Source: Burkholderiaceae bacterium (lineage in GTDB: Bacteria > Pseudomonadota > Gammaproteobacteria > Burkholderiales > Burkholderiaceae_B). Taken from it: DNA of 32,639 nt. A program made the position numbers and the translations under genes. The notes under the pieces were generated by a model. The model was not told the DNA's origin. It did no database searches and saw only the letters and a list, made by a program, of their open reading frames with translations. Positions 1 through 32,639 of this stretch are shown piece after piece; position 1 is the stretch's first letter, and the number at the start of each line of letters is the position of its first letter. The stretch lies in assembly GCA_023653055.1 (NCBI GenBank), contig JAMNXR010000023.1:1-32639 (forward strand). Reading direction: 5' to 3'.

Positions 1-115
1 CGCGGCCACCCTTGAACACGCCCGAGCCTTGCTCTCCCATGCCGACGCCCGTACGACCGAGGCGATCTACCGGAGAAAGCCCGAGCGCGTTAGACCACTT
101 GGAGGTGTAGGTTGA
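1..115 (+). CDS. Tyrosine recombinase (phage/island integrase), C-terminal fragment cut by window edge
   Basis: Only the last 37 codons lie in the window, read in the frame starting at base 2 and ending at TGA 113-115. The peptide contains LLSHADARTTEAIYRR followed by KPERVRPL. This matches the end of the tyrosine recombinase catalytic domain: an LLxH motif with the histidine, then about ten residues on the nucleophilic tyrosine in IYRR. Such enzymes catalyse site-specific integration and excision of prophages and genomic islands. The gene points toward a tRNA-Arg gene about 200 bases away, the typical position of an integrase at one end of an element inserted in a tRNA 3' end. Its stop overlaps the start of the next small ORF. 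The family call rests on a short C-terminal stretch. Confidence 0.8.
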   Translation, partial: AATLEHARALLSHADARTTEAIYRRKPERVRPLGGVG

Positions 116-249
116 AGAAAAACAACAGTTACCTGATTTTGGGGGCGCTTTGCCTCGCCGGCGCGGTGCTTATCGCCCTGGACTACCCCATCGTTTCGGC
201 GCCGTTCTTCGCCGGCGCGACCTACTGGGCGTGGCACAAAGGTCTTTAA
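112..249 (+). CDS. Small hydrophobic membrane protein, overlapping the integrase stop
   Basis: This 45-residue ORF starts with TTG at 112, which overlaps the integrase stop (TTGA). A strong Shine-Dalgarno sequence, GGAGGTG, lies at 101-107. The start reads MKKNNSYLILGALCLAGAVL and continues with aromatic and small residues, ending in WHKGL. It has one or two predicted membrane segments and no charged residues in the middle except one Asp. The good ribosome site and the overlap suggest translational coupling to the integrase. I do not recognise a family. Small hydrophobic ORFs of this type are found beside integrases in islands and prophages, but no function can be assigned. It could be non-coding. 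Confidence 0.5.
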   Translation: MKKNNSYLILGALCLAGAVLIALDYPIVSAPFFAGATYWAWHKGL

Positions 250-251
250 TC

Positions 252-282
252 AATGGGACAAGGTGCCCTGAATGGGACAAGG
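252..282 (+). repeat. Short direct repeat, two copies of AATGGGACAAGG
   Basis: AATGGGACAAGG occurs at 252-263 and again at 271-282, a 19-base period, between the integrase-linked ORF and the tRNA. Short direct repeats beside integrase attachment regions can be recombinase arm sites or excisionase sites. Here that role is only an inference from position. Confidence 0.5.
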
Positions 283-310
283 GCTTACGTGAACCTCACG
301 TAAGCCCTTG
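278..310 (+). terminator. Perfect 15-bp hairpin between integrase region and tRNA-Arg
   Basis: CAAGGGCTTACGTGA at 278-292 is exactly reverse-complemented at 296-310, with a three-base loop ACC. It lies between the plus-strand integrase unit and the minus-strand tRNA, so it could stop transcription from both sides. Neither side has a proper T-run, so it may instead be part of the recombination site. The structure is certain; its role is not. Confidence 0.5.
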
Positions 311-316
311 ATTTAC

Positions 317-345
317 TGGTGCGCCCGGCAGGATTCGAACCCACG
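317..345. other. Candidate attachment site of an integrated element (3' end of tRNA-Arg)
   Basis: Integrases of this class usually recombine within the T-arm and acceptor region of a tRNA, which restores an intact gene. Here the 3' part of tRNA-Arg faces an integrase gene less than 250 bases away. The second copy of the repeat that would prove the site lies outside the window, so this is inference from layout. Confidence 0.4.
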
Positions 346-393
346 ACCCCTTGGTTCGTAGCCAAGTACTCTATCCAACTGAGCTACGGGCGC
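317..393 (-). tRNA. tRNA-Arg (anticodon ACG)
   Basis: Read on the minus strand, the gene begins GCGCCCGTAGCTCAG (acceptor stem and D-arm start). The anticodon arm is CTTGG CTACGAA CCAAG, giving anticodon ACG. The T-arm carries GGTTCGAATCC, and the 3' side CGGGCGC pairs with the 5' acceptor strand. The discriminator A at 320 is followed by an encoded CCA at 319-317. All four arms fold. ACG (read as ICG after deamination by TadA) decodes CGU, CGC and CGA arginine codons. Its 3' end faces the integrase, as expected for an attachment site. Confidence 0.95.
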
Positions 394-460
394 TGCAAAG
401 ACAGAAATTATATCAGCTTTTTTCTCTCATTGCTTTCTGCGCCCCATGGCTGGCCCGAGT

Positions 461-1990
461 CTAGTTCTGGTACCTTGGGTTGGCGGTGAAGTATTTTTCT
501 AATAGAAAAAATCCGCCTTGCATCAACAGCGCCATCGCAGCGGCAGGAATCGCCCCTGCCAGTAAAAGCTGCGTGTTATTGAGGGCCAGGCCTTGCACAA
601 TGCGCTCACCAAAACCACCCGCACCAATAAACGCTGCGATCGTAGCGGTGCCCACACACAGCACGGCCGAAATTTTGACCCCCGACAAAATCATTCCACG
701 TGCCAAGGGTAATTCGATCAGCCAGAGACGCTGACCCGTTGTGATGCCAAGCGCTGTCGCAGCCTGACGCATCGATGCAGGGATCTCTTTTAGACCTGCA
801 TGTGTATTTTGGACGATCGGTAACAACGCATACAAAAACAAGGCCACAATCGCGGGGACGGTGCCGATGGTTCCAAGCACGGTAATTAAAAAAGCCAACA
901 CGGCGAGCGATGGAATCGTCTGCATCACACTCGTCACCGCTAACACGACCTGCCCAAGCCGAGGCGCATAAAAGCACACGATGCCTAGCGGTATGCCCAC
1001 TAAGGATGCCAAGACAAGGGCACTCAGTACTAAAAACAAATGCTGACCTGAGAGACGCCAAAAATCTGGTCCAAACAGGACCATCATAAAACTACTGGGT
1101 GGAGTGTCACTCAACGCCATGCCAGTCGCTGTACTTTGCAAAAACTGCTTGGCCACGGAAGGAAAACTTTGTTGATCAATTTCTGCGCGCGTATTGAGTG
1201 CGAGCATGGTGTGTTGCGATAGCGCGTTTTCAAGCTTTTGCAGCGCTTGCCACGCCGCGGGAAAACGTTCAGGTACATCCGCACGAAACAACAACAACGC
1301 CTCGTAGCTCGGGAAGAAATGACGATCGTCTTCGAGTGCAGTCAGTGCATAGCGCGACAGTTTGGAATCTGTCCCATACGCATCTACCAGATCAATTTGC
1401 TTGGCTGCGATGGCCTCATACGCGAGACCATGATCAAGACCCCGGGGTCGCAAAGCCTCCAATCCATACGCTTGCGCCAATCCCCGCCAGCCATCTGCAC
1501 GACCAATGAATTCGTGCGACAAACCTAGAGTCAAGTTGGGGTGCCGACTCAGATCAGAAATGGTTTGAATGTTGAGCGAGCGTGCCAGATCGCTGCGCAG
1601 CGCCAACACATAAGAATTATTAAAGCCAAGCAGCACGCCTGCCCGCAAACCCATCGGCGCGAGCCGGGCATTGATCTCCTCTAAAGAAAGCGCTTGCTCG
1701 GTCTTTAGTATTTCCCGCGCAATCGTACCGGTGTATTCGGGATACACATCGATTTCGCCGCTTTTGAGTGCGGCGAGCAAAATGCTGGTGTTACCCATTC
1801 CAGACTTGAGTTGGACGTTTGTATCACCCGCATCGCGCACGGTCTGTGCGATGATTTCACCCAGAATGAAAGACTCGGTGAAACGTTTAGACCCCACCAT
1901 AAAGGGCGCAGCGCTTGCAATCTGTGTCACCCACACACAGATCAATGCAAGCACTGCGGGAATCAACCTCAGGCGCAAGGTTCGCCACAT
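461..1990 (-). CDS. ABC transporter substrate-binding/permease fusion, glycine-betaine (OsmF/EgtU-like) family, linked to sen operon
   Basis: The 509-residue protein starts with a signal peptide (positively charged start, hydrophobic core at about 8-22, IASA before APF). A periplasmic domain of the glycine betaine/choline QAT family follows at about 30-290, with GSKRFTESFILGEI near 33-46 and VYPEYTGT near 82-89. A five- or six-helix permease at about 305-505 has the cytoplasmic EAA-type loop at 400-430 (MRQAATALG, then ELPLA). The start codon follows the SelD stop by five bases, so it is the third gene of the senB-selD operon. Related fused proteins import osmolytes, and EgtU imports ergothioneine, though EgtU has the opposite domain order. 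No ATPase subunit is in the window. Import of hercynine, ergothioneine or selenoneine is plausible but is inferred from context only. Confidence 0.85.
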   Translation of the reverse strand: MWRTLRLRLIPAVLALICVWVTQIASAAPFMVGSKRFTESFILGEIIAQTVRDAGDTNVQLKSGMGNTSILLAALKSGEIDVYPEYTGTIAREILKTEQALSLEEINARLAPMGLRAGVLLGFNNSYVLALRSDLARSLNIQTISDLSRHPNLTLGLSHEFIGRADGWRGLAQAYGLEALRPRGLDHGLAYEAIAAKQIDLVDAYGTDSKLSRYALTALEDDRHFFPSYEALLLFRADVPERFPAAWQALQKLENALSQHTMLALNTRAEIDQQSFPSVAKQFLQSTATGMALSDTPPSSFMMVLFGPDFWRLSGQHLFLVLSALVLASLVGIPLGIVCFYAPRLGQVVLAVTSVMQTIPSLAVLAFLITVLGTIGTVPAIVALFLYALLPIVQNTHAGLKEIPASMRQAATALGITTGQRLWLIELPLARGMILSGVKISAVLCVGTATIAAFIGAGGFGERIVQGLALNNTQLLLAGAIPAAAMALLMQGGFFLLEKYFTANPRYQN

Positions 1991-1995
1991 TGTGC

Positions 1996-3045
1996 TTAGA
2001 CCACCACGAGTCTTGCAGCCTGCTTGTCCACCACCTGACCAATCACGCTGGCATGACTAAAATCGTGTTTCTTGAAAATAGCGAGTACATCCTGTACGGA
2101 CTCTGGTGCACAGCACACCAGCAGGCCACCACTGGTCTGGGGATCCGTCATCAGCGTCTGACATTCAGCGGGTAAACCTGCTGCCATGCTCACGTCCTGC
2201 CCATAGCCGTCCCAATTACGACCTGAGGCGCCCGTCACCATACCAGCCTGAATCAAATCCACAACGCCTGGCAATAACGGTACGTCTGCCCATTTGATCT
2301 GTGCCGTCAGATCCGCGCCTCGTGCGATTTCTAGCGCATGACCCGCCAAGCCAAAACCTGTGACATCCGTTAACGCGTGTACCCCCTCAAGCTCAGCGAG
2401 CTCAGGTCCAGGTGTATTGAGCTTGGTCGTATTGTGAATCATTGAGGCATATCCCGCTGCGTCGAGCGCTTCTTTTTTTAACGCTGCGGACAAGATACCC
2501 ACGCCGACTGGTTTGCCTAAAATCATCACATCACCCTTGCGGGAACCATCGTTGCGTTTGACGCGATCCGGATGAACGAGACCCAGCACGACCAAGCCGT
2601 AAATCGCCTCGACAGAATCAATCGTGTGGCCACCCGCGATCGGGATACCCGCAGTTCGGCAAACCGAAGCTCCCCCTTCGAGCACTTTGCCAATTGTTTC
2701 GGTGGACAGCACATTGATCGGCATCCCGACAAGCGCCAAAGCCAAAATCGGACGTCCGCCCATGGCGTAGACGTCACTAATAGCATTGGTCGCCGCGATG
2801 CGACCAAACTCGTGTGGATCATCCACGATCGGCATAAAGAAATCTGTCGTGGCGATCAATGCCTGCTCATCATTTAAACGATAGACCGCCGCATCATCGG
2901 CTGTCGCGATGCCAACCATGAGTTCTTTGGGGATCGGCATCTGCAGCGTGCCCTTCAAAATCTCATGCAAGACGGCCGGAGCGATTTTGCATCCACAACC
3001 GCCACCATGGGACAGGGACGTGAGGCGTGGCTCGATTATTTTCAT
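1996..3045 (-). CDS. selD: Selenide, water dikinase SelD, acting as SenC in selenoneine synthesis
   Basis: SelD makes selenophosphate from selenide and ATP. This 349-residue protein has the full family pattern. HGGGCGCKIAP at 13-23 carries the catalytic Cys17 and Lys20 at the same numbering as E. coli SelD. TDFFMPIVDDP, DVYAMGGRPILAL, AGGHTI, TGFGLAGHA and DPQTSGGLL follow in family order. It starts 15 bases after the senB stop, with a good ribosome site (AAGGA), so it is translated from the senB transcript. No selA, selB or tRNA-Sec is visible in the window. The neighbours argue that its selenophosphate goes to SenB, as for SenC in described sen clusters. It may also serve selenocysteine or selenouridine synthesis elsewhere in the genome. 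Confidence 0.95.
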   Translation of the reverse strand: MKIIEPRLTSLSHGGGCGCKIAPAVLHEILKGTLQMPIPKELMVGIATADDAAVYRLNDEQALIATTDFFMPIVDDPHEFGRIAATNAISDVYAMGGRPILALALVGMPINVLSTETIGKVLEGGASVCRTAGIPIAGGHTIDSVEAIYGLVVLGLVHPDRVKRNDGSRKGDVMILGKPVGVGILSAALKKEALDAAGYASMIHNTTKLNTPGPELAELEGVHALTDVTGFGLAGHALEIARGADLTAQIKWADVPLLPGVVDLIQAGMVTGASGRNWDGYGQDVSMAAGLPAECQTLMTDPQTSGGLLVCCAPESVQDVLAIFKKHDFSHASVIGQVVDKQAARLVVV

Positions 3046-3060
3046 GAGATTCCTTGGGAG

Positions 3061-4041
3061 TTAAGACGAAATAGATTGTTCGACGATTGTAATCAAACGC
3101 TCCTGCTCTAGGGCAGGCGCAAATAATGGGGCCCGCAAGGCACACTGGCCCTCTAGCAAGGCATAAAAAGAGGGTTCGTTTCGCACCCGCAACAACAAGG
3201 CTGCCAAAGCATCCGCATTCTCAGTTGGAAAAAATCCTGCGTAATCCTTGCCCAACATACCTTCGTTTCCAGGAATGCGAGAGGCGATCACGGGCACACC
3301 ACTACAGATGGCCTCCATGACCACGTGTGCGCCCCCCTCCATCACACTGGGGTGCACCAGCACATGGGCGCGCTGAATCAATCGACGCGTGGCCTCGTGC
3401 GGACGTGCACCTAAAAAAGCATAATGTGGACAGACGGCAGCGGTCTCGTGCGCCGCGCGTGCGAGCGCGGGATCATGCCCGCCCCCGACGTGTTGCAGAT
3501 GAATATCCGTGTGCTCTGCAAGCAATTTTGCCGCATTAAAAAAGGTCTGCGGTGATTTTTCAGACCGTAAATGCCCCACCATGATCGCGCGCAGGTGACG
3601 CCTTGTTTTGGGCAACGTCTGCCGCGTTGCCGTGGATTGAAAGGCCACCACTGTTTTGGGCTGAACCGTCTCAGGCACCGCCTGCAAACCCTCGGTTTGC
3701 AGCACGACCAAAGTGTGCGCCCAACGCAGAGACTGCTGAGCCTCAGGATCGCTTTGGATATCGCGATACAGATCGGTGCCTGTGAGCACCACGACCAAGC
3801 CCCTCGTACCATGGCGCACGTGCCAGTCGGCAATCGAGGCGTAACTGCGGCGAGCATGGAGCGCAATCATCACATGATCCTGATCGCTACCATCCCATTG
3901 CTGGACAATCCTGACCCGACAAAAAGAACGGAGCATGCGTGCATAGCGCTGTGCCGTCTGCCAATTACCATTATTGGCTGCGGCCAACGCAGGGCTGACA
4001 ATGACGACATTCAAGCGTGTAGGGTTGGGTAAAATAGGCAT
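3061..4041 (-). CDS. senB: Selenosugar synthase SenB (GT4-like glycosyltransferase)
   Basis: The 326-residue protein has the two-domain fold of a GT4 glycosyltransferase. It starts with a Rossmann-like strand NVVIVSPAL at 11-19. GTDLYRDI lies at 88-95, GHLRSEKSP at 156-164 starts the C-terminal domain, and HPSVMEGGAHVVMEA at 230-244 with GNEGMLGKDY at 258-267 forms the nucleotide-sugar site. In described sen clusters SenB joins selenophosphate to UDP-GlcNAc to give a seleno-GlcNAc sugar, the selenium donor for SenA. The gene is first in the operon senB-selD-transporter and is divergent from senA with only 21 bases between starts. It lacks a clear Shine-Dalgarno sequence. A role in surface polysaccharide is unlikely, since no other polysaccharide gene is near. 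Confidence 0.9.
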   Translation of the reverse strand: MPILPNPTRLNVVIVSPALAAANNGNWQTAQRYARMLRSFCRVRIVQQWDGSDQDHVMIALHARRSYASIADWHVRHGTRGLVVVLTGTDLYRDIQSDPEAQQSLRWAHTLVVLQTEGLQAVPETVQPKTVVAFQSTATRQTLPKTRRHLRAIMVGHLRSEKSPQTFFNAAKLLAEHTDIHLQHVGGGHDPALARAAHETAAVCPHYAFLGARPHEATRRLIQRAHVLVHPSVMEGGAHVVMEAICSGVPVIASRIPGNEGMLGKDYAGFFPTENADALAALLLRVRNEPSFYALLEGQCALRAPLFAPALEQERLITIVEQSISS

Positions 4042-4062
4042 AACAAAAGCTTACCAAGAATC
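4030..4062 (+). promoter_or_regulatory. Very short divergent start region of senB and senA with possible senA -10 box
   Basis: The two start codons are separated by 21 bases (4042-4062). TAAAAT at 4030-4035, inside the senB 5' coding end, could be a -10 box for senA and would give a leader of about 20 bases. No good -35 is seen. The senB promoter must then lie inside senA codons. Neither gene has a strong ribosome site. Confidence 0.3.
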
Positions 4063-5247
4063 ATGCGACAAGCGGAAGTAAACATATTGACCCAAGGGCT
4101 TAAAACCCTCAGGGCTCAGACCCTGGAAGCCTTTGCTGACTATCAGCGAGCGGGGAAACTCCGCGTGCCTATTGAGGAGGCGTTTAATCCGCCACTTTGG
4201 GAGTTGGGTCATATTGCCTGGTTTCAAGAATACTGGGTAACGCGTAACCAGCAGCGTTCTGATGGCGTGCTGCAAGACATCCATCACCCTCGCCTGCCCT
4301 CAGTCATTGCCTCTGCAGATACGTGGTACGACAGTGCAACAGTCAAGCACGACAGTCGCTGGAGTTTGCCGCTGCTTCAAACGACAGACTGTCTTGCGTT
4401 TCTACAAAAAACGCTGGACATGACCCTAGGAAGTCTTGAAAAAGAATTAGAGGGTTCGCCCGCTTTATATTTTTACTGGCTTGCGCTGCAACATGAGGCC
4501 ATGCACCTCGAGGCGAGCGCCTATATGGCCCAAGCGCTGGAGATCCCTTTTGAGGCGACATGGGCACACGCACCTCAAGCGCGGCGATCAGACCGTCGGC
4601 AGACGATCACGAACATGCAACATTTCCAGGCTGTGCAGTGGTCGATGGGCACAGACTGGCAAACACTGACTGGACAGTCCTTTTGTTTTGATAACGAAGT
4701 CGGACAGCGCGACACCGCACTCGAGGCATTTTCGATCGCGCTGCGGCCTGTCACTTGGGCAGAGTATTTCAACTTTATCAGGGCGACCGGTCATCGTTTA
4801 CCGCTGTACGTCCGTAAAAAATCTATCGTTGCGCCACCTTCGTCATCTCCCACCGCACTACCCTATGAGATTAAAACCTTTGGGACTTGGCAGCCACTCA
4901 ATCCCGCAGCTTGCGCCATGCACATTTCATGGGACGACGCACAGGCCTATTGCACATGGGCAGGCTGCAGACTCCCTACTGAAGCCGAATGGGACATGGC
5001 CGCGAGGACGCAAGATGCTTTCGAATGGGGCGAAGTGTGGGAATGGACTGCGGACAATTTTGAGCCCTTCGAGGGCTTTCGCACGCACCCTTATGTCGAA
5101 TATTCCGCACCCTGGTTTGGTTCACGCAAAGTGTTACGCGGTGCCGCGTGGGTAACACATCCGTACTTACGCAACGTACATTACCGTAATTTCTTCACCC
5201 CCGAGCGCCGCGATATCTATGCGGGCTTTAGGGTCTGTGCTGCATAA
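4063..5247 (+). CDS. senA: Selenoneine synthase SenA (EgtB-like non-haem iron enzyme)
   Basis: SenA couples hercynine with the selenosugar made by SenB, forming the C-Se bond that leads to selenoneine. The 394-residue protein has an N-terminal DinB-type four-helix domain carrying the three iron-binding histidines: His50 in WELGHIAWF, and His144 and His148 in QHEAMHLE. This matches the EgtB three-His facial site. A C-terminal FGE-sulfatase-like domain follows, with FDNEVGQRDT, WDDAQAYCTWAGCRLPTEAE, VWEWTADNF, RKVLRGAAW and a final DIYAGFRVC. EgtB is the close alternative. SenA is preferred because senB and selD are directly adjacent and no EgtA, EgtC or EgtE gene is present. It is convergent with egtD, which supplies hercynine. 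Confidence 0.9.
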   Translation: MRQAEVNILTQGLKTLRAQTLEAFADYQRAGKLRVPIEEAFNPPLWELGHIAWFQEYWVTRNQQRSDGVLQDIHHPRLPSVIASADTWYDSATVKHDSRWSLPLLQTTDCLAFLQKTLDMTLGSLEKELEGSPALYFYWLALQHEAMHLEASAYMAQALEIPFEATWAHAPQARRSDRRQTITNMQHFQAVQWSMGTDWQTLTGQSFCFDNEVGQRDTALEAFSIALRPVTWAEYFNFIRATGHRLPLYVRKKSIVAPPSSSPTALPYEIKTFGTWQPLNPAACAMHISWDDAQAYCTWAGCRLPTEAEWDMAARTQDAFEWGEVWEWTADNFEPFEGFRTHPYVEYSAPWFGSRKVLRGAAWVTHPYLRNVHYRNFFTPERRDIYAGFRVCAA

Positions 5248-5298
5248 GCGTCGGTGTTGACCGGGCCAGTAACACTGAGGATTTAAACGCAAGTCTGA

Positions 5299-6276
5299 TT
5301 AATACGCCCAAAACAAAGCATATTGCGCCTGCGGATCTGTCCAGTACTGCGTGTGCGCAAACCCTGCTTTTTTTAACAACGCTGTAAAGTTTGGGATGGT
5401 CCACTTGTAGGAATTCTCTGTGTGAATCGCCTCACCAGCCCGAAAAGTACGCGAACGCTCACCCCAGCTTATCGTAACGGCGCGACGCGCCACCAAGTGC
5501 ATTTCAATACGCGATTCAGCAACGTTAAAAAGCGCCTTGTGCTGCCAGTCGCAGACGTCAAAATCTGTCCCCAACAAAGTATTGATATGCCTCAAGACAT
5601 TGAGATTAAAGGCTGCCGTCACGCCAAGATCATCGTCATACGCACGCTCGAGTATCTCAACAGACTTCACCAGATCAATCCCGATCAACAAACCAGAGCC
5701 CGCCTGACCTTGCTGGCACACGCTGGCGACACGATTTAAAAATCCAAGCGATTCTGTGGGAGTGAAATTACCTAAACTCGAACCAGGGTAAAAAGCGAAA
5801 ATGGGGTGCTGCGTAAGCTGGGTGGCGAGCGCCGCAGGAAAGTTGAGTGACGCAGAAAAATCCATCCCAACGCCCACCATCTTGACGCTCGGATGGCTAC
5901 GTTGAAGGTTGATCAGTGTATCGGTCAAGTAATCCAAGGAAATATCGACCGCCACATAGACGCCTGGCGCAGTCCCTGAAAAAAGGCTCGCCGCCTTTTG
6001 ACAGCTCCCTGCCCCTAAATCAAGCCATGCAGCTTGTTGAGGAATACATTGATGAATCTCCGAACCATGCTCAGCGAAAATACTCGCTTCGGTGCGGGTT
6101 GGATAGTACTCAGGCAGATGGGTAATCGCCTCGAACAAGGTCGAACCCAAGGCGTTGTAGAAATACTTTGGAGAGCAATGCGCATGCGTTGCGGTCAGGC
6201 CTTTTTCTAATTCTGCCGCTACCACGCGAGGATCAAGGTTAAACGTCAAATGAAAACTCGGGGTCTGTTGGGTCAT
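5299..6276 (-). CDS. egtD: L-histidine N-alpha-methyltransferase EgtD
   Basis: EgtD uses three SAM molecules to convert histidine into hercynine, the shared precursor of ergothioneine and selenoneine. The 325-residue protein carries the family hallmark SPKYFYNALGSTLFEAIT directly followed by HLPEYYPTRTE (about 35-63), a SAM-binding LDLGAGSCQK at 85-94, and VAVDIS at 108-113. It ends in YALFWAY. The start was set at the ATG at 6276 because GGAG lies eight bases upstream and this gives the normal family length; a 12-codon longer reading frame exists. It is convergent with senA, 51 bases apart, with no strong terminator between them. With senA, senB and selD it makes the locus self-sufficient for selenoneine. 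Confidence 0.95.
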   Translation of the reverse strand: MTQQTPSFHLTFNLDPRVVAAELEKGLTATHAHCSPKYFYNALGSTLFEAITHLPEYYPTRTEASIFAEHGSEIHQCIPQQAAWLDLGAGSCQKAASLFSGTAPGVYVAVDISLDYLTDTLINLQRSHPSVKMVGVGMDFSASLNFPAALATQLTQHPIFAFYPGSSLGNFTPTESLGFLNRVASVCQQGQAGSGLLIGIDLVKSVEILERAYDDDLGVTAAFNLNVLRHINTLLGTDFDVCDWQHKALFNVAESRIEMHLVARRAVTISWGERSRTFRAGEAIHTENSYKWTIPNFTALLKKAGFAHTQYWTDPQAQYALFWAY

Positions 6277-6395
6277 GCACACGCTCCGGACAACGCACAA
6301 TTTACGGCTCAAACCTTAACACGCCCACATTCAGCACGCATGCAAACACAGGGGCTTGAGGCATAATCACCTATAAACGTTAAGTACTCCGCCTT

Positions 6396-7601
6396 ATGAC
6401 AACAACGCACACAGCTAGTAAAGACCGTAACCCCTGGGGAGTTTTTCTGATTTTTCTCCGCTTGGGACTGACTTCCTTTGGTGGTCCGGTGGCACATTTA
6501 GGATTTTTTCGCGAGGAGTTCGTGACGCGCCGCCAATGGCTGAGCGATCGTAGTTATGCAGACCTCGTGGCACTCTGCCAGTTCCTGCCTGGCCCCGCGA
6601 GCAGTCAGGTCGGTATCGCGCTAGGGTTTTCACGCGCGGGTTATCTCGGTGCGTTTGCCGCTTGGGCGGGATTTACCCTGCCCTCAGCCATAGCGCTGAT
6701 TGTCTTTGCTATTGGGCTTTCAAGCGTTGGCAATAGCTTTTCAACTGGCGCACTACAGGGTCTGAAAATCGTTGCCGTCGCTGTGGTGGCACAAGCGGTC
6801 TGGGGTATGGCGCGCAGCTTATGCACGGATGTCACGCGCGTCACCATCATGATGCTGGCAACGTGTGCTGTACTGCTCATCCCCTCTGTCTGGTCACAAG
6901 TGGGTGTCATTATCTTGGCTGGGATCGCCGGCATCGTTCTGTTCAAACCCGCTCAACTGCCCCCCCATGATCCGCTTCCTATCAAGATTTCTCAACGCGT
7001 GGGCGCCTTCTGGCTCGCACTGTTCATTATTTTATTAATTGCTTTACCACTCGCCTCGGAAGCATTTACTAATCAGACACTTGCATTGGTCGATGCATTT
7101 TATCGCGCGGGTGCCTTGGTCTTTGGTGGCGGTCATGTTGTGCTGCCCTTGCTTCAGGCCGAGGTGGTGCCGACGGGCTGGGTGGATGAAGCGGTCTTTC
7201 TCGCGGGCTATGGCGCGACCCAAGCCATGCCAGGACCGCTGTTTACCTTTGCCGCCTTTTTGGGTGCCTCAATGACCGCCTCACCAAGCGGTTGGACGGG
7301 GGGAATCATTGCACTGATCGCGATTTTTATCCCTTCGTTTTTATTGGTCGTGGGTGCGCTGCCCTTTTGGGAATCGCTGCGCCAAAACCTCCGGACGCAA
7401 GCGGCCCTGGGTGGTATCAATGCCTCGGTGGTGGGTTTACTACTGGCCGCACTGTATCAGCCGGTTTGGACAAGCGCGATTGTGAGTGCGCAAGACTTTG
7501 CCTTGGGATTGCTGGCTTTAGTTGCCTTGATGTTCTGGAAACTCCCCCCATGGTTGGTCGTGATCGCCGGTGGTTTGGCGGGGTGGTTACTCAGCCATTA
7601 G
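6396..7601 (+). CDS. chrA: Chromate transporter ChrA (CHR family, two-domain)
   Basis: The 401-residue integral membrane protein consists of two homologous CHR domains. The first has FGGPVAHLGFFREEF at 28-42, FLPGPASSQ near 63-71 and AGFTLPS near 91-97. The second has FGGGHVVLPLL at 243-253 and TQAMPGPLFTFAAF some 35 residues later. The long CHR family exports chromate across the inner membrane, with sulfate as a structural analogue. It is divergent from egtD with about 119 bases between starts, so the two may share a control region. Its place beside a selenium pathway is notable because selenate is also a tetrahedral oxyanion, but selenium transport by this family is not established. No chrB regulator is present. 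Confidence 0.92.
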   Translation: MTTTHTASKDRNPWGVFLIFLRLGLTSFGGPVAHLGFFREEFVTRRQWLSDRSYADLVALCQFLPGPASSQVGIALGFSRAGYLGAFAAWAGFTLPSAIALIVFAIGLSSVGNSFSTGALQGLKIVAVAVVAQAVWGMARSLCTDVTRVTIMMLATCAVLLIPSVWSQVGVIILAGIAGIVLFKPAQLPPHDPLPIKISQRVGAFWLALFIILLIALPLASEAFTNQTLALVDAFYRAGALVFGGGHVVLPLLQAEVVPTGWVDEAVFLAGYGATQAMPGPLFTFAAFLGASMTASPSGWTGGIIALIAIFIPSFLLVVGALPFWESLRQNLRTQAALGGINASVVGLLLAALYQPVWTSAIVSAQDFALGLLALVALMFWKLPPWLVVIAGGLAGWLLSH

Positions 7602-7680
7602 ACCAGACTGCACCTCAACGATTTAAGATGAATCTTGCCTAGCTTGGACAGACGATGCGTTTGACAAACGAAAGCGGGAC

Positions 7681-9468
7681 TCACGCAAACTGTAGTTTCG
7701 CCAGTCTCGCATACAGCCCGCCCTGCTCAATGAGCTCTGCGTGCTGGCCGTGCTCGACCACCACCCCATCCTCAAGCACGATAATACGATCCGCTTGCAA
7801 GACCGTCGCTAAACGGTGAGCAATCGTCAGCGATGTTCGACCGGGGAGCACGCTATCCAAAGCGAGCTGAACTTCACGCTCGGACTCGGCATCCAACGCA
7901 CTGGTTGCCTCATCTAACAACAGGAGGGGTGGATTTTTCAAGATCGCACGTGCAATCGAAATGCGTTGTTTTTGCCCCCCCGACAACCGCACACCGCGCT
8001 CACCTAAAAAGCTGTCGTATCCTTGCGGTAATGCTGAAATAAAGCCATGCGCATGCGCAGTTTTAGCCGCTGCAACGACCTCCTCATCCGACGCATCGAG
8101 CCTGCCATAACGAATATTTTCCAGTGCGCTCGCCGCAAAAATGACAGGCTCTTGAGGCACGATCCCAATCATGTCTCTCAAATCACTGACGGGCCATTGT
8201 GCGATATCACGACCAAACACCTCGATCTGTCCTGCCGTGGGCTGATGAAAACGCAACAACATTGCAAACAAGGTGCTCTTGCCTGCGCCGGAGGGGCCCA
8301 CCAAGGCATACCGTGCACCCTGGGGTACAGAAAACGATAGGTGGTTCATCGCCAGAAAATCAGGACGTGAAGGATAAGAAAATGTCACATCTTTAAACAC
8401 CGCAGCCTCTAACTGACCTGCTGGGTGGAAAGGCTGCAATTCGGACCGGTTTGCCATGGGTATATCAACCGTACCATCCTGATGCTCGACCTCAGCAACC
8501 ACCGAAGGTTCGGCCTGCATCAACTCCACCAGCCGTTCCATCGCACCGGCCGCGCGCTGCAAATCGCCCCATGTCTCCGACAACGCACCAATCGAGCCTG
8601 CGATGAATACCGCGTACAACACAAACTGAGTCAACTCGCCAAGAGAAATCGCACCGGTTGTCACCTGTCGTGCACCCATCCACAGCACAAACACAATCAC
8701 AGCAAAAGCCATCATGATCGCTGTCGCAGTCAGAAAAGACCGCATTGCGATACGTTTTTTAGCCTCAGAAAATGCGATCTCTACCGCAGTGTCAAAACGC
8801 TTTTGCTCATAAGGCTCTCGCACAAATGCCTGAACAGTCGTCATCGCATTCAAGACCTCGCCTGCCATCGCACTCGTATTGGCGACCTTGTCTTGACTCG
8901 CACGCGACATTTTGCGCACCCGTCGACTCAAGGCCCAAAGCGGCAACACAATCGCGAGGAGCAAGACAATCATCACGCCGGCTAACCAGGCACTGGTGAC
9001 CAACATCATCGTCATCCCGCCGAGCAACATCACGAGACTGCGCAGCGCAATCGAGATGCTTGACCCCACCAAGGTCTGAACCAAGGTCGTGTCACTGGTC
9101 ATGCGCGACAGCACTTCGCCGGTCTGCAGCGTTTCAAAATATGCGGGACTTTGGCGCAACACGTTTTCAAAGACGCGCTTGCGAATATCGGCGACCACGC
9201 GCTCACCCAGCCATGACATGACATAAAACCGACTTGCTGTCGTCAACCCCAGCACGATTGCCAAAAGCAACAGATTGATAAACTTTAAATCAATGGCATC
9301 ACTGGTTAATCCTGTATCCACCAGATCCCGAAAGGCCAAGGGCACAGCCAGCGTGGCACCCGCCGCTAACAGCAGAAAGAGCGCCGCGAGGGACCATTGT
9401 GTTTTATACCGAGAGAGCACCCGGTAATCCCGCAACCAGCGGGTGAGACTGCTGAGTTTTGTCGCCAT
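7681..9468 (-). CDS. ABC half-transporter, permease-ATPase fusion (MsbA-like exporter family)
   Basis: The 595-residue protein has a six-helix type I exporter domain at about 20-320, followed by an ATPase domain. Walker A GPSGAGKST is at 391-399, the signature LSGGQKQR at 495-502, Walker B LLLLDEATSALD at 515-526 and the H-loop His at 551. The fusion layout requires a dimer. Members export lipids, lipid A, peptides or drugs, and the substrate cannot be read from the sequence. It starts 39 bases after the attH stop on the same strand, so it may be read as the last gene of the att operon. It converges with chrA. Confidence 0.9.
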   Translation of the reverse strand: MATKLSSLTRWLRDYRVLSRYKTQWSLAALFLLLAAGATLAVPLAFRDLVDTGLTSDAIDLKFINLLLLAIVLGLTTASRFYVMSWLGERVVADIRKRVFENVLRQSPAYFETLQTGEVLSRMTSDTTLVQTLVGSSISIALRSLVMLLGGMTMMLVTSAWLAGVMIVLLLAIVLPLWALSRRVRKMSRASQDKVANTSAMAGEVLNAMTTVQAFVREPYEQKRFDTAVEIAFSEAKKRIAMRSFLTATAIMMAFAVIVFVLWMGARQVTTGAISLGELTQFVLYAVFIAGSIGALSETWGDLQRAAGAMERLVELMQAEPSVVAEVEHQDGTVDIPMANRSELQPFHPAGQLEAAVFKDVTFSYPSRPDFLAMNHLSFSVPQGARYALVGPSGAGKSTLFAMLLRFHQPTAGQIEVFGRDIAQWPVSDLRDMIGIVPQEPVIFAASALENIRYGRLDASDEEVVAAAKTAHAHGFISALPQGYDSFLGERGVRLSGGQKQRISIARAILKNPPLLLLDEATSALDAESEREVQLALDSVLPGRTSLTIAHRLATVLQADRIIVLEDGVVVEHGQHAELIEQGGLYARLAKLQFA

Positions 9469-9507
9469 AGTGATCTAGTGTAAGACAATCCGGGAGCGGC
9501 CAAGCCG

Positions 9508-10623
9508 TCAAAGTTCTAAAGGCGCGCCATAGCCCGTTAACTCGAGATAGCCTCGACCAAGCACTTTATCGTTTTCCATAAACGCGACTGCACCTTCATA
9601 ATAAAAACCACCGGTGCTGGCACGCGCATCGACCTCCTGATCGGCCATCAAAGGTTGCAAGGTGAACGTTTTTCCACCCGAATTCAATACAAAACTTTCC
9701 GGATACTCAACCAAGGAGCGGGGTGAGCGCCAACGACCCACAGACTGCCACTTTACATTTTGATGCTGCTCGATGACTTGACCCTGCGCATCTCGCCAGT
9801 CCCATTCGCTAAACAAGGTCAGGCCTGCTTTGTCTCGCATGCGAAACGCCATCAAACTACTTCCGTCGAGCAAATTAATCCCAATCCAATCCCAACCTAT
9901 CGCACCTGACATGAGCAAGCTGCTCGACCATTCATGATCGAACCAAGCTGTTCCCGACAGGCTAAAGCGTTGCTGCGCAGTTTTGTTAGTAAGTGATGTA
10001 TTTTTTAAAGTGACATCAGCCGATACTTTTAATTGAGGCCGACTGTAGTAATAGCTCGCCAATTCAGGGGTCGGCCCCTTGCGAGAGTACCCTCCCTCAC
10101 CACGTAACACCGGTCTTTGATCAGGTATTGCTTCCAGCTTGAGGGTGAAGTCATCGCTCGGAATATAAACGTGATAGTGATCGTCACTTGTGCGTCTAAG
10201 CGTCCAGCCAGAAAGCGTTAATGCAGTGTCGGCAGTATCAAACGAAGCGCCTGCGGGTCCTGCACGCCCCGCAATCTCGGCGTGCCGCAACTTGCCCTCA
10301 TTAGGCAAGGCTAATGCTGCATGTGCAAACATCAGCTGTCGGGGTGCAAAACGACTTGGGTTGGCATCGGGGTGAAGCACTCGGCTTCTGAAAAATGTGA
10401 CCTGAAAACCCATTGCTGAAGGACCTGCGCCTAGCCAGCCCGTGAGGTACCACCACTCTGTTCGATACTCAGGATGCGCACCAAAATCTCTGGGGAACAC
10501 CAAATGCCTTGGGCGAACCTGTGGGTAACTCGGCGCTGTGGCTTGCGCCAACGTGCATATGGGACTCGCTCCCGCCAAGAGCAACATATTTTTTAACCAC
10601 TGCCGACGAGACGCACCCTGCAT
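9508..10623 (-). CDS. attH: AttH-like lipocalin/CrtC-type exported protein with Tat signal
   Basis: The 371-residue protein starts with a twin-arginine signal, SRRQWLKN at residues 5-12, then a hydrophobic run and an ALA-type site near CTLAQA. The mature part opens with HPEYRTEWWYLTGWLG, the hallmark of the CrtC/AttH lipocalin-like family (PF07143), and keeps GWDWIGINLLDGSSLMAFRM and YLELTGYG. AttH is the fourth part of AttEFGH systems, where it is thought to act in the periplasm with the ABC exporter; its ligand is unknown. The start was placed at ATG 10623-10621, which forms TGATG with the permease stop and has GGAGG upstream. Upstream TTG and GTG codons are possible but less likely. True carotenoid hydratase activity is unlikely, as no carotenoid genes are near. 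Confidence 0.87.
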   Translation of the reverse strand: MQGASRRQWLKNMLLLAGASPICTLAQATAPSYPQVRPRHLVFPRDFGAHPEYRTEWWYLTGWLGAGPSAMGFQVTFFRSRVLHPDANPSRFAPRQLMFAHAALALPNEGKLRHAEIAGRAGPAGASFDTADTALTLSGWTLRRTSDDHYHVYIPSDDFTLKLEAIPDQRPVLRGEGGYSRKGPTPELASYYYSRPQLKVSADVTLKNTSLTNKTAQQRFSLSGTAWFDHEWSSSLLMSGAIGWDWIGINLLDGSSLMAFRMRDKAGLTLFSEWDWRDAQGQVIEQHQNVKWQSVGRWRSPRSLVEYPESFVLNSGGKTFTLQPLMADQEVDARASTGGFYYEGAVAFMENDKVLGRGYLELTGYGAPLEL

Positions 10624-13166
10624 CACCAATCCTCCCGCAAAGACAATGCCAATCTCTCATTATTCAAATTTCGCTTGGATGCCCACACCGCCGCAACAAT
10701 CCCCAGCAACACGATGCAAAGCATGAGGAGCACGAGTGCCACGACTGGCACGCTTGTCTGCATTGTCCAGTGAAAAGACTGGGGATTGACCCGATGAATC
10801 AACACCTGGCTCATGAGCAACCCCAACACCGTACCCCAGCATGCGGCCAATCCAAGCAACATCCCTGACTCAAGCGTGATCCACTGTGTACGCTGAGAGG
10901 CAGATTGTCCTAAGTGTTGCATCAGCGCAAACTCTTTTTGTCGAAGTAGCGCCTGACCTGCAAAACCTGCTGCAACAGAAAAAATCGCGACAAGTAAAGC
11001 TGCGACCTCAAGTGCATAGGTCAAGGCAAAGCTACGATCAAAAATCGTCAAGGACAATGCTCTGAGGTCTGCAGAACTTTTAAACTGAAGGGCCTCGAAT
11101 TGAGGAAACTGAGCACGCAACCTCGCAAGCACTTCAGTCGAACGCGCGTCGGGTGAAAGCCAAAGCGCCAGATCTGTTCGTCGCAAATCATTTGTCAGAC
11201 TTTGGTAGGTGGAGAGATCCATCACAATCGATCCATGCTGTCTGCCGTAATCACGAAACACACCGGCCACCCAAACAGGCAAATGACCTCCTGTCTGACC
11301 CTCATCATTTACCATCGGTAAGGTATGTATCTGACCAGGCTCCCAGCCATATAAATCTGTCATGGCCTCTGACACAAATACGTCTGGCAACAGAGACGCT
11401 GAACCTGGAACTTGAACAGACACGCCTCCCGTGAGCGGTAACACCTGAGCGGCACGTGTCGTAGAAACCGGTCTCGCAATCAGAACAACCTCTGGTCGAT
11501 CCGGTCTAAATAAAATTGGTTTTTGCAGGGTGAATTCCAGTCTTGCAATGCCTGGTGTTGATACAATGGCCTGTGCCAAACTCGGATCCTTCATGCGTGC
11601 TTGATTCAAATCAGAACGGTTCAAACTCGCGTACAAATCCGCAGGCAAAACCTGATCAAGCCACTGGGTGACAGAGTCTCGGAAACTTGCCACCATCACC
11701 ACCATCGCGACTGTCAGTGCAAGTGCCGCGACCACACCCGAAATAAGTCCTGCAGCACTCGCGGGCGCCTGTGCCAAGCGCCAAACCGCGAACGTCCAAG
11801 ACGAGGCTAAGGTTTGACGACGCAATAAATCATTTGCTAAAAATGAAAAGCATTGATGCACCAAGGAGGGTGTGAGCGCCAACCCAGCAAATAAAAGAAA
11901 TGCAATGGATAAATAGGCCGCAATCGGCAATCCACCTATTGGAGGCATGAATGCCAAGATCAAACTTGTCAGGGCTAAGCCCAATGCGACACGGTGATGC
12001 AAGACTGGCTTAAGCACACGCTCCCCAGCCCCCGCTCTGAGCTGAGCCACTGGCGAACCTACCGTCGCGGCTTTAGCTGGAAAGTAGCCCGCCAACACAC
12101 CAACGGCCAACGACAATAACCAGAAACCGAAAAGAAATATCCCATCGACCTCGAGCGGCGGGATAGAAGAGGAAAAATACCCCCCACCGAGATCACCGCC
12201 AACGACGCGCAAGAGCGCAGAAGCTATCAACAAACCCAAACCAATCCCCACCATGCCACCAAGCGCAGCAACGATTAAAGCCTGTGTAATAACTAAACCG
12301 AATATCCAGGCACGCGTAGCGCCCAACACACTCAGAAGCGCGAGTTGTGATTGCTGACGTAGGACAGAAAAGCTGATGGTTGTAAACACCAGAAACGCAC
12401 CGGTAAACAAGGCGACCAAGGCCAGTACGCTCAGGTTGACACGATAGGCGCGAGAAAGATTTGACATGCGACGATCGCGATCGTCTGCGGTGACAAGCTT
12501 TAGACCGAGATTCAGCGCGTCAATGTCCAAGGCAAGCTCTTTTAAACTACGACCCTCTGTGAGTTGAATATCCAACCGACTCAACTTACCCAGACTATCA
12601 AGCCGCCATTGGGCAACGCCTAAGTCCATCACGGCCAAGCTCTGTCCTGCCGCGCCCGGCACCACGCCTGTCACCTTGAACACCTCTTCTTTGCCAACAA
12701 GAGAGAGAGGTAAGGTATCGCCCACTGCTACATCAAGTTGTTTTAATGCCGCAGCAGAGAGGAAAATTGCATCTTTAGAAAACAGGGCTTGCCGCTGGTC
12801 GCCCTCGAGCGAAGGTATCAGTGCAGGTGTGACACGTGCTGCCTGAAAAATGTCTAACCCGAGCACGCGCAACGACGGTGTAGACCTCTCCAGTACAGGA
12901 CTCACTGCGCGTATACCCAGTTCTGCCTGACGCGCCACAATCTCATCAAAAAGCGCGTCACGCATCTCGCCCGAGGGCATCACTAACTGCGCCGATGCTT
13001 GGCCATTTACTAAATCAATCGCTCGTCCAAACTCACCCAGTGCGGAACGATTAACCGTATGAATCGCCACCGCTAAGGCGATGCCTATCGCAACCGTCAA
13101 GCCAGCAATCAGCCAACGGCCCGGTTGCGCACGGAAAGCAGCGGAGAGCAGCCAATAAAACAGCAT
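10623..13166 (-). CDS. FtsX-type ABC permease, AttF/AttG-like
   Basis: The 847-residue membrane protein has the MacB/LolC-like ABC3 permease design. One helix lies near the start (WLIAGLTVAIGIALAVAI), followed by a large periplasmic domain. A first FtsX block at about 240-400 includes QQSQLALLSVLGATRAWI, and more helices follow. After a second periplasmic domain comes a C-terminal FtsX block with RQKEFALMQHLGQSASQ and three helices. It therefore carries two permease units in one chain. The start is set at ATG 13166, overlapping the ATPase stop as TGATG; a longer reading frame overlaps the ATPase gene and has no membrane logic. With the ATPase and AttH it forms an AttEFGH-type system, probably extracting a hydrophobic molecule from the inner membrane. 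Confidence 0.87.
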   Translation of the reverse strand: MLFYWLLSAAFRAQPGRWLIAGLTVAIGIALAVAIHTVNRSALGEFGRAIDLVNGQASAQLVMPSGEMRDALFDEIVARQAELGIRAVSPVLERSTPSLRVLGLDIFQAARVTPALIPSLEGDQRQALFSKDAIFLSAAALKQLDVAVGDTLPLSLVGKEEVFKVTGVVPGAAGQSLAVMDLGVAQWRLDSLGKLSRLDIQLTEGRSLKELALDIDALNLGLKLVTADDRDRRMSNLSRAYRVNLSVLALVALFTGAFLVFTTISFSVLRQQSQLALLSVLGATRAWIFGLVITQALIVAALGGMVGIGLGLLIASALLRVVGGDLGGGYFSSSIPPLEVDGIFLFGFWLLSLAVGVLAGYFPAKAATVGSPVAQLRAGAGERVLKPVLHHRVALGLALTSLILAFMPPIGGLPIAAYLSIAFLLFAGLALTPSLVHQCFSFLANDLLRRQTLASSWTFAVWRLAQAPASAAGLISGVVAALALTVAMVVMVASFRDSVTQWLDQVLPADLYASLNRSDLNQARMKDPSLAQAIVSTPGIARLEFTLQKPILFRPDRPEVVLIARPVSTTRAAQVLPLTGGVSVQVPGSASLLPDVFVSEAMTDLYGWEPGQIHTLPMVNDEGQTGGHLPVWVAGVFRDYGRQHGSIVMDLSTYQSLTNDLRRTDLALWLSPDARSTEVLARLRAQFPQFEALQFKSSADLRALSLTIFDRSFALTYALEVAALLVAIFSVAAGFAGQALLRQKEFALMQHLGQSASQRTQWITLESGMLLGLAACWGTVLGLLMSQVLIHRVNPQSFHWTMQTSVPVVALVLLMLCIVLLGIVAAVWASKRNLNNERLALSLREDW

Positions 13167-13813
13167 CAGTGGGTTAAAACAAAAGTGCGATCCAGACGTG
13201 CAGCCGCCTCTGCAGAATGCGTCACCATTAACAGGGCGGCTCCCTGCTCTCTGCACGTGCTGCAAAGAAGATTGAGTGCCTGATTGGCTGTCTCCGGATC
13301 AAGATTTCCTGTTGGCTCATCTGCCAACACAATTTCTGGGTGATGCACCAACGCACGCGCAAGTGCTACGCGCTGTTGTTCACCCCCGGACAACACGGCA
13401 GGAAAAGCTTCAGCCATATCAATCATCCCTAGCGCCTGGAGCAAGTCTCTGCCCCGCGCTTGGGCCTGCGAGACTGGTAAGCCCATCAAAAGACAAGGCA
13501 CCATGACATTTTGAAGTGCATTTAAATGCGGCATCAAATGAAATGCCTGAAAAACGAAACCAAAGGCAGTACGACGCAATGCCAATTTCTTGGCATCATT
13601 CATTTCAGCAATATCTTCCCCTTTAAAGAGAACGCGTCCCTCATCTGGCTGATCTAAGCCCGCCATCAAATTCAGCAAACTGGACTTCCCAACGCCAGAG
13701 GCTCCGCACAATGCAAGCTGTTCGCCAGGGGAAACGGTCACATTTAAGCCACGAAACAACCATCGCTCGGGCGTGACCTGTCGTGACAGACCTTCAATCT
13801 GAAGCAAGTTCAT
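13166..13813 (-). CDS. attE: ABC transporter ATPase, AttE/LolD-like
   Basis: This 215-residue ATPase belongs to the MacB/LolD group. Walker A GASGVGKSS is at 37-45, Q-loop FVFQAFHLMPHLNALQNV at 87-104, signature LSGGEQQRVALARAL at 141-155, Walker B IVLADEPTGNLD at 161-172, and the switch His lies in VTHS near the end. The Q-loop form is typical of ATPases that serve FtsX-type permeases, matching the next gene. It is first in the operon, and its stop overlaps the permease start. No clear ribosome site is seen. The 222 bases upstream hold an AT-rich control region with no confident promoter. Confidence 0.9.
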   Translation of the reverse strand: MNLLQIEGLSRQVTPERWLFRGLNVTVSPGEQLALCGASGVGKSSLLNLMAGLDQPDEGRVLFKGEDIAEMNDAKKLALRRTAFGFVFQAFHLMPHLNALQNVMVPCLLMGLPVSQAQARGRDLLQALGMIDMAEAFPAVLSGGEQQRVALARALVHHPEIVLADEPTGNLDPETANQALNLLCSTCREQGAALLMVTHSAEAAARLDRTFVLTH

Positions 13814-14035
13814 GTATGAATAAGCTCTATTTAGAGTGATAATCTCACTAATCGTACCGTATGTGCTCTATATTTAACGTCACGTAATCCCTTCATTTAA
13901 CGCACCCAACCTTACTGAAAATAGGGTTGCTTATACATCCGGTGCAGTAACATTTATTTTGACTTGTGATGAGACTCTCTTCCTCTCAGTATTTCACATA
14001 AGTCTTCATATCTATTACGCACTCAAGAAACACTC

Positions 14036-14290
14036 ATGAAATCAATTAGCAACGTGCGTAACTTAAAAGAAGTGACTGCAAGACTCTGCCAAATTATTTA
14101 CATCATTGGCAATGTGCTGACGATTTTCGGCTGCTTAGCACTTCTTTTTGGTGTACTGGGAATGTTTGATATGGACAGGTTCTCGTTTGGTTTGTCAGCT
14201 GGCGTGCGCATCATCGGTACTGTCGCAATTTCAGGATGTTTACTGAGTGCAATCGGATATGGTATTTCTGATTATCTTAAAAGCAAGTAA
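14036..14290 (+). CDS. Small two-helix membrane protein, unknown function
   Basis: The 84-residue protein has a polar start (MKSISNVRNLKEVTARL), then two hydrophobic segments at about 19-43 and 55-76 separated by a short DMDR-containing loop, and a basic end SDYLKSK. I recognise no family. It is first of three consecutive small membrane-protein genes with spacing and overlap typical of an operon. The upstream ribosome site is weak. Base composition is more AT-rich than the flanking att and MFS genes, which may point to separate origin. Confidence 0.65.
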   Translation: MKSISNVRNLKEVTARLCQIIYIIGNVLTIFGCLALLFGVLGMFDMDRFSFGLSAGVRIIGTVAISGCLLSAIGYGISDYLKSK

Positions 14291-14306
14291 TTCATAGGAG
14301 CAAAAA

Positions 14307-14489
14307 ATGTTTAAGCGTTCAGATTTTTTTATCATTACCGCTGTGATGCTTTCCTTCATCATCTCAGCCTATCTGTGGTTTGTTGTTAAAGATCAGCAAC
14401 AAGCTATCTTTACAGCCATTTGGATTCCCTCCATTTTCACTTTTGGTATTTATTTTAAATTGTGCGCGCTCATGGGATTGAAAAAATGA
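14307..14489 (+). CDS. Small two-helix membrane protein, unknown function
   Basis: The 60-residue protein has two hydrophobic segments (about 7-26 and 34-55) joined by a charged turn, VKDQQQ, and ends in a basic MGLKK. A good ribosome site, AGGAG, lies seven bases before the ATG. The start is 16 bases after the previous stop, and its own stop overlaps the next ATG as ATGA, so the genes should be translated together. No family is recognised. It could be an accessory subunit of a membrane complex, but nothing in the window names the partner. Confidence 0.65.
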   Translation: MFKRSDFFIITAVMLSFIISAYLWFVVKDQQQAIFTAIWIPSIFTFGIYFKLCALMGLKK

Positions 14490-14605
14490 CTGAAAACTAT
14501 CTCCTCATCCCAGCCATTGTAATTTTTTCAGTGTTGGTGATCGGGTTGATTTACACAGTAGTCGAGTTCACTAAAATGAAAAAAGATTCGGAAAAAAAAG
14601 ACTGA
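14486..14605 (+). CDS. 39-residue single-helix membrane peptide
   Basis: The ORF begins at the ATGA overlap with the preceding gene. It encodes MTENYLLIPAIVIFSVLVIG followed by LIYTVVEFTK, then a lysine-rich tail MKKDSEKKD. The layout is one membrane helix with a charged cytoplasmic tail, like small subunits of respiratory or transport complexes. Translational coupling and the clean helix-plus-tail pattern argue that it is real despite its size. No family is recognised. The MFS gene begins 34 bases later and may share the transcript. Confidence 0.6.
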   Translation: MTENYLLIPAIVIFSVLVIGLIYTVVEFTKMKKDSEKKD

Positions 14606-14639
14606 ACGTTACGCGGTAACTGTCTGTATTTGGGCCTTT

Positions 14640-15848
14640 ATGAGCAGACGCAGCTCTTCCATTTTCCTTATTGTCGCGTGCCAGATCGCGGCGATGGCCT
14701 TGTGGTTTTCTGCTTCCGCAGCAGTGCCTAGTCTATTGGATGCGGGTCAACTCTCCACCGATGCCGCCGCTACACTCACCTCAGCCGTCCAGATTGGTTT
14801 CGTAGCCGGGACGCTTGCCAGTGCCGCCTTTGGTCTTGCCGATCGCATGGACTCTCGCATGCTCTTTTCAGCTGCAGCATTGCTTGGCGCACTTTTCAAT
14901 GGAGCGTTGTTACTCTCCGGCTTTGATCACCCTATGGCACCTGTGCTGAGGTTTGCAACGGGCATGTGTATGGCGGGCATTTATCCGGTCGGTATGAAAC
15001 TCGCAGCGGGCTGGGCGACGGCCAACATGGGTTTGCTCATGGGAGCCTTAGTGGGCGCGGTGACCCTTGGATCCGCCATGCCTCACCTTTTTTATGCGTT
15101 TACAAACGTCGGTTGGGAAATTCCTGTCGCACTCGCAAGCAGCTGCGCGATTATGGCTGCACTGGCTATTCACGCTGTTCGCCTCGGTCCCAAGCATGCC
15201 AAGTCCATGACTTTTCGCTGGACAGATCTCAAATCACTGTTAAGCAACAAGCCCATTCTCTTGGCACAAGGCGGCTATCTTGGACATATGTGGGAGCTCT
15301 ATGCCATGTGGGCATGGCTCGGCAGCTTTCTCGTCTGGGCATTACCCACCTCGGGCCTCACAATCGAACTCGGTCACGCGTCAATTTCGTTGATTACCTT
15401 CCTCGTGATGGCGACCGGCGCCATCGGATGCTTTCTAGCAGGCCTCCTGGCCGATCGTATTGGTCGCACCCTCACAACAATCGGCGCACTCCTCCTGAGC
15501 GGCAGTTGCGCACTACTCATTGGCTTTGCAGTCGATGCAGGTCCGGTGATAGTGATCGTCATCGCGGTGATCTGGGGTATGACCGTTGTGGCAGACTCTG
15601 CACAGTTTTCGGCGGCCATCGCCGAACTCGCCGAACCGCGCTTAATCGGAACCGTCTTGACCCTGCAGACCAGTCTCGGTTTTCTACTCACAGCTGGCTC
15701 GATCTGGCTCATCGGACAGATTGTCGATGTGGTCGGCTGGCGCTATGCCTTCACTGTGCTGGCCATCGGTCCGTTGTTTGGCGCGCTCAGTATGATGGCA
15801 CTCCGCCGACAACCCGAAGCCCTCAAAATGGCTGGTGGCCGCCGTTAG
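14640..15848 (+). CDS. MFS transporter
   Basis: The 402-residue protein has about twelve hydrophobic segments in two halves. The loop motif between helices 2 and 3 appears as GLADRMDSRML near 65-75. Its repeat in the second half, GLLADRIGRTL, lies near 270. A central basic loop (KHAKSMTFRWTDLKS) separates the halves. The conserved motifs indicate a major facilitator that moves a small solute by proton symport or antiport. The start GMKLAAGW-containing half resembles cyanate/nitrate-type or drug-type carriers only loosely, so the substrate is not assigned. There is no clear ribosome site. It converges with umuC, 16 bases apart. Confidence 0.88.
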   Translation: MSRRSSSIFLIVACQIAAMALWFSASAAVPSLLDAGQLSTDAAATLTSAVQIGFVAGTLASAAFGLADRMDSRMLFSAAALLGALFNGALLLSGFDHPMAPVLRFATGMCMAGIYPVGMKLAAGWATANMGLLMGALVGAVTLGSAMPHLFYAFTNVGWEIPVALASSCAIMAALAIHAVRLGPKHAKSMTFRWTDLKSLLSNKPILLAQGGYLGHMWELYAMWAWLGSFLVWALPTSGLTIELGHASISLITFLVMATGAIGCFLAGLLADRIGRTLTTIGALLLSGSCALLIGFAVDAGPVIVIVIAVIWGMTVVADSAQFSAAIAELAEPRLIGTVLTLQTSLGFLLTAGSIWLIGQIVDVVGWRYAFTVLAIGPLFGALSMMALRRQPEALKMAGGRR

Positions 15849-15864
15849 ACATGCTGTGCATTGC

Positions 15865-17190
15865 CTAACGCACCGTAGGCAACTCATCCCAGCGCGTCGT
15901 GTATCGCGGTGAACGATTTTCATTACGCATCGCCCAGTGTTGTGTAAAACCGCTCACACCCGAGCGCACCGTTCCACGACCATGATCTCGATTGATCATA
16001 TCGAGTGCTGTCATCAACTTGGTCGAGCGTTGCGTCACCACGAGATTGTCAAAAATACTCGCCTGCCGCGCGTGCTTATCCGACAGCAGCGTTAGCATCA
16101 CACCGGCTTTTTTGTAGCGATACCCCGAGCGATACATCACCTCAAGACCCGCAAGCGCAGCCGCCGTGAGCGTGAGCGTATCGTCCGTCGGCTCAGACAT
16201 CGGTACAGTGAGACCTGCGTTGTATTGTTCATCCTTGTTAAACCGATTGGTCTGGATAAACACATACACAGCACCTGCCACCGACCGCTGATGCCGGAGC
16301 TTTTCAGCCGCACGCGACAGGTAACTCGCAAGCGACTCACGCAACTCCTCGATGGTTTCAACTGGACGCCCAAAACTGCGCGAGGACATGATTTGTTGTT
16401 TAGGCTGCGCGATATCGTCGAGCGCTAGACAGGAAATACCCCGCAACTCATTACAGGTGCGCTCCATCACGACACCAAAGTGCCTGCGCATTTCTTTAGG
16501 TGAGGCATTGCGTAGATCCAACACCGTATGAATCCCCATCACCTCCAGACGTCTTGCGATGCGGCCTCCCACACCCCAGACTTCACCCACCTCAATACCA
16601 CCCATCCAGCGCACCCGCTCCGGGCGCGGAATCACGTGCAAATCGCACACGCCCTCAAACTGAGGATTTTTCTTGGCTAAATGATTGGCAAACTTCGCAA
16701 GTGTTTTAGTCGGCCCGACGCCCACGCAAACAGGCAGCCCCGTCCACTGTTTGATGCGCTCGCGCATCTGCTGACCCATGGCAACCGCGCCTCCGTACAG
16801 AGGCGCAACTGTTTCTATCCGTAAAAATGACTCATCAATACTGTAGACCTCGGTATCAGGTGCAAAGTCCCGCAAAATCTGCACGACCCGATTACTCATG
16901 TCCCCATAGAGCGTGTAATTAGAGGAAAACGCCAGGATGCCTTGCTCACGCGCGAGGTCTTTCATCTTGAACCAAGGCGTGCCCATTTTGACACCTAGTG
17001 CTTTGACCTCATTGCTGCGCGCGACCGCACAGCCATCATTGTTAGACAAGACGACAATAGGCGTGCCTTCAAGCTTGGGGTTGAACACACGTTCACAAGA
17101 CACATAGAAATTATTGACGTCTACGAGTGCGAACTGTGGTGCAAGTGTAGACATGCTTGGCGCGATGGACGCGTCAGGTGTAGCGGTCAT
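15865..17190 (-). CDS. umuC: DNA polymerase V catalytic subunit UmuC
   Basis: This is a Y-family translesion polymerase subunit of 441 residues, close to the usual size of about 420. The N-terminal block [19 protein letters not shown] holds the first metal-binding Asp. [18 protein letters not shown] and the catalytic YSIDESFL follow, then helix-hairpin-helix elements ([19 protein letters not shown]) and the little-finger domain with SRSFG. The C-terminal [17 protein letters not shown] is typical of UmuC. It starts at ATG 17190, overlapping the umuD stop as TGATG; a GTG three bases upstream is also possible. With cleaved UmuD it copies damaged DNA in the SOS response. Control is through the LexA box upstream of umuD. 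Confidence 0.95.
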
Positions 17191-17609
17191 CACCCACCCC
17201 GCGCAGAATAACGACGCACTACGCCCACCACGACACCCCAGACCAATAACTCACTACCGTCTTTGAACTCGATCGGCGAATAGGCAGGATTTTCAGCGCG
17301 CAGCTCCACGCGTCCGCGGTGCTTGAACAGCCGCTTAAGCGTGTAATCGCCGTCCACCACCGCCACCACAATATCGCGATGCTTGGGAGTCATCGCACGA
17401 TCCACAATGACCTTGTCCCCCTCCTCGATACTGGCGCCCGACATCGAGTCCCCTTTAACCGTAAACAGAAAAGTCGCGGGTTTATTGCGTACCAGGTAGT
17501 CGTTGAGATCGAGTCCGACCTCAATGTAATCGGCCGCAGGCGAAGGAAAGCCCGCGCTGATGCGATGCGCCAAGAGTGGCAAATCGCGCGCAACGGGCTC
17601 TAACGCCAT
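17190..17609 (-). CDS. umuD: SOS-response peptidase UmuD
   Basis: UmuD cleaves itself on RecA filaments, and the shortened form joins UmuC as polymerase V. The protein has the cleavage site ISAG followed by [10 protein letters not shown] (Ala-Gly instead of the Cys-Gly of E. coli), the nucleophile serine in VKGDSM and the catalytic lysine in [29 protein letters not shown] closes the fold. The start at ATG 17609 gives 139 residues, the length of E. coli UmuD. Upstream in-frame starts (ATG 17681, GTG 17687) would add 24-26 residues but lie inside the LexA box and at the predicted transcription start. No start has a good ribosome site, so the choice is not certain. Confidence 0.93.
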
Positions 17610-17673
17610 CTCGACAGGCGTTTGACTTAAGTTTGACTCCGCTTTGGAGGGCGAAGATTGGTTCGTAAATATA

Positions 17674-17689
17674 CTGTACATAAACACAG
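17674..17689 (-). promoter_or_regulatory. LexA (SOS) box of umuDC
   Basis: The sequence CTGTACATAAACACAG fits the LexA consensus CTGT-N8-ACAG exactly, and it is extended by TA on both sides. It closely resembles the umuDC operator of E. coli. LexA bound here would cover the -10 box and transcription start, which explains SOS control of umuDC. Confidence 0.93.
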
Positions 17690-17717
17690 TATACGATTAA
17701 CATTTGGATACAACCAA
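17688..17717 (-). promoter_or_regulatory. umuDC promoter
   Basis: On the minus strand, TTGGTT (17717-17712) and TATACT (17693-17688) are separated by 18 bases and overlap the LexA box. Transcription would start near 17681. This gives about 70 bases of leader to the ATG at 17609 and none to the ATG at 17681. Confidence 0.6.
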
Positions 17718-17850
17718 ATAAATTTTTAATTGGACGCCATCGCAAACCCGAATGGATTCACTCCACACTTAGTGATCCTAAATGAACCTTTCCGATGAGT
17801 GAGATCATGCTTTAATCAACCTCAACTCAGCCCCAACAGGATAGAAAATC

Positions 17851-18360
17851 ATGTCAATTTCCCTCTACACCGCGACTGTCCCCGTTTTCAAACAAATGCT
17901 GTTGGCACTGAGCGACGTGCTCAAAAAAGGCGAAGAGCACGCGCAAAACCGTAAATTTGATCCTACTGTGTTGTTACAGTCGCGCCTGTTTCCCGACATG
18001 CTGCCACTGGTGCGCCAAGTCCAGATCGCCTGCGACTTTGCCAAAAGCGTCCCAGCACGTATCGCGGGCGTTGAAGTCGCCGCTTACGAAGACAGCGAAC
18101 AAAGCTTTGCCGAACTGCAGCAACGTATCGCCAAAACACTCGCACTTATCGAAGGCATGACCGCAGAGCAGCTCAATGGCAGCGCCATCAAAGAAGTCGT
18201 TTTACGTCCCGGCACACCAAAAGAGAAAACGCTCACAGTCGAAGACTATGCGCTGAAATACGGCATGCCTCAGTTTTTCTTTCACGTGACAACTGCCTAT
18301 AACCTGCTGCGCCATAACGGCGTAGAGATCGGCAAGAAAGACTATATGGGTGCGTATTAA
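17851..18360 (+). CDS. DUF1993 family protein
   Basis: The 169-residue soluble protein matches the DUF1993 (PF09351) pattern: MSISLYTATVPVFKQMLLAL at the start, then DPTVLLQSRLFPDMLPLVRQ, QIACDFAK, RIAGVEV and a C-terminal FFFHVTTAYNLLRHNGVEIG with the conserved HVTTAY. The family is related to DinB-like helical bundles and has no proven activity. AGGA lies upstream at a suitable distance. It is divergent from umuD, with about 160 bases between, and converges with a toxin-antitoxin pair 17 bases downstream. There is no sign that it belongs to the SOS operon. Confidence 0.9.
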   Translation: MSISLYTATVPVFKQMLLALSDVLKKGEEHAQNRKFDPTVLLQSRLFPDMLPLVRQVQIACDFAKSVPARIAGVEVAAYEDSEQSFAELQQRIAKTLALIEGMTAEQLNGSAIKEVVLRPGTPKEKTLTVEDYALKYGMPQFFFHVTTAYNLLRHNGVEIGKKDYMGAY

Positions 18361-18377
18361 CAGTCAGTTAAGTACAC

Positions 18378-18725
18378 TCAGGCCATAATCTGATAGCGCT
18401 CAGCGCGGGCGATCGGTCGTACTGATCGTTCGTGCTTTTCCATTTTTACCAAACCATACCGGGACATCGTCTTGAGCGTACGCGAAAGATTTCCTTGTTT
18501 GCGTCCAGTCAGGAGTGCAAGAGCGCTAATCGAGGCAGGCCGTGAGGTACGGATAACATCCAAAAGTGCCCGATTTTCATCGCTGAGAACTTGAGACAGC
18601 GAACGCATAGAAGTGAACCAAATTTTGGGATCTGATGGCTTGGGCTTTAGCTCACCTTTAGCAATCGCTAACATCCGCTCACGAATTTTCTCTTGTGAAG
18701 CAATACCAATTTTAATAATTTTCAT
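18378..18725 (-). CDS. HTH DNA-binding antitoxin (HVO_A0114/MarR-like)
   Basis: The 115-residue protein has a winged-helix domain in its second half. LLDVIRTSRPASISALALLTG forms the first helices, GRKQGNLSRTLKTMSRYGLV the recognition helix, and KMEKHERSVRPIA the wing. The N-terminal part is charged and probably binds the toxin or dimerises. Its ATG overlaps the stop of the upstream gene by four bases (ATGA), the usual coupling in toxin-antitoxin pairs. Here the toxin-like gene comes first. A palindrome ahead of the pair is a likely operator for it. It could also be an ordinary regulator. Confidence 0.7.
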   Translation of the reverse strand: MKIIKIGIASQEKIRERMLAIAKGELKPKPSDPKIWFTSMRSLSQVLSDENRALLDVIRTSRPASISALALLTGRKQGNLSRTLKTMSRYGLVKMEKHERSVRPIARAERYQIMA

Positions 18726-19081
18726 TTTGACTTCGCCTCTTTTAAAACCGAGTCAACTTCAGTAAAAAAATCTGATAACAATTGATGCGCGCTTTGGAAG
18801 ACATAGGGGATACCCTTGTCAGCAACGTGCCTGTGTTTATGATCAAACGGCAGTCGCTGCCCAGAATATTTTTTTCCCTTGACCTTGACGGCATGAGCGT
18901 TGTCATAACCCAAAATCCTTTTTCCACTTGGCGCGTGCAGCGTTAACGAGTACCGAACACCATGCGGTATATCTTTGCTGACGCCGACCTCCCAAGCTTC
19001 TATCTTGAGCCAATAGCCGTCCTCTTGGTCGATGATCTGATCATGCAGATCCAAAAGCGTACGAATTTCATGATCTTCCAT
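18722..19081 (-). CDS. DUF6516/TumE-like putative toxin
   Basis: The 119-residue protein has features of the DUF6516 (TumE-like) family: a start with DLHDQIIDQEDGYWLKIEAW, a central HGVRYSLTLHAPSGKRILGYD, and a conserved basic stretch FDHKHRHVADKGIPYVFQS followed by a helical, acidic end. Members are encoded directly before a helix-turn-helix partner and are treated as toxins of type II toxin-antitoxin systems; the cell target is not known to me. The ATG lies nine bases from a perfect 17-bp palindrome, and a TATAAT sits 7-12 bases upstream of it, so the mRNA may be almost leaderless. The family call is from memory of the pattern. Confidence 0.65.
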   Translation of the reverse strand: MEDHEIRTLLDLHDQIIDQEDGYWLKIEAWEVGVSKDIPHGVRYSLTLHAPSGKRILGYDNAHAVKVKGKKYSGQRLPFDHKHRHVADKGIPYVFQSAHQLLSDFFTEVDSVLKEAKSK

Positions 19082-19087
19082 CTTTAA

Positions 19088-19107
19088 ATTATATCATCTG
19101 ATGATAT
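19088..19107 (-). promoter_or_regulatory. Operator palindrome and -10 box of the TumE-like toxin-antitoxin pair
   Basis: ATATCATC-T-GATGATAT at 19091-19107 is a perfect 17-bp palindrome. On the minus strand a consensus TATAAT (19093-19088) overlaps its edge and ends seven bases before the toxin ATG. No good -35 is seen. The layout fits self-repression by the antitoxin. Confidence 0.6.
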
Positions 19108-19184
19108 TAATTAAATATAGAGATTATTTATATTAAAATAATAAAGAAGGATGTGACGTAGCCCAACTACGCACGCGACAAGAT

Positions 19185-19234
19185 GCACCCCGAGGAGGGT
19201 TCCAAGACTTGGAACCTCGCGGGTGCTTTGTTTT
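19185..19234. terminator. Strong hairpin followed by a T-rich run
   Basis: GCACCC (19185-19190) pairs with GGGTGC (19221-19226). Inside this, GGTTCCAAG pairs with CTTGGAACC around a single A, and TTTGTTTT follows at 19227-19234. In the plus direction this is a textbook intrinsic terminator, but no plus gene precedes it. In the minus direction it lies just after the dehydratase stop and lacks a T-run. Confidence 0.6.
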
Positions 19235-20396
19235 ACTGATCAACAATGAAGCCATCGAAATGCGGGCGCATTGTGATTGGCTTGACGAGAGGGGGTCTGA
19301 TCTTGTGAGCATCTGGCAAGATGTTCACTCCCAAACCAGGACCGTTAGGGATGTCGACAAAGCCATCTTTGGGTAATGGCACCTTGTCGACCACGTTACT
19401 GCCCAAGTGAATCGGTAGAGACTCAAACTTACCAGACTCAAAACCAGTCGCATATTCTTGAATCGCGAAATTTGGAATGGCGGCCACAAGCTGTAAACAC
19501 GCTGCCAAACCGATGGGTGACAGAGGGTTATGCGGAACGATTTGCACTTGATACGCTTCGGCGATCGCTGCGACCTTTTTTGCGCCTGTGATACCGCCAC
19601 AGAGACACAAGTCGACGCGTGCATATTCAACGCCTCCTCTGGCCATCAACATTTGGAACTCATAAATATTGGAGAAACGTTCACCTGTTGCAATAGGAAC
19701 ATGAATTTTTTCTGCGACACGCGCCATCGCGTCATGACTCTCAGGACGAATCGGATCTTCAATGAACATTGGATGCGTATGCTCAATGCCGCGCGCGAAC
19801 ACAATCGCCTCCGCAGGTGTCAAACGACGATGAAGCTCCAGAAGCAAATCAACGCGATCGCCCACCACCTCGCGCATGCGCTCAGTGTTCTCGATCGCAT
19901 CGCGCATTTTCTTGATGTGGGTCTTGAAGTACACCTGATCGTCACCCTCGTCCAGAAAAGGATTCAGGTGCCCAAATGCGGTAAAGCCGGCATTCATTTT
20001 TACCTCACATTCCACAAGCATCTTTTCGATGGTGTTCTCGTAGATATGGCCGTAGATACGCGCTTTAGTTCTCGCGGCTCCACCTAACAACTCATAAATA
20101 GGCACATTTAAAGCTTTACCCTTGATATCCCAAAGCGCCATATCAATAGCCGAGATCGCGGCATTTTCCGCCAGGCCTTGAAAATAGCTGAAGCGATGCA
20201 TCACATTCCAGTGATGCTCGATAGGATATGGATCTTTGCCCTCCAGGTACTCGCCGAATCTCTTGATACATACCCCAGCGGCTTCAATATGTCCCCAGGT
20301 TCCGGCCTCCCCGTAGCCAGTAATGCCCTCGTCCGTCTCCACCCGCACAAACATGAACTGACCCACATGCCAAGGCACCACTTTTATAATTTTCAT
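19233..20396 (-). CDS. Enolase-superfamily sugar-acid dehydratase (galactonate dehydratase-like)
   Basis: The 387-residue protein belongs to the mandelate racemase/muconate lactonising enzymes. The N-terminal capping domain (ETDEGITGYGEAGTWGH) and AAISAIDMALWDIKGKAL precede the barrel. Likely metal ligands are Glu187 (in LLLELHRRL), Glu213 (FIEDP) and Glu239 (ATGER). His189 and His289 (VPHNPLSPIGLAACLQL) fit the acid/base residues of the D-galactonate dehydratase subgroup. Glu replaces the usual Asp at the first ligand. It probably removes water from a sugar acid to give a 2-keto-3-deoxy acid. The start was set at ATG 20396, where the fold begins and an AAGAGA site precedes it; the longer frame adds a spurious hydrophobic leader. 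It is divergent from the DUF1275 gene. Confidence 0.88.
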   Translation of the reverse strand: MKIIKVVPWHVGQFMFVRVETDEGITGYGEAGTWGHIEAAGVCIKRFGEYLEGKDPYPIEHHWNVMHRFSYFQGLAENAAISAIDMALWDIKGKALNVPIYELLGGAARTKARIYGHIYENTIEKMLVECEVKMNAGFTAFGHLNPFLDEGDDQVYFKTHIKKMRDAIENTERMREVVGDRVDLLLELHRRLTPAEAIVFARGIEHTHPMFIEDPIRPESHDAMARVAEKIHVPIATGERFSNIYEFQMLMARGGVEYARVDLCLCGGITGAKKVAAIAEAYQVQIVPHNPLSPIGLAACLQLVAAIPNFAIQEYATGFESGKFESLPIHLGSNVVDKVPLPKDGFVDIPNGPGLGVNILPDAHKIRPPLVKPITMRPHFDGFIVDQ

Positions 20397-20485
20397 ATTG
20401 GTTCTCTTAAATATGATTAATATCCAAATAATAAAGATGAATATAACGCAGCCAATCGGTCCAGCCAGCCGCAACACGGAGTGAA

Positions 20486-21229
20486 ATGCTTTTCTCCTCT
20501 TTCGTTCAACTCACCGGTAAAGACCGGGACCCTCGGTCCAATCTGATCTTGGGTGGCATCATGGCGCTCATTGCCGGTGCCGTCAATGCAGGTGGGTTTC
20601 TAGCGATCCAGCAATACACCTCCCACATGACTGGGATCATTTCTAGGATTGCGGATGATCTGATCTTGAGCGACCTCACCGTCGTACTGGCGGGTCTCGC
20701 TGCGCTCTTGAGCTTCATCGCAGGTGCCGCGACGACTGCTGTTTTTATCAACTGGGCTCGACGTAAAAAACTACACAGCGAGTATGCGCTATCTCTGGCG
20801 CTCGAAGCCGTATTATTAATGATGTTCGGCCTATTAGGTGCCAACCTGAATGTGTTAGTTGAGGTATTTGTTCCCACCACCGTCTTGTTACTCTGTTTCA
20901 TCATGGGACTGCAAAATGCTATCACGACAAAAATCTCTCAGCGGGAAATACGCAGCACCCACATGACAGGTGTAGTCACAGATCTTGGCATTGAGCTCGG
21001 TCGACTCATCTATTGGAATAGAAGTAAACACTTCCCACCCGATGAAAACGTGCGTGCCAACAGACAGAAACTTAAAGCCTATCTGATGATTTTTTCTGCG
21101 TTTTTGATCGGTGCTATTTTGGGAGCTTCGGCATTTAAAGAGGTCGGATATTTTACGACTGTGCCGATTGCCATTTTTCTCTTGGTGCTCGCAGCACCGC
21201 CGATGCTAAGAGATCTATTCAAGATATAA
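20486..21229 (+). CDS. DUF1275 (YoaK-like) membrane protein
   Basis: The 247-residue protein has six or so hydrophobic segments and the DUF1275 signatures: GGIMALIAGAVNAGGFLAIQ, YTSHMTGIISRIADDL, MGLQNAITTKISQREIRSTH and MTGVVTDLGIELG. The repeated T-H-M-T-G motif is typical of the family. The function is unknown, and a transport role is assumed because of the fold. GGAG precedes the ATG. It lies alone on the plus strand between the minus-strand dehydratase and the oxidoreductase operon, so it may carry part of the same pathway's transport, but this is inference. Confidence 0.87.
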   Translation: MLFSSFVQLTGKDRDPRSNLILGGIMALIAGAVNAGGFLAIQQYTSHMTGIISRIADDLILSDLTVVLAGLAALLSFIAGAATTAVFINWARRKKLHSEYALSLALEAVLLMMFGLLGANLNVLVEVFVPTTVLLLCFIMGLQNAITTKISQREIRSTHMTGVVTDLGIELGRLIYWNRSKHFPPDENVRANRQKLKAYLMIFSAFLIGAILGASAFKEVGYFTTVPIAIFLLVLAAPPMLRDLFKI

Positions 21230-21259
21230 AAAAAAGAATACTCAGCTCGAAAGACACCC

Positions 21260-22879
21260 TTAATTTTTATCAAACAAACGATCTTCTAAAATCATCTGCG
21301 AAGCCCGCTCAGCAATCATGATGACAGGCGCGCTGGTATTGCCGCTTGGCACCTGAGGCATGACTGAGGCATCCACAATGCGCAGTCCCGCGAGCCCTTT
21401 TACGCGCAGGCGATGATCCACCACGCCATTGTCATCTGGACCCATCCGGCATGTACCAACCGGGTGATACATTGTCTGCGACTGTTCACGAATATAGTGC
21501 TCAAAATCACGGTCTGTCACGCACATTGGACCCGGCAAAGACTCTGCTGTGACATGCTCTTTAAAAGGCGAAGTCTGGTAGATCTGACGAATAATCTTAA
21601 GACCCACGATCAAAGGTTTAACGTCGCGTTCATCTGCAAGATAGTTTGCAAACATACGTGGTGCCTGACGAAAATCTGCCGACTGCAGCGTCAATCTCCC
21701 TTTTGAATATACATGTAACAAGCCGCAGGAGGCAGTGATCGCAGGCGCTTTGTCTGCTCGGTACATCCCACTCGCCCCCAACATACTAAAGGGGCGCATC
21801 TGCATCTGCAGATCGACGCGATCACTATTGACACCAGAGCGGGCAAAAAGGCCAACTTGTGCGGCAGCAGAGTTGAGCAGCCCTTTTTTAGACACCAGAT
21901 AACGCAGGACCTCTGGGATCATCCTCACATTACTGGAGATTTTGTGATTGATGGAAAACACGGGATCCACACTGGCCAGACTATGCACATAGACATGATC
22001 ATGCAAGTTCATCCCTACCCCGGGTGCATGATGTAGCACCTCAATGCCGTGTTCACGGAGATGATCGGCAGGTCCAACACCCGAGAGCATCAAGATCTGC
22101 GGCGTATTAATCGCACCGCCTGACAAAATCACCTCACCCGCACCGATATTCATCAGCTGACCGTTAATGAGACAACGTACGCCGATCGCCTTTTTTCCTT
22201 CGAACAAAATACGTTCGACTAAGGCGTTGACCTTGACCGTTAAGTTTGGACGCTTGCGGATGGGATGTAAAAAAGAACGCGCAGCGGAGGCACGTACCCC
22301 CTTGTGAATCATCAGCTGAACATAACCCACGCCTTCCTGCGTTACACCATTGAAATCATCGTTAGATCGGATACCGGCATTGATTGCTGCGGCCACAAAA
22401 GCCTGTGACGCCACATGGGGTTCCTCGAGCGCAGAGACTTTTAACTCTCCCTCTGCGCCATGGTAGGTCGAGGTTCCCGCAAAGTGGCACTCGGTACTTT
22501 TAAAAGCAGGCAATACATCGGACCAGCCCCAACCCGGATTACCGGCATCACGCCAAGCATCGTAGTCCTCAGAAGTCCCGCGCATATAAACATGACCATT
22601 GATACTGCTCGAGCCACCCAGCGTTTTGCCGCGCGGCCAACCGATTCTGCGTCCGTTTAAACCAGGCTCAGCTTCGGTCTGATAACACCAAGACACCTCA
22701 GGATTATTAACAACTCTAGGCACACCCGCAGGGATTTTGAGCCAAGGATTTGTATCCTCGGGACCCGCTTCAAGCAGCAACACTCGGTTAGCGGCGTCCG
22801 CAGACAACCTATTGGCCAGCACGCAACCCGCAGAACCCGCACCAATAATCACAAAATCGTAATGTTCACTGAATGTCAT
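21260..22879 (-). CDS. GMC-family FAD-dependent oxidoreductase (choline dehydrogenase-like)
   Basis: The 539-residue flavoprotein oxidises an alcohol group. It has the FAD dinucleotide fold YDFVIIGAGSAGCVLANRLS at the start. GMC signature 1 reads RGKTLGGSSSINGHVYMRG and signature 2 is GGAINTPQILMLSG near 255. The catalytic histidine lies in YHPVGTCRMG near the end, followed by RIVDASVMPQVPSGNTSAP. The resemblance to BetA is general to this group. The missing betB/betI neighbours and the context with an aldolase and a TPP enzyme argue for another alcohol, perhaps a polyol or aromatic alcohol. It is last in the minus-strand operon, 27 bases after the aldolase gene. Confidence 0.9.
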   Translation of the reverse strand: MTFSEHYDFVIIGAGSAGCVLANRLSADAANRVLLLEAGPEDTNPWLKIPAGVPRVVNNPEVSWCYQTEAEPGLNGRRIGWPRGKTLGGSSSINGHVYMRGTSEDYDAWRDAGNPGWGWSDVLPAFKSTECHFAGTSTYHGAEGELKVSALEEPHVASQAFVAAAINAGIRSNDDFNGVTQEGVGYVQLMIHKGVRASAARSFLHPIRKRPNLTVKVNALVERILFEGKKAIGVRCLINGQLMNIGAGEVILSGGAINTPQILMLSGVGPADHLREHGIEVLHHAPGVGMNLHDHVYVHSLASVDPVFSINHKISSNVRMIPEVLRYLVSKKGLLNSAAAQVGLFARSGVNSDRVDLQMQMRPFSMLGASGMYRADKAPAITASCGLLHVYSKGRLTLQSADFRQAPRMFANYLADERDVKPLIVGLKIIRQIYQTSPFKEHVTAESLPGPMCVTDRDFEHYIREQSQTMYHPVGTCRMGPDDNGVVDHRLRVKGLAGLRIVDASVMPQVPSGNTSAPVIMIAERASQMILEDRLFDKN

Positions 22880-22906
22880 GGCGTTTTCTTTGATTGATCG
22901 AGTGTT

Positions 22907-23698
22907 TTAGTTTTTATACGTCGGATCCGTACGATCAAGTTTACGAATCAATGCAGGCCACTCTAGATCACCAAAACGACGCCGCGTGCTGGCTTGGTAG
23001 TTTTTCCATGTTTCTTCTAACACTCTTTCGGATACCTTTACCATAGGCGAATTGCATGCCATGGCGGCGAGTTGTGCATAGCAGGAGAGCTCCAAGCGGT
23101 GCATCCAGTTAAAGGTTTCGCCAATTGTCACACCTGCCACGAGTGCACCATGATTACGCAACATCAGTACGTTATTGTTTCCGAGATCTTTTACAAGTGA
23201 GGCTTTTTCAGTGTCGAGCAGAACAACGCCCTCATAGTCATGGTACGCAATCTTTAGAAACCGCATTGAGGTTTGATTCAACGGCAGTACGCCGCACTCC
23301 AAGGAAGAGACGGCCATAGAGGCCCAGCTGTGTGTATGCAAGACACAACCCACATCGTGACGCGCCTCGTGTACCGCGCTGTGGATCACAGCACCCGCAC
23401 GATTGACACCATAGCCAAGACTGCCAAAATCTGGACCGCCCAACACCTTGCCTGAAAAATCGATCTTCAACAGACTCGACGCAGTAATTTCCTCATACAT
23501 CATGCCGTAGGGATTGATGAGATAGACACCTTCTTCACCCGGAATCCGCGCGGAGATATGGTTGGCAATCATGTCCGACAAGCCGTATATATCGACCAAT
23601 CGATAACAGGCAGCCAGATCAACACGTGCCTGCCACTCGGCATCAGACACTTTGCCTTTTAGGGACGGGATTTCCAGGTAGCCATCTTTTGCTTTCAT
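22907..23698 (-). CDS. Class II aldolase/adducin family protein
   Basis: The 263-residue protein has the class II aldolase fold. The N-terminal helix LAACYRLVDIYGLSDMIANH is followed by SARIPGEEGVYLINPYGMM, the metal-binding LHTHSWASMAVS near 119-130, and a later MLRNHGALVAG that supplies the third histidine. Members include fuculose-phosphate aldolases, ribulose-phosphate epimerases and uncharacterised decarboxylases. The full-length class without a specific substrate motif is usually annotated only by family. A strong AAGGAG site precedes the ATG. It sits third in the minus-strand operon and could split or decarboxylate the product of the other enzymes. Confidence 0.9.
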   Translation of the reverse strand: MKAKDGYLEIPSLKGKVSDAEWQARVDLAACYRLVDIYGLSDMIANHISARIPGEEGVYLINPYGMMYEEITASSLLKIDFSGKVLGGPDFGSLGYGVNRAGAVIHSAVHEARHDVGCVLHTHSWASMAVSSLECGVLPLNQTSMRFLKIAYHDYEGVVLLDTEKASLVKDLGNNNVLMLRNHGALVAGVTIGETFNWMHRLELSCYAQLAAMACNSPMVKVSERVLEETWKNYQASTRRRFGDLEWPALIRKLDRTDPTYKN

Positions 23699-23751
23699 GT
23701 TGTCTCCTTGCTGCGGGTTGATGAGTATGATTTTTAGGACTTTTCAATTAC

Positions 23752-24513
23752 TTAATTACGTTGACCAAACTGCAAGAGTAAAAACTCTGCACCCGTCTCG
23801 CTTGACTCGACCGTAAACGACACGTCGGCAGGTTCGCTAAAAAAGACCGAGGACTCGCCAAAATCACGATCGGAATACTTTAAAACACCTTGAATATTGA
23901 CTAAGTACTGACCGCTACTTTGTGTGGTGGACTGAATCATGAAGGTTTGGTTGGGACCCAGCCTGACGATACAAGCGGACAGACCGTCATCAAGCGAATA
24001 GTGGCTATTGTCAAAAAGTCGCTCCATGACGGGCTTATCCAAATGACCCAATACAGCTTGGGTACTTTTGACGAAGGGAATCGAAAAATGTCGTTTTTTC
24101 GAAGGACGCAGTTTTTCACGATAGCCTTCCTTGTGCAGATAGATCGCACCTGGATCCTTACGGGGACGCAAAGCAAAATAAGAGAGTCCTTGCTGACTCG
24201 CCGTGATGGGACCATAACCCGTATAAGCGTCCGTGTAATGCACCACCGAAGGACCCAGCTTGCCCTCGGTCCGCCCCATCTGGCCTTCTCCCTCAAAAAA
24301 CACCTGAAATTGTTCCACCTCATGAAAATGCGGGTGAATAATTTCTTGTGGTGTCATCTCAATTAAGAAAGCCTGCGGTGAGACAGCGTTGCCGTCTTGC
24401 GAAGCTGAATCAGAAGGCCGGAGAAAATCTGTCCTCCAGTGCACCTCGCCACTCTCCATGCGAGACAGTCTTCTGTTTGCAAAGGACTCTTGCTTTGTTG
24501 AAACGTGAATCAT
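23752..24513 (-). CDS. Cupin-like hypothetical protein
   Basis: The 253-residue protein is probably a cupin. The segment QEIIHPHFHEVEQFQVFFEG near 54-73 fits the first cupin motif (H-x-H-x3-E-x-F-V/Q), and a second barrel half may lie around 160-250 (SACIVRLGPNQTF, FLLLQFG). It may bind a metal and act as an isomerase or dioxygenase, but I cannot assign a reaction. The start was placed at ATG 24513 because AGGAGG lies nine bases upstream; a TTG at 24522 would touch that site. It lies second in the operon, 24 bases after the TPP enzyme. Confidence 0.7.
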   Translation of the reverse strand: MIHVSTKQESFANRRLSRMESGEVHWRTDFLRPSDSASQDGNAVSPQAFLIEMTPQEIIHPHFHEVEQFQVFFEGEGQMGRTEGKLGPSVVHYTDAYTGYGPITASQQGLSYFALRPRKDPGAIYLHKEGYREKLRPSKKRHFSIPFVKSTQAVLGHLDKPVMERLFDNSHYSLDDGLSACIVRLGPNQTFMIQSTTQSSGQYLVNIQGVLKYSDRDFGESSVFFSEPADVSFTVESSETGAEFLLLQFGQRN

Positions 24514-24537
24514 GACGGTCAACCTCCTGAAGTGAAT

Positions 24538-26184
24538 TTAACCCCGCATCGCCTTAAGTTGTTCTGGGTAGCCGGATGGATCAATCGAGACATCAAGTAA
24601 TGAGGGACCGTTATGAGCCAACGCTTGCTGCATGCCCTCTATCAACCCTTGCTCAGAGCTGATGCGAATACCCAAACCACCCAGCGCTCCCATCGTCGCA
24701 GCAAAATCGTGATGACGCCATCTCACGCCCTCAGACTTCATTGATCGACTCTGTTGCTTGATATCAATTAGAGAAAGCGCGCTGTCGTTAAAGACAATCA
24801 CAATCACGTTGGCCTGCTGCTCGACCGCTGTACAGAGCTCGCCTAAACACATCATCAAACCGCCATCACCTGTAAAGGCGAGGACCGGTGCGTTTCGGTC
24901 TTGGACGGCTGCGGCGATCGCAGCAGGCAAGGCAAAGGCCATCGTCGCCAAACCATTGGAGATGAGTACATCACCGGCACGCTCTGCGGGGAAAAATCCC
25001 GCTACAGAAAACATGTGTGCACCAGCATCAATTGAAAACATAGGCTTGACGCCAGCCACTCGGCAGCACTGTGCAGCCAGTTGTGCGACCCGATCAGGTG
25101 CGACACCGTATTTGACAGGCAAGTATGTCAGCTGCTTTTGTGCGTCCTCGCGCAACGCGTCAAGCGCAGGCAGACTCCAGTGGCTTTGCTCAACGTGCCC
25201 CGAAGCGATCAACGTATGCAGGATGTCCGTCAACGAGCCCACTACACCTATTTCAGGTTTTACATAATGAATAGGATGCTCACAGGCGGCGATATCCACC
25301 ACATGCGTCGTATAGCGCCAAGGTTGCAAAATCAATTCCACAGGATCCATACCGATCAAGATCATCAAATCTGCCGCTGCAATCGCCTCCTGTTCAAGCG
25401 AGCCCCCGGTAAAAATACCCACCACACGGGGGTCCGAGTCAGACACCACGCCCTTTGCTTTGTAGGTCGTCAGCACAGCACAATCCAAGGCATCGACAAA
25501 CTTTCTGATCGCCTCTGCGTGCGCGCGCGCCTCTAAACCCAGAACAACAATAGGCTGACGCGCCTGCTTGAGTCTCAATCCGAGCGCCTGTATTTGATCC
25601 GCAGACGAAACACCATGCGCAGGAGACTGCGCCAAGGGACGCACCTCATTGGTTAGAATTCCTGACCGTACAGAGACTATCTTGCGCGCAGTCTCAGAAG
25701 TCAGCTCAATATGCACGGGTCCCATGGGCTCGGTGCAAGCCAGAGCCAGTAACGCATCAATCTCTGCCTCAGGGTCGTCGGACTCGAGCCGACTCGTTGC
25801 CTTTACGATCGGCGCTAAGACCGCTTTTTGATCAAAAACCTGATGCGTAATGTAGGACAGTTGCTTGGGAGTAAAGCCATCGGTCAATACCACTACAGGC
25901 GCGCGATCCAAGCTCGCATACGCCACACCATTGGCACTGTTGGTGAGACCAGGCCCTTTGGTCATCAGCGCTACACCCGGTACACCCGTCGTCTCAGATA
26001 GCGCACCCGCCATCATGACGGCTGCATTCTCAGTTTTTGTGAGGATAAATTCGATCTGTTCAGCAGAGGCGGCAGCGATGACATCCAGCGAGGAGCCTCC
26101 ACCAGGCAGGCCGAATATTTTTTTAACCCCCCTCTGCCCGAACTTACGCACTAATAACTGTGCGATCGTAATTTCTTCGCTCAT
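24538..26184 (-). CDS. Thiamine pyrophosphate enzyme, acetolactate synthase-like
   Basis: The 548-residue protein has the three domains of the TPP enzyme family. The N-terminal Pyr domain has FGLPGGGSSLDVI and the cofactor-activating Glu in TKTENAAVMMAGA near 50-53. The central domain includes VVLGLEARA. The C-terminal PP domain has the GDGGLMM...N motif for Mg-TPP binding (GDGGLMMCLGELCTAVEQQ, then FND). No ACT-type regulatory subunit follows, so it is not a standard IlvB. Related enzymes decarboxylate keto acids or cleave alpha-hydroxy acyl-CoA. It is first in the minus-strand operon and divergent, 75 bases away, from a solute-binding protein gene, with which it may share control. Confidence 0.88.
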   Translation of the reverse strand: MSEEITIAQLLVRKFGQRGVKKIFGLPGGGSSLDVIAAASAEQIEFILTKTENAAVMMAGALSETTGVPGVALMTKGPGLTNSANGVAYASLDRAPVVVLTDGFTPKQLSYITHQVFDQKAVLAPIVKATSRLESDDPEAEIDALLALACTEPMGPVHIELTSETARKIVSVRSGILTNEVRPLAQSPAHGVSSADQIQALGLRLKQARQPIVVLGLEARAHAEAIRKFVDALDCAVLTTYKAKGVVSDSDPRVVGIFTGGSLEQEAIAAADLMILIGMDPVELILQPWRYTTHVVDIAACEHPIHYVKPEIGVVGSLTDILHTLIASGHVEQSHWSLPALDALREDAQKQLTYLPVKYGVAPDRVAQLAAQCCRVAGVKPMFSIDAGAHMFSVAGFFPAERAGDVLISNGLATMAFALPAAIAAAVQDRNAPVLAFTGDGGLMMCLGELCTAVEQQANVIVIVFNDSALSLIDIKQQSRSMKSEGVRWRHHDFAATMGALGGLGIRISSEQGLIEGMQQALAHNGPSLLDVSIDPSGYPEQLKAMRG

Positions 26185-26259
26185 TGCCTTGTCTCTTCTT
26201 TCATTTTTTTTGATAGACCGTTAATCTAAAGAGAATAACTTAAAAAATGGAGACAATTC

Positions 26260-27249
26260 ATGACCCGCTCTTACCTAAAGTCCAAGATTTGCTTGCGACT
26301 CTCCCTACTGTTTTTCGGCGCCTGCCTCGCTACGCAAGCCTCGAGTCAAGGCAACTATCCCTCCCAACCCATCCGCTTAATTGTCAGTTTTGCGGCTGGT
26401 GGTCCTACGGATGTCTTTGCACGACTCGTTGCCTCCAAACTAGAAAAGGAACTCGGCCAACCCATTATTGTGGAAAACAAGCCAGGAGGCGGCTCCAACA
26501 TCGGCTCGGAGTTTGTTGCCAAAGCCAAACCCGATGGCTACACACTGCTAGTGGGTACAGTGGCAAATACAACCAACATGGGTATCTACAAAAACCTCGG
26601 CTACGACACCGTCCGAGACTTTGCGCCGATCACGCAGATTATGTCCTCCCCAAGCGTCTTAGTCGTCAATACTGACATGCCCGTAAAGACCTTGGATGAA
26701 CTCATTGCCTACGTCAAAGCACGACCAGGCAAACTGAACTACGCCTCCTCAGGTGCCGGCGGGATGCAACATCATGCAGGAGAAATGCTCAAGTTGCGCG
26801 CGGGTATTGATGTCCTGCACATTCCCTACAAAGGCGCAGCACCCGCATTGACGGACGTCATTGGCGGAACAGTGAACATAGGATTTAAAACTGCAAGCGG
26901 TGTGATGCCCGCTATTCAGAGCGGTAAAGTCCGGCCAATCGCCGTCGCAGGTAGCCATCGCCTGGCTCAATTACCAGACGTTCCCACCATGGCCGAAGCA
27001 GGTATGCCAGGTGTCGAGGCAGACTCCTGGAACGGATTGTTTGCACCAGCCGGCACGCCTCCCGCCATCATCAACAAACTTGCCGATGCCACGATTGCAA
27101 TTCTCAAAACGCAAGAAATCAAAGAACGTTTTGCGGGAATCGCTGCCACCCCCGTTGGTAACTCACCCGCAGAGTTTTCACAGTATGTGAAAGATGAAGT
27201 GGCCAAATGGAGCAAGATCGCGAAAGAAGCGAATGTTCAGTTGAATTAG
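26260..27249 (+). CDS. Bug-family (TctC-like) tripartite tricarboxylate transporter substrate-binding protein
   Basis: The 329-residue protein has a signal peptide ending near ATQASSQ. The mature Bug pattern follows: YPSQPIRLIVSFAAGGPTDV, ENKPGGGSNIGSEFVAKA, PDGYTLLVG, YASSGAGG, HIPYKGAAPALTDVIGG and WNGLFAPAGTPP. It binds a carboxylate in the periplasm, with the two ligand loops at the positions given. No TctA or TctB membrane subunit is in the window, so it is an orphan receptor, as is common in Alcaligenaceae. A GGAG site precedes the ATG. It is divergent from the TPP-enzyme operon and probably brings in or senses the substrate of that pathway. Confidence 0.93.
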   Translation: MTRSYLKSKICLRLSLLFFGACLATQASSQGNYPSQPIRLIVSFAAGGPTDVFARLVASKLEKELGQPIIVENKPGGGSNIGSEFVAKAKPDGYTLLVGTVANTTNMGIYKNLGYDTVRDFAPITQIMSSPSVLVVNTDMPVKTLDELIAYVKARPGKLNYASSGAGGMQHHAGEMLKLRAGIDVLHIPYKGAAPALTDVIGGTVNIGFKTASGVMPAIQSGKVRPIAVAGSHRLAQLPDVPTMAEAGMPGVEADSWNGLFAPAGTPPAIINKLADATIAILKTQEIKERFAGIAATPVGNSPAEFSQYVKDEVAKWSKIAKEANVQLN

Positions 27250-27280
27250 TTTGAAAACGGAACAGAAAGATGATTTTTAT

Positions 27281-27308
27281 TGGCTCACGTAATTAATACG
27301 TTGAGCCA
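27281..27308. terminator. Hairpin between the converging Bug receptor and HigA-like genes
   Basis: TGGCTCA at 27281-27287 is exactly reversed as TGAGCCA at 27302-27308. CGT/ACG extends the stem with one bulged T, and TATTT follows on the plus strand. It could end both converging transcripts, but the T-run is short. Confidence 0.45.
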
Positions 27309-27330
27309 TATTTCGATTTACAAGAAATCA

Positions 27331-27639
27331 TCACTGACCTGGTGCAGAACGATTTATCGAACGTCGAAACCTCAACAGTTTGAGTGACAATTCAAACCCG
27401 CAAGCATGGGCATATTTAGACAAAGTAGCCCAACTTGGATTCGAATTCCCTTTTTCTAAACGGCTAACATTACTTTTTTGAGTTTGCATCCTTTCAGCGA
27501 CTTGTTCCTGCGTCAGCCCTGCTTTCGTTCGCATTGAGAGGAGTTGATCAATTAAGTGGAACTCACGCTCAAGCTGAATATATTCGGCTTTAACTTCCGG
27601 ATTAGAAAAAGCTTTCTTTTTTAATTTTTGAAGGGTCAT
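27331..27639 (-). CDS. XRE-family antitoxin (HigA-like)
   Basis: The 102-residue protein has a helix-turn-helix of the XRE type in its C-terminal half: SMRTKAGLTQEQVAERMQTQ, then KSNVSRLEKGNSNPSWATLS. The N-terminal part is a charged helix, LKKKAFSNPEVKAEYIQLER, which fits toxin-binding segments of HigA proteins. Its start overlaps the toxin stop by four bases (ATGA). In this reversed order, toxin first, it matches higBA operons. It should neutralise the toxin and repress the operon through the palindrome upstream. Confidence 0.88.
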   Translation of the reverse strand: MTLQKLKKKAFSNPEVKAEYIQLEREFHLIDQLLSMRTKAGLTQEQVAERMQTQKSNVSRLEKGNSNPSWATLSKYAHACGFELSLKLLRFRRSINRSAPGQ

Positions 27640-27959
27640 TTTTTTTGTACCTCTCTTTGTCTTACTCGAGCAAGTTCGAGCTCATATTTTGGCGTTTTTG
27701 AAGACTTTTTTACAAAAACATTTAGCACAAAAATATGTTTGCCTTGTGCGTAACAAAACAGCCCGCGTCCGATGCCTTCTTGAGATTTAGCTCTTATTTC
27801 AAATAAGCCATCTCCCATCGCATCAGTGTGAGGGGGACCCAAGTTAGCGCCATGCCTCTCCATTAATTCTAAAAGCTTGATCATTCTCGCTTGTATTTTA
27901 GGAGGCATCATAAGAATTTTCTTTTCGACACCCTCATAAAATTCAATTTTCCAAAGCAT
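27636..27959 (-). CDS. RelE/HigB-like toxin (phage Gp49 family)
   Basis: The 107-residue basic protein follows the Gp49-like RelE/HigB family pattern: IEFYEGVEKKILMMPPKIQA at the start, then LLELMERHGANLGPPHTDAM, GDGLFEIRAKSQEGIGRGLF, and YAQGKHIFVLNVFVKKSSKT, ending in a helix ELELARVRQRE. Such toxins cut mRNA on the ribosome. The Arg in FEIRAK and the later Lys residues fit the active-site region of the family. The gene starts 15 bases downstream of the palindromic operator. The stop overlaps the antitoxin start. I see no damage, so the pair should be active. Confidence 0.88.
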   Translation of the reverse strand: MLWKIEFYEGVEKKILMMPPKIQARMIKLLELMERHGANLGPPHTDAMGDGLFEIRAKSQEGIGRGLFCYAQGKHIFVLNVFVKKSSKTPKYELELARVRQREVQKK

Positions 27960-27973
27960 ATTCTACACTTTAT

Positions 27974-27995
27974 TAGTTATCATATATGATAACTA
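27974..27995. promoter_or_regulatory. Perfect 22-bp palindromic operator of the HigBA-like pair
   Basis: The half-site TAGTTATCATA at 27974-27984 is followed immediately by its exact reverse complement at 27985-27995. It overlaps the predicted -10 box of the pair, so bound antitoxin would block transcription. Confidence 0.85.
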
Positions 27996-28007
27996 TATTT
28001 AAGTCAT
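27979..28007 (-). promoter_or_regulatory. Promoter of the HigBA-like pair
   Basis: On the minus strand, ATGACT (28007-28002) and TATGAT (27984-27979) lie 17 bases apart. They match the sigma-70 boxes at four and five of six positions. Transcription would start near 27972, about 13 bases before the toxin ATG. Confidence 0.6.
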
Positions 28008-28065
28008 TTTTAGGTGAAATGGTATGTGTTAATCGTTGGCTAGCTTAGCTTTTAAAGCGGCCACA

Positions 28066-28263
28066 TCAATGAACCGTTCGAGCAATCCAATACATGATAC
28101 CCACCAAGGCGGAAGCCCCACCCAATAGGCGCCATGTCATACCGTGAAGCTTCCGGTGTAAGTCTGCCTTGGTCGCAAAACTATCTAGACGCGTCTCAAT
28201 GCGCGCTAGACGGCCGCGCGCATCTACTGCAAATACTTCTAAATCACTAATTCGGGTTTCCAT
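28066..28263 (-). CDS. Small coiled-coil protein with C-terminal membrane helix
   Basis: The 65-residue protein starts METRISDLEVFAVDARGRLA, with a heptad-like pattern of a short coiled coil continuing in RIETRLDSFATKADLH. It ends in one membrane segment, LLGGASALVGIMYWIA. Small proteins of this plan (coiled coil plus one helix) recur in proteobacterial chromosomes and prophages without known function. The start at ATG 28263 is preferred over an in-frame TTG at 28320 because the coiled coil begins there; neither has a strong ribosome site. It stands alone between the HigBA pair and an MFS gene. Confidence 0.65.
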   Translation of the reverse strand: METRISDLEVFAVDARGRLARIETRLDSFATKADLHRKLHGMTWRLLGGASALVGIMYWIARTVH

Positions 28264-28371
28264 TTTGCTTGTCCACAAGTGCAGGCAATAGATCTTCTCA
28301 AACTCTATCTCTACCGACAAGTCAAAAAGTGAAACAAACTGTCAATGCATATTATGAGACGAACTGTTTAA

Positions 28372-29592
28372 TCAAGTGCTTTTTTGCTGCAACAACAAAA
28401 ATCCAGACAGAACTGCCAAGGCTCCCACGACGCCATAAGACAAACCATAATCATCAAAAGACGTGACCGTTACCGAAAACAGCGAAGGCAACAACAACAC
28501 GCCCGCGAACATCAAGCCTGAGCCTAAGCCTGTCGCCTCGGTTCTCTGGGCTCCACCCAAGCGTGCCCACTCTGCATACGCCAGCCCTGTAAACCCACTC
28601 GCTGTGGTACCCGCAACAGCACATAGCGAGAGTATCAACCAAGGTGCCCAGTTCAGCCCAAACTGCCCGGTCAGAAATGCAGTCCCACCCATAATGAAAC
28701 CCTGCCACGCCAACAGCATCTGTGCGGAAATCCACTTGTCCGCCAGCCAGCCCCATATTGGTCGACTGATCACGGCCGCCAATTGATAGATCGCCAACGC
28801 CCACCCTGCTTGCACCAAATCAAAGCCCGTTTTGCTAGTCAAGTGCACAGTCAAAAAAGCGATAAAGCAAAGTTGAATCCCACCGTAAATGAAACTCACG
28901 AACGACAGTCGCCGAAGTTCAGGGCGATCGAACAAGATTTGCACCGGTGCGAACAGTCCTTTGCTTAAAATTTGACGCGTCGGGTCACGATCAACGTCCC
29001 ACGAGCGGCGCACGCACTCTAGCAACAACACTGCCGCTATCACCGGCACCGTTTGCCAAAGTAAGGCCGCTTGCCATCCCAAACTCAACGTGAGCGGCGC
29101 CATCACCAGACCCGCCAACACCCCACCTAAAGGGACACCAATCTGTCGGATCGACAACACCAGATTCATCACACGCGGCGGGGTACGGGGCACCAGCAAG
29201 TGAGCGCTCGCAGGTGCGGTTGCACCATAGGCCAAGCCTAATAACGCTGCCCCAATGACCACTGAGACAACGCTCCCGAGAGAGCATGCCAACAGCATCG
29301 CTAGTGTTGCGATCAATACCAGTTGGCTCACTCTCACCGCACCAAAGCGTCGGATAAAACGCGGCGATAGTAAAGCTGAAATAATGCCTACACCGTAGAC
29401 TGTAGAAACAAAAAAACCAACAAGTGTTCCCGGCACCTGAAGGTCCTTGGCGATCACGGGCGCCACGACCGGAAAGGAATACGCCGCCATCGTCGCCAAG
29501 CTTTGAGTTGCTAGCGTTGCAATCAACGGAAAGACCGGAAACCTCAAATTCTCAGGCGTCTGGTTGGCAAGCGGCAAACGGTGATCAACCAT
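28372..29592 (-). CDS. MFS transporter
   Basis: The 406-residue protein has about twelve hydrophobic segments. Helices 2-3 are joined by LLSPRFIRRFGAVRVSQ near 65-80, a variant of the MFS loop motif. Helix 4 holds GAALLGLAYGATAPASAHLL. The second half repeats the loop as ISRPIWGWLADKWIS. The pattern is like CynX/NimT-type or nitrate/cyanate-type and aromatic-acid carriers, but the substrate is not assigned. The start was set at ATG 29592, with GTGAG five bases upstream; a GTG three codons earlier is possible. It lies 58 bases after the HipA stop, on the same strand. Confidence 0.87.
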   Translation of the reverse strand: MVDHRLPLANQTPENLRFPVFPLIATLATQSLATMAAYSFPVVAPVIAKDLQVPGTLVGFFVSTVYGVGIISALLSPRFIRRFGAVRVSQLVLIATLAMLLACSLGSVVSVVIGAALLGLAYGATAPASAHLLVPRTPPRVMNLVLSIRQIGVPLGGVLAGLVMAPLTLSLGWQAALLWQTVPVIAAVLLLECVRRSWDVDRDPTRQILSKGLFAPVQILFDRPELRRLSFVSFIYGGIQLCFIAFLTVHLTSKTGFDLVQAGWALAIYQLAAVISRPIWGWLADKWISAQMLLAWQGFIMGGTAFLTGQFGLNWAPWLILSLCAVAGTTASGFTGLAYAEWARLGGAQRTEATGLGSGLMFAGVLLLPSLFSVTVTSFDDYGLSYGVVGALAVLSGFLLLQQKST

Positions 29593-29650
29593 AAATCTCA
29601 CTTTGCTTTTGAGGGTTTGTATTGTGCATGTCTTGGGCTCAGATATTGAA

Positions 29651-30994
29651 TTAAATACGAGTCCGTCCGAGCAACTCCGACCGGCCGATCACCGCTCGTT
29701 CATCTTTCAATTGCTCTGGAGCAGAAAAGCCTGCTTCGATAATCGCTTCGCTTAACCCTTTAAATTGGATTTGCGATTTGGAGCTCCTCACTGAAGTCAT
29801 TCCTTCGTTCCAAGCATGGACCATATTATTGGCAACCGTTTGCCAACGCGACTCATTCTTTGCCGCTTGGATGACTTCTCTGCCTACCTCTACCGCTGAC
29901 TGACACAACTGTTCCACCATCTCCGCATAATGCTTAGGTGATATTCCCAAACGAGACTTAAAGAAACGCTCCAAATTTTTACCCGCGACCCAACTTTGAC
30001 GTCCGTCGATCGGCAGCGCGGGAGGATTATTGACATACCGAGGATAAGCCTGTGTGGTCACAAGATCGTAGACCGGCGTGTAAGCAACATCGTTAAATCC
30101 CTTGTAAAACAGCGCAATATTTTTGGCATGACAATCGGCATTTCTCACCACGTAGTTCGTCAGCATGTGCCACGCGAACTGCACGAGTTGCGCTTGAGTG
30201 ATGGCGTTTGGCAGGTACGCACGCGTCGCACCCAACACGCGCTCAGTCGTAGTCGCATACTTTTCGTGTGGCGGGAGTCCCAGCAAGCCGCATGCATCTT
30301 CAACCCCATGCGTGGCTAAACCTTGCGCATCAACATCAAAACGATCAACGATCAACACGCCTCCATCCTCAGACATACGTGTTTTAGCAACCGGCACGAC
30401 ATTTAAGCGCTCCAGCACGCGCATGGTGTAGAACTCGTTAAAACCTAAATAAGGTGTATTGTCGTTAGAGCCCTTGATTATGTGACGACTAGTACGTAAC
30501 GTCGGCTTTCCTGATAGATAGCTAGGCGCGTCTACATCATTCTCAGGCGCGAGAAACTTGGGCACCATGCCAGAGATAGACGCGCGAGCATACCGACGCA
30601 CTAAACTCGCAAAATGCTGCGTGGTGTTGTCGGCTTTTAATAATGTTTCAACCTGAAGCGGCTCCAGATCTCCAGCAGACTCGCTCCCTTCTGGGGTGAC
30701 GGTGACCCGCCCGATTCCCATTCCTCCAACTACTGCTAACAAAGATAGATCAGTGCCATCTAATAAGGGTCCGAACTCTTCGCGGATGATGCCGAGTAAA
30801 TAACCTTCGGGTAAATTTTGACGAAAAAATGGATGTAGGTCGCGCGGCCAACGCCAAGCTTCTGCGCGTACCGGCATTGTCAGACTGACGAACTCGCTCT
30901 GATCAGTTTCAGGTAAATAACTGAGGACATATTCGTCACGCTCCCGATAAAGTTTGGCGACAACATTTCCACGCACGCGAACATCAAGCCTCAC
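29651..30994 (-). CDS. hipA: HipA-family serine/threonine kinase toxin
   Basis: The 447-residue protein carries the HipA N-terminal domain (HPFFRQNLPEGYLLG near 54-68) and kinase core. ASISGMVPKFLAP at 138-150 is the P-loop-like region that holds the autophosphorylated serine in E. coli HipA. RNADCHAKNIALFY at 284-297 supplies catalytic Asp287 and Asn292, and YDL at 309-311 supplies metal-binding Asp310. E. coli HipA phosphorylates glutamyl-tRNA synthetase and drives persistence. The family is broad, so the target here is open. The start overlaps the hipB stop by four bases (ATGA). All key residues are present, so it looks active. Confidence 0.93.
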   Translation of the reverse strand: MRLDVRVRGNVVAKLYRERDEYVLSYLPETDQSEFVSLTMPVRAEAWRWPRDLHPFFRQNLPEGYLLGIIREEFGPLLDGTDLSLLAVVGGMGIGRVTVTPEGSESAGDLEPLQVETLLKADNTTQHFASLVRRYARASISGMVPKFLAPENDVDAPSYLSGKPTLRTSRHIIKGSNDNTPYLGFNEFYTMRVLERLNVVPVAKTRMSEDGGVLIVDRFDVDAQGLATHGVEDACGLLGLPPHEKYATTTERVLGATRAYLPNAITQAQLVQFAWHMLTNYVVRNADCHAKNIALFYKGFNDVAYTPVYDLVTTQAYPRYVNNPPALPIDGRQSWVAGKNLERFFKSRLGISPKHYAEMVEQLCQSAVEVGREVIQAAKNESRWQTVANNMVHAWNEGMTSVRSSKSQIQFKGLSEAIIEAGFSAPEQLKDERAVIGRSELLGRTRI

Positions 30995-31254
30995 CTTTGA
31001 TCATCCTGGCGCTGCTCGACAAGGATATCCTCGATCGTGCGTGTGAAGCCCTGTTTAACAGGCTTAAGATCGAACCCTGTAGCCTCTAGCAGTCTCAACA
31101 GCGCTGAAACGCTCATATCTCCTTTGGCGAGCGTCTCCATACGTGCGACCGTTGCGCGCGAGACTCCCGCCCTCCGGGCGAGCATCTCTTGACTCAAGCC
31201 GGCGTCTTGGCGAGCACTACGCAATAGGTCTGCAATATCTGCAAGCGTTGTCAT
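30991..31254 (-). CDS. hipB: HipB-like XRE antitoxin
   Basis: The 87-residue protein has a helix-turn-helix at about 5-60: LADIADLLRSARQDAGLSQE, then MLARRAGVSRATVARMETLA. A GDMSVSALLRLLEATGF turn leads to a C-terminal tail that may contact HipA. It precedes hipA with an ATGA overlap, the same order as E. coli hipBA. It should bind HipA and repress the operon from the site over the promoter at 31294-31322. Confidence 0.9.
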   Translation of the reverse strand: MTTLADIADLLRSARQDAGLSQEMLARRAGVSRATVARMETLAKGDMSVSALLRLLEATGFDLKPVKQGFTRTIEDILVEQRQDDQR

Positions 31255-31293
31255 TGTGTCTTATGAGCATCAAAAAATACATAATTTATACAT

Positions 31294-31322
31294 ATTGTAG
31301 CTCTAAAGTTACAATAAGGCAA
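31294..31322 (-). promoter_or_regulatory. hipBA promoter with overlapping inverted repeat
   Basis: On the minus strand, TTGCCT (31322-31317) and TACAAT (31299-31294) are separated by exactly 17 bases. The inverted repeat ATTGTAGCT/AGTTACAAT, with one mismatch and four central bases CTAA, spans 31294-31315 and covers the -10 box, as expected for a HipB operator. The sequence differs from the E. coli HipB site (TATCC-N8-GGATA). Confidence 0.55.
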
Positions 31323-31497
31323 TTTATATCTTGCATTGCTTTCACTGCTGTCTACTTTCTTACTCATACCGTCGGAGCTAACAAAAACTTAAATAGACTT
31401 TCATAGAAAATAATTTTTTTGTTTATTGTGAATATTTTGATTTGAGTTCACCTGTTAATATTTTTTATTCAAACTGTTGTGTTGAGACGCATCACTC

Positions 31498-32460
31498 ATG
31501 AACAGATCGACCTTGAAGACAACACTGCTACTTGCAGGACTTTTATTTTCTGGCCTCTGCCACGCGCAAGCACCTGATCCTCGATCGGCTGAGCTAGCCA
31601 AAACCGTTCCAATTGCGGACGTACATCTCCACACTTACTCATATAACGGCCCTAGTGCGGCGGATATTGTCGAAAAAATGAACGCCAATAACGTTCGATG
31701 GGGAGGTGGGGTCGGAGACCTACGAGGTGATATCGCCAATGCCTTGGGCAACAGACATATCGCTACAGCCGGTCAGAGAGAATTTGCTGAAAGCTTTATT
31801 CGTCAGGGTCCGTCGACGCTCGTTGCAACAGAAAATATTTATTTTCGTGATTTGTTTCGTGATGCCCATGACATGTTTGCTAAAGGCATGATTAAAGGAT
31901 TTGGCGAGCTCCACACCAATAACGAAAATAGCGGACCGCAGCCCTTTCGTCGAAAAATCAAAACAGATAACCCGGCTATCCGAAAGTTTTACAGCATCGC
32001 GAACGAATTTAATGGCTTTGTACAAATACACACGCAACACAATGCAGAGTTCACCGAAGATATTTTGAGGCTATCCGCTGATTTTCCCAATACACTCACG
32101 ATACTTTCGCATTGTTTGCCACTGGGTCAACCAGAGGATCTCGCCAACCTCTTTAAGCAGCGGAAAAATATTATGTGTGAGCTGTCTTCGAACGGTGAGC
32201 TTCATTTCCGTCTAGCGCGCATCAATCGGCCAGGACGGGCTTATAACGCAGATGGTGTGCGACCAAGATGGAAAGCTCTCATCGAAGCGTTTCCCGATCG
32301 CTTTATGTTGGGTTCAGACATGTGTTGCGGTTGGGACGCGCACTATAACGAAGCCATCACCGAGATCCGTACCAACCTACTTCCGTATTTGCGGGTGGAT
32401 GTGATTGAACTAGTCGCTTACAAAAATGCGCTGCGCGTGTTTAAGCTGAGTGAACTTTAA
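31498..32460 (+). CDS. Secreted amidohydrolase-family metal-dependent hydrolase
   Basis: The 320-residue protein begins with a signal peptide, with cleavage likely after CHA at 21-23. It has the amidohydrolase 2 TIM-barrel pattern: metal-binding His43 and His45 in ADVHLHTYSYN, GFGELHTNN near 135, FVQIHTQHNAEF around 174-185 with another likely His ligand, ILSHCLPLGQ near 203, and GSDMCCGW near 273 with the catalytic Asp. Family members hydrolyse or decarboxylate small ring compounds. A periplasmic version suggests attack on an imported or environmental substrate. The upstream 240 bases are AT-rich and hold only the hipBA promoter. An IS end begins 30 bases downstream. Confidence 0.83.
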   Translation: MNRSTLKTTLLLAGLLFSGLCHAQAPDPRSAELAKTVPIADVHLHTYSYNGPSAADIVEKMNANNVRWGGGVGDLRGDIANALGNRHIATAGQREFAESFIRQGPSTLVATENIYFRDLFRDAHDMFAKGMIKGFGELHTNNENSGPQPFRRKIKTDNPAIRKFYSIANEFNGFVQIHTQHNAEFTEDILRLSADFPNTLTILSHCLPLGQPEDLANLFKQRKNIMCELSSNGELHFRLARINRPGRAYNADGVRPRWKALIEAFPDRFMLGSDMCCGWDAHYNEAITEIRTNLLPYLRVDVIELVAYKNALRVFKLSEL

Positions 32461-32490
32461 GATATCTTATAAAAAAAAGAGATCTCGTTC

Positions 32491-32639
32491 TGAACTGACC
32501 CCATAAAGTTGGACAGTTTATAAGGCGGATTAGGCCACAGAGGGCTGAGTTCTGTATTGCACAGGACTTAGCCCTTTTAATTTGGTCTTGATCCGGTCGT
32601 GATTGTAATAGTGGATGTAATCTTTCAAGCCCATCTCAA
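32491..32639 (-). mobile_element. IS3-family insertion sequence, 3' end (cut by window edge)
   Basis: The terminal sequence TGAACTGACCCCATAAAG at 32491, continuing into GTTGGAC, is typical of IS3-family (IS150-like) ends, and the transposase reads away from it. The element runs past the right edge, so its other end and target duplication cannot be checked. Confidence 0.82.
32530..32639 (-). CDS. IS3-family transposase (OrfB), C-terminal fragment
   Basis: Only the last 36 codons are in the window; the stop TAA is at 32532-32530. The peptide [20 protein letters not shown], then [14 protein letters not shown], is the conserved end of the IS3/IS150 OrfB integrase-core transposase. It is the DDE-type enzyme that moves the element, usually made by frameshifting from an upstream OrfA outside this window. 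Whether the gene is intact cannot be seen. Confidence 0.9.

Follow-up and report, generated by a model that had tools for sequence, protein, structure and literature searches.

The window analyzed here, a stretch of 32,639 nucleotides from a Burkholderiaceae bacterium, contains a compact block of six genes between positions 461 and 7601. The reading frames of all six are intact and open, and their family scores fit the assignments, bearing out the earlier note, which had described a transporter fusion together with SelD, SenB, SenA, EgtD, and ChrA in one block. The putative selenosugar synthase gene senB (3061 to 4041, minus strand; TIGR04348, 430 bits against a cut-off of 300) and the putative selenoneine synthase gene senA (4063 to 5247, plus strand) are divergent, with start codons 21 nt apart; head-to-head loci of this kind numbered 59 in our counts. 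Behind senB on the minus strand lie selD (1996 to 3045), a selenophosphate synthetase gene in the role of senC, and, beginning 5 nt downstream of it, a gene for a 509-residue OpuAC-permease fusion, an ABC importer subunit (461 to 1990; Pfam OpuAC, 173 bits; BPD_transp_1, 77 bits). On the other side of senA are egtD, encoding a histidine N-methyltransferase predicted to yield hercynine (5299 to 6312, minus strand; TIGR03438, 341 bits against 291), and chrA, encoding a chromate-type efflux transporter (6396 to 7601, plus strand; TIGR00937, 359 bits against 172). Since selD and the fusion adjoin each other behind senB in 20 of the 25 neighborhoods fetched from the same genus, the block is not due to chance. 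Gene identities, gene order, presence or absence in genomes, and pocket residues were read from the sequence, and we infer activities, the ligand, the ATPase partner, and co-transcription. The source bacterium is a relative of freshwater Zwartia.

The SelD protein scored 416 bits on TIGR00476 (cut-off 125) and 533 bits on PRK00943 (cut-off 299) and has the Cys17 and Lys20 residues previously ascribed to it. SenB carries Lys162 and an EGGAHV motif at residues 235 to 240, and solved SenB structures match it at an E value of about 1e-104. In 52 of 80 sen loci, egtD lies within 9 kb of senB, so it is a usual member of such loci. The idea that egtD is an addition particular to this locus was therefore dropped, while the companion claim, that egtD makes the pathway complete, was upheld: SenA does not group with EgtB, and a search of the genome yielded no EgtB. 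Among the 26 senB genomes of the genus, EgtD had no match in G250 and G256 and merely a partial one in G247, G253, and G260, all fragmented or incomplete assemblies. Hercynine uptake in place of egtD was considered for these five.

SenA scored 414.7 bits on NF041186, about 5 bits short of the cut-off of 420, and only 193 bits with the EgtB model, whose cut-off is 360. Among solved structures, it matches the SenA entries 8ryz and 8k5i best (E value of about 1e-89), and a residue read-out located His50, His144, and His148, the three histidines expected from the earlier description. In a tree of 43 of the 84 distinct SenA-like open reading frames, the window protein falls within a clade of 34 SenA rows, from which nine EgtB-like rows are separated at 100/100; clustering with EgtB, the outcome named beforehand as refuting, was not observed. 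Six EgtB-like proteins, four of them from the genus, all scored above the EgtB cut-off (479 to 554 bits), and where an EgtB-like gene occurs in the genus, it sits away from senB and beside an egtD. That the protein functions as an EgtB, with ergothioneine as the product of the locus, as the common fold and the slightly low NF041186 score might suggest, is thus very improbable and was rejected on the EgtB-model score and the placement in the SenA clade, with the adjoining senB and the separate position of the EgtB-like genes of the genus also speaking against it. With SenB, a SenA distinct from EgtB, SelD with Cys17 and Lys20, and a predicted source of hercynine, the window holds, as judged from its genes, a sen cluster.

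In the genome as a whole, SelD and EgtD each have a single match (for SelD, the only one over the cut-off), SelU is encoded on contig C17, and a selenium importer substrate-binding protein (TIGR04553, 366 bits) is encoded on contig C21. No second SenA/EgtB-like protein scored above 46 bits, and neither EgtB nor SelA was found. Because the genome is 95% complete, these absences may be gaps; EgtB and SelA are likewise missing from G251 (99% complete) and G267 (100% complete). With EgtB not found, hercynine has no visible fate except selenoneine, and with SelA not found either, selenium would pass to selenoneine and, via SelU, to tRNA selenouridine. SelD, as the sole copy in a genome that also has SelU, is probably common to both routes and not dedicated to one.

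In the proposed pathway, EgtD would trimethylate histidine to hercynine, SelD would supply selenophosphate, SenB would combine selenophosphate with UDP-GlcNAc into a selenosugar, and SenA would join the selenosugar to hercynine, after which selenoneine would be released. SenA, SenB, and SelD/SenC are shared with the senABC cluster of Variovorax paradoxus, as described in reports on it (PMC9814287, PMC10702425, PMC10891094, PMC10903977), and identical reactions are expected. The window differs in that a gene for an importer subunit follows selD directly and in that its SelD is probably shared with SelU. The literature disagrees on selenoneine: it was detected in microorganisms according to PMC9814287, whereas its production via the SenA/SenB route is, according to PMC11448449, not demonstrated in vivo. 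A usual neighbor of sen genes is the putative selenate ABC importer of TIGR04553, whose binding protein has a match in 35 of 80 loci; in the genome of the window, it lies on a contig apart from the sen genes.

In the fusion, an OpuAC domain (residues 32 to 285) precedes a BPD_transp_1 domain (residues 332 to 490), and the protein contains SMRQAATALGITTGQRLWLIELPLA, which we take to be an EAA-type loop. No reading rests on the AlphaFold2 model of the protein (mean pLDDT of 58). Its aromatic-cage and carboxylate-binding residues, K35, Y86, Y127, E160, R164, Y205, and Y229, are identical in all 63 aligned fusions. With these, the fusion is a predicted quaternary-ammonium-binding protein of the OpuAC type. 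By alignment, F37, Y86, and F123 occupy the places of G244, F293, and Y337 of EgtU, and an arginine occupies that of I243; this F/Y/F pattern is the glycine-betaine pattern of ProX. The entry 8dp6, presumably the Helicobacter pylori EgtU domain, likewise carries Y in the place of F293 and F in that of Y337, which speaks for an EgtU-like role of the fusion. The presence of N339 instead of D339 seemed to mark the cage of sen-linked fusions when family copies were compared and was discarded, as N339 is common outside sen loci.

It is, in our judgment, unlikely that the fusion is an EgtU-like importer of selenoneine, ergothioneine, or hercynine, with the locus both making and salvaging selenoneine or a precursor. 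In favor of this reading, the two proteins belong to the same superfamily (9egh, E value of 5e-35), their binding domains are related and in both are joined to a permease, and most cage and carboxylate ligands are retained, including equivalents of ten near-ligand EgtU residues (K242, T275, T296, N339, Y341, E375, R379, D381, Y419, and Y443). The fusion also stays with selD or senA in two layouts, and L245 and L246 have a split importer with an ATPase beside selD, as shown by tblastn with the fusion and with the ATPase of L066 as queries. However, G244, F293, and Y337, given as ergothioneine determinants in PMC9732360, are replaced by F, Y, and F. The domain order is also reversed, the binding domain of SpEgtU being C-terminal (residues 232 to 503) according to that study, which also states that the studied EgtU strongly discriminates against hercynine. 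Moreover, fusions outside sen loci have an unchanged ligand pocket, and the window fusion lacks the adjacent ATPase of EgtUV.

No importer ATPase gene was found within positions 461 to 7601, and downstream of the fusion there is just a tRNA-Arg (acg) gene (317 to 393, minus strand; ARAGORN) in the 460 nt up to the contig start. The ABC genes elsewhere on the contig are of other classes (an MsbA-related exporter at 7681 and a LolD-like ATPase at 13166). None of the eight best genome candidates on the ProV model was an orphan partner, most of them adjoining other transport genes as read by eye from the sequence. An ATPase lies directly upstream of the fusion in 11 of the 29 best copies outside the family. 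The fusion here would have to borrow an ATPase encoded elsewhere. Compared with Archaeoglobus ProX (1sw2) and the OpuB, OpuC, and OpuF osmoprotectant importers, it shares the F/Y/F pocket of ProX and differs in being a fused protein whose own ATPase gene is missing from this locus.

Within the genus, the fusion occurs in 25 of 26 genomes with senB and in one of six without it (Fisher P value = 1.7e-4, uncorrected for kinship); G253 has sen genes and no fusion, G239 has the fusion and no senB, and G256 (86% complete) has senB and the fusion with no SenA match. Genes in GC-rich genomes were sought by tblastn. Two layouts are seen, senB-selD-fusion and ATPase-fusion-senA-selD (L066 and L067), the former also in the cultured species Zwartia vadi (L228), Z. 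panacis (L230), and Z. hollandica (L238). In the family beyond the genus, 19 genomes have senB over the cut-off and 11 have a fusion match (eight true fusions and three split importers), with zero in common; the sen-fusion link therefore belongs to one lineage. Of the 63 fusion sequences, 51 entered the first tree and 47 the second; near-identical rows were omitted from both, as was the long row L128 from the second. The sen-linked groups, together with L106 and L313, form one side of a branch supported at only 57/91, the branch relevant to one versus two recruitments into sen loci.

The strongest alternative, which we consider a real possibility while doubting it, is that the fusion and ChrA are mere neighbors with no selenium role, the fusion serving osmoprotection and placed there by accident of descent. 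The fusion is found in 76 of 399 genomes of the order, with no sen, sel, or egt genes beside it in 20 wide neighborhoods outside the family and no sen, selD, or egtD genes beside it in eight from family genera without senB (L120 to L127). Given this distribution and the unchanged pocket, it shows no sign of specificity for selenium or selenoneine. ChrA, once proposed as an extension of the sen core, did not hold up in that role: it adjoins sen genes in just five of the 26 genomes of the genus that have senB (the window, L050, L051, L052, and L054; some contigs are too short to judge) and in one unrelated distant locus (L302), and its link to sen is weak. For the fusion, the same proposal survives in part, as a gene kept beside sen within the genus yet common and unaltered elsewhere. 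Against accidental placement, the fusion has kept its place next to selD across a genus whose SenA proteins are in many cases only 51 to 58% identical to that of the window, it occurs in two sen-linked layouts, and it is separated from selD by a few nucleotides or overlaps it by 1 nt (as in L057 and L065).

Taken as one reading, we consider it likely, from gene content and order, that this is a selenoneine-making locus joined by a recruited betaine-type importer subunit with a borrowed ATPase. Its core is that of the known senABC pathway, joined in this lineage by a recruited importer whose ligand is putative. The gene downstream of selD would encode the binding-protein/permease subunit of an importer for small quaternary-ammonium betaines, widespread in the order and, in this genus, recruited beside the sen genes. 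More speculatively, and with low confidence, the recruited importer may salvage a betaine that contains selenium or derives from histidine (hercynine, selenoneine, or a betaine analogue with selenium) in a cell that produces selenoneine and no ergothioneine. The sen operon would then be a joint synthesis-and-salvage module whose permease has given up its own ATPase. With neither EgtB nor SelA found, the background is clean, with few other uses for hercynine and selenium, and because cultured Zwartia species share the senB-selD-fusion order, the importer question is directly testable. This genus links an importer to the selenoneine pathway, which may bear on how selenoneine is taken up, released, and used beyond its synthesis.

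The six proteins that the earlier note listed are all coded intact in the window between 461 and 7601, as judged by reading frames and family scores: an OpuAC substrate-binding domain fused with a BPD_transp_1 permease domain (461-1990, minus strand), SelD (1996-3045, minus), SenB (3061-4041, minus), SenA (4063-5247, plus), EgtD (5299-6312, minus), and ChrA (6396-7601, plus). The residues that it named in SelD and SenA are likewise present. SenB, SelD, and EgtD passed curated cutoffs, and SenA scored 414.7 bits, 5 bits short of its own model's cutoff of 420, against 193 bits with the EgtB model (cutoff, 360). Six EgtB-like proteins that were scored, four of them from the window's genus, all exceeded the EgtB cutoff (479 to 554 bits). 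In a tree of 43 proteins, the window SenA grouped with 33 other SenA sequences, including that of Variovorax sp. PCZ-1, and nine EgtB-like sequences stood apart at 100/100, which bears out its reading as a SenA. The SenC/SelD-SenB-SenA pathway has been published (PMC9814287) and also appears in the accessible portions of PMC10702425, PMC10891094, and PMC10903977; the window core is a new member of this known pathway. The senA and senB start codons lie 21 nt apart (4041-4063), so the promoters should sit within the opposite gene. Of 63 loci that have SenA near senB, 59 carry the two genes head to head, 19 to 181 nt apart by tblastn match ends; in the other four, SenA was 6.3 kb away (two loci) or in the opposite orientation (two loci).

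The window is one entire contig of a 2.84-Mb genome (30 contigs, 95% complete). By SenB, the closest named records come from Zwartia vadi, Z. panacis, and two MAGs, one of them labeled Burkholderiaceae. The genome encodes one SelD above the cutoff (a second match falls short, at 58 bits), one EgtD, and SelU. No SelA was found in this 95% complete assembly, and a search with the SenA model, which picks up EgtB-like proteins of the genus at ~220 to 385 bits, recovered no second SenA- or EgtB-like protein above 46 bits. The near relatives G251 (99% complete) and Z. vadi G267 (100%) likewise had no EgtB in the SenA-model search and no SelA. An EgtB-EgtD pair is present in Z. panacis G240, and an EgtB-like gene adjoins egtD in 8 of 32 genomes of the genus (G239, G240, G245, G255, G257, G259 [partial], G261, and G264). 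A SenA match was absent altogether from G256, 1 of the 26 senB genomes of the genus. Elsewhere, the window carries a umuDC-like pair (error-prone polymerase; 15865-17687, minus) and a HipA-like kinase gene (29651-30994, minus), upstream of which a short frame (~30990-31250, minus) resembles an Xre/HipB regulator by eye.

Named genomes yielded 457 confirmed SenB loci, and the best 80 of these were surveyed for neighbors within 9 kb of senB (tblastn, E values up to 1e-10, weak matches counted); the 80 include genomes of the window's genus that were also fetched individually. The companions were SenA (63 loci), EgtD (52), SelD (40), the substrate-binding protein of a selenium importer (35), an OpuAC-type protein (21), and ChrA (5); many contigs are short, with 5 kb on both sides of senB in only 49 of the 80 loci, so these counts are lower bounds. 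The earlier note took both the transporter and ChrA to extend the described core. The transporter is a conserved companion within one genus: the 21 OpuAC-type loci comprise 19 fusions, every one of them from the genus of the window, plus two split importers (L245 and L246). ChrA is only weakly linked to sen, with four of its five loci in the genus and the fifth at L302. Oxidoreductase-SelD fusion matches occurred in 38 of these 80 loci, three of them weak (27 to 36%) and in loci also with SelD. Such a SenC is found in ~35 of the 80 by tblastn, and also at L078:10666-12951, where a pyridine-nucleotide oxidoreductase is fused with SelD (TIGR03169 plus TIGR00476); the window's genus has instead a stand-alone SelD adjoining senB.

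At the position divergent from senB that senA holds elsewhere, Limnobacter-type sen loci carry a methyltransferase-domain protein (~400 to 515 amino acids; e.g., L078:8314-9609, minus). This layout recurs in L071 to L077, L079, L080, L088, L259, L270, L272, L279, L282, and L288, partly the same genomes, and no SenA-like open reading frame was found in the fetched stretches; these loci possibly make a different selenium product. Locus L081 has both proteins. In the Limnobacter-type genome G148, SenB is split over two overlapping frames (C2:74545-75532) and may be broken or misassembled.

Within the window's genus, senB exceeded the cutoff in 26 of 32 genomes and the fusion was matched (E values up to 1e-40) in 26 of 32; 25 genomes had both, one had senB alone (G253), one had the fusion alone (G239), and five had neither. 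The G239 genome (L119) has the fusion and an EgtD-EgtB pair, and its selD is ~10 kb from the fusion on the same contig. With the window's own left out, selD adjoined the fusion in 20 of 25 fetched genus neighborhoods. Of the other five, L051 lacks the fusion, L056 stops at selD, L066 and L067 read ATPase-fusion-senA-selD, and L068 is cut off, another contig of the same genome (G256, L132) reading ATPase-fusion-selD. Among the other genera of the family, senB exceeded the cutoff in 19 genomes and the fusion was matched in 11 (three being split importers), never both. Eight fusions from family genera without senB had no SelD, SenA, SenB, EgtD, or EgtB gene and no ATPase match within ~9 kb (L120 to L127). 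The sen locus of Limnohabitans sp. MMS-10A-178 has, adjoining selD and convergent with it, a split OpuAC-type importer that brings its own ATPase (L245:12059-15948). Because the SenA of this locus falls within the Zwartia group in the tree, gene transfer seems likely to have occurred.

Across the order, the fusion was found (E values up to 1e-100) in 76 of 399 genomes and 38 of 159 genera. Among the 29 best loci, all of them outside the family, 11 have directly upstream an ATPase that shares 46 to 51% identity with the L066 ATPase; an MsbA-like exporter takes its place in 8, all of one family (f10); and neither was found on the fusion's strand in 10 (fetched flank, 1.5 kb or less). The two-gene importer is therefore one common form, and copies with no ATPase next to them exist also without sen genes. 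The window has an MsbA-related exporter (7681-9468, minus) 5.7 kb from its fusion, and in the eight exporter loci (L314, L319, L321, L323, L326, L329, L335, and L338) the fusion is directly downstream of an exporter 47 to 50% identical to it. In 20 of 20 wider fusion neighborhoods outside the family, SelD, SenA, SenB, EgtD, and EgtB had no match; one of the 20 (L360) has a selenium importer 6 kb from the fusion.

The ligand pocket was compared with those of Listeria Lmo1422, Archaeoglobus ProX, and 8dp6, which is labeled an osmoprotection protein and which we take to be the EgtU domain of Helicobacter pylori. The window fusion retains ten equivalents of the EgtU ligand site, but I243, G244, F293, and Y337 (SpEgtU numbering) are replaced by R, F, Y, and F. 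In the accessible portion of PMC9732360, Lmo1422 is an EgtU-type protein, F/Y/F is the ProX pattern, set against EgtU, and selenoneine binding by EgtU is described as not yet tested. Like the window fusion, 8dp6 has Y and F at the F293 and Y337 places, although it has S for G244; judged from these residues, the window fusion may be a weaker ergothioneine binder. Its pocket, the N338/N339 places aside, is common to 62 of 63 aligned fusions and so gives no sign of a sen-specific ligand. No paper joining sen genes with an OpuAC-type importer was found in the literature searched, which was partly accessible, and the neighborhood could still be in print. Overall, the importer itself is ordinary as a protein; what is unusual is where its gene lies.
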